From NCBI GenBank assembly GCA_937776645.1, contig CALMRI010000014.1:1-64000 (forward strand): 64,000 nt of DNA, given 5' to 3'. The translations under genes and the position numbers were made by a program. The notes under the pieces were generated by a model. The model made no database searches. It was not told the origin of the DNA and worked only from the letters and a program-made list of their open reading frames with translations. Origin of the DNA: an uncultured Alphaproteobacteria bacterium (lineage in GTDB: Bacteria; Pseudomonadota; Alphaproteobacteria; Thalassobaculales; Thalassobaculaceae). Shown piece after piece: positions 1-64,000 of the stretch (its first letter is position 1; the number at the start of each line of letters is the position of its first letter).

Positions 1-2
1 AG

Positions 3-1157
3 GAGGAGAAAGACGCCAAGAATTTTATCCCCGAGGCGCTTGGTATCGCCTTGTTCCTCATGGCGATCATCCTGGTCACCCAATTCAATAGTTTCTTTAG
101 CGTTTTGGTGATTTTGTGGGCGATAGCCCTGTCGACAGTCGGCATGTATCTGGGGTTGCTGATCATGGATTTGCCGTTCGGAATCATCATGAGCAGTGTT
201 GGGATTCTCGCACTCGCCGGAATCGTGGTGAACCAAAATACTGTGCTGATCAGCACCCATGACCGCCTCAAGGTTAGTGGAATGTCCGGGCGGGACGCGC
301 TTTTGCTGACTGCGGCGCATCGGTTGCGACCGATATTGCTCACCACCGCGACGACCATTGCGGCGCTGCTCCCGATGGTTCTCCAGGTTGATATCGATAT
401 CCTGGACCGGACCGTCCAACACGGTAGCCCGACGTCGCAGCTTTGGGTGCAGCTTGCCACGGTGGTTGTTTTCGGCCTAGCCGTCTCGACCCTGATGACT
501 TTGGTTGTTACGCCCGCCCTCTTGATGCTGCGCGTTCGCTTCGATGCCAATCGAGAGACGCGGCGAATTTGGATGCGTCAGGCCTTTCGCCGGCTTAAGG
601 CGCGCGGCCCGATCGAGACCTTCATCACGGTTTTGGCGGTCGGGGTCGCCTGGGTGCTGATCCTGGAAATGATTATCGTGCGGGTCTTCGACATCGTCAC
701 CAAGCAGTTCTCCAATCCGCCTTCAGTTTGGTTCCAGGCCGTGGAGTGGTCGGCGTTCTGGACCTTCATTATTTTGACAGCCGCCTTTGCCTATTTTAGG
801 GACGCCCATGTCCGAGTTGATCTCATTCGCGAGCGATTGCCGGCCAAGGCACAAGCGGTCATCGAAATCGCCGGTTTTTTCGTCCTCCTGGCGCCGATTT
901 GCCTGATTGTTATGTGGTTTGGCGTCGACTATGTGGGGCGATCCTATGTCGACGAGGAACCTTCCGGTGCGTTGTTGGGCTCGCCGACTGGGTTCCTTTT
1001 CAAGGCCATGCTGCCGATCGGCTTTTTGCTGTTGCTGCTCGCCGGCGCCACGGTGACTTTGCGTAACCTGCGTCTGTTGAAAGGCGTCCACCGCAAGGTG
1101 GCGCCGGAGCGTGATGGTCGACGCGCGCCGGCATCGCAAAAGGGTATCGTACCGTAA
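3..1157 (+). CDS. RND efflux transporter C-terminus fused in frame to a TRAP transporter small permease (DctQ) domain; 5' truncated by window edge
   Basis: Frame is open from nt 3 (EEKDAKNFIPEALGIALFLMAIILVTQFNSF...). It has RND-type GIVVNQNTVLI / RLRPILLTTATTIAALLPMVL / TLVVTPALLML motifs, then without a stop a DctQ-like 4-TM segment (ETFITVLAVGVAWVLILEMIIVRVFDI...VEWSAFWTFIILTAAFAYFRDAHVRVDLIRERLP). Followed immediately by dctM. Confidence 0.8.
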   Translation, partial: EEKDAKNFIPEALGIALFLMAIILVTQFNSFFSVLVILWAIALSTVGMYLGLLIMDLPFGIIMSSVGILALAGIVVNQNTVLISTHDRLKVSGMSGRDALLLTAAHRLRPILLTTATTIAALLPMVLQVDIDILDRTVQHGSPTSQLWVQLATVVVFGLAVSTLMTLVVTPALLMLRVRFDANRETRRIWMRQAFRRLKARGPIETFITVLAVGVAWVLILEMIIVRVFDIVTKQFSNPPSVWFQAVEWSAFWTFIILTAAFAYFRDAHVRVDLIRERLPAKAQAVIEIAGFFVLLAPICLIVMWFGVDYVGRSYVDEEPSGALLGSPTGFLFKAMLPIGFLLLLLAGATVTLRNLRLLKGVHRKVAPERDGRRAPASQKGIVP

Positions 1158-2524
1158 TGGAGCTTGTGGATTATATCCCGGCGATGATGGTCGCCACCCT
1201 CGCGGTGATGCTTTTCACCGGCTATCCGGTGGCTTTTGTCCTGGCCGGGGTTGGGGTCCTGTTCGCCGGCCTTGGTGTGTTGATTGGCGAGTTTCCGATG
1301 GTTGCGTTCTTCAACATCCCGGCGCGTCTTTGGGGAAGCATCAATGGCAGTATGATTTTTCCAACCGTGCCGATGTTGATCTTCATGGGTGTGGCGTTGG
1401 AGAAAAGTGGCGTCGCCCAGGAAATGCTGCTGGGTCTGCAAGGGATGGTTCGGCGGTTGCCAGGCAGCATGGCGGTTGCCATGACGGTGCTGGGAGTTTT
1501 GTTGGCGCCGTCGGCCGGCCTGGTCGGGGCATCGGTCGCGACCCTGGCGCTGATCGGGCTGCCGACCATGTTGGCGCAGGGCTATCGGCGATCTTACTCG
1601 GTGGGGTCGGTCGCGGCGGCGGGAACACTGGGGATCATTCTCCCTCCCGGCATCATGCTTTTTTTCCTGTCTGATCTGATGCGAATCCCCATGGGGCCGA
1701 TCTTCGTCTCGACCCTTGTGCCAGGGCTGCTGCTGGCGCTGCTTTTCATCGTTTATTATATCGCACGAGCCATTGTCGATCCGGCGACAGCGCCTCGGCA
1801 GCCCAGGGACCCCAAGGTTCGCTATCGTGATATTCTTCTGTCCGCCGCGCGGGGGTTGACGCTGCCGGTGCTGCTGATTGCCGCCGTGCTCGGCTCGATC
1901 ATTGGGGGTATCGCGACCCCGGTGCAATCGGCCGCCGTCGGGGCGGCGGGGGGGCTGGTGATCATGCATTTGCGCGGCCGCACCACACGTAAATATCTGC
2001 ACGAGGTGATCGTCACCACCGCGACCACCTGCTCCATGGTGTTTTTGATCATCTTGGCGGCCTCGGTTTTCTCCTACCCTTTCAACTATTTCGAAGGTGG
2101 TGACCAGATCCGGGACTTTCTGCTTGGTCTGGCATTGGGCGATTGGGGAATGCTTCTGACCGTCCTCGGTATCATTTTTATTCTCGGGTTTTTCATCGAC
2201 TGGATCGAGATCACGGTAATCGTGCTGCCATTGTTGCTGCCGATCCTACTTGGCCTTGATTTCACGGATCATGTGGGGGGCGCGAAGAACCTGGTGCCAA
2301 TATGGCTGGCGGTGCAAATCGCCCTGGTCCTACAGAGTTCGTTCATGACTCCGCCCTTCGGATTTTCGCTGTTTTTCGCCAAGGGCGCCGCCCCGCCCGA
2401 AGTCACGCTGGCCGACACCTACCGTGGTGTGGTGCCCCTCGTGATGGTGCAAGCGATGGTCGTCGGATTGGTGCTGGCTTTTCCGGGACTCGCGGTCTGG
2501 CTGCCGTCGTTGGTCATGAAGTGA
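1157..2524 (+). CDS. dctM: TRAP transporter large permease, DctM family
   Basis: 455 aa multi-TM protein with DctM-type segments (GTLGIILPPGIMLFFLSDLMRIPMGPIF; IEITVIVLPLLLPILLGLDF; LQSSFMTPPFGFSLFFAKG). Start overlaps the upstream ORF end. Confidence 0.9.
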   Translation: MELVDYIPAMMVATLAVMLFTGYPVAFVLAGVGVLFAGLGVLIGEFPMVAFFNIPARLWGSINGSMIFPTVPMLIFMGVALEKSGVAQEMLLGLQGMVRRLPGSMAVAMTVLGVLLAPSAGLVGASVATLALIGLPTMLAQGYRRSYSVGSVAAAGTLGIILPPGIMLFFLSDLMRIPMGPIFVSTLVPGLLLALLFIVYYIARAIVDPATAPRQPRDPKVRYRDILLSAARGLTLPVLLIAAVLGSIIGGIATPVQSAAVGAAGGLVIMHLRGRTTRKYLHEVIVTTATTCSMVFLIILAASVFSYPFNYFEGGDQIRDFLLGLALGDWGMLLTVLGIIFILGFFIDWIEITVIVLPLLLPILLGLDFTDHVGGAKNLVPIWLAVQIALVLQSSFMTPPFGFSLFFAKGAAPPEVTLADTYRGVVPLVMVQAMVVGLVLAFPGLAVWLPSLVMK

Positions 2525-2536
2525 CCGGTGCGGCGT

Positions 2537-3313
2537 TTATTCCGCAGCTTTTGCAAAGCGCTCCAATTCCTGCACCAGGATCGGTACACCCTCGGTGGTC
2601 GAGTGGATGCCGCAGACCGAGACCAGGGCAATCACTTCCATGATCTCCTCCTTGGTTGCCCCATAGCCAAGCGCATTGCGAATATGAATCCGGGTGCCGG
2701 CGAGGAACAGATGCGTGGTCGAGATGTCGATGGCGATATAGATAAATTCCTTGATCTTCGGCGCCAACACGCCGGTTTTCCAAGGCACTGATGACAAGTC
2801 GAGATAGGCCTTGAAGAAGTCCGGCGAGAGTTTCAGCAGCGATTCCCAGATCGGCATCCAATAGCCGCGATTGTCGATGAATTCCTGCTTGTAGGCCAAG
2901 GTGCTCTCGTCGAGTTCAAGGGCCTCCAGGTCTCCGGTCATATCCGCCTTGCCGAGCTCGTCGATAAGGATTGGCAAACCTTCGGTCATCGAATGGATGC
3001 CCAACACGCTGACGATTTGTAGGACCTCCATCAACTCTTCCTTGGTCGCGCCATGCTTGAGCGCGTTGGCCATATGGATACGGGTGCCCGACAGGTAGAG
3101 ATGCGTGGTCGCGATATCCATCGCGACATAAATCATCTCCTTAACCTTGGGCTCCAACGGGCCGGTTTTCCAGGGCACCGAGGAAAAATTGCAATAGGCC
3201 TCGAAGAAATCCGGGCTCATCTCCAGAACTTGTTGCCAGAACGGAAACCAATAGCCACGGTTTTCGATAAACTCGGCCTTGAGGCTTTTTTGATGTTCGG
3301 TCAGGTCGATCAT
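2537..3313 (-). CDS. Carboxymuconolactone decarboxylase (CMD/AhpD-like) family protein with two tandem CMD domains
   Basis: Two homologous repeats of about 106 aa (FIENRGYWFPFWQQ...HGATKEELMEVLQIVSVLGIHSMTEGLPIL / FIDNRGYWMPIWES...YGATKEEIMEVIALVSVCGIHSTTEGVPIL). Start at ATG 3313. Confidence 0.8.
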   Translation of the reverse strand: MIDLTEHQKSLKAEFIENRGYWFPFWQQVLEMSPDFFEAYCNFSSVPWKTGPLEPKVKEMIYVAMDIATTHLYLSGTRIHMANALKHGATKEELMEVLQIVSVLGIHSMTEGLPILIDELGKADMTGDLEALELDESTLAYKQEFIDNRGYWMPIWESLLKLSPDFFKAYLDLSSVPWKTGVLAPKIKEFIYIAIDISTTHLFLAGTRIHIRNALGYGATKEEIMEVIALVSVCGIHSTTEGVPILVQELERFAKAAE

Positions 3314-3640
3314 TTCAAGGGACTCCCGTGCTGCTGGCACCATCGGGAGAATTCAGGCAGAGCGCGGCGTTTATATCAAGCGCGGTCGGCCAAACGCCTT
3401 GTCCATTGCGTCTGTGATGGCGGCGGCGAGCGCCAAGCTTACCCGAGAGGAAGCTCCGGCAACCCCTACTTGGCCGGCAGGTATCACGCCGTCTTCACGG
3501 TGATCCGTTTTGGTGGTGATGTAGCCGCCGCCAGTTTGGCGATCGTGAGCGAGGCATCCTTTTGGTTCGCGGCTACATTGTCTGTATCGGCGTCGGTTGG
3601 CAGCCAGAAGGAGCGGCGAAACTTTCCGCAACCGGCGGCG

Positions 3641-4801
3641 CTACGGGCGGGATTGCTGGTTGAGATCGGCGCGCCGAACGATCGACCAGCGATATTGCTC
3701 CGGCCAGTTGGCCTGCGCTTCGTCGGCTTCCAGAGTTTCTGCCGCGTGCAAGGTCCAGAATGGATTGTACATGAGCTCGCGACCGATCGCGATCAGGTCG
3801 GCTCTCCCGGCGATCAGAATATCCTCGGCTTGCTGGGCACCGACAATGCGCCCGACCGCCATGGTTTTCACCTCCGCCTCGCGCCGGATTTGTTCGGCGT
3901 AGGGGACCTGGAAGCCGAGCGGGCGGTCACCCGAGGCGGCTGGGGTGCCGTCGTCCTTGACCCGGAAAGCCGGCGCGCCGGTGATGCCGCCGGCCGAACA
4001 ATCGATAACATCAACGCCGCGCGCCTTCAGTTCACGAGACAGCGTCACGGATTCCTCGATCTCCCAGCCCTTACCGTCGACCGCCGAGAGACGGAAGAAC
4101 AACGGCAGGTCCGGCGGCCAAGCGGCGCGCACGGCTTCGGTGACCTCAAGAGCGAAGCGCATCCGGCCTTGCAGATCTCCGCCATAGGCGTCATTGCGCT
4201 GATTGCTCAGGGGGGAGAGAAAACTGTGGATCAGGTAGCCGTGGGCTCCGTGGATCTCCAGCGCTTTGAATCCGGCGGTCACGGCGCGGCGGGCGCTGTC
4301 GGCAAAAGTAGTCACCAGGTCGGCGATCTCCGCTTCGCTCAGCGCATGCGGTGTCTGCCAACCGTCCGCCAGCGGCACCGCCGAGGGACCAACGATGCTC
4401 CAGGCCGGGTCGCCCCAACTTGTATCGCCGACCGGCAGCGGCTTGCCGCCATCCCAGGGCGGGCTGGCCGAGGCCTTGCGTCCGGCATGGGCGATTTGCA
4501 GGCCTGGAACCGATCCCATTGACTTGATGAACCGGGTCACCGGCTTTAACGCCTCGGCCTGCTCATCAGTCCAGATGCCCAGGCAGCGTGGGGTGATCCG
4601 GCCGCGCGGCTCAACCGCGGTCGCCTCGGCGAAGACCAGCCCGACACCGCCGCGGGCAAAGGTGCTCAGATGAGCGAATTGCCAATCCGTCGCAACACCG
4701 CAATTGGCTGAATACATGCATAGTGGCGACAAAACTACCCGGTTGGGGAAGGTGACACCCCGAATGTTCAACGGTGAGAGCAGCAGTGAAGAGGCACTCA
4801 T
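3641..4801 (-). CDS. NADH:flavin oxidoreductase / old yellow enzyme family (YqjM-like)
   Basis: LLSPLNIRGVTFPNRVVLSPLCMYSA, LQIAHAGRKAS, FKALEIHGAHGYLIHSFLSPLSNQRNDAYGG, ADLIAIGRELMYNPFW. Confidence 0.92.
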   Translation of the reverse strand: MSASSLLLSPLNIRGVTFPNRVVLSPLCMYSANCGVATDWQFAHLSTFARGGVGLVFAEATAVEPRGRITPRCLGIWTDEQAEALKPVTRFIKSMGSVPGLQIAHAGRKASASPPWDGGKPLPVGDTSWGDPAWSIVGPSAVPLADGWQTPHALSEAEIADLVTTFADSARRAVTAGFKALEIHGAHGYLIHSFLSPLSNQRNDAYGGDLQGRMRFALEVTEAVRAAWPPDLPLFFRLSAVDGKGWEIEESVTLSRELKARGVDVIDCSAGGITGAPAFRVKDDGTPAASGDRPLGFQVPYAEQIRREAEVKTMAVGRIVGAQQAEDILIAGRADLIAIGRELMYNPFWTLHAAETLEADEAQANWPEQYRWSIVRRADLNQQSRP

Positions 4802-4841
4802 GGATGGGTTCTCCTAGGCGGGCAGGATCGGCTTTTTGACT

Positions 4842-5732
4842 TTATGATTGGATAGGGGGCCGGGCTTTCTCGGTTAGCGCAGCGCGGTCGACCACCGGTT
4901 CATATCCAAGTTTCTCGCGGGCCTTGGTGATGTCGAGTACCGAGGCGGTGGCTAGTTTCTCGTATACCTCGGGGCGCTGGAGCGTCGGCAGCTTGCCCCA
5001 ACGCTCCGCCGCCATCTGCAGGGTCGGGCGAAGATTGAGCCCCTCGGCGGCGGTGATGGTGAAAATCTCGAAGCCGTCGTAGCGGCTGGTGTTAATCGCC
5101 AGATCGAAGCTTTGGGCCACGTCCTCGGGATCGACCCAGGCCCAGAAATGATAATTCTGTGGATCGGCGCCTCGAGCCTCGATCTCTCCATAGCCGCGTG
5201 GAAAAAGGATGTGGCTGGGGCGGATCGCCGTGACCTCCAAGGCTTTGCGGGCGGCATAGCTTTCGGCGATGGCCTCGGTCACCTTCTTCGATAGGGAATA
5301 AACCTCGGTTGGTCGGATCGGATGTGCCTCGTTCACTGGTAGATATTGCGGTGGCCAGTCTGGCGGGTTGTAGGATAAGCCGAATACCGAGTCGCTGGAG
5401 GCGACGACGACGCGTTTCACGCCGGCCTCGACGGCAGCTTCGAATACCGTCCAGGCGCCGTGGACATTGTTGCTGAAGGTGAGTTCTGCCGTGGCCTCGC
5501 GCGGGTTCGGGATCGCGGCCAGATGGATTACCGCGTCTTGGCCTCGAAAGGCCGCCTTCATTGCCTCGAAATCGGTGATCGAGGCGTCGATATGGTTACC
5601 GAGAGCGGCGTTACCTTCGATTGGCGGCTTTCTGTCGATGCTTGTCAGGCGGGCCTTCCCGGCGAGACGGCGCATGACGTGAGAGCCGAGCAGGCCCGCG
5701 CCGCCGGTGACTGCAATTTTCTCATAAGCCAT
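4842..5732 (-). CDS. NAD-dependent epimerase/dehydratase family protein
   Basis: N-terminal Rossmann motif AVTGGAGLLGSHVMRRL, VIHLAAIPNPRE, YSLSKKVTE active-site Tyr/Lys motif. Confidence 0.88.
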   Translation of the reverse strand: MAYEKIAVTGGAGLLGSHVMRRLAGKARLTSIDRKPPIEGNAALGNHIDASITDFEAMKAAFRGQDAVIHLAAIPNPREATAELTFSNNVHGAWTVFEAAVEAGVKRVVVASSDSVFGLSYNPPDWPPQYLPVNEAHPIRPTEVYSLSKKVTEAIAESYAARKALEVTAIRPSHILFPRGYGEIEARGADPQNYHFWAWVDPEDVAQSFDLAINTSRYDGFEIFTITAAEGLNLRPTLQMAAERWGKLPTLQRPEVYEKLATASVLDITKAREKLGYEPVVDRAALTEKARPPIQS

Positions 5733-5847
5733 AGTGTTATTCGCCCCGGTCGTGATAAATCCCGTCGCTGACCGGTTTACGACAATGCGATGACAACTTC
5801 TAGCGCCCTAGTCGGCTGATCGCGTTCGATCCGTTGCGCTCAATCCA

Positions 5848-7521
5848 CTAGGACCGCAACACCATTCCGGCCTGAGCGCCTGAAAGCATGCCGTCGGCAT
5901 AGGTGATCGCGCCATTGACGATTGCGCATTCCACGCCCCGCGATGGCATGACCATGCGCTTGCCGCCTCCGGGTAGATCGAAACGCCGCTCGCCGCGATT
6001 GGATGAGCCGATCGTGGCGGGGTCGAAAATAGTGATGTCCGCCGCCAGACCAGTTTGCAGACGACCGCGGTCCTTGATGCCGAAAAAATCGGCCGGATCG
6101 GTGGTCAATCGTCGTACGCCCTCTTCCAGCGAAAGGGCGCCTTGTTCACGTACCCAGGTGCCCAATAGGTAGGTCGGGTAACCTGAATCACAGAGCATAT
6201 CGACATGGGCACCGCCATCGCCTAATCCCAGAAGCATGTCCCGATTGTTCAGGATCTCAACCATCCGGTCGGTGCGGTTGTTGAAGGTCGCCATGGTATA
6301 TTCGAGCCGTAGATCATCGGCCAGAGTTAGGTCGAGAAAGGCATCCACACCATCCTTGCCTTGGGCGCGGGCGATTTCCGCGACGGTCCTGCCCTCGTAT
6401 TGTTTCAGCTCGGGGTTGAACACCTCGTGCAGGGTGACCCGTTCCCAATTGCCGAAACTGAGCGGCTTCTTCAGCTCCTCTCGGAATTGATCGCGGAATG
6501 CGGTGTCGGCATAGACTGCTGCTTGGGCCTCTTTTGATTTGTCCTGGAACACCCGGTTCCACGACGGAAAGGAGGCGAAGGAGAACGGGCTGCGCATATT
6601 GACCTCGCGGGTCAGCGGCAGTGGCGAGGTTTGCGGTCGGGCGCCGCGCTCGATCAACGGAGCCGCCTTGCGCAATGTGTCCCGCACCGCTTCCGGTATG
6701 TCATCACGGTCGAACATGGCGATGAAGGTGACCGGTCTGCCGCTTTCCGCCAGCAACATGTCCAGGGTATCGTATTGATCATCGTCGAGCACCGCGATCT
6801 GACGGGTCAGGGCGATCTCGATCGCTCCCTTGTCCTTTTCCTTCAGAACATTCGCATAGGATTTCAGCTCGTCGTTGCTGGCCATGCGACAGGCAAGCGG
6901 GCGGCCATTGAACCCTAGATGCTGGTTCAGCGTGGTGCTGGAGATCCCGAACGCACCGGCGTCCATCGCCTCGCCAAGCAGCGATTTGATGCCCTGGGTT
7001 TCCTCAGGCGTCGCCGCCCGTTCCATGGATTCCTCGCCCATGACGTAGTGGCGAAACGGTGTGAGCGGGGCCAGGAACGCAAGGTTTAGCGAGGGATTTC
7101 GACGCTCGGCGGCGTCCATATATTCGGGGAAGCTCTCCCAGTCCCAGGTGATGCCCTGGTTTAGAACCTCGTAGGGAATGGATTCGACATTCACCAGGTC
7201 ATGCATCGCGATCTCTCGCGCTTCTGGCTTGCACGGGGCAAGACCGACGCCACAATTGCCCATCACTACGCTCGTCACGCCGTGCCAGGACGAGGGGGTA
7301 ACCGCGCCGTCCCAACAGATCTGAGCATCATAATGGGTATGCGGATCTATGAAGCCGGGAGAAACCACGCAGTCACTGGCATCGATCACCTTATCGGCCA
7401 GGCCATCGACGTCGCCAACCCCGACGATCTTGCCGTCGACTATCGCTATATTACCGTGGAAAGCCGACGCGCCGGTACCATCAACCAGGGATCCATTCTT
7501 AATCAGAATATCGTAGGCCAT
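5848..7521 (-). CDS. Amidohydrolase family protein, N-acyl-D-amino-acid deacylase-like
   Basis: YDILIKNGSLVDGTG, SPGFIDPHTHYDAQICWDGAVTPSSWHGVTSVVMGNCGVGLAP; C-terminal LGDGGAHVDMLCD. ATG at 7521 preferred over the upstream ORF start. Confidence 0.88.
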   Translation of the reverse strand: MAYDILIKNGSLVDGTGASAFHGNIAIVDGKIVGVGDVDGLADKVIDASDCVVSPGFIDPHTHYDAQICWDGAVTPSSWHGVTSVVMGNCGVGLAPCKPEAREIAMHDLVNVESIPYEVLNQGITWDWESFPEYMDAAERRNPSLNLAFLAPLTPFRHYVMGEESMERAATPEETQGIKSLLGEAMDAGAFGISSTTLNQHLGFNGRPLACRMASNDELKSYANVLKEKDKGAIEIALTRQIAVLDDDQYDTLDMLLAESGRPVTFIAMFDRDDIPEAVRDTLRKAAPLIERGARPQTSPLPLTREVNMRSPFSFASFPSWNRVFQDKSKEAQAAVYADTAFRDQFREELKKPLSFGNWERVTLHEVFNPELKQYEGRTVAEIARAQGKDGVDAFLDLTLADDLRLEYTMATFNNRTDRMVEILNNRDMLLGLGDGGAHVDMLCDSGYPTYLLGTWVREQGALSLEEGVRRLTTDPADFFGIKDRGRLQTGLAADITIFDPATIGSSNRGERRFDLPGGGKRMVMPSRGVECAIVNGAITYADGMLSGAQAGMVLRS

Positions 7522-7822
7522 GTCATGCTCCGTGCCAATGCGTTCAACCTGTAGGCTGGATAAGGACCGGGGCATGATAGAAGAGCGGCGGGGAGAGGCA
7601 ATGGATCGTCGGTGACCGCTGTTTGTTATCGCCAGCTTGATCCGAGCGTTCGGTCAATTTACAGGGCCCTGCCAAGATTATAGTTTGGGCCTACGCATAT
7701 TGGTGGCGAAGTTAATGTTGGTCTTGCGTCGGTGGGACTGACGGGACTTTCGCCGAACGAACCGCGAGGCAACTCATGAATTCAAGATTAAAGCCGCTGT
7801 TCGCCCGGCGCCGTCAGGCCCG

Positions 7823-9025
7823 ATGACTGGCCCGCAAAAACCGCTGACAGGGGTCCGTGTCCTCGACATTGCCTGCTTTATTGCCGCACCCCACGCCGCT
7901 TCGATCATGGGGGAGTTCGGCGCCGAGGTTATCAAGGTCGAGCATCCCAATGGCGGCGACCCGTGGCGCCGCTATGGGACGCGAACCGCGGCGCCGAACC
8001 AGTCCCTCGCCTGGTTGACCGAGGCGCGGAACAAACGGTCAATCACCTTAAATCTCGGCAAACCCGAAGGCGCTGAACTGCTCAAGCGTCTGGTCACGGA
8101 CGCCGATGTGGTTTGCGAGAACTTTCGGCCAGGCACATTAGAGAAATGGGGCCTTGGGTGGGATGAGTTGAGCGCGATTAACCCTGGTCTGATATTGCTG
8201 CGGGTGTCGGGATATGGGCAGACCGGTCCGTATAAGGATCGCCCCGGATTCGCGCGGATCGCCCATGCCTATGGTGGTCTTACCTATCTCTCGGGCAATC
8301 CCGGCGAAACACCGGTGACGCCGGGCTCGACGTCGCTCGGCGACTATATGACCGGTATGAACGGCTGCATCGGGATAATGATGGCGCTCCGGCATCGCGA
8401 CGCCACGGGACAGGGCCAGGTTATCGATTGCTCGTTGTATGAAAGCGTTTTCCGCGCTCTTGATGAACTTGCCCCGCGCTATGCAGTGGACGGTTTTGTG
8501 CGTGAGCCGGAAGGCTCGGGGACGGTGAACGCCTGCCCGCACGGACATTTCCCGACCGGTGACGGCAAATTTCTCGCCATCGCCTGCACTACCGACAAGA
8601 TGTTCGAGCGGTTGAGCATCGCCATGCAACGCCCCGACTTGCTCGAGAAGTTTGGTGATCAAAAAGTTCGTCTGGCCAGTCGGGATACGGTTTTGGCGGA
8701 GGTCGAGGCGTGGACAACATCGATGCCGCGCGCCGCGATGATCGAACTTTGTACCGAAAACGGCGTGCCCGCCGGCGCTGTCAACTCCATCGCCGATATC
8801 TTCGCCGATCCCCATTTCAAGGCGCGTGAGAGCATGACGACCGTGGAGGTTCCGGGGGTTGGTGACATCACGGTTCCGGCGGTGTTTCCTAAACTGTCGC
8901 TTACCCCGGGCGAGGTGGCGACCCTGGGGCCGGCGCTCGGCGAGGCAAATGACACAATCTATGGTGAAGAGCTGGGCCTCACTGCCGTGCAACGACGGAA
9001 ACTCAACCAAGACGGTGTGATATGA
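7823..9025 (+). CDS. CoA transferase family III (CaiB/BaiF)
   Basis: PLTGVRVLDIACFIAAPHAASIMGEFGAEVIKVEHPNGGDPWR, NKRSITLNLGKPEG, CENFRPGTLEKWGLGWDEL. Confidence 0.92.
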   Translation: MTGPQKPLTGVRVLDIACFIAAPHAASIMGEFGAEVIKVEHPNGGDPWRRYGTRTAAPNQSLAWLTEARNKRSITLNLGKPEGAELLKRLVTDADVVCENFRPGTLEKWGLGWDELSAINPGLILLRVSGYGQTGPYKDRPGFARIAHAYGGLTYLSGNPGETPVTPGSTSLGDYMTGMNGCIGIMMALRHRDATGQGQVIDCSLYESVFRALDELAPRYAVDGFVREPEGSGTVNACPHGHFPTGDGKFLAIACTTDKMFERLSIAMQRPDLLEKFGDQKVRLASRDTVLAEVEAWTTSMPRAAMIELCTENGVPAGAVNSIADIFADPHFKARESMTTVEVPGVGDITVPAVFPKLSLTPGEVATLGPALGEANDTIYGEELGLTAVQRRKLNQDGVI

Positions 9026-9906
9026 GACGTTATGCGAACCGGACCTATCTGTTTGCTCCCGGCAACCACCAACGGCGGGTCGAAAAAGCGTTCGGGCTTA
9101 GCGCCGATGCGGTGATCCTCGATCTGGAGGACGCCGTGGCCATCGCCGCGAAGGTCGCGACACGAGAGGTAGTTTGCCAAGCCCTGGCCCGACCGCGAAA
9201 CTGCGCCGGCTTCGTGCGGGTGAACGCCTATGACACCGAATACTGCTACGGCGATATCCAAGCCATCGTCTCCGGTGACTTGGATGGCATCGTGCTGCCA
9301 AAGTTAGAGAGCGTCGAGGATTTGAAATCCGTCGACTGGCTGCTGATTAACCTTGAGCGCGAGCGGGGGGTGGCGCCGGGTAGCATCGACCTCATGCCGA
9401 TCATTGAAACCGCGAGGGGTGTCGCCGCTATTCGCGATCTCGTCAGGGCCGGCACGCGGGTGCGCCGCTTTGCCTTCGGGGCCGGAGACTATACCCGGGA
9501 TCTCGCTATGGACTGGTCCTTGGGAGAGGCGGAACTGCTGCCCATTCGCTCGGAAATGGTTTTGGCTTCGCGGTTGGGACGGCTTGAGCCACCGGTGGAC
9601 ACGGTTTTTATTCACCTCAAGGAGCATGAGGCATTTCGAGCGTCCTGCGAGACTGTTCGCAGCATGGGTTTCCAGGGAAAAATGTGCATCCATCCGGATC
9701 AAGTTTCGGTGAGTAACGACGTATTTACCCCCAGCGTTGAAAGCGTTGCGTGGTCGACCAAGGTCGTCGCGGCCTTTGCAGAGGCCGAGAAAGCCGGGGT
9801 CGCTTCGATTCAAATTGACGGGTATTTCGTCGACTATCCGATCGTCGAAAAGGCTCAACGCACCCTTGATACCGCTGCTTTTCTGGGCGCGGTTGGCAAA
9901 CCTTAA
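9022..9906 (+). CDS. HpcH/HpaI aldolase / CitE-like lyase
   Basis: RTYLFAPGNHQRRVEKAFGLSADAVILDLEDAVAIAAK, IVLPKLES, FGAGDYTRDLAMDW, GKMCIHPDQV. ATGA overlap with upstream CDS. Confidence 0.9.
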   Translation: MRRYANRTYLFAPGNHQRRVEKAFGLSADAVILDLEDAVAIAAKVATREVVCQALARPRNCAGFVRVNAYDTEYCYGDIQAIVSGDLDGIVLPKLESVEDLKSVDWLLINLERERGVAPGSIDLMPIIETARGVAAIRDLVRAGTRVRRFAFGAGDYTRDLAMDWSLGEAELLPIRSEMVLASRLGRLEPPVDTVFIHLKEHEAFRASCETVRSMGFQGKMCIHPDQVSVSNDVFTPSVESVAWSTKVVAAFAEAEKAGVASIQIDGYFVDYPIVEKAQRTLDTAAFLGAVGKP

Positions 9907-9949
9907 TGATCTCGATAATCGATTAAATCTACCCATTGGGGGCAAAGCC

Positions 9950-10852
9950 ATGACCACGACACTCGGATATCTCGGCCTTGGCAATATGGGTCAGCCGATG
10001 GCTGGTCGGTTGCTGGATGCCGGTCATAAATTGGTGGTGCGCGATATCAGTGAAGTGGCGATGGCGCCGCTGCTGGAGCGCCAGGCGCATTCGGCGAGTT
10101 CGGCGAAGGATCTGGCAGACAAAGCTGAGATCGTCATCTGCTCTCTGCCGTCCAACGCGGCGATCCGTAAGGCGCTGCTGGGACCGGACGGCTTGATCGA
10201 AGGCGGCAGGATGCGCGTCTACGTCAGCGCCGGCACCACCGGGTCGGCCTTTGCGACGGAGATCTCGGAGGCTTTGGCGGCCAAGGGGATCGCCACTCTG
10301 GAGGCGCCGATCAGCGGCGGACCGCCCGGCGCCAGAGCCGGGACCCTGTCGGTGATGGTATCCGGGCCCAAGAAAGTTTACGACGAGGTCGAGCCCTATC
10401 TCAGAGCCTATGGCAAGACCCTGGTGTATTGCGGCGACAAACCGGGCTTGGCCCAGGTGCTCAAGCTCGCCAACAACATTCTGTTTGCCACCGCGCTGGT
10501 AGCCACGAGCGAGGCGATGGCGATGGGGGTGAAGGCCGGGCTCGATCCGGCGATCATGCTGGAAGCCATCCAAGCCGGCACCGGGCGCAACTCGGCTATC
10601 GAACAGATCATTCCGCAAAGCGTAATGACCCGCAGCTTCGACTTCGGCGCGGCTTTGGAAATTCTGATGAAGGATGTTGATCTGGCGTTGGCGGAAGGGG
10701 AAAAGCAGGGGGTGCCGCAGTTCGTTTGCCAGCAGACCCGTCAAATACTTATGCTTGCCATGCACCAGGGCGGGGGTAAGCGCGATCTCAGCGAGGTTGC
10801 CAAGCTTGTCGAGGGTTGGGCCGGGGTTGAGATCGCGTCAACGCCGAGATAG
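9950..10852 (+). CDS. NAD(P)-dependent oxidoreductase, 3-hydroxyisobutyrate dehydrogenase family
   Basis: MTTTLGYLGLGNMGQPMAGRLLDAGH, EAPISGGPPGARAGTLSVMVSG, KLANNILFATALVATSEAM. ATG at 9950. Confidence 0.9.
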   Translation: MTTTLGYLGLGNMGQPMAGRLLDAGHKLVVRDISEVAMAPLLERQAHSASSAKDLADKAEIVICSLPSNAAIRKALLGPDGLIEGGRMRVYVSAGTTGSAFATEISEALAAKGIATLEAPISGGPPGARAGTLSVMVSGPKKVYDEVEPYLRAYGKTLVYCGDKPGLAQVLKLANNILFATALVATSEAMAMGVKAGLDPAIMLEAIQAGTGRNSAIEQIIPQSVMTRSFDFGAALEILMKDVDLALAEGEKQGVPQFVCQQTRQILMLAMHQGGGKRDLSEVAKLVEGWAGVEIASTPR

Positions 10853-11091
10853 CCGACAATGGCTCGATCGTCGCAAGCGGAAACCCAGCCCTAACGCGAG
10901 AAAGGCCATGTCACCTCCAACCACCGTGTCCTTGAGGTAACGATGGAGCGCCTGAGATCTTTGCTTGAGTGAAGGTGACTGCCAATCCAACCGTTCGTAT
11001 AGGTCGACGACCAAGGTGTTACGCTGGGAAATCGATATCTCGTTCGCCGATTCCCCGGTGGATTGGAGAGGCTAACTGATTTGCGGAATGG

Positions 11092-12891
11092 TCACGCTTG
11101 AGCGGCACACCAGGATCGCCACATGTTCCGATATGCCACCTCGACCGGCCGGGTATAGCTGGTGGCATCGCAACCGGGGCTTCGGCTAACCCGCTCGCGT
11201 AGGCCGGAGCGTAGCGCCGCCAACCGATCCGGGGACCGCGCGGCGTCAATGGCCAATGCCTCATAACCGGTAGCGGTTTCCGCCAGCCAGTCTGTATAGC
11301 CAATAACGTGAAGAATAGTCGCGGAAACTCTATTGCATACACCTTCGCCAAGTTTGCTCACCACGGGTACGCCCATGAACAGCGCCTCCCAGGTGGTCAC
11401 GCCGCCGTGGCCAAACGTGTCCAGGGCGATGTCGATATCGCCATAACTTGCGAGATGATCATAGCGCGATGTCCGTCCTCTGAATTCCAGGCGATCGGCA
11501 GATATACCAAGCGCCGAGAAGTCTCGGGCAACCGACTGGCGTATTCGGGCATCGTCGAAGGTGGCGGCCTTGATCAGCAGACGCGAACCGTCCACCGCTT
11601 GAAGTATCCTGGCCCAAGACCCGAGTGTCGCAGGCGATACCTTTGACCAACGATTGAACGAGCCAAAGGTGATGCCGTCGCCACGCTGATTGGGGGGTAT
11701 GACCACCGGCGGTGGCTGCTTGGGAAGGTCAAACGGCACCATGCAGGGCAAATCGACACAGGTCTCGGCGAACTGGTTGCGTACTGAATGGGGAACACCG
11801 ATGGGATCCGTTAGGAAATAGTCGATTGCCGGCATGCCGGTCGCCATCGAATAACCCCAGGCGGTAACCTGAACGGGTGCCGGTTTGCGCCCAAACACCA
11901 GCAGTCGGTTGCCTTCGGAATGGCCTGAAAGATCGACCAGGATGTCGATCCGGTCCTCGGTGACCAGCTGCGCCAAAGCCACGTCGTCGAGATTGGCCAC
12001 GTCGCGCCAGAGGTCGGCCCGCCGTTTGAATTTCTCGGTCACCTCGTCTTTGAGGGCGCTGTTGGAATACAGCACCAGTTCGATCAGTGACGGGTCATGC
12101 CCCAACACCACCGGTGCAAAGACCGATACGGCGGAATGATTGCGAAAATCGGCTGATGCATAGCCGACGCGTAGACGCCGTTCAGGGGCAGGCTCGTTTT
12201 GATGGGCTAAAATGGCGGGCAAAAGCGTCGCCGTGTGTTGTTCGCACCATCGCCGTCTGGCAGCTTGTCCCTCGCTCGCCGGTCGATCCAACAGGTTGTC
12301 GAGCGTGGTGATCACGCTGGAATGAAATGTCGGGTCATTCGGCCGAAGTTGCACGGCCGTCTCCAGACAGCGCTGGGTGTCAACCGGCCTTCCCAACACC
12401 GCGAGCGCCAGGCCTCGGGTGATCCAGGCGTCGGCCCGATCCGGCGCGGTGGCGATAACGCGCAGGAAGGCCGCTTGGATGGCCTGCTGATCGCCACGGG
12501 ACGTTTGGGCGTCTGCCCACGCTTCCAACGCATCCGGATCGCCAGGGGTGAGGCAGAGCGTGCGGGTGAGGGAGATCAAGGCCTCGGTTCTGCGGCCCAA
12601 TCCGGAATACACTTTGGCCAGATTGTGGTGCACGCGTGCCAGTACCACATCCAGGACAACGGCCCGCTCCAACGTTTGCGCGGCGTCCTCGGAGCAATTG
12701 TCGAGGGATAGCGTGACCGCTAAATTTCCCTGGTGTCGGGCCAGGTTGGGCTCCATCGCGATCAGTCGGCGTAACCGATTGATCAGATCCACCGGCGTCA
12801 AAGCAGCAAGCTCTTCGGAAGTGATCTCAAACCCGGGCGGCGCAAGTGCCGAAGGTGATATCTGGGACCCTAGGCTCCCGGGTTTTGTCAT
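11092..12891 (-). CDS. TPR protein with O-GlcNAc transferase (SEC/SPINDLY-type, GT41) C-terminal domain
   Basis: N-terminal TPR-like helices (ALISLTRTLCLTPGDPDALEAWADAQTS) then RLRVGYASADFRNHSAVSVFAPVVLGHD, DILVDLSGHSEGNRLLVFGRKPAPVQVTAWGYSMATGMPAIDYFLTDP, ALDTFGHGGVTTWEALFMGVPVVSK. Confidence 0.88.
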   Translation of the reverse strand: MTKPGSLGSQISPSALAPPGFEITSEELAALTPVDLINRLRRLIAMEPNLARHQGNLAVTLSLDNCSEDAAQTLERAVVLDVVLARVHHNLAKVYSGLGRRTEALISLTRTLCLTPGDPDALEAWADAQTSRGDQQAIQAAFLRVIATAPDRADAWITRGLALAVLGRPVDTQRCLETAVQLRPNDPTFHSSVITTLDNLLDRPASEGQAARRRWCEQHTATLLPAILAHQNEPAPERRLRVGYASADFRNHSAVSVFAPVVLGHDPSLIELVLYSNSALKDEVTEKFKRRADLWRDVANLDDVALAQLVTEDRIDILVDLSGHSEGNRLLVFGRKPAPVQVTAWGYSMATGMPAIDYFLTDPIGVPHSVRNQFAETCVDLPCMVPFDLPKQPPPVVIPPNQRGDGITFGSFNRWSKVSPATLGSWARILQAVDGSRLLIKAATFDDARIRQSVARDFSALGISADRLEFRGRTSRYDHLASYGDIDIALDTFGHGGVTTWEALFMGVPVVSKLGEGVCNRVSATILHVIGYTDWLAETATGYEALAIDAARSPDRLAALRSGLRERVSRSPGCDATSYTRPVEVAYRNMWRSWCAAQA

Positions 12892-13140
12892 TCGATATTT
12901 CCCCGGTGTAAGGCGGTCCGTTTCCGCTGCAGTAAAATAGCCGGATCCTGGTGCTCCGAATACCCATCGTTTTTGACGGTGAAATTGAAAGAAAATTGTT
13001 CGCATCCGGCGGTGAAATACCTGCCCGCAAGGCGATAAAACACAGCTGGCGATATGGAAGTCACCGGTTCCATGCCGGGTTAAGTTCCGCCGGCGACGCG
13101 ATGGTGCGCGGCGCGGGTCTTGAGGTGAAAGGCTCTGCCA

Positions 13141-16100
13141 TCATGGCAGGGTCTTGTCTTTTATGCTGGAGGCGTTTGATGTTGCCGCATCCGGAATCGA
13201 GCTGGCTAGGGTCAGCTCTTCCTCAAGCGTCCCGGCGGCGGTCGCCCGGGGGGCTGAAAAACGGGCGAGGCCGAGATAGGCGACTGGGGTCAGGTACAGC
13301 GTAAAGACGGCGGCGATGCCGAGGCCGCCGAACACTACCCAGCCGATCGCCGAGCGCGCCTCGGCGCCGGGGCCACTGCTTAGGATCAGCGGCAACCCGC
13401 CGAGGATGGTCGAGATCATGGTCATCGCGATTGGTCGCAGCCGCACGGTTGCGGAACGCTCTATCGCCTCGCGCACGGATAAGCCCCGGTCGCGCAGTTG
13501 ATCGGCGAACTCGACGACCAGGATACCGTTCTTGGCCATCAGCCCGATCATCATGACAAGGCCTATCTGCGAGTAGATGTTCAAGGTGGTTCCGGTCAGC
13601 AGTAATGCATAGATCGCCGCCGCGATCCCGAATGGCACGGTGACGACGATAATGGCGGCGCTGGTTAGGCTTTCGAATTGGGCTGCCAGCACCAAAAACA
13701 CCACAAGGACGGCGATACCGTAAGTAATCGCAACGTCCCGCTCGGCCTCCTCCAGGGCCTCGGCTTCGCCCAGCAGGATCATCTCCACGTCCTCCGGTAA
13801 GACCTCTCGGGCAAGCACCTGAACCTCGGTAATCGCTGCTTTCAGGTCGTAGCCGTCGCCGATATCGGCATCAAGCTCAACGGCGCGGCGTTGGACATGC
13901 CGGTCAAGCTCCGCCGCGACGCCTTCTTCGTGCAGCGAGACCAGACTAGACAACGGCACCAGATCACCGGCGCGGGTGCGGACATACAAATTGACCAAAT
14001 CGGTCGGATCACGGATCGCGCCGCCCTTGGCTTCCAGCATGATAGGTATAGCCTCGTCCTTGATGTTGAGATCGCCCAGCTCATCGCCGTCGATCATCAC
14101 CCGTAAGGTCGAGGCTAGATCCTCAAGCGGTATCCCCAGATCCGAGGCGCGGCGCCGGTCGATCTTGACCGAAAGCTGCGGCTGCGTCGGTTGGTAGGAA
14201 ACCCGAACATCGGAAAGTTTTGGCAATCGGTCCTCAATCGCCTCGGCAAGTTTGATCGCCACGTCGTAGAGATGCAGATAGTCGTTGCCGATCAGCGCTA
14301 CTTCCAGACCGCCCGCCGTGCTGCGCAGCCGCAGACTGTTGCGGCTGAATACTCGGACGCGCATTCCCGGCACTTGGGCCATCTTGCTCCTTAGCTCGCG
14401 GATGATCGCCTGCTGGGAACGCTCCCGCTGGTCCCATGGCGCCAGCGTCGTGTAGATGAACACACGGTTTAAATCGTAGCGGCCGACGAAGTTGAACAAC
14501 GTGGTGACCTCGCCGCTCTCGACATAGGGCTGCAGGATCGCCTCGATCTGGTCCGCTTGGCGGTCGCTATAGGCCAGACCGACGCCGTCGGGACCGGTGC
14601 CGAAGACGGTGAATTTTCCCCGGTCCTCCGACGGCACTAGCTCCTGCTTCAGGGTGCCGAAAACCAGCCAGGCTCCGGCGGCTAGGACAATCGCGCCGGC
14701 GCAAATGATCAATGGCGCGGCCAGGGCCCAGCGCAGGGTGACGGCATAAAGCGCGGCAAGCCGGTTGCCAGCCCAGACTATTCCCGCCCGGATGCCAGGG
14801 CTGGGGGCCTTCGGTTCGCCCAATCGGGCAGCCAAGGCCGGCACTAGGGTGAGGGCGACGAAGGATGAGATCGCCACCGATACCGCCAACACAAAGCCGA
14901 ATTCACGGAACAATCGGCCGGCGGTGCTGGGCAGGAAGGAGATTGGCACGAAGACCGATATCAAGGTTAGGGTAGTCGCAATCACCGCGAAAAACACTTG
15001 CCGGGAGCCGAGAACCGCCGCTGCCTTGGCCCGTAGTCCCTGGGCGCGGCGTCGCTGAATATTCTCCAGAACGACGATTGAATCGTCGACGATCATGCCG
15101 GTCGCCAAGACAAGCGCCAGCAAGGTCAGAATGTTGATCGAAAACCCCAGCAGCCAGATCGCGGCCACCGACCCGATCAACGCCACCGGGATGGCGACGC
15201 AAGGGATCAGGGTGGCGCTGGGCGAGCCGAGGAAAACCCAGAGCGTGGCGATCACGATGGTCACCGCCAGGGCGAGGCTGATCAGCACCTCGCGGATCGA
15301 GCCTCGAATGAACAAAGCTTCATCGGATATCGTCAGGATCTCGATCCGCTCGAAACGCGCGTTCAGGCGCTCGACAGCCTGTTTCACCCCATCCGAAATC
15401 TTGATCGTGTTCGACTGTGCTTGACGGATGATGCTGATGCCGATGACCGGCTCTCCGTTTACTCGGACATAGGATTCGGCGTCCTCCGGACCAAAGAACA
15501 CATCGGCCACGTCGCCAATGCGGACTGGCTCGCGGATGACGATGGTCTCAACCTCGCGCGCGGTTTCCACAGTGGCGTCGGCCCGCACCAGCAACTCCTG
15601 ATCGCGGGATACGAAGCTGCCGGTCGGGATGTCGAAGGGGGCAGTGTTGAGCACCTCTATGACATCGCCGACGGTGAGCTGGTAGGAACTGAGCCGTAGC
15701 GGGTCGATAACCACGCGCAAGAGCCGCCGGCGGTCGCCGAACAAAGTGGCGTCAGCGACGCCATCGACCGAGACTAGGGCAGGGATAATATCCTTCTCGA
15801 CAATCCGGGTCAGCTCATCCTCGTCGAGGCCACGCCCCTGAACGGCGAGCTGCATGATCGGGCTGGAATCTACGTCGGCCTTGACCACGGTTAATTGCTC
15901 GACCTCGGCTGGGAGCCGTTGCTCGACCCGACTGACCGCCTCGCGAACATCGGCCGCCGCGATGTCCAGACTCGTGCTGGGCGAGAACTCGGCCCGCATG
16001 CGGAAATTATTCTCCTCGCTAGAGGAGCGAATTTCTTTCACCCCATTAACCCGGGCAACGGCCCCTTCGACCAGACTGGTTACCGCGGCGTCCATGGTTT

Positions 16101-16284
16101 CTGGCGAGGCGCCCTGGTAGATTCCGCGCACGGTGACAATCGGTCGGTCGATGTTCGGGAGTTCCCGCACCTCGACTGCGGCCAACGCGGCAAGCCCGGC
16201 CAGGGCGATCAGCAAGCTCAGCACCAGCACCAGCAGCGGCCGGCGGACGCTGAGTGATGCCAGATCGTTCCGTTGCTCGCTCAT
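13141..16284 (-). CDS. Efflux RND transporter permease subunit (AcrB/MexF type)
   Basis: 1047 aa full-length RND: MSEQRNDLASLSVRRPLLVLVLSLLIALAGLAAL, GMIVDDSIVVLENIQRR, GLMAKNGILVVEFADQLRDRG, RLRPIAMTMISTILGGLPL. Confidence 0.95.
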   Translation of the reverse strand: MSEQRNDLASLSVRRPLLVLVLSLLIALAGLAALAAVEVRELPNIDRPIVTVRGIYQGASPETMDAAVTSLVEGAVARVNGVKEIRSSSEENNFRMRAEFSPSTSLDIAAADVREAVSRVEQRLPAEVEQLTVVKADVDSSPIMQLAVQGRGLDEDELTRIVEKDIIPALVSVDGVADATLFGDRRRLLRVVIDPLRLSSYQLTVGDVIEVLNTAPFDIPTGSFVSRDQELLVRADATVETAREVETIVIREPVRIGDVADVFFGPEDAESYVRVNGEPVIGISIIRQAQSNTIKISDGVKQAVERLNARFERIEILTISDEALFIRGSIREVLISLALAVTIVIATLWVFLGSPSATLIPCVAIPVALIGSVAAIWLLGFSINILTLLALVLATGMIVDDSIVVLENIQRRRAQGLRAKAAAVLGSRQVFFAVIATTLTLISVFVPISFLPSTAGRLFREFGFVLAVSVAISSFVALTLVPALAARLGEPKAPSPGIRAGIVWAGNRLAALYAVTLRWALAAPLIICAGAIVLAAGAWLVFGTLKQELVPSEDRGKFTVFGTGPDGVGLAYSDRQADQIEAILQPYVESGEVTTLFNFVGRYDLNRVFIYTTLAPWDQRERSQQAIIRELRSKMAQVPGMRVRVFSRNSLRLRSTAGGLEVALIGNDYLHLYDVAIKLAEAIEDRLPKLSDVRVSYQPTQPQLSVKIDRRRASDLGIPLEDLASTLRVMIDGDELGDLNIKDEAIPIMLEAKGGAIRDPTDLVNLYVRTRAGDLVPLSSLVSLHEEGVAAELDRHVQRRAVELDADIGDGYDLKAAITEVQVLAREVLPEDVEMILLGEAEALEEAERDVAITYGIAVLVVFLVLAAQFESLTSAAIIVVTVPFGIAAAIYALLLTGTTLNIYSQIGLVMMIGLMAKNGILVVEFADQLRDRGLSVREAIERSATVRLRPIAMTMISTILGGLPLILSSGPGAEARSAIGWVVFGGLGIAAVFTLYLTPVAYLGLARFSAPRATAAGTLEEELTLASSIPDAATSNASSIKDKTLP

Positions 16285-17381
16285 GATCCGGTCTTTGCCT
16301 TTACTTTGGCGCCAAGCACGGTTTTGGCGTAAGAAACCTCCCGGCCGTCGCGCATTCGGTGGAAACCCTCGACGACCACCAGATCGCCGGGCAGAATTGT
16401 GGCATCAACCAGAATGTCGGCCTCCTGACGCTGCACGATCGTCGCCTCTACATGACGCGCCCTGCCGTCGCGGATCAGCCAAAGGAAAGAGCCGTCGCCG
16501 CCCCATTGCACGGCAATTTCCGGGACCATTGGATAGACTTGGCCAATGACGTCAGAGGCTACTCGAAAACTCATGCCGGGTCGCAGCGTATCGTTTGGAT
16601 TGGCAATCCGGGCGCGCACCAGAAAAGTTCGAGTCTGCTCGTTGATCCGGCTGCCGATATCAAAGACCGACCCCTCGGTGACAATGGTGCGATCCGACCA
16701 GGGGGTTACCCGAACCTTGTCGCCTTTGGCGATGCGGCCGAGCAGCACCTCGGGCACCTCAAAGCGCACCAGCAGGGCCTCGCGCTGGTCAAGCGAGGCG
16801 ATTGCACTGTCCGTATCCACCCGGTCCCCGACATCAAGCTCGGCCAGCCCGATGCGCCCGCTAAACGGGGCCACCACGTGTCGGTCGGCGAGGATCACCT
16901 CGGCCCGCTTCAATTCGATACGGGCGGCTTCCAGGGCGCTTTGCGCGTCGTCGTGGGTGGAGTTTGCGACCGCGCCACTGGATTTCAGCCGGCGCAACCT
17001 CTCAAAGGTCCGGCGGTTCTCATCGAGTCTGATCCGGGCCAGATCGACAGCAAGTTGTTCGGCCTCGCTATCGAGTTCCAGAAGGACAGTGCCGCCGGTG
17101 ACTTGCTGGTCGGCGGTGAAATTGACCCGGATGATCTCGCCCGCTGCTGCCGAATGCAGTGTCGCCGAGCGGAGCGCGCGGGCGGTGCCGACGACCCGAA
17201 CGCGAATTGTTTCATGGGCGCTGGCGACCTCTTGCACGACCACGATCGCCGGTTGCTTCTTGCCGTCACGCTTGCCGACGCCAACCTCGGGGGGGGGCAG
17301 GACCGGTCCGAGATAAGTCCAGGCTCCAGCGGCGACGGCGGCGATCAGCCCCATGATTAGTAGCTGTCGGAGCAAGGTCAT
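16281..17381 (-). CDS. Efflux RND transporter periplasmic adaptor subunit (MFP/HlyD family)
   Basis: Start MTLLRQLLIMG with N-terminal TM; GTARALRSATLHSAAAGEIIRVNFTADQQVTGGTVLLELDS, APFSGRIGLAELDVGDRVD, GMSFRVAS. ATGA overlap with the downstream RND gene. Confidence 0.92.
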   Translation of the reverse strand: MTLLRQLLIMGLIAAVAAGAWTYLGPVLPPPEVGVGKRDGKKQPAIVVVQEVASAHETIRVRVVGTARALRSATLHSAAAGEIIRVNFTADQQVTGGTVLLELDSEAEQLAVDLARIRLDENRRTFERLRRLKSSGAVANSTHDDAQSALEAARIELKRAEVILADRHVVAPFSGRIGLAELDVGDRVDTDSAIASLDQREALLVRFEVPEVLLGRIAKGDKVRVTPWSDRTIVTEGSVFDIGSRINEQTRTFLVRARIANPNDTLRPGMSFRVASDVIGQVYPMVPEIAVQWGGDGSFLWLIRDGRARHVEATIVQRQEADILVDATILPGDLVVVEGFHRMRDGREVSYAKTVLGAKVKAKTGS

Positions 17382-17551
17382 CTGAGGGCACCGTTCCGTC
17401 GGTCGTTCGCTAGAAATTTGGCGGTCATTCGGGTAGATGATAGTGCCGAATGCCGGGCTATCCAACGGTGATGCACCCGTCTCGGGTCTTGCCGCAGGAT
17501 AGGGCGGTGCGGAAGATAGGGGTTCCTGACGCTTTCGCGGAGTTGAGCGGC

Positions 17552-18736
17552 ATGAACACCCTGGCACCACGCATCAGCACGGCCCCGGATTTGGCCGCTA
17601 TCGACGGCTTGACGTCGTTCGAGCGCGCCTTGCGTCAGCCCCTGATGGTTGGCCTGTTCCTGCCGCACCAGCAGGGCGCCTGGTCGCCGTCCAAAGCGCC
17701 GCGCGGAACCGACTGGAGTTTCGCCTATAACGCGGAATGCGCGATCCAGGCCGAAGAGATGGGCTTTGATCTGGTCTTCGCGTTGGCTCAATGGCTGGGC
17801 AAGGGCGGCTACGGCGGCGATATAAAATTTCGCGAGAACACGTTGGATCCGTTCATCGCCTCGGCCGGTCTGGCGCCACTCACCCGCAACATATTGCTGA
17901 TCTCTACCGTGCATATCCTCTACGGTTGGCACCCCTTGCATATTGCCAAATATGGCGCGGTGATCGACCATATCGCTCGTGGGCGCTGGGGCATCAACGT
18001 GGTCACTGGCTATAAGGACAAGGAGCCACGGATGTTCGGCTTGCCGAAAATTGAGCGGGAAGAACGCTATGCCAGGGCGGCGGAGTTCACCGAGCTTTTG
18101 AAGCAATTGTGGACCAGCGACGAAGATCTGGATTTCGAAGGCCGGTGGTGGTCGACCGAGAAAGCCTTTGTCGCGCCGAAGCCAGTGAACGGCCTACCAG
18201 TGCTGGTCAATGCCGCATCCTCGGGCGCCGGACTTGACTACGCGACCAGCCATTCGGATCTGATCTTTTCGACATCGCCGACCGGCGCTGACCCTGAAAA
18301 AGCTTGTGAATCACTGCCGGATCATATCGCCCGGATTAAGCAAAGCGCCCAGGCCAAGGGGCGCGATATTCGAGTGATGATCAATCCGCATGTGATCTGC
18401 CGACCGACGGACAAAGAAGCCTGGGAATGGCGCGACCGCATCCTGGCTGAGCGCGATAAGCAGGCGGTGGGTAATTTCGTCGCGGACTTCATGGGCGGTG
18501 ACCAGTCTTCTTGGAAGGGCCATAGCCTGGAAAATTGGGCGATCGGCGGCAATGTTCACCTCGTTGGTTCGCCGCAACGGATCGTCGACTGGATGGTGCG
18601 GTTGAAAGCAGCCGGCGTTGACGGGGTGCAGATCAATTTCTACGATTTTCTACCGGACCTTGCTTATTTTCGTGAGGCGGTGTGGCCGCTCATGCATGCG
18701 GCGGGGTTGCGGGCGTGGCGCCAAAAGGCCAAATGA
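17552..18736 (+). CDS. LLM-class flavin-dependent monooxygenase (RutA/SfnG-like)
   Basis: PLMVGLFLPHQQGAWSPSKAPRGTDWSFAYNAECAIQAEEMGFDLVFALAQWLGKGGYGGDIKFRENTLDPF, IDHIARGRWGINVVTGY, FYDFLPDLAYFREAVWPLM. Confidence 0.85.
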   Translation: MNTLAPRISTAPDLAAIDGLTSFERALRQPLMVGLFLPHQQGAWSPSKAPRGTDWSFAYNAECAIQAEEMGFDLVFALAQWLGKGGYGGDIKFRENTLDPFIASAGLAPLTRNILLISTVHILYGWHPLHIAKYGAVIDHIARGRWGINVVTGYKDKEPRMFGLPKIEREERYARAAEFTELLKQLWTSDEDLDFEGRWWSTEKAFVAPKPVNGLPVLVNAASSGAGLDYATSHSDLIFSTSPTGADPEKACESLPDHIARIKQSAQAKGRDIRVMINPHVICRPTDKEAWEWRDRILAERDKQAVGNFVADFMGGDQSSWKGHSLENWAIGGNVHLVGSPQRIVDWMVRLKAAGVDGVQINFYDFLPDLAYFREAVWPLMHAAGLRAWRQKAK

Positions 18737-18772
18737 AGAATCGCCGTGTAACAGCGGCCGTGGGGGAAGACA

Positions 18773-20479
18773 ATGATTTACGATTATATCATCGTTGGTG
18801 GCGGTTCCGCCGGGTCCGTGCTCGCCAATCGACTGTCGGCGAAAAGCTCGAACCAGGTGCTGCTATGCGAGGCCGGGCAGGACACCCCGCATGGCAAGGT
18901 GCCGGAAGAGGTTCTCGATAGCTATCCCGGCCTTGCCTATCTCAACCCGAATTTCACCTGGACCGATCTTCGGGTCACCACCGAGGTGATCTCGCATAAT
19001 AATCCCGAGGCAAAGCGCCCGCCGGCCCGGGTTTACGAGCAAGCGCGGATCCTCGGGGGCGGGTCTTCGATCAACGGCCAGATGGCCAACCGCGGGGCGC
19101 CGAGCGATTACGATGAATGGGAGGAGCGGGGCGCTGACGGCTGGAACTGGGATAGCGTGCTACCCTATTTTAAGAAGGTCGAGCGGGATATGGATTTTGA
19201 GGGACCATTGCACGGCAAGGAGGGCCGCATTCCCGTCCGGCGGATTTTCCCGGACCTGTGGAGTGAGCACGCCAAGGCGATTTCCGAGGTCTATAAGGAA
19301 ATGGGCTTCGACTATATCCCCGACCAGAATGGCGAGTTTGTCGACGGCCATTTCCCGATCACCATCTCCAACGCCTTCGAGCGGCGGGTCTCGGCGGCGA
19401 TTGGGTATCTCGATCCTGGCACCCGGATGCGCGACAACCTGCATATCTCCACCTTTACCCAGGTCACTGAGTTGCTTTTCGAGGGCTCGAAATGTGTCGG
19501 CGTGAAAGCCAGGGTCGAGGGCAAGGAAATCGAGTTCCGCGCCAACGAGGTGATCCTGTCTTCGGGTGCTATCCACTCCCCGGCACATCTGATGCGGGCC
19601 GGTATCGGTCCGGCCGGACATTTGCACGAGATGGGCATAGAGATCCGCAACAATCTGCCCGGTGTTGGTCAGCGTTTGATGGATCATCCCTCGATCGCCG
19701 TCGCCGCGTTCCTGGAGCCTTTTGCCCGGATGGGTGATTATACCCGCCGCCATTTGATGGTTGGTTTGCGCTACACCTCGCAAATCGAGAATGCCCGGCA
19801 AGGCGACATGTTCGTCGCTGGGGCCAGTAAATCCTTCTGGCACGATGTTGGAAAACAATTCGGCTCGATGATCATTTTCGTCAACAAAACCTATTCGGAA
19901 ACCGGTGAGGTTAAGCTGAACAGCCCGAATTGGCGTGACGAGCCGAGCGTCGATTTCAACCTTCTCTCCGACAAGCGGGACCTCGATCGCCTGATGGATG
20001 GGGTTCGCCTGATGGCCAAGCTGCACGAGCACCCCAAGATGGCGAAGGTCTCCAGCGCCGCATTTCCGGCGGTTTGGGGCGACAAGGTGCGCCAGTTTGG
20101 CACCAAGACCACCATCAACCAGCTGTTTACCGGTCTTGCCGCCAAATTGCTCGATGGCCCAAAACCGTTGCGCAAATTCCTGATGGATAAATTCGTCGTT
20201 GATGCCTACACGATGCAGGATGTGTTGGAGAGCGAGGAAAAAATGGAGGAATTCGTGCGCAAGGGCGCCGTCGGTGTCTGGCACGCTTCATGTTCTTGCC
20301 GCATGGGCCGCAACGACGACCCGATGTCGGTCGTCGATACCGCCGGCCGGGTCAAGGGGGTCGAGGGCCTGCGGGTCTGCGACGCCTCCGTGTTCCCGGT
20401 GGTGCCCTCCGCCAACACCAACTTCCCGGTGCTGATGACCGCGGAGAAGGTTTCCGATGCGATTTTGGCGGGGCATTGA
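18773..20479 (+). CDS. GMC family FAD-dependent oxidoreductase (choline dehydrogenase-like)
   Basis: YDYIIVGGGSAGSVLANRLS, ARILGGGSSINGQMANRG, SSGAIHSPAHLMRAGIGPAGHL, VCDASVFPVVPSANTNFPVLMTAEKVSDAI. Confidence 0.95.
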   Translation: MIYDYIIVGGGSAGSVLANRLSAKSSNQVLLCEAGQDTPHGKVPEEVLDSYPGLAYLNPNFTWTDLRVTTEVISHNNPEAKRPPARVYEQARILGGGSSINGQMANRGAPSDYDEWEERGADGWNWDSVLPYFKKVERDMDFEGPLHGKEGRIPVRRIFPDLWSEHAKAISEVYKEMGFDYIPDQNGEFVDGHFPITISNAFERRVSAAIGYLDPGTRMRDNLHISTFTQVTELLFEGSKCVGVKARVEGKEIEFRANEVILSSGAIHSPAHLMRAGIGPAGHLHEMGIEIRNNLPGVGQRLMDHPSIAVAAFLEPFARMGDYTRRHLMVGLRYTSQIENARQGDMFVAGASKSFWHDVGKQFGSMIIFVNKTYSETGEVKLNSPNWRDEPSVDFNLLSDKRDLDRLMDGVRLMAKLHEHPKMAKVSSAAFPAVWGDKVRQFGTKTTINQLFTGLAAKLLDGPKPLRKFLMDKFVVDAYTMQDVLESEEKMEEFVRKGAVGVWHASCSCRMGRNDDPMSVVDTAGRVKGVEGLRVCDASVFPVVPSANTNFPVLMTAEKVSDAILAGH

Positions 20480-20482
20480 GGC

Positions 20483-23400
20483 TTAGCTACAGCCGCTGGT
20501 GCCGCCGCAGGTGTTGCACTTCATGCAGGTGCCATTACGCACCAGGGTGAAGTTGCCACATTCCTCGCAGGCTTCGCCCTCATAGCCTTTGATCTTGGCT
20601 TCGCGGATTTGCACCAACTTGGTGTCGACCTGCTCCATCACCGCTTCGCTGACGTCGACCGGGTTGGCGGCGCCGTTCGACGTCGATGTTTGTAGGCCGC
20701 TGCCGGCAAGACTGCTGCCGCGCGCCGCCTTAACCTCGCCAGAGGTGACAGCGCTTTCGCTCACCGCCGTTGCAACAGTGGAGGCGACTACCCGGGCGAC
20801 GCCGTCGGTGCCGGTTGCCTTGTTAGCGCCACCCTGCAGAACCACCAGGTTATTCCGGACATAGCCACGGCTGGCCATCTCCCTGAGTTTTTCCATGGCG
20901 CCGTACTCCTCGTCGCCATCACCGATGGTGTCGGGCATCAGGTCGTCCTTGTCGGCGTGGCTGAGGTCGTGACGGTCGAGATAGGAGATCGCCACCTCGC
21001 GGAACAGATAGTCGAGGATCGAGGTCGCCATCTTGATCGCATCATTGCCGGTAACCAAGCCGGACGGCTCAAACCGGGTGAAGGTGAAGGAGTCGACATA
21101 TTCCTCCAACGGCACCCCGTATTGCAGGCCGATCGATACCGCTATGGCAAAGCTGTTCATCAAGGAGCGAAAGGCGGCGCCCTCCTTGTGCATGTCGATG
21201 AAAATCTCGCCGAGCGTGCCATCCTCGTATTCGCCGGTCCTTAGATAGACCTTGTGACCGCCGACATTGGCCTTTTGCGTATAACCCTTGCGGCGATGCG
21301 GCAAGCGGTCCCGCTTGGCCTCGCGGCCACGCTCGACGACTTTTTCGACCACCCGCTCGATAATCCGCTCGGCTACGATCGGCGCCTTGACGGCGATCGG
21401 CGCGTCCATGAAGTCGTCCAGATCCTCATCGTCCTCGATCAGGCTGGACGCCAGGGGTTGGCTAAGCTTCGAGCCGTCACGATAAAGCGCGTTGGCCTTG
21501 ATCCCCAGCTGCCAGGACAGCATGTAGGCGTTGGCGCAATCGTTGACTGTCGCACTGTTCGGCATGTTGATGGTCTTGGAAATAGCTCCGGAGATAAACG
21601 GCTGAGCCGCCGCCATCATACGGATATGACTCTCGGCTGACAGGAACCGGGTGCCGATCCGTCCACAGATGTTGGCGCAATCGAAGACCGGAAGATGCTC
21701 GTCCTTTAGATGGGGCGCGCCTTCCATGGTCATCGCTCCGCAAACATAGGTGTTCGCGAGTTCGACCTCTTTCTTCGTGAAGCCAAGCTCGCTCAGCATA
21801 TCAAAGGAGATGTCGTTCAGCTGAGCATCCGTGAAGCCAAGCGTCTCGGTGCAAAAGGCCTCACCAAGGGTCCATTTGTTGAAGGTGAACTTGATGTCGA
21901 AGGCATTAGGCATTGCCGCCTCCAGCATCGCGATCTCTGCTTCTGGGAACCCTTTGGCGGCCAGTGCGGCGTGACCAATGGTCGGCGAGCCGACCAATGT
22001 GCCATGGCCAACCGCATAGCGGGTGATCTCACCGATCTGCTCTTCTTCATAGCCGAGCAGCTGTAGGGCCTCGGGCACCACTTGGTTGATGATCTTGAAA
22101 TAGCCGCCGCCGGCCAGTTTTTTGAACTTGACGATGGCGAAATCAGGTTCGATGCCGGTGGTGTCGCAATCCATCACCAGGCCGATCGTGCCGGTAGGTG
22201 CGATCACCGTGGTCTGGGCGTTGCGATAGCCGTGCTTCTCGCCCAGCGCCAGAGCCTGATCCCAGGCGCGCCGCGCCGCCTGTGACAAAGCGATATCCGG
22301 ACAGTTCCGCTGATTGAGTGGTACCGGCGATATTGTCAGGCCGTCATAGCCCGTGGCCTCGCCATGTGCCGCGCGCTGGTGATTGCGGATCACCCGCAGC
22401 ATGTGCTCGGCATTGTCTTCATAGCAGCGGAAGGCGCCGAGCTCACCGGCCATCTCAGCCGATGTGGCATAGGCGACGCCGGTCATGATGGCGGTGATCG
22501 CGCCGCAGATCTCGCGGCCCTCATCACTGTCATAGCCATGGCCGGCGGCCATCAGAAGGCCGCCGATATTGGCGTAGCCTAGCCCGAGGGTCCGGTAATC
22601 AAACGACAACCGGGCGATTTCCTTCGAGGGGAACTGCGCCATCATAACGGCGATCTCGAGAGTGATCGTCCACAACCGCACGGCGTGCTCGTAGCTCTCG
22701 ATATCAAAGCTGCCGTTCTCTAGCCGGAACTTCATCAGATTGAGCGACGCCAGATTGCAGGCGGTATCGTCAAGGAACATATATTCCGAGCAGGGATTCG
22801 ACGCATCGATCCGCCCCCCTGCTGGGCACGTGTGCCATTCGTTGATCGTGGTGTCGTATTGCAGTCCCGGATCGGCGCAGGCCCAGGCGGCGTAGGAGAT
22901 CTTGTCCCAAAGCTCGCGGGCATCGACGGTCTCGCAGACTTCGCCGTTCGTCCGGCCGATCAGCGCCCAGCTCTCACCATTTTCGACCGCCGCAAGGAAT
23001 TCGTTGCTGACCCGGACCGAATTGTTCGAGTTTTGACCGGAAACCGTGAGATACGCTTCGGAATCCCAGTCGGTGTCGTAGGTCTTGAACTCAATCTCGT
23101 TATAGCCCTGTTGGGCGAATTGGATGACCCGCTGGACGTAGTTCTCCGGAATCATCGACTTGCGAGCGGCGATGATCGCCTTCTTCAAGGTTCGGTTCTG
23201 CTTCGGATCGAAGCGGGCATCGCTGTCGGCGGCGCCATCCCATTCGGTGCAGGCGCGCATCACTTCGTTCATGTGCAGGCTGGCGAGCTTCGAGCCGGCG
23301 ACCAGCGCCGCGACCTTCTGCTCCTCAATCACCTTCCAGTCGATGTACTGGGCAATATCAGGGTGATCAATGTCGACCGTCACCATCTTGGCAGCCCGGC

Positions 23401-24223
23401 GCGTGGTACCGCCTGATTTGATGGCGCCGGCAGCGCGGTCACCGATTTTCAGGAAGCTCATCAGGCCGGAGGATCTGCCACCCCCGGAAAGCGACTCGCC
23501 CGAGCCGCGCAGCTTGGAAAAGTTCGAGCCGGTGCCGGAACCGTATTTGAACAACCGGGCCTCGCGGACCCACAAGTCCATGATGCCGCCCTCGTTCACC
23601 AGATCGTCCTTCACGCCTTGGATGAAGCAGGCATGCGGTTGGGGGTGTTCGTATGCTGACTTGGAGCGGGTCAGTTTGCCGGTCCGGTAGTCCACGTAAT
23701 GGTGGCCTTGCGCCGGTCCGTCGACGCCATAGGCCCAATGCAGGCCAGTATTGAACCACTGGGGCGAGTTCGGCGCCGCCATCTGTTGGCACAACATATA
23801 GGACATCTCGTCGTAATAGGCCTTGGCATCACCTTCGGAATCGAAATAGCCGCCTTTCCAGCCCCAATAGGTCCAGGTGCCGGCCAACCGGTGGAAGACC
23901 TGCTTGGCGCTGGTCTCGCCGACCGTGCGCTGGGCCTTGGGCAACTTCTCCAAAGCGGCTTCATCGGCAGCCTTGCGCCACAGCCAGGAGGGGACGTCCG
24001 CCTCCTCGACCAGGTTGGCCAGCGCCGGGATTCCAGCCTTGCGAAAGTATTTCTGGGCGATGATGTCGGAGGCGACCTGCGACCAATCGGCCGGGACCTC
24101 GACGGCATCATTCTTGAAAACCACGGACCCGTCGGGGTTGCGGATCTCACTAGTGCCCGTCCGGAAAGGAATGTCCGCGTAAGGGCCACCTTCTTCTGTC
24201 GTGAATCGGCGTTCGATTCTCAT
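20483..24223 (-). CDS. nrdJ: Vitamin B12-dependent (class II) ribonucleotide reductase
   Basis: 1246 aa; [66 protein letters not shown]-terminal Cys-rich [29 protein letters not shown]. Confidence 0.96.
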
Positions 24224-24398
24224 CTGGACTCCCCTTGCCCACCGTCAATGACTATGTGCTTCTGATGCTGGACTGCATGTTGTGGTCCAGAAGAGAGAGG
24301 GTACCGAATATGGTGGTTTCGAGGCAAGTGAAATATTCGTTAAGTGCTAAAATTATATTCGAAGGAATAATATATGGAACATAAAAAGAACAGGAACA

Positions 24399-24422
24399 AA
24401 TTGATAAAAATAAATATCAATT
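24399..24422. promoter_or_regulatory. AT-rich inverted repeat AATTGATA-N8-TATCAATT upstream of nrdJ
   Basis: Perfect 8-bp arms (24399-24406 and 24415-24422) around AAAATAAA, in an AT-rich block of an otherwise GC-rich sequence; about 180 nt 5' of the nrdJ start. Confidence 0.4.
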
Positions 24423-24662
24423 GACCAAGTTGTCCGCGCCACCCGTATAAGGTGAGCGGGTCTTCTCTATTCAAAATGCCGCTCATGCTCTTCGAGAGCC
24501 GCCGGGCCCCACCATGTTTCTTGTGAATCTATCTGGCGGGGATTCAAGAGGTCCGTTCCAAGAGACCAAGCTGCAATGATGCCGGTCTCTCCGCGCCCAT
24601 GCAATATATTTTGTGTGTAACAATCTTACTTTCGCTACATATAGCAGCTGACCTGTTGCGGA

Positions 24663-25622
24663 TCAGTCACTTTGTTTCGCGTTCGACCTGGATTCAGGGT
24701 CCGTGGTTATCAAAAATATGCCCAGGATGACGATCAGCGCCCCGGCCATTTGTAGCAAGCCTATGGTTTGGCCGAGGATCAGGAACGCTGCGGCGACACT
24801 GACCAGGGGTTCGGCGTTGATCAGGATGGCGGTTCGTAGCGCCCCAAGCCGAGCGATCGAGCCATAGAGGCAAACCAGGCCGATCGCATAACAGAGCGCG
24901 TTGCCGAGGACCCCGATCGTGCCGGCGGTGGTGTCGGGAAACGTCAGCGTCGCCTTGGTGAGGCCAACGATCAGATAGAGTATGCAGGGTACCCCGGTTG
25001 CAAAGGCGGAGATTGTCAGAGATGGCAATTCCCGTGTCAGGGGGCGGGACAGGACGAAGGATGTCGCCACCGTGCTGCCGGCGATAAAAGCCAAGGAAAC
25101 GCCGCGCCAATTCAACTCCAGGTCGCCGCCAAGCACCAGGCAAAGCCCGGCGAAAGCGACGATGATCGCCAAAGATTTTCGCCATCCGAGCCGGTCCGTT
25201 CCCAGAAAATGCGACATCAACCCGACCATCAGGGGAAAGGTGAAGAAGGTCAGGCTGGCCACCGCGACGGATACATGGCGGACTGCGGTCATATAGCAGA
25301 ATGACGATACTGCCGTGCAGATCGCCAACATCAGCAAGCGCGGCAGATGTCGGCGCTTGATCCGTGGCAGGTGACGATCGACCAACACCATCAAAAGCAC
25401 GGCGGCGAAAGTGATGGTGAAGCGAAACACCTGCAGGGATAGAGCGTCGATTCCACCATCGAACGCCACCTTGGCGAAGGTCGGTGCGGCGCCGAAGAAC
25501 AGCGCCGTCACGCCGAGCAGGACGAAACCAGTCAACTCCCCTGCGGGCTTTAGCGCGGGGCTCTTGAGGGGGTGCTCATCGGATGTGTTCGGTGACTGGA
25601 CGTCACCGTGATCGGATGACAT
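24663..25622 (-). CDS. DMT superfamily (EamA) transporter
   Basis: ten-TM pattern; TALFFGAAPTFAKVAFDGGIDALSLQVFRFTITF..., two EamA-like repeats, GALIVILGIFLITTDPES. Confidence 0.88.
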   Translation of the reverse strand: MSSDHGDVQSPNTSDEHPLKSPALKPAGELTGFVLLGVTALFFGAAPTFAKVAFDGGIDALSLQVFRFTITFAAVLLMVLVDRHLPRIKRRHLPRLLMLAICTAVSSFCYMTAVRHVSVAVASLTFFTFPLMVGLMSHFLGTDRLGWRKSLAIIVAFAGLCLVLGGDLELNWRGVSLAFIAGSTVATSFVLSRPLTRELPSLTISAFATGVPCILYLIVGLTKATLTFPDTTAGTIGVLGNALCYAIGLVCLYGSIARLGALRTAILINAEPLVSVAAAFLILGQTIGLLQMAGALIVILGIFLITTDPESRSNAKQSD

Positions 25623-25656
25623 AGTCAGGCCTCTTTGGAACGGGCGCAGGATCGGG

Positions 25657-26019
25657 TTGATGAGCGTCGGAACGCTTCTTTACACGTGGATGAATGGCCG
25701 GCAAGTCGGCACTGACTCCTTTGGTAATCGGTACTACGAGCACAAGTCACGGACTCGGCGTGACGGTCGGCATCCACGTTGGGTGCTGTATAACGGTATG
25801 GTCGAGGCGTCGAAGGTGCCGGCGGAATGGCATGGTTGGCTCCATTACAGCGTCAACGACGTGCCGGGCGTTGATGATCCGCAGCGTTTTGAATGGCAAA
25901 AGGATCATCTGCCAAATCTTACCGGGACACGCTATGCCTACCGACCCCCGGGCCATATCCTGCGTGGCGGCAAGCGTGACCACGCCACTGGTGATTACGA
26001 GCCCTGGACGCCTGCTTGA
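25657..26019 (+). CDS. NDUFA12 (B17.2)-like complex I accessory subunit
   Basis: LYTWMNGRQVGTDSFGNRYYEHKSR...RRDGRHPRWVLYNGMVEASKVPAEWHGWLHY; C-terminal Y.PWTP. Start ambiguous between adjacent ATGs. Confidence 0.93.
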   Translation: MMSVGTLLYTWMNGRQVGTDSFGNRYYEHKSRTRRDGRHPRWVLYNGMVEASKVPAEWHGWLHYSVNDVPGVDDPQRFEWQKDHLPNLTGTRYAYRPPGHILRGGKRDHATGDYEPWTPA

Positions 26020-26130
26020 TCGACGCCCGCTTGAGCGATCTTGGCTTTCCATCCCGGGCGTGACTTTCTCCCACGATCGATTGGGATGGTCAAATCGGCG
26101 GACCGGTCTCAGGACAAACGGACGGCAATC

Positions 26131-26595
26131 ATGCAACGCAATATGATCGAAACGCTGATGGGGGCCGTGGTCCTTGTGGTCGCGGCGATGTTCCTTGTGC
26201 TTGCCTATAGCGCAGCCAATCTGCGGGCCAGCACCGGATACGAGATCAAGGCCCCGTTTAACAAGATCGGTGGGGTGAAGATTGGCAGCGATGTTCGGGT
26301 CAGCGGTATAAACGTCGGATCCGTCACCGACCTCACGCTTGATCCGCAGACGTTCCGGGCGATCGTCACCTTGACCTTGGACGATGCCTACCAATTCACT
26401 GAGGATACCACCGCCTCGATCGCCAGCGAGGGACTGCTGGGCGGCAATTACATCGAGTTGGTTCCCGGTGGTTCTCCGGAAATGATCCGGCCAGGGGAAA
26501 GCATCGAATACACCCAGGACTCGGTGGACATCGTGCAATTGCTCGGCCGCTTCATCTTTTCCGTCGAAAAAGCCGGTGACGGCGGGACCAAGTAG
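26131..26595 (+). CDS. mlaD: Outer-membrane lipid asymmetry maintenance protein MlaD-like (MCE domain)
   Basis: MQRNMIETLMGAVVLVVAAMFLVLAYSAANL... YEIKAPFNKIGGVKIGSDVRVSGINVGSVTDLTLDPQTF, SIASEGLLGGNYIELVPGGS. Confidence 0.92.
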   Translation: MQRNMIETLMGAVVLVVAAMFLVLAYSAANLRASTGYEIKAPFNKIGGVKIGSDVRVSGINVGSVTDLTLDPQTFRAIVTLTLDDAYQFTEDTTASIASEGLLGGNYIELVPGGSPEMIRPGESIEYTQDSVDIVQLLGRFIFSVEKAGDGGTK

Positions 26596-26598
26596 ACG

Positions 26599-27117
26599 TT
26601 GATGAGGCGGCTCGATCGTCAACGCGGTTTGTCCGGCGGGCCCGCTTCCGCGATGGTTGCTTTTCCCATTGCCGAGTCTGTCCTGGTTGCGGCGGTTCGC
26701 GTTTTTCTGGCTGCTATTTTTCTGTTCCTGTTGCCCCAGCAGGCCGGCGCGCAAAGCGTTCTGCGACGGTCGGACCCGTGGTTGATCATGCCGATCGCCA
26801 TTCTTCAGGGGCTCGACAAAATTACTGCGCGGGTCTCGGTCCTGGCGGTCGGGGTTGAGGATACCGGTCGTTACGGAACCCTGAGGATCACCGTTCGGGC
26901 TTGCCGAAAGCGGCCGCCGACGGAGCCGCCGGAGAGTGCGGCGTTCCTTGAAATTTCCGACCAGAAACCAGGTGAGCCGCCGGTGGCGTTGTTCTCGGGA
27001 TGGATGTTCGCGTCGAGCCCGGCGCTGAACGCGCTTGAGCACCCGGTCTATGACGTTTGGCTGCTTGACTGCAAAAGCGACGAGACCAAGGCGCCGCCCT
27101 CGTCGGGTAAGGAATAG
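26599..27117 (+). CDS. DUF2155 domain-containing protein
   Basis: AILQGLDKITARVSVLAVGVEDTGRYGTLRITVRACRKRPPTEPPESAAFLEI...GWMFASSPALNALEHPVYDVWLLDCK, with conserved gene order next to aat/NDUFA12. Confidence 0.88.
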   Translation: MMRRLDRQRGLSGGPASAMVAFPIAESVLVAAVRVFLAAIFLFLLPQQAGAQSVLRRSDPWLIMPIAILQGLDKITARVSVLAVGVEDTGRYGTLRITVRACRKRPPTEPPESAAFLEISDQKPGEPPVALFSGWMFASSPALNALEHPVYDVWLLDCKSDETKAPPSSGKE

Positions 27118-27704
27118 AAGGTCGCTGGCCGGCGTAATGCGTCTTCAAGCAACGTGTGGTAGGCGGCCCGCGATATTTCCTCGGCCCCAAACTGCCGCAG
27201 GTGATCGGTGATGAATTGGCAATCGAGCAAGCTGAACCCGCCGGCCCGCAACCGCGCCACCAGATGAACCATCGCGATTTTGCTGGCGTTGGTCACTCGG
27301 CTGAACATGCTTTCGCCGAAAAATGCGCCGCCAAGTGCGACCCCGTATAGACCACCAACCAGCGCATCTCCCGACCAAACCTCGACACTGTGACACCGTC
27401 CTTGCGCCGCCAACTCCAGATAAAGTCGGCGAATTTGCGGGTTGATCCAGGTATCCGGTCGGTCCCCGGTAACTTCCGCACAGCTGTCCAGGACGGCCTC
27501 GAAAGCGGTGTTGCAACGCACATCGAAGGCGCTCCGGCGCACTGCCTTGCGCAGGCTTCTGGAAATGTGAATGTGATCAAGAGAGATAACACCGCGTTTA
27601 TCCGGATCAACGAAGAACATCCGCAGATCGTTTCGGCTCTCGGCCATCGGAAAAACGCCGATCGCATAGGCCTGCAATAGCTGCTCCGGTTTTAGTTCGG
27701 TCAC
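27048..27704 (-). CDS. aat: Leucyl/phenylalanyl-tRNA--protein transferase
   Basis: LLQAYAIGVFPMAESRNDLRMFFVDPDKRGVISLDHIHISRSLRKAVRR, HSVEVWSGDALVGGLYGVALGGAFFGESMFSR, LLDCQFITDHLRQFGAEEISRAAY. Confidence 0.96.
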   Translation of the reverse strand: MTELKPEQLLQAYAIGVFPMAESRNDLRMFFVDPDKRGVISLDHIHISRSLRKAVRRSAFDVRCNTAFEAVLDSCAEVTGDRPDTWINPQIRRLYLELAAQGRCHSVEVWSGDALVGGLYGVALGGAFFGESMFSRVTNASKIAMVHLVARLRAGGFSLLDCQFITDHLRQFGAEEISRAAYHTLLEDALRRPATFYSLPDEGGALVSSLLQSSSQTS

Positions 27705-27762
27705 TCTGGATAGTCTCTCCGGCGGTCGATCGTCTGTGTTGGGATGTCAAGCGGGGGCTTGG

Positions 27763-29103
27763 TCAGCGCGTGAGAAACACGTTTTCTAGCCAGTGGATAT
27801 CGTAGTCACCGTTGATGAAGTCCGGCACTTTCGTCAGTTGCTGGTGCAGCGGGACCGTGGTGTCAATACCGCCGATGACGAATTCGTCGAGCGCCCGTCG
27901 CAGTCGCAGCAGGCATTCATTTCGGTTTGTCCCGTGCACCACCAGCTTGGCGACCAGGCTGTCATAATATGGCGGCACCTCATATCCGGCATAGAGCGCC
28001 GAGTCGACGCGGACGCCGAGCCCCCCCGGCGCGTGGTAATCCGTGATGCGTCCGGGTGAGGGGCGGAACGAGACCGGATCCTCGGCGTTGACCCGGCACT
28101 CGATCGAATGGCCGTTGAAGACTATGTCGGCTTGCAAGAAGCCGATCGGCGCCCCCGAGGCGACCTGGATCTGCTCGCGCACCAAATCGATGCCGGTGAC
28201 CATTTCTGTAATCGGGTGCTCGACCTGCAATCGGGTGTTCATCTCAATGAAGAAAAACGCGCCGTCCTCATAGAGGAATTCGATGGTTCCCAGGCTCTCA
28301 TAGCCGAGCCTGCGCATGGCGCTCGCGGCGATCTCAGCGATTTCCTCGCGTGCCGCGGCATTCAGCGCCGGGGAGGGGGTTTCTTCCAGTATTTTCTGAT
28401 GCCGGCGTTGCAATGAGCAATCGCGTTCGCCGAGATGTACGACATTGCCGTGGCTATCACCCAGGATCTGCACTTCGATATGACGCGGGCGGCCGAGATA
28501 GCGCTCAATATAGACCTCACCCGACCCAAACGCCGCCTCGGCCTCCGATTGCGCCATCGAGATCGCTTGTCCCAGCTCGTCTATCGAAAGCGCGATCTTC
28601 ATGCCGCGCCCGCCACCGCCGGCGGATGCCTTGATTAGCACCGGAAAACCAATCTCCTGAGCTATTCCCATCGCGTCCTCGGCCGAGGAAACAGCGCCGG
28701 CCGACCCGGGGACGCAGGGGATGCCAAGTTCAATCGCCGCGCGTTTGGCCGCGATTTTGTCGCCCATTGTACGGATATGCTCGGGTCTGGGGCCGATAAA
28801 GGTGAAGCCGTGTGCCGCGACGATTTCGGCGAAGTCTGCATTCTCGGACAAAAAGCCGACACCCGGATGGATTGCGTCGGCGCCGGTGATCATCGCGGCG
28901 GAAAGGATCGCGGGGACATTCAGATAACTGTCGCGCGACGCCGGAGGGCCGATGCACACGCTTTCATCCGCGAGCCTGACATGCATGGCGCCGGCATCTG
29001 CCGTCGAGTGAACCGCGACCGTCTTGATCCCCATCTCGCGGCAGGCGCGATGAATCCTGAGCGCGATATCGCCGCGATTTGCGATCAGGATCTTTTCGAA
29101 CAT
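27763..29103 (-). CDS. accC: Acetyl-CoA carboxylase biotin carboxylase subunit
   Basis: MFEKILIANRGDIALRIHRACREMGIKTVAVHSTADA, FIEMNTRLQVEHPITEMVTGIDLVREQI, ECRVNAEDP. Confidence 0.97.
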   Translation of the reverse strand: MFEKILIANRGDIALRIHRACREMGIKTVAVHSTADAGAMHVRLADESVCIGPPASRDSYLNVPAILSAAMITGADAIHPGVGFLSENADFAEIVAAHGFTFIGPRPEHIRTMGDKIAAKRAAIELGIPCVPGSAGAVSSAEDAMGIAQEIGFPVLIKASAGGGGRGMKIALSIDELGQAISMAQSEAEAAFGSGEVYIERYLGRPRHIEVQILGDSHGNVVHLGERDCSLQRRHQKILEETPSPALNAAAREEIAEIAASAMRRLGYESLGTIEFLYEDGAFFFIEMNTRLQVEHPITEMVTGIDLVREQIQVASGAPIGFLQADIVFNGHSIECRVNAEDPVSFRPSPGRITDYHAPGGLGVRVDSALYAGYEVPPYYDSLVAKLVVHGTNRNECLLRLRRALDEFVIGGIDTTVPLHQQLTKVPDFINGDYDIHWLENVFLTR

Positions 29104-29164
29104 ACCTAGCTGACCATTCGAGTGGCAAGGACCCAGAAACCGCCCGACGCTGCTGAGACGGCGC

Positions 29165-29599
29165 TCATTCGATTACCATAAGGACCTGGCCGAACTCGGT
29201 GGGTTGGCCACTGGTGACCGTGATTTCCTTGATCATTCCCGACCGGTGCGCCGGGATCGCGTTCATCACCTTCATCGCCTCGATGATCATCACGGTGTCG
29301 CCTTCGACAACACTGGACCCAACCGATACGAAAGGCGGGGATTGTGGGTCCGGCGCCAGATAGGCCGTCCCGACCATTGGTGATTTCAATGCGCCGGCAT
29401 GGTCGACGGCGGGCCCCGCCTCGGCGATGGCCTGGGTGGCTGGCGGTGCTGGCGGTGCAGCAAGGGTGGTTACCGCCGCCGCAGGGCGGGCGACACGGAT
29501 TCTCCAGGTGTCGGTCGCGTATTCGATCTCGCCAAGGCCGGTTTCCTCGAGCAATTTGGCGAGTTTATGGACCAACTGACTGTCAACGTCTTGAGCCAC
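29165..29599 (-). CDS. accB: Acetyl-CoA carboxylase biotin carboxyl carrier protein
   Basis: Ala/Pro linker followed by biotinyl motif MIIEAMKVMNAI; immediately upstream of accC. Confidence 0.97.
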   Translation of the reverse strand: MAQDVDSQLVHKLAKLLEETGLGEIEYATDTWRIRVARPAAAVTTLAAPPAPPATQAIAEAGPAVDHAGALKSPMVGTAYLAPDPQSPPFVSVGSSVVEGDTVMIIEAMKVMNAIPAHRSGMIKEITVTSGQPTEFGQVLMVIE

Positions 29600-29623
29600 C
29601 TTGAGCCTCCTTAAGCGGGTTGG

Positions 29624-30073
29624 TCAGGCAGCGTCGATGACCCGGGCCATCGCGTCCACGGCCAGCACATAGCCGTGTGATCCGAATCCGCAGATGATAC
29701 CACGGGCCGTTGCCGACACGTAGGACCGATGCCGAAAATCCTCACGGGTGTGCGGGTTCGACAAGTGCAACTCAATCACCGGAAGTTCGGTCAACCGTAA
29801 GGCATCCAGAATTGCCACCGAAGTATGCGTATAACCGGCTGGATTGATGATGATGCCGGCCGCCGCGCCGCGCGCGCTTTGGATCATCGTAACTAATTCA
29901 CCCTCGAAATTCGATTGCCGAAAATCGATCGCCACACCAAGGATGGCGGCCCGTTCATTACACATGGCTTCGACATCGGCCAGTGACTCGTGCCCATATA
30001 TGTGAGGCTCGCGGGTCCCGAGCATGTTCAGGTTCGGGCCGTTGACGATCATAATTTCAGGTTGGTCGGTCAC
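29624..30073 (-). CDS. aroQ: Type II 3-dehydroquinate dehydratase
   Basis: [70 protein letters not shown]. Confidence 0.97.
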
Positions 30074-30437
30074 GGGCGGTCCCTCGCTTGGCTATGCATC
30101 TGTCGATTATATCACGCCCTCGGGGCGGCGCAACGAGAGGTGAAACGGAACAAAATTCCAAAGCATTGCGCGGTTTTTCAAGACGATTTTCGTCGATTTC
30201 GTGTGGCGATTATCCCGAATCGCACCACCGATATTGGCCAGGACAGCAATATTGGTCCAAGGCGGACGCCAAGGTCATTAAGGCGGAGGGGACTTAGTCT
30301 TAAATCCTACCGCTGAGCGACCTTAAAGTCCGAGTCAAACTAGAATTGTGTATTGTGTGGAGATTCGCTAATGTTAAGTTAGACACGCCTGCGTGCAGCG
30401 GTCGTCGTTGTGCGGACGCGTGGATGGGAGGACGATA

Positions 30438-31514
30438 ATGAAGTCAGTAACAGCTTTCAAAACATTGGCCATTGGCACAGTCGTTGGCGCAGTGGCGTTT
30501 GCCGCTGCCGGCGATGCGATTGCGGCGAAAAAAGTTAAATGGAAGATGCAGAGCGCTTGGGGCACCCAGGTGCCTAACGCCGGTGAGTCCGGGGTGCGTT
30601 TTGTTAACAGTGTCAACACGATGTCCGCTGGTAAGTTCACCATCAAATTTTTCGATCCAGGCGCGTTGGTTCCGGCTCTCGAGACGTTTGACGCGGCTTC
30701 TAAGGGCTCGATCGAGTCGGCTTGGACCACGCCTGGCTACCATGCCGGTCGGTATCCGGGTCTGTCGTTCATGACGACGGTGCCTTTCGGCCCAGCGATT
30801 TCCGAGTTTATGGCCTGGAAGTGGTTTGGCGGCGGAAACGCGATCCGGGATCGGGTCTATGCCAAGCATGACCTTTATGCGGTCGACGCCTTCTCGCATG
30901 GTGCCGAGACCTCGGGTTGGTTCAAAGAGCCAATTACCGATCTTAAGCAGCTCAAAGGCATGAAGATGCGTTTCTTCGGCCTGGGCGCCAAGGTCATGTC
31001 GAAGATCGGCGTGTCCACTCAGCTGCTCGCCGGTGCCGACATTTATCCGGCCCTGGAGCGTGGTGTGATCGACGCGACTGAGTATTCGATGCCCACTAAC
31101 GACATCAAATACGGCTTCTATCAGATTGCCAAGAACAACTACTTCCCAGGTTGGCATCAGCAGTCTTCGGTGTCGGAATTCCTGATGAACAAGACTAAGT
31201 TCGAGGGGCTTGACGCGGCTTATCAAGAGATGATCCGCAGCGCGACCTACACGCAGGTCATTTATACCCACGCTAAGGCTGACTCAGAGCAGTTTGGGGC
31301 GATGCAGACCATGCAGGATAAGCATGGCGTGAAGATCCATCGCTGGAAAGACTCTCAGCTGGCCGTGTTTGAGAAGGCTTGGCTTGAGGTCGTTGCCGAG
31401 AATTCGGCCACCGACCCTCTGTTCAAGGAATTCGCGGACAGCTACTACGCTTTCCGTGCCGGGTTCAAGATCTGGGGTGATGCCCAGTCTATGAAGCTGA
31501 CCTACCTGGACTGA
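30438..31514 (+). CDS. TRAP transporter substrate-binding protein (DctP/TakP-like)
   Basis: Signal peptide MKSVTAFKTLAIGTVVGAVAFAAAGDAIA; WKMQSAWGTQVPNAGE, LKGMKMRFFGLGAKVMSKIGVSTQLLAGADIYPALERGVIDATEYSMPTND. Confidence 0.93.
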   Translation: MKSVTAFKTLAIGTVVGAVAFAAAGDAIAAKKVKWKMQSAWGTQVPNAGESGVRFVNSVNTMSAGKFTIKFFDPGALVPALETFDAASKGSIESAWTTPGYHAGRYPGLSFMTTVPFGPAISEFMAWKWFGGGNAIRDRVYAKHDLYAVDAFSHGAETSGWFKEPITDLKQLKGMKMRFFGLGAKVMSKIGVSTQLLAGADIYPALERGVIDATEYSMPTNDIKYGFYQIAKNNYFPGWHQQSSVSEFLMNKTKFEGLDAAYQEMIRSATYTQVIYTHAKADSEQFGAMQTMQDKHGVKIHRWKDSQLAVFEKAWLEVVAENSATDPLFKEFADSYYAFRAGFKIWGDAQSMKLTYLD

Positions 31515-31563
31515 TTGTCTAGCGTAAATTGATTTTTTGCTTTCGGGCGGGAGATTACGGTTG

Positions 31564-31591
31564 AGCCGGGGCCCTTGGGTCCCGGCTTTTT
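31564..31591 (+). terminator. Rho-independent terminator downstream of TRAP SBP gene
   Basis: AGCCGGGGCCC-TT-GGGTCCCGGCT hairpin (one G.U pair) followed by a T-run, about 50 nt after the stop codon. Confidence 0.85.
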
Positions 31592-31619
31592 CGTTATGCT
31601 TTCGACGGCGAATCGGGCT

Positions 31620-32006
31620 TTAGGCCAGCACCGCCATGAAATCACAGGTGACCTTCGATGGCCCGTCGCCAACCAGCGCAAGGGTATGGCGCGCGGGTCG
31701 TGAGTCCGGGTCGGGGAACATGTGCTCCCATTGACCGTTAAGCGCCGCGCGGCCGGTCGCCGGGTCGTGCATCCAGAAATTTACCTTGACAACATTGTCC
31801 GGCGTGCCGCCGGCCGCGGCGACCGCAGTCGCGATGTGGGTGAAGATATTGGCGATCTGTTGGTCGAGATCGTCCGGCATACCGCTTCCGTCCGGCGCCC
31901 GGCCACTGATGATGCTGGACATAAGAATATTACCGACCCGGCTGGCATTGGGGATCGGGTTGGCGTGGCTATAGCCATCGAAATTGATGCTCTTGCTCTT
32001 GACCAT
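31620..32006 (-). CDS. RidA family protein
   Basis: GYSHANPIPNASRVGNILMSSIISGR, VKVNFWMHDPATGRAALNGQWEHMFPDPDSRPARHTLALVGDG. Confidence 0.85.
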   Translation of the reverse strand: MVKSKSINFDGYSHANPIPNASRVGNILMSSIISGRAPDGSGMPDDLDQQIANIFTHIATAVAAAGGTPDNVVKVNFWMHDPATGRAALNGQWEHMFPDPDSRPARHTLALVGDGPSKVTCDFMAVLA

Positions 32007-32023
32007 GGCTTCGTTCCCTTCCG

Positions 32024-32314
32024 TCAATCCGAAGCAGCGCTGGTGAAGACCGGCACGTCCTCTTGGTCGTCTTCCAGGACGCCGGATTCTTCCGTCGGTA
32101 TCGGCTTGACGTAGTTGGGGGCGGCCTGGATATCACCGCCCCAGGTGTTGTATGGCAACTCGTGCAGCAGTTCGACGCCATAACCATTCGGGTCATGGAT
32201 ATACAGACTGTGGGTCATTCCGTGGTCGACCTGACGATCGAATGCAACGCCCTGCTCCTGGTGATAGGCAAGTTGGCGCAGCCAGGAGGCCCGATCCGGA
32301 AACGCTATCGCCAC
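32024..32314 (-). CDS. VOC-superfamily (glyoxalase/dioxygenase-like) C-terminal-half protein, possibly truncated
   Basis: FDRQVDHGMTHSLYIHDPNGYGVELLHELP is typical of the second VOC module; the frame continues upstream as ...NERYAINHVAIAFPD but no first VOC module was seen. Confidence 0.55.
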   Translation of the reverse strand: MAIAFPDRASWLRQLAYHQEQGVAFDRQVDHGMTHSLYIHDPNGYGVELLHELPYNTWGGDIQAAPNYVKPIPTEESGVLEDDQEDVPVFTSAASD

Positions 32315-32524
32315 GTGGTTAATTGCGTATCGCTCATTTGGCCCTCCCGTTAGACATTGATGTCGTGCCCGAAACTATGGGTGCGAAACATCCCGCCGCC
32401 AGCCTAAACGCTATCAGCCGGGGGATGAAAACCACAAGGAAGATCATGGACGCATTGACCCGGAGAGTTGAATTGGTCGGGATATGTCAGCATTCTCACT
32501 CTCCCGCAGATGAACGGTTGGTCG

Positions 32525-33793
32525 ATGCCAATCAGTCCACAGGAGTTCGCGCCGATGTTTGGTGATTTCTACGATGATCTTGAGACCCGAAGCGCCGAAC
32601 AACGCGCCAACGCCATAGCCGTGGCCCTGCCGAAGCAGATTGCCCACGCGAAAGCGAATTCACCGGCTTTTACCGCCGCCCTGGGAGATATCGATCCCGA
32701 TGCCATCACCTCTGCCGAAGCGCTTGCCGCATTGCCGGTGATCCGGAAATCTGCGTTGATCGACCTGCAATCCGCAACACCGCCGTTTGGTGGTTTGGGA
32801 GCGGTTGCGCCCGGCGCCCTGGCCCGGATTTATATGTCACCAGGACCAATTTTCGAGGGAGAAGGCCGGCAGGACGATCCCTGGCGTTTTGCCCGGTCGG
32901 CCCACGCTGCTGGGTTTCGCGCCGGCGACATCGTCCACAACACTTTCTCATACCATCTGACACCCGCCGGAATGATGGTGGACACGGCCTGCCGACAGAT
33001 CGGCTGTGCGGTTTTCCCCGGCGGCGTAGGCAATACTGAAATGCAGGTCCAGGCGATTGGCCATCTGCGCCCCACCCGCTATGCCGGGACGCCGAGTTTC
33101 CTGAAGATCATCCTGGAAAAAGCCGCCGAAATGGGCGTCGATACCGCCAGTCTCGCAAGCGGATTGGTAAGCGGCGAGGCGCTGCCGCCAAGCCTGCGGG
33201 CTGAACTTTTCGAACTCGGATGCAATGTCCTGCAATGCTATGGTACCGCCGATTTGGGGCTGGTAGCCTATGAGTCCGAGGCCATCGAGGGCATGATCAT
33301 CGATGAGGGCGTGATCGTCGAGATCGTCCGTCCTGGTACCGACGATCCAGTGGCCGATGGCGAGGTTGGTGAGGTCGTGGTTACCACCTTTAACCCGAGC
33401 TACCCGCTGATCCGCTTCGGCACCGGCGACATGTCGGCGATCATGGAGGGCGCCAGTCCCTGCGGACGTACTAATTCGCGGATCAAGGGCTGGATGGGGC
33501 GGGCCGATCAGACCACCAAGGTGAAGGGGATGTTCGTTCACCCCGGGCAGGTCGCCGAGGTGGTCAAACGCCATCCGGAGATCGCCAAGGCCCGTCTGGT
33601 GGTGACCGGTCGCACCGGCCAGGATGTGATGACCTTGTATGTCGAGGTGGCGGGCGCAGGCGAGGGGCTGGACGATGCGGTGAAGCAATCGATTCAGGCG
33701 GTGACCAAGCTGCGCGGTGAGGTGGTCTTCGCCGCGTCGGGCGCACTAGCCAATGACGGCAAGGTGATCGAGGATGCACGCAGCTACGAATAA
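32525..33793 (+). CDS. Phenylacetate-CoA ligase-like (PaaK-like) AMP-dependent synthetase
   Basis: YDDLETRSAEQRANAIAVALPKQIAHAKANSPAF, YAGTPSFLKIILEKAAEMGVD, CYGTADLGLVAYES, GEVVVTTFNPSYPLIRFGTGDMSAI, GRADQTTKVKGMFVHPGQVAEVVKRHPEI. Confidence 0.88.
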   Translation: MPISPQEFAPMFGDFYDDLETRSAEQRANAIAVALPKQIAHAKANSPAFTAALGDIDPDAITSAEALAALPVIRKSALIDLQSATPPFGGLGAVAPGALARIYMSPGPIFEGEGRQDDPWRFARSAHAAGFRAGDIVHNTFSYHLTPAGMMVDTACRQIGCAVFPGGVGNTEMQVQAIGHLRPTRYAGTPSFLKIILEKAAEMGVDTASLASGLVSGEALPPSLRAELFELGCNVLQCYGTADLGLVAYESEAIEGMIIDEGVIVEIVRPGTDDPVADGEVGEVVVTTFNPSYPLIRFGTGDMSAIMEGASPCGRTNSRIKGWMGRADQTTKVKGMFVHPGQVAEVVKRHPEIAKARLVVTGRTGQDVMTLYVEVAGAGEGLDDAVKQSIQAVTKLRGEVVFAASGALANDGKVIEDARSYE

Positions 33794-33796
33794 GGC

Positions 33797-34369
33797 TCAC
33801 GTCTCCTTGTAATGCGCCTCGATCAACCGCCTTGTACCGGCTTGGCGATCATAAACATGGAAGTTGTTCAGTCTCCGGCCATAGAGATGCAGGCTTAGGG
33901 TTTCTGGGCGGTCCGATGCGACGCCGGTCTCGTGGATATGATCGGGGTTTGGAACAAAGGTTGAGACCGCGCCCGGCGGGAGCAGTACCAGTCCGCCAGG
34001 GGCCAATTCGATACCGGTATTCCGGGGCTTTGCGGCACTGTCATCAATCCGCATGAAGGCTTGCTCTTCCAACAATCCCTCGGCGACCCCGACCACGCCC
34101 CAGGTGCCGTGATCGTGGATAGGCGTCCATTGCCCAGGCGTCCAGACCAACGAGAACAGTGACAGCGTGTCATCCTCCGCGGCGAAGATCAGATTGCGAG
34201 CATACCCGTTCGGATCGCTTCTGCGGTGTGCCGGTTCAAGGAAATCATCCGCCACCTTAGCCAACTCTCCCATCACCGGAGCGAGCCGGCGGACGATATC
34301 GGCCGGGGTCGAGGTTTCGTTGATGACGTTTGTGCAGGAGTCGCGGAAGGTTCCAAGGATCTGGTTCAC
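33797..34369 (-). CDS. Cysteine dioxygenase type I family cupin
   Basis: LFSLVWTPGQWTPIHDHGTWGVVGVAEGLLEEQAFMR cupin motif, PDHIHETGVASDRPETLSLHLYGRRL. Confidence 0.8.
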   Translation of the reverse strand: MNQILGTFRDSCTNVINETSTPADIVRRLAPVMGELAKVADDFLEPAHRRSDPNGYARNLIFAAEDDTLSLFSLVWTPGQWTPIHDHGTWGVVGVAEGLLEEQAFMRIDDSAAKPRNTGIELAPGGLVLLPPGAVSTFVPNPDHIHETGVASDRPETLSLHLYGRRLNNFHVYDRQAGTRRLIEAHYKET

Positions 34370-34456
34370 CGTCGACTCTCCAGGAAATAATGAATATTCT
34401 CTATAGAAAATAAATTCCCAATTGTCAATAATGTAAGAAAATTCGTTCCTATTTGT

Positions 34457-35833
34457 TTATTTTTTGAGCCAAATAGCCTCCAGCGCCGAATCGTCTTCTC
34501 CCGGTACATGCACGACGGTATAGCGGAAAGGGTCCCCTTTTATCGGCTTGGTGGCGTCCAGCCCCATCTTGTCGACCAATCCTTCCTCGGCCGAAGGGTC
34601 GAGGCGGGAACCCTGCGCGCGGGGTACCACGACCAGATCGCTGGCCGCCTGAAAGCGCGTCGCTACCGCCCATTCGACGGCCGTTGGATCATGCACGTCG
34701 ACATCCTCGTCGACCACGGTCACCTGCTTGATATCCGCATGGCCGGCAAAAGCGCCCATGATGATGTTTTTCGGCTCGCCTTCCCAGCGTTTGGCGATCT
34801 TTACATACAGATGATAGCGACAGACCCCGCCGCGCGAGAGATGCACATCGAGGACGCTGGGGAAATTCCGTTGCAGGAAGGCGATAAGCGAGGCCTCGCG
34901 TGGGATAGCACCGAGCAGAAGATGCTCCATGGCCGCCGGGACGATCGTGTGGAACAGCGGCTTAACCCGGTGGGTGATGGCGTCCACTACAATCACCTGA
35001 CGCATGCCGGCCGGGCCGTAATATTGTGGAAATTCGCCGAACGGTCCTTCAAGTTCGCGCACCTCCGGCAATAACCGGCCCTCGATGACGATCTCCGCCT
35101 GGGCCGGCACCCGCACCTCGTTGGTGATGCATTTACTCACCTCCAGCGGCCGACCCATCAGCGCGCCGGCGACCATCAGCTCATCCGAATTGATCGGCAG
35201 GATCGCCTGACTGGCCAGCAGGGTCATCGGGTCGACACCGATTACGATGGCCACTGGCAACGCCTCGCCCGTGGCCTCGGCGGCGTCATGGAACCGGTGC
35301 AGGTCGCGTGGCAGGATCAGGATACCGAGCCGATTTGGACCGCTAATTTGCAAGCGGTTGATCGAGACGTTCTGATCACCGGTTTGTGGGTTGCGGGCGA
35401 TCACCAGGCCGGCGGTGATATAGGCGCCATTGTCATGCTCGTTATGGGTGGGGATCGGCAGCACGGCCTTCAGGTCGATGGTATTGCGGTGCACGATCTC
35501 CTGCACTGGGGCTTGGCCCACCTCGGTCCAAGGCAACGGGTTCAGGACCGCGTCGCGAAACCGGTCGAGCAGGGTGGCGTCATCGCTGCCCATCGCTTCG
35601 GCGATCCAGGCGCGCTGCGAGACGATGCCGGAGATAACCGAGACCGGATGCCCGTCGGGCTCCGGAAACAGTACCGCCTTCTCGCCGTCCAGACGCTTGG
35701 CGACGGCGGCGAGGGTATATTCAAGTGGTATGCCAGGCTTGGCTCGGGCTAGACGTCCGTTGGAGTCCAATCGGTCCAGCCAGTCCCGAAGACTGCTGAC
35801 GGCGGCAGGGCGATTTGAAATCGTTTCTGTCAT
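34457..35833 (-). CDS. UbiD family decarboxylase
   Basis: SSLRDWLDRLDSNGRL, INRLQISGPNRLGILILPRDLHRF, VIVIGVDPMTLLASQAILP, ELEGPFGEFPQYYGP, VVDEDVDVHDPTAVEWAVATRFQ. Confidence 0.92.
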   Translation of the reverse strand: MTETISNRPAAVSSLRDWLDRLDSNGRLARAKPGIPLEYTLAAVAKRLDGEKAVLFPEPDGHPVSVISGIVSQRAWIAEAMGSDDATLLDRFRDAVLNPLPWTEVGQAPVQEIVHRNTIDLKAVLPIPTHNEHDNGAYITAGLVIARNPQTGDQNVSINRLQISGPNRLGILILPRDLHRFHDAAEATGEALPVAIVIGVDPMTLLASQAILPINSDELMVAGALMGRPLEVSKCITNEVRVPAQAEIVIEGRLLPEVRELEGPFGEFPQYYGPAGMRQVIVVDAITHRVKPLFHTIVPAAMEHLLLGAIPREASLIAFLQRNFPSVLDVHLSRGGVCRYHLYVKIAKRWEGEPKNIIMGAFAGHADIKQVTVVDEDVDVHDPTAVEWAVATRFQAASDLVVVPRAQGSRLDPSAEEGLVDKMGLDATKPIKGDPFRYTVVHVPGEDDSALEAIWLKK

Positions 35834-36012
35834 GACGGCGGGTCCCGCGGGTTAATTCTTTCAGAGGTTTCACCCGAGTCTAGCAGACATGGCGGGGCGA
35901 GACAGCCGATAGACGCTGATTTTAATCCACAGGATTCGAGCGGTTATACTGCGGCTTGACCGAGCGGCAGGCGCGCTAAATTTCCCGGCCAGCAAAATTA
36001 TAGGACCGTCCA

Positions 36013-36360
36013 ATGACGATTTCCGCCGCTCACATCTTCGGTTGGTTCGAGGGAGAGGAGGGATACAATGCGCTCACTTGCAATTTCACCGATGCGTTGG
36101 GTCGGTGTCTGCCGGTCTATCGAATTGCCCTGCCGAGGCGCAATGGCGAGAGACTACGGGGCGCGCCGGAAGTGCAGTAACATTGGGGCGGCGAGGATCT
36201 GGCGAACCTGCTGTTCTACTGGGGCCATCAGACATCCTATCTCAAGACTATGCCGGGTCGGCGGATCGCCTTTGGCGTCTGGGAGGCCAGCAAACTGCCC
36301 GATGGCTGGTACGCGCCACAGCGCAAGGCTGAGCGCTACTGGGTGCCCTGCACCTGCTGA
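36013..36360 (+). pseudogene. Glycosyltransferase remnant with in-frame TAA (36178-36180)
   Basis: MTISAAHIFGWFEGEEGYNALTCNFTDALGRCLPVYRIALP...EVQ*HWGGEDLANLLFYWGHQTSYLKTMPGRRIAFGVWEASKLPDGWYAPQRKAERYWVPCTC*. The halves are collinear in one frame and GVWEASKLPDGW...A..YWVP looks glycosyltransferase-like. Confidence 0.6.
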
Positions 36361-36486
36361 TCGATTATGGCTTCGATGCTGATGCCAATAGCATATCAAT
36401 CTTAAAATTCCTTCCAAAGACAGGTATTTTTGTTAAATAACTGTATCTTGAAAGTTATTTGGCTCACCTTTGCAAAAGTCAAAACC

Positions 36487-37405
36487 ATGAACCGTGCGAT
36501 GACACTGTCCGACTGGAGTCTGCTCTTGGTGGCGGCTCTGCTTTTGGGCAGTACCTTTCTGTTCCTCAACATCGCCATCAAGGAAATTTCGCCGCTTACC
36601 TCTGCCGCGCTTCGGACCCTGATAGCGGCGCCCATCTGCTGGGGGGTGATGCGGGCTTTTGGGGCGCGTCTGCCTCGCGCCCGCGAGGGGTGGATTGCGC
36701 TCTTCAGGCTCGGCCTGCTGACGGGGGCGATCCCGTTCGGCGCAATCTCCTGAGGCCAGCAGCATATCGAAAGTGGCATGGGCGGCATTATGTTTGGCAC
36801 CATGCCAATCCTGACGGTCGTGCTGGCACCTCTTTTCCTCGACGAAGAAACGTTTACTCCCAGGCGTCTGGCTGGCGGCGTGGCGGGGCTCGCCGGCATC
36901 ATTTTGTTGATCGGTCCGTCGGTGCTGGCCAACGCAAGTGACCAGGGTTTGGGTATCGCCATCACCTTTCTCGCCCCGTTGAGTCACACCATGGGCGCCA
37001 TCTATGCCCGTCGCCTGACCAATCTACTGCCACCTGCGATGGCCACCGGCCAGATGATCTTCGGCGCGGTAATCCTGGTGCCGTTGGCTTTTGTGGCGGA
37101 GTCGCCGCTCAGCCTGAACCCGAGCATGGGGGCGATCGGCGCCATGCTCGTCGCCGGCGTCTTCTGCACGGCAATCGCCATGAGCCTCTATTTTGTGATC
37201 GTCCGCCGGATCGGCGCCACGCGCAGCTCGCTGGTGCCTTTATTCTTTCCGGTGGTTGCGGTGGTGCTGGGTGCTGGGCGAGCGGTTGCCGCTCGAGGCC
37301 TTTATCGGCCTGGCGTTGATCCTGGCGGGCGCGCTTGCTGTTAGCAGCCGTGCGCCGGCCAAACCGCCGGTCTCTGCTGCCCTCAGTCCCCAAGCGGAAA
37401 AGTAG
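36487..37405 (+). pseudogene. DMT/EamA family transporter, disrupted by in-frame TGA and a 3' frameshift
   Basis: ...GLLTGAIPFGAIS[TGA]GQQHIESGMGGIMFGTMPILTVVLAPLF... reads through in one frame; near nt 37270 the coding frame shifts and continues as LGERLPLEAFIGLALILAGALAVSSRAPAKPPVSAALSPQAEK*. Confidence 0.8.
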
Positions 37406-37599
37406 TAACACTCTGAACCTCGTCGGAGAGGTCTTCATAGGGGTGAATTTATGGAGCAGTCGAACCTGAGATGTGGTCGATTATGGCTGCAAGGCATTCC
37501 ACGGCAGGTGATCTCGTGTGGACAATACGTGTCCGCGTTCAATCACGATACGCTGTGGGGATCGCGAAGATCGGTTTTGCCCAAATATTCTCGGGGTTC

Positions 37600-37686
37600 T
37601 GGTGCGGACGGCGGGACTTGAACCCGCACTCGCTTGCGCGAAGCAGATTTTAAGTCTGCTGTGTCTACCTATTCCACCACGTCCGC
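37600..37686 (-). tRNA. tRNA-Leu (anticodon UAA), CCA encoded
   Basis: Reverse complement GCGGACGTGGTGGAATAGGTAGACACAGCAGACTTAAAATCTGCTTCGCGCAAGCGAGTGCGGGTTCAAGTCCCGCCGTCCGCACCA: 7-bp acceptor stem, long variable arm, GTTCAAGTC T-loop, TAA anticodon. Confidence 0.96.
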
Positions 37687-37845
37687 ATGCCATGTGCCGA
37701 GAAGCAACTCGTTGGCTTCGCGAGCGACGGGTTTGTCCACCGTCGCGGCATTTCAGTCAACCGTTCTGATTTTGGTCTTTTCCCTGATCTCGGCGACAGC
37801 CGGGATTAGGGGGCGTCTCAGGCTTTCCGCGAATCCCTCTTGGTA

Positions 37846-38793
37846 TTACTCTGCCGCCTTCACCGTCGCCGCTGTGCCGTAGATCGGCAGACGCCATTCA
37901 GCATGGGTGCCGGAGCTACCGTCGCAGACTGCGAAGAACGCGTCCTGTAGGCGCTTGGTCATCGGGCCGATGGCGCCATCGCCGATGTTAACTCGGTCGA
38001 TCCCGAGGACCGGGGTGACTTCCCAGGCGGTGCCGCAGAAGAATGCCTCGTCGGCGGCCATCAGCTCGGAGCGGTCGACATCGCGCTCCACCGGTTTGAC
38101 GCCAAATACCTCCTCGATCATTTCCAGTACGGTCTCGCGGGTGATGCTTTCCAGAATGTCGCTGGTGACCGACGGGGTGATCGGCACGCCGTCGCGGACC
38201 ATGAAAAAGCACATCCCGGGCCCCTCGGAAACCTTGCCGCGGCTGTTCAGGAAGATCGCCGTATCATAGCCGTCGGCGACCGCCTGAACAGTGGCTAGCC
38301 GGCCGTTATTGTAGTTGGCGTTGCATTTGACCCGCATCGGCATGGCATTGTCGGGTACCCGCATCCAGGAACTGACCTGGGCGGTGACGCCGCCGATCAC
38401 CCGGTCGCTGCGGGGGCGCTCCTGGACGGTGATCGCCAGACCGACTGGCCCGCAGACACCGGGGCCGCCCATGCCTGAAACATAGGCCGTGGTCATGATA
38501 TGCAGGTTCTCGCCCTTGAAACTATTAGCCTGGACCAGCTCGATGGTCTTCTCGGTTACGGTTTCGGCGGTGATGATCTCATCAAACCGCATGAACCGTT
38601 GGGAAAATTCCAGCCGCTTCATATGCTCGGCCATGCGGAACAGATACATTTCTTTGGCGTCGGCATTCCAATATCCGCGCAATCCCTCGAAGACGCCGGT
38701 ACCAAATTTGAATCCGGCGGACGCGATATGCACTCGCGCGTCATTCCAAGCGACGATTTCTCCATCAAGCGAGGCGTATTTCGGGGAGGCCAT
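37846..38793 (-). CDS. ilvE: Branched-chain amino acid aminotransferase
   Basis: KYASLDGEIVAWNDARVHIASAGFKFGTGVFEGLRGYWN, RVKCNANYNNGRLATVQAVADGYDTAIFLNSRGKVSEGPGMCFFMVRDG, FFCGTAWEVTPV. Confidence 0.95.
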   Translation of the reverse strand: MASPKYASLDGEIVAWNDARVHIASAGFKFGTGVFEGLRGYWNADAKEMYLFRMAEHMKRLEFSQRFMRFDEIITAETVTEKTIELVQANSFKGENLHIMTTAYVSGMGGPGVCGPVGLAITVQERPRSDRVIGGVTAQVSSWMRVPDNAMPMRVKCNANYNNGRLATVQAVADGYDTAIFLNSRGKVSEGPGMCFFMVRDGVPITPSVTSDILESITRETVLEMIEEVFGVKPVERDVDRSELMAADEAFFCGTAWEVTPVLGIDRVNIGDGAIGPMTKRLQDAFFAVCDGSSGTHAEWRLPIYGTAATVKAAE

Positions 38794-39090
38794 GGGGCCG
38801 ATCCTTTCGTGCTGATTGGGCACGTATGACGTGCGATCACTGGTGTTGCGAAGTCAGGCCCCGCCACCTAAGAGTTCGAGCGTAAAGCCCTTGGGGGCTG
38901 TGGATCAAGCGCTGAACCATGGACCTTGAGCTCAGGCGAGATTGTCGGGGATTCGAACATGCCGTGCAATCATCTGAGCCGACCTATTATAGTACGCCCC
39001 TCTAGCAACTAAAGGACTTGGCTACCGGAAGCGACTCTCCTGCACGTTGCAAGTCGTCGCCCAACCCCTGAACATTCGGTGATCCGATCG

Positions 39091-40689
39091 ATGGCCAGAC
39101 AGTTCGAGTACTATTATTTGCAGCGAAATAATGGGTCAACCTGGGAGACCCTTGAGCAATCGGGGTCGGCTACGACGCTGACGAGCCACCTAAACGATCG
39201 AATGGCGGCCCTTGGCGGCGTCGGGCTCCGCATCGTTGGCGCCAACTTTAACGAAGCGGCCGGGGCTTGGTTATACGAACAATTGTTCTATATCGACCCG
39301 AGCACTGTCGACCTCACTGGCGTCGACCGTATTCGAGCCCTGACTTTTCCCGACAAGGGCGAGAGCGGCGGGACGACTTTAGGGAATTTGGCGCCGGCCG
39401 TTGACCAAGTGAAGGTGCCCAAAAGCGTGTCGCCGCCGGCCCGAAGCGCCATCAGTCGAGTCAATCAGGGTGAATTGGCTCAGGTGAACATGCGGCTTGC
39501 CTATTTAGCGCTGACATTGGGCGGTATCATCGCTGCACTGGCCTTTGGCATCCGCTCGGGATTTGGCCTCTACCTGGGGCCGATTTCGCTGGAGTTCGGA
39601 TATGGGTTCGAGGTTTTCGCCTTCTCATTGGCGATACAAAATCTGATTTGGGGACTGGCCCAGCCCTTTGCCGGTGCGTTGGCCGATCGATATGGCCCGT
39701 TTAAGGCGATAGCCGTTGGCACGGTTCTGTATTCCGCCGGCACGATCATGCTGTCATTCGCTGACACACCGGGATTGTTTTATTTGAGCGCCGGCGTGCT
39801 GGTTGGAGCGGCTTTGGCAGGCACGTCCTTCGGCATCATTCTCGGCGCGGTCGGTCAGTTATTCCCGCCAGAGCGGCGGTCCTGGGCGCTTGGCGTGACC
39901 GGAGCCGCCGGTTCACTTGGGCAGTTCCTGTTCGTCCCAGGCGGCCAGGCGTTGCTGGAGGCAGTGGGTTGGAGCAATTCGGCGCTGATCATGGGCGTTG
40001 TCGCGCTGCTGATGTTGCCGCTTGGCCTAGTCTTCTTGAAAGCCAGACCGGCCGCCTCGATTGCGACGGGACCAACGCAGACCACTGGCGCGGCGTTGCG
40101 CGAGGCTTTCGGCTATCCGAGCTTCTGGTTACTCTCCGCCGGGTTCTTCGTGTGTGGTTTCCACGTCGCGTATATCGCGGTTCACTTGCCATCCTTCGTG
40201 GTGGATATTGGCCTTTCGGCGCAGGTTGGTGCCTGGGCTCTGGGTTTGGTTGGTCTGTTCAATGTTATTGGGTCGTATTCAGCCGGTGTGCTCGGCGACA
40301 AATTCCCCAAGAAATATCTGCTGAGTTCGCTTTATTTCGGGCGCTCGATTGTAATGGCGGGCTTTGTGCTGCTGCCGCCGAGTGAGCTTCTGGTTTATGT
40401 GTTCGCCGGTACCATGGGTTTGCTTTGGCTGAGCACGGTGCCGCTGACATCCGGACTTATCGCGGACATATTTGGCCCCCGATATATGAGCACTCTATTC
40501 GGCATCGTTTTCTTGAGCCATCAGATTGGTGCCTTCCTCGGCGCCTGGCTCGGTGGCTACGTGCACGATACGTTGGGGTCTTATGATCTTGTCTGGTGGG
40601 TAGCGGTCGCGTTGGGGTTGTTCTCAGCTATCGTGCATTGGCCTATCCGTGAAGAAGCGGTCGTGCGGGAGGCAGATGTTGTGGCCTAG
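39091..40689 (+). CDS. MFS transporter with soluble N-terminal extension (about 130 aa)
   Basis: First TM begins after ...GELAQVNMRLAYLALTLGGIIAALAFGIRSGFGLYLGPI; MFS motifs FAGALADRYGPFKAIAVG, PPERRSWALGVTGAAGSLGQF. N-terminal RQFEYYYLQRNNGSTWETLEQ...GLRIVGANFNEAAGAWLYEQLFYIDP is hydrophilic. Confidence 0.85.
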   Translation: MARQFEYYYLQRNNGSTWETLEQSGSATTLTSHLNDRMAALGGVGLRIVGANFNEAAGAWLYEQLFYIDPSTVDLTGVDRIRALTFPDKGESGGTTLGNLAPAVDQVKVPKSVSPPARSAISRVNQGELAQVNMRLAYLALTLGGIIAALAFGIRSGFGLYLGPISLEFGYGFEVFAFSLAIQNLIWGLAQPFAGALADRYGPFKAIAVGTVLYSAGTIMLSFADTPGLFYLSAGVLVGAALAGTSFGIILGAVGQLFPPERRSWALGVTGAAGSLGQFLFVPGGQALLEAVGWSNSALIMGVVALLMLPLGLVFLKARPAASIATGPTQTTGAALREAFGYPSFWLLSAGFFVCGFHVAYIAVHLPSFVVDIGLSAQVGAWALGLVGLFNVIGSYSAGVLGDKFPKKYLLSSLYFGRSIVMAGFVLLPPSELLVYVFAGTMGLLWLSTVPLTSGLIADIFGPRYMSTLFGIVFLSHQIGAFLGAWLGGYVHDTLGSYDLVWWVAVALGLFSAIVHWPIREEAVVREADVVA

Positions 40690-40948
40690 GGGTGAATTGA
40701 AAATTTCAAGGGCGAAAACTGGAGTGAATGCTTGGTCGGGCTAGTAAATCTACCGTTGCTACGACGGCGGGTGGCCTTATTCGCCGTTCAACAACCTGAT
40801 ACCACGCTGGATCCGATTGTTTCCGAGGTCGCCGACGGGGTTTTCCGCCTCGAGGTACCGCCGGGTTGACGAATGGCCGCGGAACCTTTGTCGTTCCAGG
40901 TTTTCACTTCTGAAAAGGCGCCAACCGTGTTCGCGCCGATACCGCCTC

Positions 40949-41155
40949 ATGGGTGGCCGCATCATTGAGCTAGGAGGTCTCGGCGCAGTTTCCGCCTGCC
41001 GCGTCATCGATGCTTCCAACCGCATCGTCGCGCCGGGGCTCATCGATGTTCATACCCATGATGATGGGGCCCTGCTCGCAATCCCTCGGTGGACATGAAG
41101 GTCAGCCAGCGGGTGACTACGGTGGTGGTCAGAAATTGTGGGGATGTTCAACTGA
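40949..41155 (+). pseudogene. D-aminoacylase / N-acyl-D-amino-acid deacylase fragment with frameshift
   Basis: GGRIIELGGLGAVSACRVIDASNRIVAPGLIDVHTHDDGALLAIPR | frameshift near 41085-41092 | MDMKVSQRVTTVVVRNCGDVQ; together these match the N-terminal amidohydrolase motif order. Confidence 0.7.
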
Positions 41156-41744
41156 AAAGCTGGGAAAATCTTTTAAGATACCGGTGCTTCGCCTCGTCTG
41201 GAGAGCAGGGTGCAAGTCGGATGCCGGTCCCGATCTTAGAGTACCCGAATATGCGGCGCGCTTCTGCTTCGGAGAATCCGGCGAGTTGGGTGGCCTCAAG
41301 GTAGGCCGAGATTTGGTCGGCGCGCTTGATCAGGCGCTTAATATCCACTGGCAGTTCCGCTGGTAAACCGAAACGCAGGTGAATGGCGCCTTGCAACCGG
41401 CTTTCGACCGACTTGTATTCAACGCCGATCACCGCTTTGAATGGGCTGATCATATCGCCAATGACATATTCTGACGCATCGTGCAGAAGCGCGGCGAGGC
41501 GCCATTTTATCGGCGTGGATTCCTTCAGTTCAATCACCAGATGGTCGACCAGCAGTGAATGCTCGGCAACCGAGTAGGATTGATCGCCTTGGGTCTGGCC
41601 ATTCCACCGCGCAACTCGAGATAGTCCATGCGCGATGTCCTCGATCTCTACATCCAAGGGAGACGGGTCGAGCAGGTCGAGCCTGCGGCCGCTCAGCATG
41701 CGTTGCCAAGCGCGTGGTGGAGTGGCTTTGGAACCGCGCGGCAT
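41148..41744 (-). CDS. HD-domain protein (YfbR/5'-nucleotidase-like phosphohydrolase)
   Basis: RMLSGRRLDLLDPSPLDVEIEDIAHGLSRVARWNGQTQGDQSYSVAEHSLLVDHL, LAALLHDASEYVIGDMISPFK. ATG at 41744 shares a TGATG junction with the upstream ORF. Confidence 0.85.
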   Translation of the reverse strand: MPRGSKATPPRAWQRMLSGRRLDLLDPSPLDVEIEDIAHGLSRVARWNGQTQGDQSYSVAEHSLLVDHLVIELKESTPIKWRLAALLHDASEYVIGDMISPFKAVIGVEYKSVESRLQGAIHLRFGLPAELPVDIKRLIKRADQISAYLEATQLAGFSEAEARRIFGYSKIGTGIRLAPCSPDEAKHRYLKRFSQLFS

Positions 41745-42224
41745 CAGCGTCTCCGTCCCGGCGGGGATGTAGAGCGACGGCCCAGATAGACCATGACCAT
41801 CAGACCAATCAGCGGTGGCTCCCCAATTCCCAGAGCGGAATTGAAAGGACTGACGCTGCGGCCTTGGAATTCTTCCAGATTTATCAGTATGAGACAGCGC
41901 TCTCCAACCGCCATGTCGGCGTAATTCGATACGCATCTCTGCACCCGCAGAGTATGGAACGCATTGATCCCGACCATCGCTTTATCCCAACTTGAAATCA
42001 CGATGGTGAGCCAGACCACGATCCATAGGGTGGAACGCCGGCCCAGATCATGAAAGCAAGAGTCTTCATCAACCGTATACACGGCTCCATTCGGTCGCGC
42101 GGTTTTAGGCGCGTTATCGCCGCAACACAAGATGACCAGCCGTTGCATTCGATGAGGAGTGCTTGACCCGGTGCCATGAAAGAGGGAGGTTTGTTTCGCT
42201 GAAACCTACTAAAATTCACGATTT

Positions 42225-43463
42225 ATGGATGCTGCAGCTCAGGAACCGGGAGGCGTGGGTCCCGCCGAGGAAGGTCGCACCGATTTCAAGGTGATTGGCC
42301 TCATCGGCGTCGCGCATTTTTTCAGCCACTATTACATTTATCTGCTGTTGCCGCTGTTCATCGAGCTGAAGGCTGAGTTTGATGTTTCGTATACTGAGCT
42401 TGGATTGCTTTTAACGGTTTTCAGCGCCACAACTGGCCTGACACAGACGCCGTTCGGCTTCATTGTTGACAGGTTAGGAGCACGCAAAATTCTGATTGCC
42501 GGGCTGGCCGTCGAAGGGGTCGCCTTTCTATCGATGGGATTCGCCAGCGGCTATACGACCCTGATGGCGCTGATGATGATCGCGGGATGCGCCAATGGTG
42601 TTTATCATCCGGCAGACTATTCGATTCTCTCGGCTTCGGTATCCAATCGGCGCATGGGGCAGGCGTTCAGTTTGCATACCTTCGCCGGGAATGCCGGGTT
42701 CGCCCTGGCGCCAATCACCATTGTGTTTCTGAGTGCGTTGGTCGGCTGGCGCAACGGCTTGGCGATCTGCGGCGCCGCCGGCATTGCGACCGCAGCGCTT
42801 CTGGTCTTTTATTCCCGGCATTTTCGCGATGCGCCGAAACCATCGTCATCTTCGGGCACTGATGCCGCGCAAGGCGGTAGGGGTAATGGGGTGTCGTTGC
42901 TGTTCACGCCCCCGATCCTGATGTGTTTGCTATTTTTCACCCTGCTCTCGCTTGGATCATCGGGGCTTACCAGCTTCCTTATTGTGGCCCTCGGGCAACT
43001 GCATGGGATGGAGGAGAAGGTCGCGACCTTTGCCCTGACGGCTTATCTGGTCGCCAGCAGCGTCGGTGTTCTGCTTGGCGGTTTCATTGCCGACCGGACC
43101 ACCCGGCACAATCTCGTCGCTGCCGTCTGCTTTTTCTCGACCGCTATATTGATCGCCGCGATCGGCGCCTTTTTGTTACCAGGCGCCTTGGTGGTGGTGC
43201 TGATGGTGGCGCAGGGATTGATGCACGGTGCGATCATGCCGTCGCGGGACATGATCGTCAGATCGGTGACCCCCGAGGGCGCGTTCGGCAAGGTGTTCGG
43301 GTTCGTGACCACCGGGTTTAGTATCGGGGGCAGTATTGCGCCCACGGCCTTCGGCTGGATTCTTGATCAATCGCACCCGGAATGGGTGTTTTACGGCGTC
43401 GCCTTGATCATGCTCTGCTCCATGGCGACGGTATTCACTTCGGGCCGCCGCCCCGCCAGCTAG
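42225..43463 (+). CDS. MFS transporter
   Basis: 12-TM pattern; GVAHFFSHYYIYLLLPLFIELKAEFDVSYTELGLLLTVFSATTGLTQTPFGFIVDRLGARKIL, YHPADYSILSASVSNRRMGQAFSLHTFAGNAGFALAP. Confidence 0.9.
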   Translation: MDAAAQEPGGVGPAEEGRTDFKVIGLIGVAHFFSHYYIYLLLPLFIELKAEFDVSYTELGLLLTVFSATTGLTQTPFGFIVDRLGARKILIAGLAVEGVAFLSMGFASGYTTLMALMMIAGCANGVYHPADYSILSASVSNRRMGQAFSLHTFAGNAGFALAPITIVFLSALVGWRNGLAICGAAGIATAALLVFYSRHFRDAPKPSSSSGTDAAQGGRGNGVSLLFTPPILMCLLFFTLLSLGSSGLTSFLIVALGQLHGMEEKVATFALTAYLVASSVGVLLGGFIADRTTRHNLVAAVCFFSTAILIAAIGAFLLPGALVVVLMVAQGLMHGAIMPSRDMIVRSVTPEGAFGKVFGFVTTGFSIGGSIAPTAFGWILDQSHPEWVFYGVALIMLCSMATVFTSGRRPAS

Positions 43464-44457
43464 TACTGCGCAGGGTTTCCCCCAGCGAACGCTCGCGGAG
43501 CCAAACATACAGGCCGCTGGCGATGATCACCGCCGCCCCACCTAAGGTCCAGCCGTCGGGAAAGTGGCCGAACAACAAATAGCCATAAATTGTCGCCCAG
43601 ACGATTTGCACATACTGGAAGGGCGCCAGCAGCGACGCCGCGGCCCGGCGATAGGCCTGGATCACCACATAGTGAGAGCCGCCGCCGATGCAGCCGATGG
43701 CCAGCAGCATTGCCCATTGCTCTGGTGTTGGGGTTTCCCAGAAATACCAGGCGACCGGCGAGGATCCAACGAAGCCGACCAGGGCGGTGTAAAACCACAT
43801 TGATGTGGCGGTTTCGGTCAAGCTGAGGGTCCGGGTGAGAATGGTAAATAACCCATAGAAAAAGGCAACGCCCAGGATCAACAGATACGCCCAATGTACC
43901 TCTTGGAAACCCGGACGCAAAATGATCAGAATTCCGGCAAACCCAACGATCACGGCGGACCAACGCCGGATACCGACTTGTTCTTTTAAAAGTGGGATCG
44001 ACAAAGCTACGACGAAGAACGGCGAGACGAACATGATAGCGTTCGCTTCGGCCAGTCCTATATGGCCAATGGCAGTGAAAAACAGCGAAGTACAAATCAA
44101 CAGAAGCACGCCCCGACCGATCACCTTAACCGGCTGTTTCACGTTGAAGAGCTTTGTAAAACGGCGACCCGGAAACAGGAATAGCATCAACAGCATATGG
44201 GCGGCAAAACGACCCCAAACCACCACTGGCACCGGTAGGTCGTGAGTGGCCATCTTGACCACCGAGTCGGAGGTTACGAATAGGAACCCGGCCAAGACCG
44301 CCAACCCAATCCCTACTGGAATCTCTTTTCTGGCGGTCTCTGCATGGGAATCAACCGTGCCGTTGCCGTGGTCATCTGTCAGTGTCTGGCTCCGACGATC
44401 GGGCAAGTGTGGGAACGGCCCCATGTTTCTATCACGGACCCAGGGGGCTTCTATCAC
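43435..44457 (-). CDS. DMT superfamily (EamA) transporter; true start probably internal to this ORF
   Basis: IPVGIGLAVLAGFLFVTSDSVVKMATHDLPVPVVVWGRFAAHMLLMLFLFPGR, EANAIMFVSPFFVVALSIPLLKEQVGIRRWSAVIVGFAGILIILRPG. Confidence 0.87.
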   Translation of the reverse strand: MIEAPWVRDRNMGPFPHLPDRRSQTLTDDHGNGTVDSHAETARKEIPVGIGLAVLAGFLFVTSDSVVKMATHDLPVPVVVWGRFAAHMLLMLFLFPGRRFTKLFNVKQPVKVIGRGVLLLICTSLFFTAIGHIGLAEANAIMFVSPFFVVALSIPLLKEQVGIRRWSAVIVGFAGILIILRPGFQEVHWAYLLILGVAFFYGLFTILTRTLSLTETATSMWFYTALVGFVGSSPVAWYFWETPTPEQWAMLLAIGCIGGGSHYVVIQAYRRAAASLLAPFQYVQIVWATIYGYLLFGHFPDGWTLGGAAVIIASGLYVWLRERSLGETLRSTSWRGGGPK

Positions 44458-44462
44458 GGACC
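44427..44462. repeat. 14-bp direct repeat TTCTATCACGGACC, two copies at 22-bp period, in divergent DMT/MFS region
   Basis: Copies at 44427-44440 and 44449-44462, separated by 8 nt (CAGGGGGC). Confidence 0.8.
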
Positions 44463-44492
44463 GAAGCTGATCGATGCAAAGGAATGCGTGTT

Positions 44493-45677
44493 ATGTCGAT
44501 CGAGGGCAATGATGCCCAACACCAAACGCTAGCGCCCGAAAGCCGTGGTGGGCAAATAGCAGTCCTGATAGCGAATTATTCGAGCTGTTTTGCGGTCGGG
44601 CTGGCCGTTGGTGGCTCCATTCCATTGCTCTCCCTGATCATGGAGCGGCGGGGTGTTTCAGAGACCTTGATTGGTGCCAACACCGCCATGGGGTCGATAG
44701 GAATCATCTGCATCGCGCCCTTCGTGCCGATGATCGTGCGACGATTTGGGCTCGCGCCTTCGGTGATCGCCGGGATTGTGCTGTCCGTGGTGTCGTTTCT
44801 GGCGATGGCAATTTTCGACTCGTTGTCCGCCTGGTTCGTGCTGCGCCCCCTTTATGCCAGTGGCCTTGGCATTCATTGGATCGTCAGCGAGACATGGATG
44901 AACACCGTAGCTTCCAACCGCAATCGGGGGAGGATCATGGCGATCTACGTGACTACAATCGCTGCCGGCATGGCGGCGGGGCCGGCCATCCTAGGCATGA
45001 CTGGGACCGAGGGATACATGCCCTTCGCGGTGTTTGGCGCGGCTATCCTGCTGGCGGCATTGCCATTGGCGCTGGTTGCTCGCCATGCGCCGCAATCGCA
45101 GATCAGTGGTCATGGGACGCCGGCATTGTTGGTGCGCGATGCGCCGACAGTGTTCGCCGCGGTGGTTGCGGTGGGGCTGTATAGTGGCGTCTGCTTTGTT
45201 TTTCTGCCGATCTACGGACTACGCAGCGGCATGGGGGAAGCTGACGCGGTATTTCTGCTCACAGCGTTTCTCGCTGGCAATTTATTGTTTCAGGTGCCTA
45301 TCGGTTGGCTCGCTGACCGGATAAACCTTCGGTTTCTTTTACTGGCGTGCGCCGCGGTCGCAATTACAGCGCCATTTTTGATGGCCTGGGCAATTGATGC
45401 TCCGGTGGCTCTGGTGGTCTTTATGGCACTGTGGGGCGGGGCGGTTTTCGCATTCTATACCGTTGGTATTACAATGCTCGGTCAGCGCTTTCAAGCCGAT
45501 GAACTAGCTGCCGCCAACGCCGCTTTCGTGATGACTTTCGAAATTGCTAACGCGATCGGGCCGCCGGTGGCAGGGCTGGCTTTCAGGCTTTGGATGCCGC
45601 ATGGGATGATGGTATTGCTTGTGGCGATCGCCGCGGTCCTCGCGCTGATCATCATCATTCGCGGTGTCCGGCGCTGA
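44493..45677 (+). CDS. MFS transporter
   Basis: GGQIAVLIANYSSCFAVGLAVGGSIPLLSLIMERRGVSETLIGANTAMGSIGIICIAPFVPMIVRRFG; 12-TM pattern. ATG at 44493. Confidence 0.88.
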   Translation: MSIEGNDAQHQTLAPESRGGQIAVLIANYSSCFAVGLAVGGSIPLLSLIMERRGVSETLIGANTAMGSIGIICIAPFVPMIVRRFGLAPSVIAGIVLSVVSFLAMAIFDSLSAWFVLRPLYASGLGIHWIVSETWMNTVASNRNRGRIMAIYVTTIAAGMAAGPAILGMTGTEGYMPFAVFGAAILLAALPLALVARHAPQSQISGHGTPALLVRDAPTVFAAVVAVGLYSGVCFVFLPIYGLRSGMGEADAVFLLTAFLAGNLLFQVPIGWLADRINLRFLLLACAAVAITAPFLMAWAIDAPVALVVFMALWGGAVFAFYTVGITMLGQRFQADELAAANAAFVMTFEIANAIGPPVAGLAFRLWMPHGMMVLLVAIAAVLALIIIIRGVRR

Positions 45678-45751
45678 CAGTTCAATTACCCCAAGACGAG
45701 CTGGCGGCTTTCGAAACGGAATGAAGCCCGAGGCGCTACGAGCAGAAGGTG

Positions 45752-46816
45752 TTAGGGGCGCGCCCGCGTCCCCTCGCAGAACTGCCGTTTCGATTTCAAT
45801 TTATCGCAGAACTTGTCGGCGGCGGCGAGGGAGTTAAATGAGACTGCAACCAGTCGGATATAGGTTCCCTTGCCGTTTCCTGCATCAAACTCGGTTGTGG
45901 AGAATTCCAGATCACCAAGTTCTTTAGGGAATTTCCGCGATAGCGACTGCCACCCGTTGCGGGCAACAAGGACGGTTCGATAGGACGCGAGATGCGCGCC
46001 AAAGTTTCGGCCCGCTACATCCTCCTCCGAATGGCCCGTCTTGTCGTCGGGTTCCTTCATCATGGCGCCGTCTTTTTTCGCTATTTCATCATGCGTCTTA
46101 GGTGCGACCGGGAGCTGTACGGCGACTTGGATGTTCTTGATGCGGTCATCGCTCAAGGCCACCGACACCAGTTCCTTCCGCGATTTGGAGGTGCCGAAAT
46201 CGCGCACCCGCAGCACGTAATTCTGTGCGGCCGGGGAGTAGAAAAGTTCCTCAACGTGATCCTTGCGTTGGCAGGATATGTGGAACGTGGTGTAGCGGCC
46301 CGCCGACACGTCGATATCCATCTGACCAAGCACCGCGCAAAGATGCTCGTCGCGCCACCCGGTCGGCACGACCTCGCTGTTGCCGCGTACCTCATAGGCC
46401 ACGGCGTTGCCTCCTTGGAGCGGGAACAGGGCTTGCGGATTGCCGATGATGTTTTGCCGGCCGCGCCCAAGCTCCGGATGCGAGGACCAGGAAAGCTGCG
46501 GCGTGATCAAATCGTTCGAGGTTGTCCAGATCATCCCCTGGTCATTGCTCCAGGTGACCCGGCCCGGGGTGGCGCTGACCACTTGCTCTTGGACTAGAAT
46601 GCCGTCATCGGAATACAGGAACGTGTCGCCGGTGGCATGGAGTGGCCGAGGTGCGGGCGGCAACTCGAGAGCGCTGGCGGCGTTTATTTTCTCCTTCGAC
46701 GAATCAGTTAGCCTGATCCGCTCGGCGATTTTGGAGAAGCTCGAATCATCCATCGAGCAGCCGGCGAGCACCAGAACCGCTACGACCACCTTGGCAATGC
46801 GCCGACAGGCCTTCAT
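45752..46816 (-). CDS. Lipoprotein with probable C-terminal SPOR-like domain
   Basis: Lipoprotein signal MKACRRIAKVVVAVLVLAGCSMDD (lipobox LAGC); C-terminus FGAHLASYRTVLVARNGWQSLSRKFPKELGDLEF...GKGTYIRLVAVSFNSLAAADKFCDKLKSKRQFC resembles SPOR. Confidence 0.75.
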   Translation of the reverse strand: MKACRRIAKVVVAVLVLAGCSMDDSSFSKIAERIRLTDSSKEKINAASALELPPAPRPLHATGDTFLYSDDGILVQEQVVSATPGRVTWSNDQGMIWTTSNDLITPQLSWSSHPELGRGRQNIIGNPQALFPLQGGNAVAYEVRGNSEVVPTGWRDEHLCAVLGQMDIDVSAGRYTTFHISCQRKDHVEELFYSPAAQNYVLRVRDFGTSKSRKELVSVALSDDRIKNIQVAVQLPVAPKTHDEIAKKDGAMMKEPDDKTGHSEEDVAGRNFGAHLASYRTVLVARNGWQSLSRKFPKELGDLEFSTTEFDAGNGKGTYIRLVAVSFNSLAAADKFCDKLKSKRQFCEGTRARP

Positions 46817-47062
46817 CGATGTTTCCCCGAAACCCGGACATGATCGTCTGCACGACCAATTTTCAACGACTAAAGGTCCAATATATTGTGTGAATGGTCA
46901 ATCCAAACGCTATATTCGGGCTGAATTACTGCGGATGGAGGGTAGCGGCTCTTTCGGCCCCTTATTCATCACGTTGACAGTGCGGCGAGGCCCGCCCCAC
47001 ACTACCATCTGCGCCGATTCAGCTGCGCGATCGTAGAAAATTTATTGCTTGCGGAGTACGCG

Positions 47063-47848
47063 ATGTCCGTCGTCACCCCTATTTCCTCGTCGTCCATTCG
47101 AGATCTCGTTAGCGCGGAGGAATGGCAGACTCGAGTTGATCTTGCAGCGTGTTACCGCCTGACCGCGCTATATGGTTGGACGGATTTGATCTTTACTCAT
47201 ATTTCGGCGCGGGTGCCGGGTACCGATAATCACTTCTTGCTTAATCCATACGGGCTGATGTTTGAGGAGATCACCGCGTCGAGCCTGGTTAAGCTCGATA
47301 CCGATGGCGAGATCGTCATGGACTCCGAATATTCGGTGAACGCCGCAGGGTTCACGATTCACAGCGCCGTGCATCAGGCCAAGCACGACATGTTCTGCGT
47401 GATGCACACCCATACCGTCGCCGGCATGGCGATATCGGCGCAGAAATGTGGGTTGCTGCCGCTCGCTCAGACCGCGCTCCAGTTTCATGGCGCGTTGTCC
47501 TATCACGACTATGAGGGGATCGCGTTCGACCTTGGAGAGCGTGAACGGCTGGTGGCCAGCCTTGGCGATAACACGGCGATGATCCTGCGTAATCACGGTC
47601 TGCTGACCTGTGGGCGCAGCATCGCCGCAGCCTTCACTACCATGCATTCTCTGGAAAAATCCTGTGCGTTGCAAATCGCTGCACAGGCGGGCGGTGAACT
47701 GGTTCTGCCATCCGAAGAAGTTTGCCGACACGCGGCGACGCAATTCCAAAAAGAGGTCGATGTCGACGCTGCTGGGAGCCTGGATAAACTCGCCTGGATG
47801 GCATTGCTGCGCAAGCTGGATCGGGAAAACCCAGGTTACGACGCTTGA
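47063..47848 (+). CDS. Class II aldolase/adducin family protein
   Basis: LAACYRLTALYGWTDLIFTHISARVPGTDNHFLLNPYGLMFEEITASSLVKLD, HTHTVAGMAISAQKCGLLPL, ILRNHGLLTCG. Confidence 0.92.
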   Translation: MSVVTPISSSSIRDLVSAEEWQTRVDLAACYRLTALYGWTDLIFTHISARVPGTDNHFLLNPYGLMFEEITASSLVKLDTDGEIVMDSEYSVNAAGFTIHSAVHQAKHDMFCVMHTHTVAGMAISAQKCGLLPLAQTALQFHGALSYHDYEGIAFDLGERERLVASLGDNTAMILRNHGLLTCGRSIAAAFTTMHSLEKSCALQIAAQAGGELVLPSEEVCRHAATQFQKEVDVDAAGSLDKLAWMALLRKLDRENPGYDA

Positions 47849-47905
47849 ATGAGTGAAAGCCGGTTCTCTCGGCGAGTCGACCGGCGCCAGTGACAAGGGA
47901 GTTTT

Positions 47906-49372
47906 GTGGTGAGCGATTACGATTTGGTCATTCGTGGCGGCACGGTGGTGAACGCGGCGGAAATTTCGCAATGCGATGTAGGGGTTCGCGAGGGGCGCAT
48001 CGTGGCGCTTGGCGAGGCATTGGGGGCCGGTGAGCGCGAGATCGATGCCACTGGCCGGTTCGTCATGCCCGGTGGGGTCGATAGCCATTGTCATATCGAT
48101 CAGCAGTCCAGCACCGGCGGGCGTAATGCCGAGAGCTTTGAGAGCGGTACCCGCTCGGCGGCCTGTGGAGGGACCACGACGGTCATCTGTTTTGCCGCCC
48201 AGGAAAAGGATGAAGACCTGATGCCGATCGTCAGGGCTTACCATGAACGGGCCAAGCAATCCTGCATCGATTACTCCTTTCACCTGATCATCAGCGATCC
48301 GACCGACAAGGTGATTTACGAGGATGTGCCGGCGTTGATCGACGAGGGCCACCGTTCTCTCAAACTGTTCATGACCTACCCGCGCAACAAACTGAACGAC
48401 GCGGAGATCCTGCGGGTTTTAGAGGTCGCTAAACGTAAGCAGGCGCTGGTCTGCGTCCATGCTGAAAATCACGACGCGATCATGTATATGACCGCGAAGC
48501 TGTTGCAGGCCGAGAAGAACAGCACCAAGCACCACGCTTGGTGCAAGCCGCCACTGGTCGAGCGCGAGGCGGTGCACAGGGTGATCATGCTGGCCGAGTT
48601 GCTGGATACGCCGATCCAGATTTTTCACGTTAGCTGCGAGGAAGCGGCGGAGGAGGTGCGCCGGGCGCAGCGCCGTGGTTTGAAGGTGTTTTCAGAGACC
48701 TGCCCGCAATATTTCGTGCTTACCGCCCGTGATCTTGATCGTGACCAGCGCGAGGGGGCGAAGTTCGTCTGCTCGCCGGCGCCGCGTACTGAGGGGGATC
48801 AGGAGGCGCTGTGGGATCATGTGCGGATCGGCACCATCGGTAATGTCACTTCCGACCACGCGCCGTATAATATCGACGAGTTGGAAGGTAAGTTTTGGGC
48901 TGGCGACAACGCGCCGTTCAGCCAGATTGCCAATGGGGTGCCGGGCCTTGAAACCCGGATGCCGATCACCTTCTCCGAGGGGGTGGCCAAGGGCCGGATC
49001 GACATGCAGACCTTTGTGGCGCTGACCTCGACCAACGCGGCGAAGCTGTTCGGTCTTTATCCGAAGAAGGGCACCATCGCGGTCGGCGCCGATGCCGATA
49101 TCTGCATTTGGGATGCCGAGCGCGAGGTCACTATCAGCCAGGACATCCTGCACCACGATACCGACTACACGCCCTATGAGGGGTTGGATGTCGTGGGTTG
49201 GCCGGCGGTTACGATCAGCCGCGGCAAGGTCGTTTGGAACGACGGTGACGTGCATTGCGAACCCGGTTGGGGCAAGTTTATCGCCCGTCCGCCCTATGAT
49301 TACATCAAGCCGCGCGGGGTGTTGCCGACGCCGTTCGATCCCGTGAGCTTGGAGACCAAGGAAGAAGTCTGA
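47906..49372 (+). CDS. Dihydropyrimidinase / hydantoinase
   Basis: YDLVIRGGTVVNAAEISQCDVGVREGRIVALGE, MPGGVDSHCHIDQQ, VHAENHDAI, ETCPQYFVLT, HAPYNIDELEGKFWAGDNAPFSQIANGVPGLETRMPITFSEGV. Confidence 0.93.
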   Translation: MVSDYDLVIRGGTVVNAAEISQCDVGVREGRIVALGEALGAGEREIDATGRFVMPGGVDSHCHIDQQSSTGGRNAESFESGTRSAACGGTTTVICFAAQEKDEDLMPIVRAYHERAKQSCIDYSFHLIISDPTDKVIYEDVPALIDEGHRSLKLFMTYPRNKLNDAEILRVLEVAKRKQALVCVHAENHDAIMYMTAKLLQAEKNSTKHHAWCKPPLVEREAVHRVIMLAELLDTPIQIFHVSCEEAAEEVRRAQRRGLKVFSETCPQYFVLTARDLDRDQREGAKFVCSPAPRTEGDQEALWDHVRIGTIGNVTSDHAPYNIDELEGKFWAGDNAPFSQIANGVPGLETRMPITFSEGVAKGRIDMQTFVALTSTNAAKLFGLYPKKGTIAVGADADICIWDAEREVTISQDILHHDTDYTPYEGLDVVGWPAVTISRGKVVWNDGDVHCEPGWGKFIARPPYDYIKPRGVLPTPFDPVSLETKEEV

Positions 49373-49401
49373 GCTAGGCTACCGTCCGTACTAAGCCCGG
49401 A

Positions 49402-50001
49402 TTAGTCGCCCATCCACAGCATCCAAAGCGCGAGCAACGGCGCCTCGCCGCCGCGCATGGCATGCCAGATATCGGGGACGTTGTGAACGGTGCCGCCAGG
49501 GTCTCGGCGGAACCATTCGCCATGATCCTGGCGCCAGTCACCGCCGCTCATCACCAGATAACCTTCCTCGGGCGGGTGTTGGTGATCTGGATATTCCACA
49601 CCCGGCGCCAGCAAACTGACACCTAGGCGGACCGAATTGTGACGTTCCAGACCATCGTGGCCAATCAGTGTCGCGTTGGCATGGCTGTCCACGAAGCGCG
49701 GGTCCTTCGCCTGCAGTCCCTCGCGGCGTTGCCAGGCCAGCTTCGGGGCGAGGCGTCCGAAGGCGTCGGCCAGCCGGGCAAGTCCGGGTGAGGCGGCGGT
49801 GGTAACCCGCAATCCCTCAGTTATATGGTTGCACACCGGAATTTTCTGGGGTTGGTGCCGGAAATTCGGCGTGCCCGGCGCTTCGAGTGCCGTGTGGCAG
49901 CGCTCGAAAAGCGGTTTCACTGTGATTGAGGGCAGAGCCGCGGCAATGGCTTTATGGGCGTCGAGAACAGCAGCGAGATCGGGGTCGCGGGGGCTGGACA
50001 T
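49402..50001 (-). CDS. Cupin of the dimethylsulfoniopropionate (DMSP) lyase family (DddL/DddQ/DddK-like)
   Basis: HANATLIGHDGLERHNSVRLGVSLLAPGVEYPDHQHPPEEGYLVMSGGDWRQDHGEWFRRDPGGTVHNVPDIWHAMRGGEAPLLALWMLW; cupin metal/catalytic pattern H-x-H-x3-E-x-Y followed by a distal His. Confidence 0.68.
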   Translation of the reverse strand: MSSPRDPDLAAVLDAHKAIAAALPSITVKPLFERCHTALEAPGTPNFRHQPQKIPVCNHITEGLRVTTAASPGLARLADAFGRLAPKLAWQRREGLQAKDPRFVDSHANATLIGHDGLERHNSVRLGVSLLAPGVEYPDHQHPPEEGYLVMSGGDWRQDHGEWFRRDPGGTVHNVPDIWHAMRGGEAPLLALWMLWMGD

Positions 50002-50248
50002 GATCGGTCTCCGGGCCAAGGCGATAACGAGCAATTACCGCACCCTGTCAATCCCGGCTGAACCCCGTCAAGCCCCATCGATCGAATGGGTCGTCGGGAT
50101 GGGCTTAAGGCAACGGAGCCGTTGGCCTCGTCTTCCCGAGACCTATTGACTTCGCGCCGCCCGTCGCCGAACGTTAACGATTCATTTTCGCAGTTCGTCG
50201 AAATGATTGCCGGCACCGACAATCTCGTGACGACGCAAGGAGGCTAAG

Positions 50249-51325
50249 ATGCCCTTGTTCCCCAATGGGCGGCTGTCACGTCGCCGTTTTTTAGCTGGCA
50301 CCGGCGCGGTGGCCGCCGGAATTTCGATCCTGCCTCGTCAAGGGTGGGCGGCTGAGGAAGCCAAGCTGAACTTCTATAACTGGGACACCTATATTGGCGA
50401 GACGACGCTCGAGGATTTCAAGGCGGCAAGCGGTGTTGACGTCAAGATGGACCTGTTCGCCGACAATGACGAGTTGTTCGCCAAGCTGAAGGAAGGCAAT
50501 CCCGGCTACGATGTCATCGTGCCGTCCAATGATTTCGTCGAGCGTATGATCAAGGCCAATATGTTGATGCCGCTTGATCATAAGATGATCCCGAATAAGG
50601 CCAACCTGCAAAGCGCCTTCCTAGATGCCGCCTTCGATCCGGGCCGCAAATTCTCGATGCCCTATATGTGGGGCACGATTGGGATTGGATATCGGATATC
50701 GAAGACCGATGGCGTGCCGGACAGCTGGAAATGGTTGTTGGATTCCGACCGCTACAAAGGCAAATGTGCGCTGTTGAGCGAAACCACCAGCGTGCTTGGC
50801 ATTGTCTTCAAATATATGGGCCATGGGCTGAACGCCAGCGACCCTAAAATTATCAAAGCAGCCGAGGAATTGCTAATCCGGCAAAAGCCGAACATCAAGC
50901 TTTTCGCGCCGGATAACGGTCAGGATCTGTTGCTGTCGGGTGAGGTCGACCTGACCATGGAATGGAACGGTGATATCCTTCAGGTGATGGAGGAGGACAA
51001 CGACCTCTCCTACGTGGTGCCCAAGGAAGGGTCGGTGGTCTGGCAGGACACCTTGGCAATCGCGAGTGGGGCTCCGCATCCGGAAAACGCGCACAAGTTC
51101 ATCAATTTTCTGCTTGGGGCGGAGGTTGGCGCCGGCGTCGCTAAGGTTATCCAGTACGCCACGCCGAACGCTGCGGCCAAGGCGCTGATGCCGGACAGTT
51201 ATTCGAAGAATCCGGCGATATATCCCTCGGACGAAACCTTAGCGGCCTGTGAAGCGTTGGTCTATCAGGGGTCGGATGTGGTCCGGCTCTACAATGACGC
51301 CTGGACGCGTATTCAGTCGGCCTGA
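50249..51325 (+). CDS. Polyamine-type ABC transporter substrate-binding protein (PotD/PotF-like)
   Basis: Tat-like leader SRRRFLAGTGAVAAGISILPRQGWA; LNFYNWDTYIGETTLEDFKAASGVDVKMDLFADNDELFAKLKEGNPGYDVIVPSNDFVERMI. Confidence 0.92.
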   Translation: MPLFPNGRLSRRRFLAGTGAVAAGISILPRQGWAAEEAKLNFYNWDTYIGETTLEDFKAASGVDVKMDLFADNDELFAKLKEGNPGYDVIVPSNDFVERMIKANMLMPLDHKMIPNKANLQSAFLDAAFDPGRKFSMPYMWGTIGIGYRISKTDGVPDSWKWLLDSDRYKGKCALLSETTSVLGIVFKYMGHGLNASDPKIIKAAEELLIRQKPNIKLFAPDNGQDLLLSGEVDLTMEWNGDILQVMEEDNDLSYVVPKEGSVVWQDTLAIASGAPHPENAHKFINFLLGAEVGAGVAKVIQYATPNAAAKALMPDSYSKNPAIYPSDETLAACEALVYQGSDVVRLYNDAWTRIQSA

Positions 51326-51357
51326 GCCGCCGGAGGCCGGTCTTACGGGGGGGGGCA

Positions 51358-52233
51358 GTGGCGCGCCAGCGCAAACATCCGCTCGTCTTTTGGGTTAGCG
51401 CCCTGCCGCCGAGCCTGTGGCTGTTCGGGTTCTTTCTGGCGCCATTGGCGATCGTCTGGGTGTTGAGCTTTGGTGAGAAGCGCGGGCTGATCGATGTTGA
51501 GATCACCTGGACCCTGGCCAACTATGTCCGCGCCCTTGATCCGCTTTATCTCGGGGTGGTGGCCAAGAGCCTCTGGATCTCAGGCGTCACCACGGTGCTT
51601 TGTCTGATGATTGGGCTTCCGGTGGCGCTGGGTATTGTCTTTGCGCCCGGGCGTTGGAAACCGATTCTTTTGTTCCTGGTGATCCTGCCGTTTTGGACCA
51701 ACCTACTGATCCGCACCTATGCACTGATCGCGGTTTTACGCACCCGGGGTTACGTGAATTTCACGTTGGAGTGGGGGGCCGATACGCTTGGTCTGCCGTT
51801 TGAGCCGTTGGCATTGTTGTACAACAACGCCGCCGTGGTCATCGGCTTGGTCTATGTGCATCTGCCGTTCATGGTGTTGCCGCTCTATGCGGCGCTAGAC
51901 CGGATGGATAAATTATTGATCGAGGCGGCGCTGGATTTGGGCGCTAGCCAGTTGCGGGCCTTTGTGACGATCGTCGTGCCCTTGGCGGTGCCAGGAATTA
52001 TATCGGGAGTGATCCTGGTGTTCATTCCGGCGCTCGGTTCTTATCTGATACCGGATCTGCTTGGCGGCACCGATAGCCAGATGATAGCCAACGTGATTGA
52101 GCGGCAATTCAAGCGGGCCAATGACTGGCCGTTCGGCGCAGCCCTTTCCTTTTTGCTGATGTACCTTACGTTCGGAGCGCTGGCAATCCGGTCGGTATTG
52201 GCCAAGGGAGATGGCGGCTTGGAGGCGAAATGA
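51358..52233 (+). CDS. ABC transporter permease (PotB/PotH-like)
   Basis: ABC permease EAA-like ALDLGASQLRAFVTIVVPLAVPGIISGVILVFIPALGSYLIPDLLGG. Confidence 0.92.
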   Translation: MARQRKHPLVFWVSALPPSLWLFGFFLAPLAIVWVLSFGEKRGLIDVEITWTLANYVRALDPLYLGVVAKSLWISGVTTVLCLMIGLPVALGIVFAPGRWKPILLFLVILPFWTNLLIRTYALIAVLRTRGYVNFTLEWGADTLGLPFEPLALLYNNAAVVIGLVYVHLPFMVLPLYAALDRMDKLLIEAALDLGASQLRAFVTIVVPLAVPGIISGVILVFIPALGSYLIPDLLGGTDSQMIANVIERQFKRANDWPFGAALSFLLMYLTFGALAIRSVLAKGDGGLEAK

Positions 52234-53081
52234 AGGTCCGGCACAACGCTCGCCGGATCCAGCCGGGACCCTTGGAGTACACCCGCCGGGCCTGGATGCG
52301 GATGATTCTGCTAGCTACCTTCGTTTTTCTCTATACGCCAATCGCGACGCTGGTCGCGTTCTCTTTCAATGACAGCCGCCGCAACATCGTCTGGCGTGGC
52401 TTCACGACAAAATACTATGAAAAGGCGCTGGCCAATGACGGTCTTATCGAGGCCTTCGTGAACTCACTCTCGATCGCGTTCGTCAGCACGTTCATCAGCA
52501 TTATTCTTGGCGCCATGACGGCCTTCATGCTCTGGCGGTTCCGGTTTCCGCTGAAGCCACTTTATGAGGGAGCGGTCACGCTGCCGATCGTCATTCCGGA
52601 GATCTGCATGGGCGTTGCGATGCTGGTGTTTTTCGCGCGGATCGGCTGGCCGACGGGCCTGCCATGGCCGCTCAACCTTGGCCAGATCGCCATCGCTCAT
52701 GTGTCGTTCAGCTTTCCCTTCGTCGCGGTCGTGGTGCGGGCCCGGCTGGCCAGTTTCAATCCGGAAATCGCGGAGGCAGCCCGTGATCTTGGCGCCGGTG
52801 AGTGGGCGGTGATGCGCGATGCGGTGATACCGCATATGCGGCCGGGGTTGCTGGCTGGAGGGCTGCTCGCGTTCACATTGTCTCTCGATGATTTCGTCAT
52901 CACCTTCTTTACCTCAGGCCCGGAATCCGTGACCTTTCCGGTCAAGGTCTACTCGATGGTCCGGTTCTCGGTGACGCCGGAGGTCAACGCGGCGTCAACG
53001 GTACTGGTCGTGATCACCGTCACCGTGACGGCGTTGGCTCTGTGGATCCAGAATAAGCAAAGCTCGGAGGCACGCGGATGA
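52230..53081 (+). CDS. ABC transporter permease (PotC/PotI-like)
   Basis: EAARDLGAGEWAVMRDAVIPHMRPGLLAGGLLAFTLSLDDFVITFFTSGP; ATGA overlap with upstream permease. Confidence 0.92.
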   Translation: MKVRHNARRIQPGPLEYTRRAWMRMILLATFVFLYTPIATLVAFSFNDSRRNIVWRGFTTKYYEKALANDGLIEAFVNSLSIAFVSTFISIILGAMTAFMLWRFRFPLKPLYEGAVTLPIVIPEICMGVAMLVFFARIGWPTGLPWPLNLGQIAIAHVSFSFPFVAVVVRARLASFNPEIAEAARDLGAGEWAVMRDAVIPHMRPGLLAGGLLAFTLSLDDFVITFFTSGPESVTFPVKVYSMVRFSVTPEVNAASTVLVVITVTVTALALWIQNKQSSEARG

Positions 53082-54226
53082 CCGGCGATCTGGGTTCCGA
53101 AAATCGGACCCCCGCAGATAAGGCGATCATCCGGATCAATTCTTTGTCGAAGAATTTTGGCGCGATCCAGGCGGTCGATGGCGTTAGCCTTGAAATCCAG
53201 GCTGGTGAGTTTTTCGCCCTACTTGGCCCGTCCGGTTGCGGCAAGACAACGCTGTTGCGCATGCTGGCGGGTCTCGAAACACCGAGCGCCGGGTCGATCG
53301 TCATCGATGGTGAGGACATGAGCCGGGTGCCGGCCAACCGGCGGCCGGTCAACACGGTTTTCCAGTCCTATGCCGTGTTTCCTCACCTGTCGGTGCTGGA
53401 CAATGTTGGATACGGGTTGAAGGTGACGGGCATCCGGGCGGCGGAAGTGCGCGACCGGGCCGAGGCGGCGTTGGATCTGGTGAAGCTCGAAGGATATGGC
53501 GCGCGCATGCCAGACCAGCTCTCCGGCGGCCAACGCCAACGGGTGGCCTTGGCGCGCGCCCTGGTAAAACGCCCGAAGGTTTTGTTGCTCGATGAGCCGC
53601 TTTCGGCGCTCGATGCCAAACTGCGCGAGGCGATGCGGCACGAGCTGGTCAACCTGCAAGAGACCGTGGGGATAACCTTCATCATTGTGACCCATGACCA
53701 GGAGGAAGCGCTCTCCATGGCCGACCGGATAGCGGTGATGGATCGGGGATGCGTGCGCCAGGTCGCGCCGCCGGCACAATTGTACGAATTTCCGACGAAT
53801 CGCTTCGTCGCCGATTTCATTGGCTCGGTCAATCTGCTCGAAGGAATAGTAAGCGCGGTCGACGGTGCTGAGATGACGGTACAGGCAGCGCTCTTGGCGG
53901 CGCCGCTGCGCATTGTCCAGGATAAGCGCTTTGTGCCTGGTACCAAGGTCTGGGTTGCTATCCGCCCGGAAAAAATCAACATGACCAAGCTGGAAACGGG
54001 CCCCACATTGCGACTAGATGACAACAATCAAGTCGAGGGCATCGTCGAGGAGATTACTTATCTTGGTGATTTTTCGATCTATCACGTGCGTATCGCCGAC
54101 CGCCCGGAGGGCCTGGTCAAGGTGGCGGTGCCCAATTTCGACCGGGCAACGCTACGCCCGTTCATATGGGAGGATCGTGTGATCCTGAGGTGGAATCCAA
54201 ATTCCGGCGTGGTGCTCGACTCATGA
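53078..54226 (+). CDS. ABC transporter ATP-binding protein (PotA/PotG-like)
   Basis: Walker A GPSGCGKTT, signature LSGGQRQRVALARAL, Walker B VLLLDEPLSALD, C-terminal TOBE-like region. Confidence 0.95.
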   Translation: MTGDLGSENRTPADKAIIRINSLSKNFGAIQAVDGVSLEIQAGEFFALLGPSGCGKTTLLRMLAGLETPSAGSIVIDGEDMSRVPANRRPVNTVFQSYAVFPHLSVLDNVGYGLKVTGIRAAEVRDRAEAALDLVKLEGYGARMPDQLSGGQRQRVALARALVKRPKVLLLDEPLSALDAKLREAMRHELVNLQETVGITFIIVTHDQEEALSMADRIAVMDRGCVRQVAPPAQLYEFPTNRFVADFIGSVNLLEGIVSAVDGAEMTVQAALLAAPLRIVQDKRFVPGTKVWVAIRPEKINMTKLETGPTLRLDDNNQVEGIVEEITYLGDFSIYHVRIADRPEGLVKVAVPNFDRATLRPFIWEDRVILRWNPNSGVVLDS

Positions 54227-55158
54227 GCATGAGCGCGCTTGCGACGATCGAAGGCCTTGAGGGACGGGCGGAATACGTGACCGCCGGCGATGGCACCCGC
54301 GTCCGTTATGCCCGGTTTTCCGCGGAGAAGCCGGTCGCCCGGACGCTTCTGTTGCCTGGCTTTACCGAGTTTATCGAAAAACATCTGGAGACTGTTGCGG
54401 AACTGCTGGAGCGCGGCCATGAGGTGTTGATCGTGGATTGGCGCGGTCAGGGCCTGTCGGACCGTGCGCTGAGCGACCACCACCGCGGCTATGTCGTCTC
54501 AATGGAGTTGTTCCTGTCCGATCTTCGCGAAATTCTAGAGGCCACCGAGTTCGCCCCACGCCAAGCCGCCGCTCCATTCTACGTCATCGGCCATTCCATG
54601 GGCGGGCACCTTGCATTGCGGGCGGCGGCGGAGCTGCGTCTGCCTTTCAATAAAATGATCATTGTCGCGCCGATGATCGATATTCAGACCGGCCATTTCC
54701 CCCGTCGTCTCAGCCCAATCCTGGCGCGAGGGGCGGTTCTGTTAGGTATGGCCGCTTGGTATCCACCCGGCGCCGGCGGCTACGACGCCAAGGCCCGGAT
54801 GTTCGAGGGCAACCTACTCACGCATGACCCGGTGCGATTTAAGCGGACCCATGATCAGATTTCCCGAGATCCACGTCTGGCGTTGGGAAACCCGACATTC
54901 GGTTGGATTGATGCCGCGTTCCGGTCGATCAAGCGTCTCGCCGAGCCATCGATGCTGGCGCGTATCCAGCAGCCGGTGCTGATCTTTCGGGCGGGGCGAG
55001 AGGCGATCGTCTCAAACCCGGCGCTGGAATGGCTTCACCGCCAGCTGTCGAATGCCAGATTGGTTGATCTTGTCGACGCCAAGCATGAAATTCTCAACGA
55101 AACCGACAAGACCCGCGCCGCGTTCTGGCATGAAGCCGACATATTTCTCGGCGAATGA
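54223..55158 (+). CDS. Alpha/beta hydrolase (lysophospholipase/monoglyceride lipase-like), translationally coupled to the ABC ATPase
   Basis: VLIVDWRGQGLSDRALSDHHRGYV, YVIGHSMGGHLALRAAAEL (GHSMGG nucleophile elbow), VDAKHEIL; ATGA overlap with ABC ATPase gene. Confidence 0.9.
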   Translation: MSMSALATIEGLEGRAEYVTAGDGTRVRYARFSAEKPVARTLLLPGFTEFIEKHLETVAELLERGHEVLIVDWRGQGLSDRALSDHHRGYVVSMELFLSDLREILEATEFAPRQAAAPFYVIGHSMGGHLALRAAAELRLPFNKMIIVAPMIDIQTGHFPRRLSPILARGAVLLGMAAWYPPGAGGYDAKARMFEGNLLTHDPVRFKRTHDQISRDPRLALGNPTFGWIDAAFRSIKRLAEPSMLARIQQPVLIFRAGREAIVSNPALEWLHRQLSNARLVDLVDAKHEILNETDKTRAAFWHEADIFLGE

Positions 55159-55234
55159 GCAAGAACCGTGATGGGGGATTTACACTGACCGGCGTTGCAG
55201 GCGAAAATGCCAAAATCTGCTTCGGGGGATTGCC

Positions 55235-55396
55235 ATGCTGTGGATCGAACGCGTTTTCGCCTGTCTGACCGTCTTTGTCTGCTGGGGTCTGGCAACCGAT
55301 TCGAGGAATGTCGCGTTGGCCCGAGAACGCGACATGCGCCCACGTGAGCCTATTTTGCAATCGCGGGAGGTTCAGGCCGTACACCGGCTTCGTTGA
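55235..55396 (+). CDS. Hypothetical small ORF (53 aa) with hydrophobic N-terminus
   Basis: MLWIERVFACLTVFVCWGLATDSRNVALARERDMRPREPILQSREVQAVHRLR; ORF only, no family recognised. Confidence 0.25.
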   Translation: MLWIERVFACLTVFVCWGLATDSRNVALARERDMRPREPILQSREVQAVHRLR

Positions 55397-56445
55397 CCGG
55401 AGCGCAGGCCGGGAGCGCCGTTCTATCGCTGATAACTGGCTGGTTTCGTACCTCGCCAACTTCTTAATAAACCACTGAATTCTTCGAGAATCGGCACTGG
55501 CGAGTACCCGCGACGCTCGGCCGGCGATCGCGTTGATCTTTCTTTCACTCGATCCGAATAGAAAGGTCGGCGGCATTGACGACGGACCGGCACGGCATGC
55601 ACCGCAATTGCGGTGGAAGGCTTGCAAAAAGGGACACGCCGAACCGCAAAGGTTGGATAACCCGGCGATAGCCAAGCGGGCTATTGCCTCGGTCGTAGCA
55701 GGCGGCAACGCCAGATCGGGTTCGCAGCACCAATCCGCCGCCGGATGGCTAAATCGAAGCGGCAGCGCTCGCAGGATATCGCGCCGGCGGAGCCCACCAT
55801 CGGTGACGGAGCGGTCGTTGCCGGGGATCACGTAGTCAGCCAAGTTGCCGATGGTGATCCGCAACGGGTGATATCATCAACCATCTTGAATGTAGCCGCG
55901 CCATCGACCCCTGCCGCCGTATTCCAACGAAGTGCGACCGAGGCGATCGCTATCCCGTTCGGCCAGACGAGCCTTTGCTAGAATAATCTCCGAGCCACGT
56001 CGGGTCAGCGGATCGCCGGCCGGAAAGCCGGTGCTCAAGCACCGTCCATAGCAGCCCGGTTTGCAATTTCGACCGGCACCGGGCTCGGAACACATTCCCG
56101 CCCACAATTCCTGTAGGTCAGCCAATTGATTAGCGCTTTGGACGGAACGGTGCAGGGCTTCGTCGGCGTGTGGGTTGCGGTGGATGGTCTGTGGATCATC
56201 GGGCGATCGGCCCGCCGCCGTGATGACAGGTTAAGCAGAGCGAACGATGGGCCTGAACCGTGCGAGGCGCCATGCCCGTCGCCCCAAGCAATAGACGAGG
56301 TGACGCGAAGAAATCCGGCGTCGCGGTGTCTCGCTGTAGGGAGCGTCCGAGCGGCCCGCCGGAGGAATATCACCGCCAGCGTTTGAACCCGCATGGCTGG
56401 ATTGTGGTCCCGCTTGATCTTGGCGCGCAAGCTCGCCAATTTGCT

Positions 56446-57618
56446 TCACACTGGTGTGAAGTATTTCCGGATCATCTTGAAGGCGAGCGGCGCCAGCAGC
56501 ACCACCATGCCAATGCGACAGAGGTGGTGGGTGGCGACGAAGGCGACGTCCTGGCCAATACCAAAGGCAACTAGGCTCATCTCGGCTAAGCCGCCCGGCG
56601 CATAGGCGAGGGTCACCACGTACCAGGGTAACCCGGTTATCTCACCGATCAATAGACCAAAACCGACAGCGCTGGTCATCCAGATGACCGCCGAGCCAAG
56701 GGAAACCCGAATGATCCGTATGACTTCGGTGTAGTGGGTGCCGGCGAAACGACAGCCAACGCCGGTGCCCAGCACGATCTGCGCCGCCGCGACCAAGGCG
56801 CCGGGTGGCGAGGCGCTGCTCCATCCGGCGATATGAATGATGGCGCTGAGTGCGAGGGGGCCCAGCAGGAAGGCTGCGGGAAGTTTCAACCGCCGCGCGA
56901 TGAACGGGCCGACGAGGGCGCACCCGGCCAGCGCCACCCATTCCCGCAAGGGCAGATCGAAGCCGGGGCCACGCGGCAACAAGCCGGGAGGGGATTCATA
57001 ACCACCGAAGATTCGAAACATGATCGGGATAGTCATTACCACCAGCAAGACCCGCGAGGCATGGGTCAGGGCGATCACTCGGTCATCGCCTCCCATGTCC
57101 CGGCCAATAAGCGTCATGTCATTCAGACCGCCCGGCGCCGCCGCGAAATAAGCGGTAACCGGGTCGTAGCTTCCAACCATCTTCAGGTAGTACAGCACCA
57201 GAGCTACCGCCAGCGCGCCGTAAACCAACAGGCCGCTGATCGTCACGACCCATTGCCCAACCCGATCGATGAGGTCGGGCGTGAACTGACTGCCGAGCAT
57301 GACGCCGATGAAGACAACCATGCTTTGCCGGAACATGTAGGGTAGGCGCACAGGCGTGCCGGAAACCGCCGCCACGGTGACGAAGACCATGGCGCCGAGC
57401 ATCCAGGGCAGCGGGAGCTTCAGCGCCGCGAACACACCGCCGCCGACGAAGCCGATGGCGATGGCTAGAAATACCGAGCCGTGCTTATGCCCAACGGTCA
57501 GTTTCTCGCCACCCTGTCGTTCTTCGTCCGGCACGGCGTTGGCGGCCATGCTGGCCGGCTTGCGGATTTCGGGCTGACTTGGATTATGCGGGTCTTCGGG
57601 ATTTGGGGCCTCAGTCAA
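56446..57618 (-). CDS. AbrB family transporter / AbrB-duplication membrane protein
   Basis: Two repeated membrane halves: FVGGGVFAALKLPLPWMLGAMVFVTVAAVSG / FIARRLKLPAAFLLGPLALSAIIHIAG; DPVTAYFAAAPGGLNDMTLIGRDMGGDDRVIALTHASRVLLVV; YAPGGLAEMSLVAFGIGQDVAFVATHHLCRI. Confidence 0.9.
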   Translation of the reverse strand: MTEAPNPEDPHNPSQPEIRKPASMAANAVPDEERQGGEKLTVGHKHGSVFLAIAIGFVGGGVFAALKLPLPWMLGAMVFVTVAAVSGTPVRLPYMFRQSMVVFIGVMLGSQFTPDLIDRVGQWVVTISGLLVYGALAVALVLYYLKMVGSYDPVTAYFAAAPGGLNDMTLIGRDMGGDDRVIALTHASRVLLVVMTIPIMFRIFGGYESPPGLLPRGPGFDLPLREWVALAGCALVGPFIARRLKLPAAFLLGPLALSAIIHIAGWSSASPPGALVAAAQIVLGTGVGCRFAGTHYTEVIRIIRVSLGSAVIWMTSAVGFGLLIGEITGLPWYVVTLAYAPGGLAEMSLVAFGIGQDVAFVATHHLCRIGMVVLLAPLAFKMIRKYFTPV

Positions 57619-58585
57619 CGAAACGGCCCAGGCGTACCGCTGTCTGTCCCCTGCTAAGGCGGCGTGATGGCATAATCAGGACGCAATTGTCATGCGGTGT
57701 ATGAATCGCCGTATCGCCGTCCATCGCCAACAGGGTGCCGGCCTTGGCGATGACTTCCATGCCGATATAGGGCGCGACGAATGTGAAGATATCGTTCTTG
57801 ACGGTGATCGGGTCGGTCACCTCGATCACCTGTTGGGCCGGCGGAGGCTCTGGTCCAAGCCAATCTTCGATCAACCCTTGATCGGCGCACCCGGTCGCCA
57901 CTAGGAAACGGATCATGGTCTGGCGAGCGACCTCGACGCTGATCTTGGACCAGTGTTGCCCGCACTCCACCAACAGCGCCGCGTGATGGGTCATTGGGTC
58001 GGAAAACCGATCATAGTCCCGCATCCGGCGACCGGCGGCATGACCATGGTCGATAACGACGCTCTCGGGGACTCCCACGGCTTCGGCCAGCGCCCGGCCT
58101 TTCGGCATCGGACCGGCCAGCATCAGTGCCGGTGTCGGGTGCTGCATGGAATGGATGTCGAGCAGGAAGTCGACCTGGTCAAGCAGCGGTCGGATCTCCC
58201 GGCAGCGCCGCGCTTCAACGGTGTCCCTGGCGCTATTCAGGACCGGGATTTCCCAAAGTCGGTTCATGTCCTCGTCGACGAAGCGCGACAAAGTCGGATA
58301 ATCCCGATTGAAGCTATGAAAAGCTTCAACATTGCAAAACCCTAACGTCAGACGCCCGCGCAACGGGCGAAACTCACTTTTGAACAACGCGTCCAGTACC
58401 ACCGCGCCACACAGTTCATTGCCATGGGTGAGTGCGGTAATCATGATGTGGGGGCCTGCCACCGGGCCGGTATAGGTGGTGAAATACTCCACATCTGTAT
58501 TGCCGGAGCGATAAAGCGAAATGTCGGGTGGTGCGATCTCGAGGGGATAGGGTTTGAGGTCGGTCGGTATGTGGGGCGAAGTCAT
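57611..58585 (-). CDS. Succinylglutamate desuccinylase/aspartoacylase family protein
   Basis: HIMITALTHGNELCGAVVLDALF (Zn ligand HGNE), SRFVDEDMNRLWE, LLDIHSMQHPTPALMLAGP, ALLVECGQHW. Confidence 0.9.
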   Translation of the reverse strand: MTSPHIPTDLKPYPLEIAPPDISLYRSGNTDVEYFTTYTGPVAGPHIMITALTHGNELCGAVVLDALFKSEFRPLRGRLTLGFCNVEAFHSFNRDYPTLSRFVDEDMNRLWEIPVLNSARDTVEARRCREIRPLLDQVDFLLDIHSMQHPTPALMLAGPMPKGRALAEAVGVPESVVIDHGHAAGRRMRDYDRFSDPMTHHAALLVECGQHWSKISVEVARQTMIRFLVATGCADQGLIEDWLGPEPPPAQQVIEVTDPITVKNDIFTFVAPYIGMEVIAKAGTLLAMDGDTAIHTPHDNCVLIMPSRRLSRGQTAVRLGRFVD

Positions 58586-58874
58586 CGAAAGCCTGGAAAA
58601 TGTCGGTGCGAAATGCAGCGCGTCGGGAACCTGCGCGGAGGCAGGGCATGCTAGAGAATATCCTTGGCTTAAGCCAGCAGGACTGTGGGGGATTGTCGCG
58701 ACGAGCGGGGCTGGTTTTCTCAGGCATAGACCCTGCGGGTAGTGAGCTGGCGCGTGGAGGGATTGCTACGCTGGTCCGTTTCGGCCATGTTTCAAATTAA
58801 TTTAAAGATCGTTATAGGGCGCGTTGGCATCAAGCCATCGCCGACACAAATCAACTAATGCTCCGCGGAGGAAG

Positions 58875-60494
58875 ATGATGAAAATTTTGCGTAAGTTTGG
58901 ATTGGCCGCGCTCGCGGTCACGGCTTTGTCGGCACCCGTTCAGGCGGCCGACGTGGTGATCGGGATGCGCTCGGAACCATCCTCGATCGATCCGTATTTC
59001 CACAATCTCGGCCCCAACAACGCAATGAACGGACAGATTTTTGATCGACTGACCGACTGGACGCCGAAAATGCAGTTGATCGGTCGCGCGGCCGCGTCGT
59101 GGAAGGCGATCAACGATACCACTTGGGAATACAAGCTTCGCCAAGGCGTCACCTTCCATGACGGCTCGGCTTTGACTGTCGATGACGTGATTTTCTCGTT
59201 TGAGCGGGCTGATGCCTATGAAGGGGGTAACTCCAGTTTCCGCACCTATACCAAGGGGAAGACCCTCAAAAAGATCGATGATCACACGCTGCATATCATC
59301 ACTGAGAGTCCATACCCCTTGATGCCGAACGACACGACCACAGTTATGATCATGTCGAGCGAGGCCAAGGGCACCGGGGCTGACGGTAAGAACAAAGGAA
59401 TTAGCGCTAAGGACTTCAACGACGGCACCGCCACCGTTGGCACCGGGCCGTATAAGTTCGTCGAGTGGAAAAAGGGCGACCGCATTGTTCTGCAGAAATT
59501 CGACGCCTATAAAGGTCCCTTGGCCCAACCCTGGGACAAGATCACCTTCAAGTTCATCAAAGCCGAACCGGCCCGTGTCGCGGCCCTTCTGGCTGGCGAT
59601 GTTGATATGATCGACAATGTTCCGACCTCGGATATTGAGCGGTTGAAGAAAGAACCCAATGTGTCGCTCAGCTCCGGGGTGTCGAACCGGGTGATCTACT
59701 TGCATATGGATCAGTTCCGCGACAACTCACCCTTCGTGACTACGAAGGACGGAAAGCCGATGAACAAGAACCCGTTGCGTGACGCGCGGGTGCGCAAGGC
59801 GATTTCGATGATGATCAACCGTGACGCGATCGTCGCGCGGGTCATGGAAGGCGTTGCGATTCCGGCTGGCCAGTTGCTGCCGGAGGGCTTTTTTGGTCGT
59901 TCCGAGAAAATGTCACCTGAGAAGTACGACCCCAAGGGCGCCAAGAAGCTGCTCGCTGCGGCGGGGTGGGGCGACGGTTTTGGCCTGACAATCCATGGCC
60001 CGAACGATCGTTATATCAACGACGCCAAGATCGTCGAGGCGATCGGACAGATGCTGTCGGCCCAAGGGATTCCAACCAAGGTCGAGAGCATGCCGAAGAA
60101 CGTCTACTTCAAGCGTGCTTCCAAGGGCGCTGAGGGCGGCCTGCCCGAGTTCAGTTTTGTCTTGGTGGGTTGGGGCTCCGGCACCGGCGAATCTTCCTCG
60201 CCGCTGAAGTCGCTGCTGGCCACTTATGACAAATCCAAGGGCAGGGGCGCCTCCAACCGTGGACGCCACTCGGATCCGGTGGTGAATAAGCTTTTGGATC
60301 AGGCGTTGGCGACGGTGGACGATCCAAAGCGGGCGGCGCTGTTGGCCAAGGCGACGGAAGTCGCCATCGGTGAGAACCAGGGCATTATCCCCTTGCACTA
60401 TCAGGTCAACACCTGGGCGACCCGCAAGGGCCTTGAATATCACCCGCGTGCCGATGAGCGCACGACCGGCATCGATTTGGTGCCGGTCAAATAG
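58875..60494 (+). CDS. Peptide/oligopeptide ABC transporter substrate-binding protein (SBP_bac_5)
   Basis: Signal peptide MMKILRKFGLAALAVTALSAPVQA; DVVIGMRSEPSSIDPYFHNLGPNNAMNGQIFDRLTDWTPKMQL, WEYKLRQGVTFHDGSALTVDDVIFSFER. Confidence 0.94.
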   Translation: MMKILRKFGLAALAVTALSAPVQAADVVIGMRSEPSSIDPYFHNLGPNNAMNGQIFDRLTDWTPKMQLIGRAAASWKAINDTTWEYKLRQGVTFHDGSALTVDDVIFSFERADAYEGGNSSFRTYTKGKTLKKIDDHTLHIITESPYPLMPNDTTTVMIMSSEAKGTGADGKNKGISAKDFNDGTATVGTGPYKFVEWKKGDRIVLQKFDAYKGPLAQPWDKITFKFIKAEPARVAALLAGDVDMIDNVPTSDIERLKKEPNVSLSSGVSNRVIYLHMDQFRDNSPFVTTKDGKPMNKNPLRDARVRKAISMMINRDAIVARVMEGVAIPAGQLLPEGFFGRSEKMSPEKYDPKGAKKLLAAAGWGDGFGLTIHGPNDRYINDAKIVEAIGQMLSAQGIPTKVESMPKNVYFKRASKGAEGGLPEFSFVLVGWGSGTGESSSPLKSLLATYDKSKGRGASNRGRHSDPVVNKLLDQALATVDDPKRAALLAKATEVAIGENQGIIPLHYQVNTWATRKGLEYHPRADERTTGIDLVPVK

Positions 60495-60505
60495 GCGGTA
60501 AAAGC

Positions 60506-60533
60506 GAGCGGATGGTCTTCGGACCGTCCGCTC
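60506..60533 (+). other. Intercistronic cUUCGg-capped hairpin between SBP and permease genes
   Basis: GAGCGGATGGTC-TTCG-GACCGTCCGCTC: 12-bp stem with one G.U pair and no following T-run. Confidence 0.75.
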
Positions 60534-60605
60534 TCGTTGCTGCTATTGCCGCCGCCGCGCGTTAAGGCACGGCTGCGGTGTAGAACAAACCAAACCGGAG
60601 AGACG

Positions 60606-61583
60606 ATGTCGGTCTTTATCATCAGACGTTTGCTGCAGGCAGCGCTTGTCGTGTTGGTGATGTCGTTCATCGTATTTTCCGGCGTCTTCTTGGTCGGTGA
60701 TCCGGTCGAAATTCTGGTCAGCGACGATGCTGACCAGGAAGAACGCGACCGGATGATTAAGTCGATGGGGCTGGATAAGCCATTTATCGTTCAATACGGG
60801 CTGTTCATCTCGAAGGCTGTACAAGGCGATTTGGGCGAATCCTTCGTTTTCAACGAGCCGGCTCTATTGTTGATTCTGGACCGAATGCCGGCGACTATGG
60901 AACTGGCGGTAGTGGCGTTGGTGATTGCGGTAGTCTTTGGAATACCGCTGGGCATGTGGGCGGGGCTCCGACCGGATTCGCTGGCCTCGAAAAGCATTAT
61001 GACCGGCTCGATCCTGGGGTTTAGCCTACCGACATTTTGGGTCGGTATCATGATGATCCTGCTCTTCGCGGTGTATCTCGGCTGGCTGCCATCCACCGGG
61101 CGCGGCGAGGTTCAGGTCCTGTTGGGCATGCCGGTCAGCGTGTTTAGCTGGGATGGGTTCAGTCATGTGCTGATGCCGGCGGTCAACCTGGCGCTGTTTA
61201 AGCTATCCCTGGTGATTCGGTTGGCGCGGGCCGGGACCCGCGAAGTGCTACAACAGGACTATATCAAATTCGCCCGGGCCAAGGGATTGAGTGACACGCG
61301 GATCATCATGGTCCATGTGATGAAGAACATCATGATTCCGGTGGTCACCGTATTGGGGCTGGAATTCGGCGGCTTAGTCGCCTTCTCGGTGGTGACCGAG
61401 ACGGTGTTTGCCTGGCCAGGGATGGGTAAGTTGTTGATCGATTCAATCGGGCAACTGGACCGCCCGATCATCGTCGCCTACCTGATGATCATCGTGTTCC
61501 TGTTCGTGTTCATCAATCTGTTCGTCGACATTCTCTATTCGCTTCTCGACCCGAGGGTCCGGTTGCAGGATATGAAGGCATGA
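60606..61583 (+). CDS. ABC transporter permease (DppB/OppB-like)
   Basis: MSVFIIRRLLQAALVVLVMSFIVFSGVFLVGDPVEI..., RLARAGTREVLQQDYIKFARAKGLSDTRIIMVHVMKN. Confidence 0.94.
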   Translation: MSVFIIRRLLQAALVVLVMSFIVFSGVFLVGDPVEILVSDDADQEERDRMIKSMGLDKPFIVQYGLFISKAVQGDLGESFVFNEPALLLILDRMPATMELAVVALVIAVVFGIPLGMWAGLRPDSLASKSIMTGSILGFSLPTFWVGIMMILLFAVYLGWLPSTGRGEVQVLLGMPVSVFSWDGFSHVLMPAVNLALFKLSLVIRLARAGTREVLQQDYIKFARAKGLSDTRIIMVHVMKNIMIPVVTVLGLEFGGLVAFSVVTETVFAWPGMGKLLIDSIGQLDRPIIVAYLMIIVFLFVFINLFVDILYSLLDPRVRLQDMKA

Positions 61584-62527
61584 CGGCACTACAAGAGAAC
61601 CTGGAAGGCGCCACGGCACCCGTTGGCGCGTCGGAAAGCCAAAAATACGAAGGAGTCGATACGCCGCTGCGCCGTTTTATCGTAGATTTTTGCGAGGCGA
61701 AGCTGGCTTTGGCGGGATTCTTCGTTATCGCGGCGATCACGATTGTCGCAATCCTGGCGCCGGTATTGGCGCCGACCGATCCCTATGATCTGGCGACCGT
61801 CAGCATTCTCGACAGCCGATTGGCGCCGGGTGAGGCGATGATGAGCGGGACTGTCGCCCATCTCGGGACCGATGGGGCTGGTCGCGACATGGTCAGCGCG
61901 ATGATTTACGGCCTGCGCATCAGTCTCGGCGTCGGTATCGGCAGCGGTGTGATCGCAATGGTTATAGGTATCTCACTGGGACTGTTCTCGGCCTATGCCG
62001 GTGGCCGCGTCGATAGCGTGATCATGCGTATCGTCGATATCCAGCTTAGTTTTCCGGCGATCCTGGTGGCGCTGGTCTTGCTGGTCACCCTGGGTAAGGG
62101 CGTGGACAAGACGATCATCGCCCTGGTGGCCGTGCAATGGGCCTATTACGCCCGGACCATAAGGGGCACGGCGCTGGTTGAGCGCCGGCGGGAATATATC
62201 GAGTCCGCTGTCTGTCTCGGGTTGTCGCAACCAAGAATCATTTTTCGGCACCTGTTGCCGAACTGTCTGGCGCCGATGATCGTCGTTGCCACCATGCAGG
62301 TGGCGCACGCCATATCCCTGGAAGCGACGCTTTCCTTTCTTGGCCTCGGCATGCCGCAGACCGAGCCGTCGCTTGGCCGGCTGATCGCCAATGGGTTCGA
62401 GTACATCATGAGCGGTAAATACTGGATTAGTATTTATCCGGGAATCGCGCTGCTCGTAACAATTGTCAGCATCAATCTGGTCGGGGACCGTCTGCGTGAC
62501 GTGCTGAACCCGCGTTTGCAGAAGTAG
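61580..62527 (+). CDS. ABC transporter permease (DppC/OppC-like)
   Basis: HLGTDGAGRDMVSAMIYGLRISLGVGIGSGVIAMVIGISLGLFSAYAGG, ESAVCLGLSQPRIIFRHLLPNCLAPMIV; ATGA overlap upstream. Confidence 0.94.
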   Translation: MTALQENLEGATAPVGASESQKYEGVDTPLRRFIVDFCEAKLALAGFFVIAAITIVAILAPVLAPTDPYDLATVSILDSRLAPGEAMMSGTVAHLGTDGAGRDMVSAMIYGLRISLGVGIGSGVIAMVIGISLGLFSAYAGGRVDSVIMRIVDIQLSFPAILVALVLLVTLGKGVDKTIIALVAVQWAYYARTIRGTALVERRREYIESAVCLGLSQPRIIFRHLLPNCLAPMIVVATMQVAHAISLEATLSFLGLGMPQTEPSLGRLIANGFEYIMSGKYWISIYPGIALLVTIVSINLVGDRLRDVLNPRLQK

Positions 62528-62536
62528 GATTAGTCC

Positions 62537-63547
62537 GTGAGAAACCCGCAAGGCCCGACGCTTGAGGTCAGGAACCTCCAGACCTACTTTTTCACCAAGG
62601 GTGGAATCGCTAAGGCGGTCGACGGGATCAGCTTCAGCGTCGAACGCGGCAAGGTATTGGGCTTGGTCGGGGAATCAGGGTCCGGTAAGACCGTGACCGG
62701 GTTCTCGGTGCTGGGTCTGGTCGATGAGCCGGGCCGTGTGGTCGGCGGCGAAATTCTCTATCATGGGGAAAACTTGGTCACGGCCTCGGCGGACCGCATG
62801 CGGGCGCTGCGCGGCGCCAATATCGCGATGATATTTCAAGACCCGATGATGACCTTGAACCCGGTGCTGCGCATCGACACGCAGATGATCGAAGCCATTC
62901 AGGCTCATGAAAAAATCTCCACCGTTGACGCCTTCCAGCGTGCTCGCGATGCGCTCGGGCAAGTGGGCATCCCCGCGCCGGATGAGCGTTTGCGCTCTTA
63001 TCCCCATCAATTTTCCGGCGGCATGCGCCAGCGGGTGGCGATTGCTATTGCGCTTTTGAACAAACCTGACCTGATCGTCGCCGATGAGCCGACGACGGCG
63101 CTGGATGTTACCATCCAGGGGCAGATCCTGTTTGAGGTCCAGAAACTTTGCGCCGAAACTGGAACCTCGTTGATCTGGATCACCCATGATCTGTCGGTCG
63201 TGGCCGGGCTCGCCGACGATATCTGTGTGATGTATGCTGGGCAGGTGGTTGAGCAGGGCACGGTTGATGACGTGCTGGATCGCCCGATGCATCCGTATAC
63301 CCATGGACTGATTGGCTCCGTGCCAAGCCGTAACCGTCGGGGCGCGCCGCTGTCGCAAATTCCTGGGATGACACCGTCGCTGCTCAATCTGCCGGTGGGC
63401 TGTGCTTTCGCCAGCCGCTGTCCCCGCGTCGATGCTGCGTGTTCGGTGATTCCCGAGGTTAGTGCGCCGGAGGCCGGTCGGCAGTTGCGCTGCCATCACC
63501 CGATCTTCGATGGCGCGGCATCGATCGCGCTGGGAGCGCCGTCATGA
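62537..63547 (+). CDS. ABC transporter ATP-binding protein (DppD/OppD-like)
   Basis: [14 protein letters not shown] Walker [16 protein letters not shown] signature, [17 protein letters not shown]-terminal CxFxxRC motif [18 protein letters not shown] start. Confidence 0.95.
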
Positions 63548-64000
63548 GCACGGGCGAAACAGCGGCCCCGATTCTTGAATTGAGGGACGTCTCCAAGCGT
63601 TTCGTGAAATCGTTGGACCTAGCGGCGCGCATTGCTCAGAGGTTTGGCGCCAATGTCCGCGAGGAGGTTGTCCACGCGGTCGATGGTGTTTCGTTGGAAG
63701 TCGCCAGCGGGGAGGTTGTCGGCTTGGTTGGCGAGTCCGGTTGCGGCAAGTCGACGCTCGGCCGGATTGTCGCCGGCGTGCATCAGCCGAGCGACGGGAG
63801 TGTGCGGTTTCGCGGCCGTGATATCACCAAGCTTGCCGGCGCCGAGGCGCGGGACGTTGCGCTGAAAGTCCAGATGATCTTTCAGGACCCGATGAGCTCT
63901 CTCAATCCGCGAATGCGTGTCCAGGACATCATCGGCGAGGCACCGGTCGTCCACGGCGTGGTTAAGCAAGCCGAGATTACCGATTATGTCGAGGACATGA
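63544..64000 (+). CDS. ABC transporter ATP-binding protein (DppF/OppF-like), 3' truncated by window edge
   Basis: [63 protein letters not shown] overlap upstream. Confidence 0.94.

Follow-up and report, generated by a model that had tools for sequence, protein, structure and literature searches.

Comparison of sequences between related genomes leads us to conclude that an RND-family permease and DctQ, the small permease of a TRAP transporter, are encoded as a single polypeptide in an uncultured alphaproteobacterial genus, and that this fusion is real and fixed in at least two of its species. The two families are unrelated, and their transport runs in opposite directions, RND pumps exporting solutes and TRAP transporters importing them. 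The reading that we favour, with a probability of about one half, is that DctQ and the separately encoded large permease DctM form an importer served by a binding protein (DctP) in trans and tethered to a diverged RND protein.

The fused gene in two species and its counterparts in a third

The window, i.e. the whole stretch of 64,000 nucleotides that was analysed, starts at base 1 of its contig (C14) in a genome that is 87% complete; the 5' end of the RND gene has thus been cut off by the assembly and is absent here. No PF00873 match completing the N-terminus was found among the other matches in the same genome. The visible part of the gene is a single open frame with no stop codon from 3 to 1154, confirming the uninterrupted RND-DctQ frame of the preliminary description, and it encodes successively the end of the RND permease, a linker and a complete DctQ. 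Pfam assigns residues 2-176 of the visible frame to ACR_tran (PF00873; E 2.1e-20; profile 857-1019 of 1021, only the last 163 profile positions lying in the window) and residues 223-357 to DctQ (PF04290; E 2.9e-14; profile 1-131 of 132). The latter domain is therefore full length, as had been claimed, and scores 53.5 bits against a Pfam cut-off of 28.3. The overlap reported between dctM and the fusion stop codon is also correct: the TAA and the ATG at 1157-1159 share one base (TAATG). The features discussed below are the following:

3-530, plus strand: C-terminal part of the RND permease (PF00873); visible residues 1-176 correspond to residues 855-1030 of the 1238-aa ortholog
531-617, plus strand: linker of about 28 residues including the conserved Met191, delimited by aligning stand-alone RND C-termini and stand-alone DctQ N-termini
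573-575, plus strand: internal in-frame ATG (Met191)
618-1157, plus strand: complete DctQ, TRAP small permease, in the same frame, with the stop TAA at 1155-1157 (PF04290; best PDB fold SiaQ, 7qha_A)
1157-2524, plus strand: dctM, TRAP large permease, overlapping the fusion stop by one base (PF06808, E 2.7e-54)
2537-3343, minus strand: carboxymuconolactone-decarboxylase (CMD)-family gene past dctM (PF02627, two tandem CMD stretches)
30393-31514, plus strand: orphan DctP-family binding protein (PF03480, E 6.5e-35)

The complete RND N-terminus, which the preliminary description had proposed to recover from upstream sequence, was obtained from the ortholog in a second species of the genus (G002). 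This metagenome-assembled genome encodes the whole fusion in 1238 aa on a contig (C91) which we take to be JAQBUJ010000102.1 of isolate casp150-mb.144; its Caspian Sea origin is read from the isolate name. ACR_tran is complete there (residues 4-1029; profile 2-1018 of 1021, E 3.9e-154) and precedes DctQ (1077-1211), and dctM then follows. The 384 residues visible in the window are 96% identical to this full-length protein, and the DctM proteins are 97% identical. The G002 fusion gene begins 13 bases past a PhoU-domain gene, the G001 ortholog of which is a Na+/phosphate cotransporter. In this third species, G001, the RND protein (71% identical over 672 residues) and DctM (90%) are encoded on separate contigs, the former stopping at about residue 672 and the latter starting 30 bases before dctM, so that the gap between them would span any junction. 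The CMD-family gene adjoins dctM in all three species.

Selection and the state of the two halves

The two assemblies that contain the junction are 92.7% identical in DNA and carry it in identical form and in frame, with synonymous changes on both sides. Over the shared stretch dS is 0.27, and neither a stop nor a frameshift is found. The dN/dS ratio is 0.10 for the RND part, 0.02 for DctQ, 0.05 for DctM and 0.23 for the linker, which has few sites; judging from these ratios, both halves of the fusion are constrained by purifying selection in the two species. The internal ATG noted near nucleotide 573 does exist; it encodes residue 191 and recurs in the second species. A junction common to both species, Met191 included, and flanked by two constrained halves fits neither an assembly chimera nor a freshly lost stop codon. 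A sequencing error hiding a stop at the junction, raised beforehand as a possible objection, is rejected on these grounds, and the suggested origin of the fusion through recent loss of the RND stop codon is unlikely. Equally, an assembly error or frameshift shared by both genomes is ruled out by the same junction recurring at this dS with low dN/dS, and a decaying stop-codon read-through is unlikely, given the three ratios and the fact that no stop has arisen.

The RND half has diverged from its relatives. Of 319 positions at which 17 relatives do not vary, it retains 253, whereas each of these relatives retains 95-99% of the positions invariant in the rest. In the TM10 motif NNNIVLID, the Asp invariant in the 17 relatives is replaced by Ser in both fusion species (residue 938; window codon 252-254), while the TM4 Asp is present in the G002 fusion. 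The fusion scores 430.5 bits with the NCBIfam model RND_permease_2 (NF033617), below the cut-off of 1250, but a stand-alone relative also reaches just 473.8; the nearest solved structures by sequence are MexK (9xwg) and an RND transporter (6vej). No adaptor (MFP) gene is adjacent to the fusion in G002 or to the RND gene of G001, which adjoins a cytochrome P450 gene, and across the three genomes of the genus a single close homologue of the relatives' adaptor was found, which accompanies an ordinary paralog of the fused RND. The absence of an adaptor gene and the loss of the TM10 Asp suggest that this half may not work as an ordinary pump.

Taken further, these features would fit an RND domain that no longer pumps and has become a scaffold or periplasmic docking platform for the QM pair, possibly passing substrate instead of, or together with, DctP. 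We regard this as possible but rather doubtful: purifying selection acts on the RND part (dN/dS 0.10), the TM4 Asp has been kept, and an adaptor may be encoded in a missing portion of the assemblies, which are 81-87% complete, or be shared. Moreover, the visible part of the G001 RND protein has lost 28 of 194 invariant positions, a share similar to that of the fusion, so the divergence of the fused RND may mark an old separate lineage.

The DctQ half, in contrast, looks intact, as far as sequence and model indicate. It retains the residues invariant among its stand-alone relatives, and its sequence profile matches SiaQ (7qha, E 1e-7). An AlphaFold model of DctQ alone, of moderate confidence (pLDDT 66.2), has SiaQ 7qha_A as its best PDB fold (TM-score 0.56 by query length, E 0.0098). 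A model of the visible fusion (pLDDT 54.7, pTM 0.36) had low confidence at the junction and was set aside. The C-terminus of RND permeases such as AcrB is cytoplasmic. Both ends of SiaQ, which acts as a scaffold for the moving M subunit, are cytoplasmic as well (N-in/C-in; PMC9971032, PMC10942642). Attachment of the one to the other would hence need no extra helix and appears sterically reasonable.

No dctP adjoins the fusion, in agreement with the earlier remark that none is visible in this operon. An orphan gene is present at 30393-31514, 29 kb downstream on the same contig and without adjacent QM genes. In G002, too, the ortholog (93%) has no QM genes next to it within its short contig, and the protein of the window is 48% identical to the DctP encoded beside a related QM pair in another genome (G036). 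We consider it a candidate partner in trans of the QM pair. The suggestion in the preliminary description that RND periplasmic domains stand in for a DctP is neither favoured nor contradicted by these observations. Further DctP genes occur elsewhere in the genome of the window; one of them, a second orphan whose product is 67% identical, is located on contig C56. Contig C10 of this genome (locus L111, 4882-8958) carries a TRAP cluster in which two DctM-like genes in a row are followed by DctQ; similar tandem DctM pairs occur in several genomes of the family.

Stand-alone relatives and distribution of the fusion

The relatives carry the two halves as separate genes, which are unlinked in those examined. 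Stand-alone RND relatives, about 51% identical, end after a short tail past the last helix, and in most of them an adaptor gene lies directly upstream (RND_mfp being confirmed for one). Stand-alone DctQ relatives (33-40% identical) begin close to where Met191 lies and have dctM behind them. RND and DctQ relatives were aligned separately; a joint alignment had placed the stand-alone DctQs on the RND half. The junction is thus located where one gene would end and the next begin, as though an intervening segment had been deleted, and the ATG at 573 is a possible alternative start of DctQ or the relic of a former start codon. Contig C14 also encodes, outside the window (locus L102, 3904-8162), an ordinary RND paralog that is 51% identical to the fused one and has an adaptor of its own, and the window itself contains a conventional RND permease of 1047 aa (13141-17570, minus strand) overlapped upstream by its adaptor gene.

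Searches with the fused protein in 36 genomes of the family and order, 385 of the class and 399 of the phylum found no other RND-DctQ fusion, and in a class-wide search with the DctQ profile none of the matches listed placed DctQ in a frame of more than 702 aa. A scan of 85,462 species with peptide patterns matched the Caspian MAG and, apart from it, just one stand-alone DctQ. On plasmids, no match to the fusion extended into the DctQ part among the matches listed, and the top matches to annotated DctQ were TRAP genes of the ordinary kind. The search for further proteins combining ACR_tran and DctQ, recommended in the preliminary description, accordingly returned none beyond the genus; since these searches cover samples or patterns, rarer distant cases may escape. 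In these sequence data, the fusion is seen in one uncultured alphaproteobacterial genus and nowhere else searched, and a literature search retrieved no report of an RND-DctQ fusion. To our knowledge, this would be the first case of an exporter-family protein built onto an importer that depends on a substrate-binding protein, if the link is functional.

The restriction to one genus, the unlinked RND and QM genes of the relatives examined and the conservation of the ATG at 573, near the start of stand-alone DctQ proteins, would also be expected if a gene boundary had been lost neutrally and the halves worked independently. Internal initiation at this ATG could yield a free DctQ in addition, which would count against a tether. 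We nevertheless judge such a neutral fusion unlikely: it was in place before the two species diverged (dS 0.27), no stop having arisen since, and a Shine-Dalgarno sequence for the ATG is poorly placed (GAGAG, some 15 bases before it), although that of dctM is itself weak.

Possible working of the fusion and known systems

The tethered importer is favoured by the full fusion in an independent species, the dN/dS ratios, the matching topologies, the intact DctQ and the DctP candidates devoid of QM genes; the tethered module put forward in the preliminary description appears to be the simplest reading left. From the one-base overlap, the fusion would be cotranscribed with dctM. The DctQ part and DctM would then form an ordinary cation-coupled TRAP importer taking its substrate from a DctP encoded elsewhere, the RND part being joined covalently, on the cytoplasmic side, to the non-moving Q scaffold. 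Importer and RND protein would be produced one-to-one and remain together, an RND trimer carrying up to three QM importers. The two modules would presumably work by separate mechanisms that are not directly coupled in energetic terms, and the RND part could be either still an exporter or mainly a platform. It is quite improbable that an RND trimer with its QM importers makes up one composite transporter whose RND periplasmic domains help to deliver or exchange substrate, so that the capture of an organic acid is linked to its export within the complex. An assembly or sequencing artefact is scarcely credible: although both genomes are drafts and the window begins inside the gene, the junction and its flanking synonymous changes recur in both.

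Known systems offer partial parallels. Residues 4-1029 share the complete RND permease architecture of MexK, TriC and AcrB, from which the fusion differs in its C-terminal DctQ, its lack of an adjacent adaptor gene and the replacement by Ser of its relatives' TM10 Asp. In TRAP transporters with fused Q and M, such as SiaQM of Haemophilus influenzae (PMC10942642), Q is likewise a scaffold within a larger polypeptide, and Q and M are both present; there, however, the C-terminus of Q is fused to M, whereas here Q is joined through its N-terminus to a member of an exporter family unrelated to it, and M is a separate protein. The TAXI-GltS fusions (PMC12344293) are similarly rare and lineage-restricted and also attach a TRAP component to a secondary transporter unrelated to it, but they combine a binding protein with the importer GltS, instead of a membrane scaffold subunit with an exporter-family protein. 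If the covalent link has been selected and is functional, coordination between importer and exporter modules becomes testable in this genus; if it is only structural, the fusion would be a clean example of an RND protein repurposed as a scaffold.
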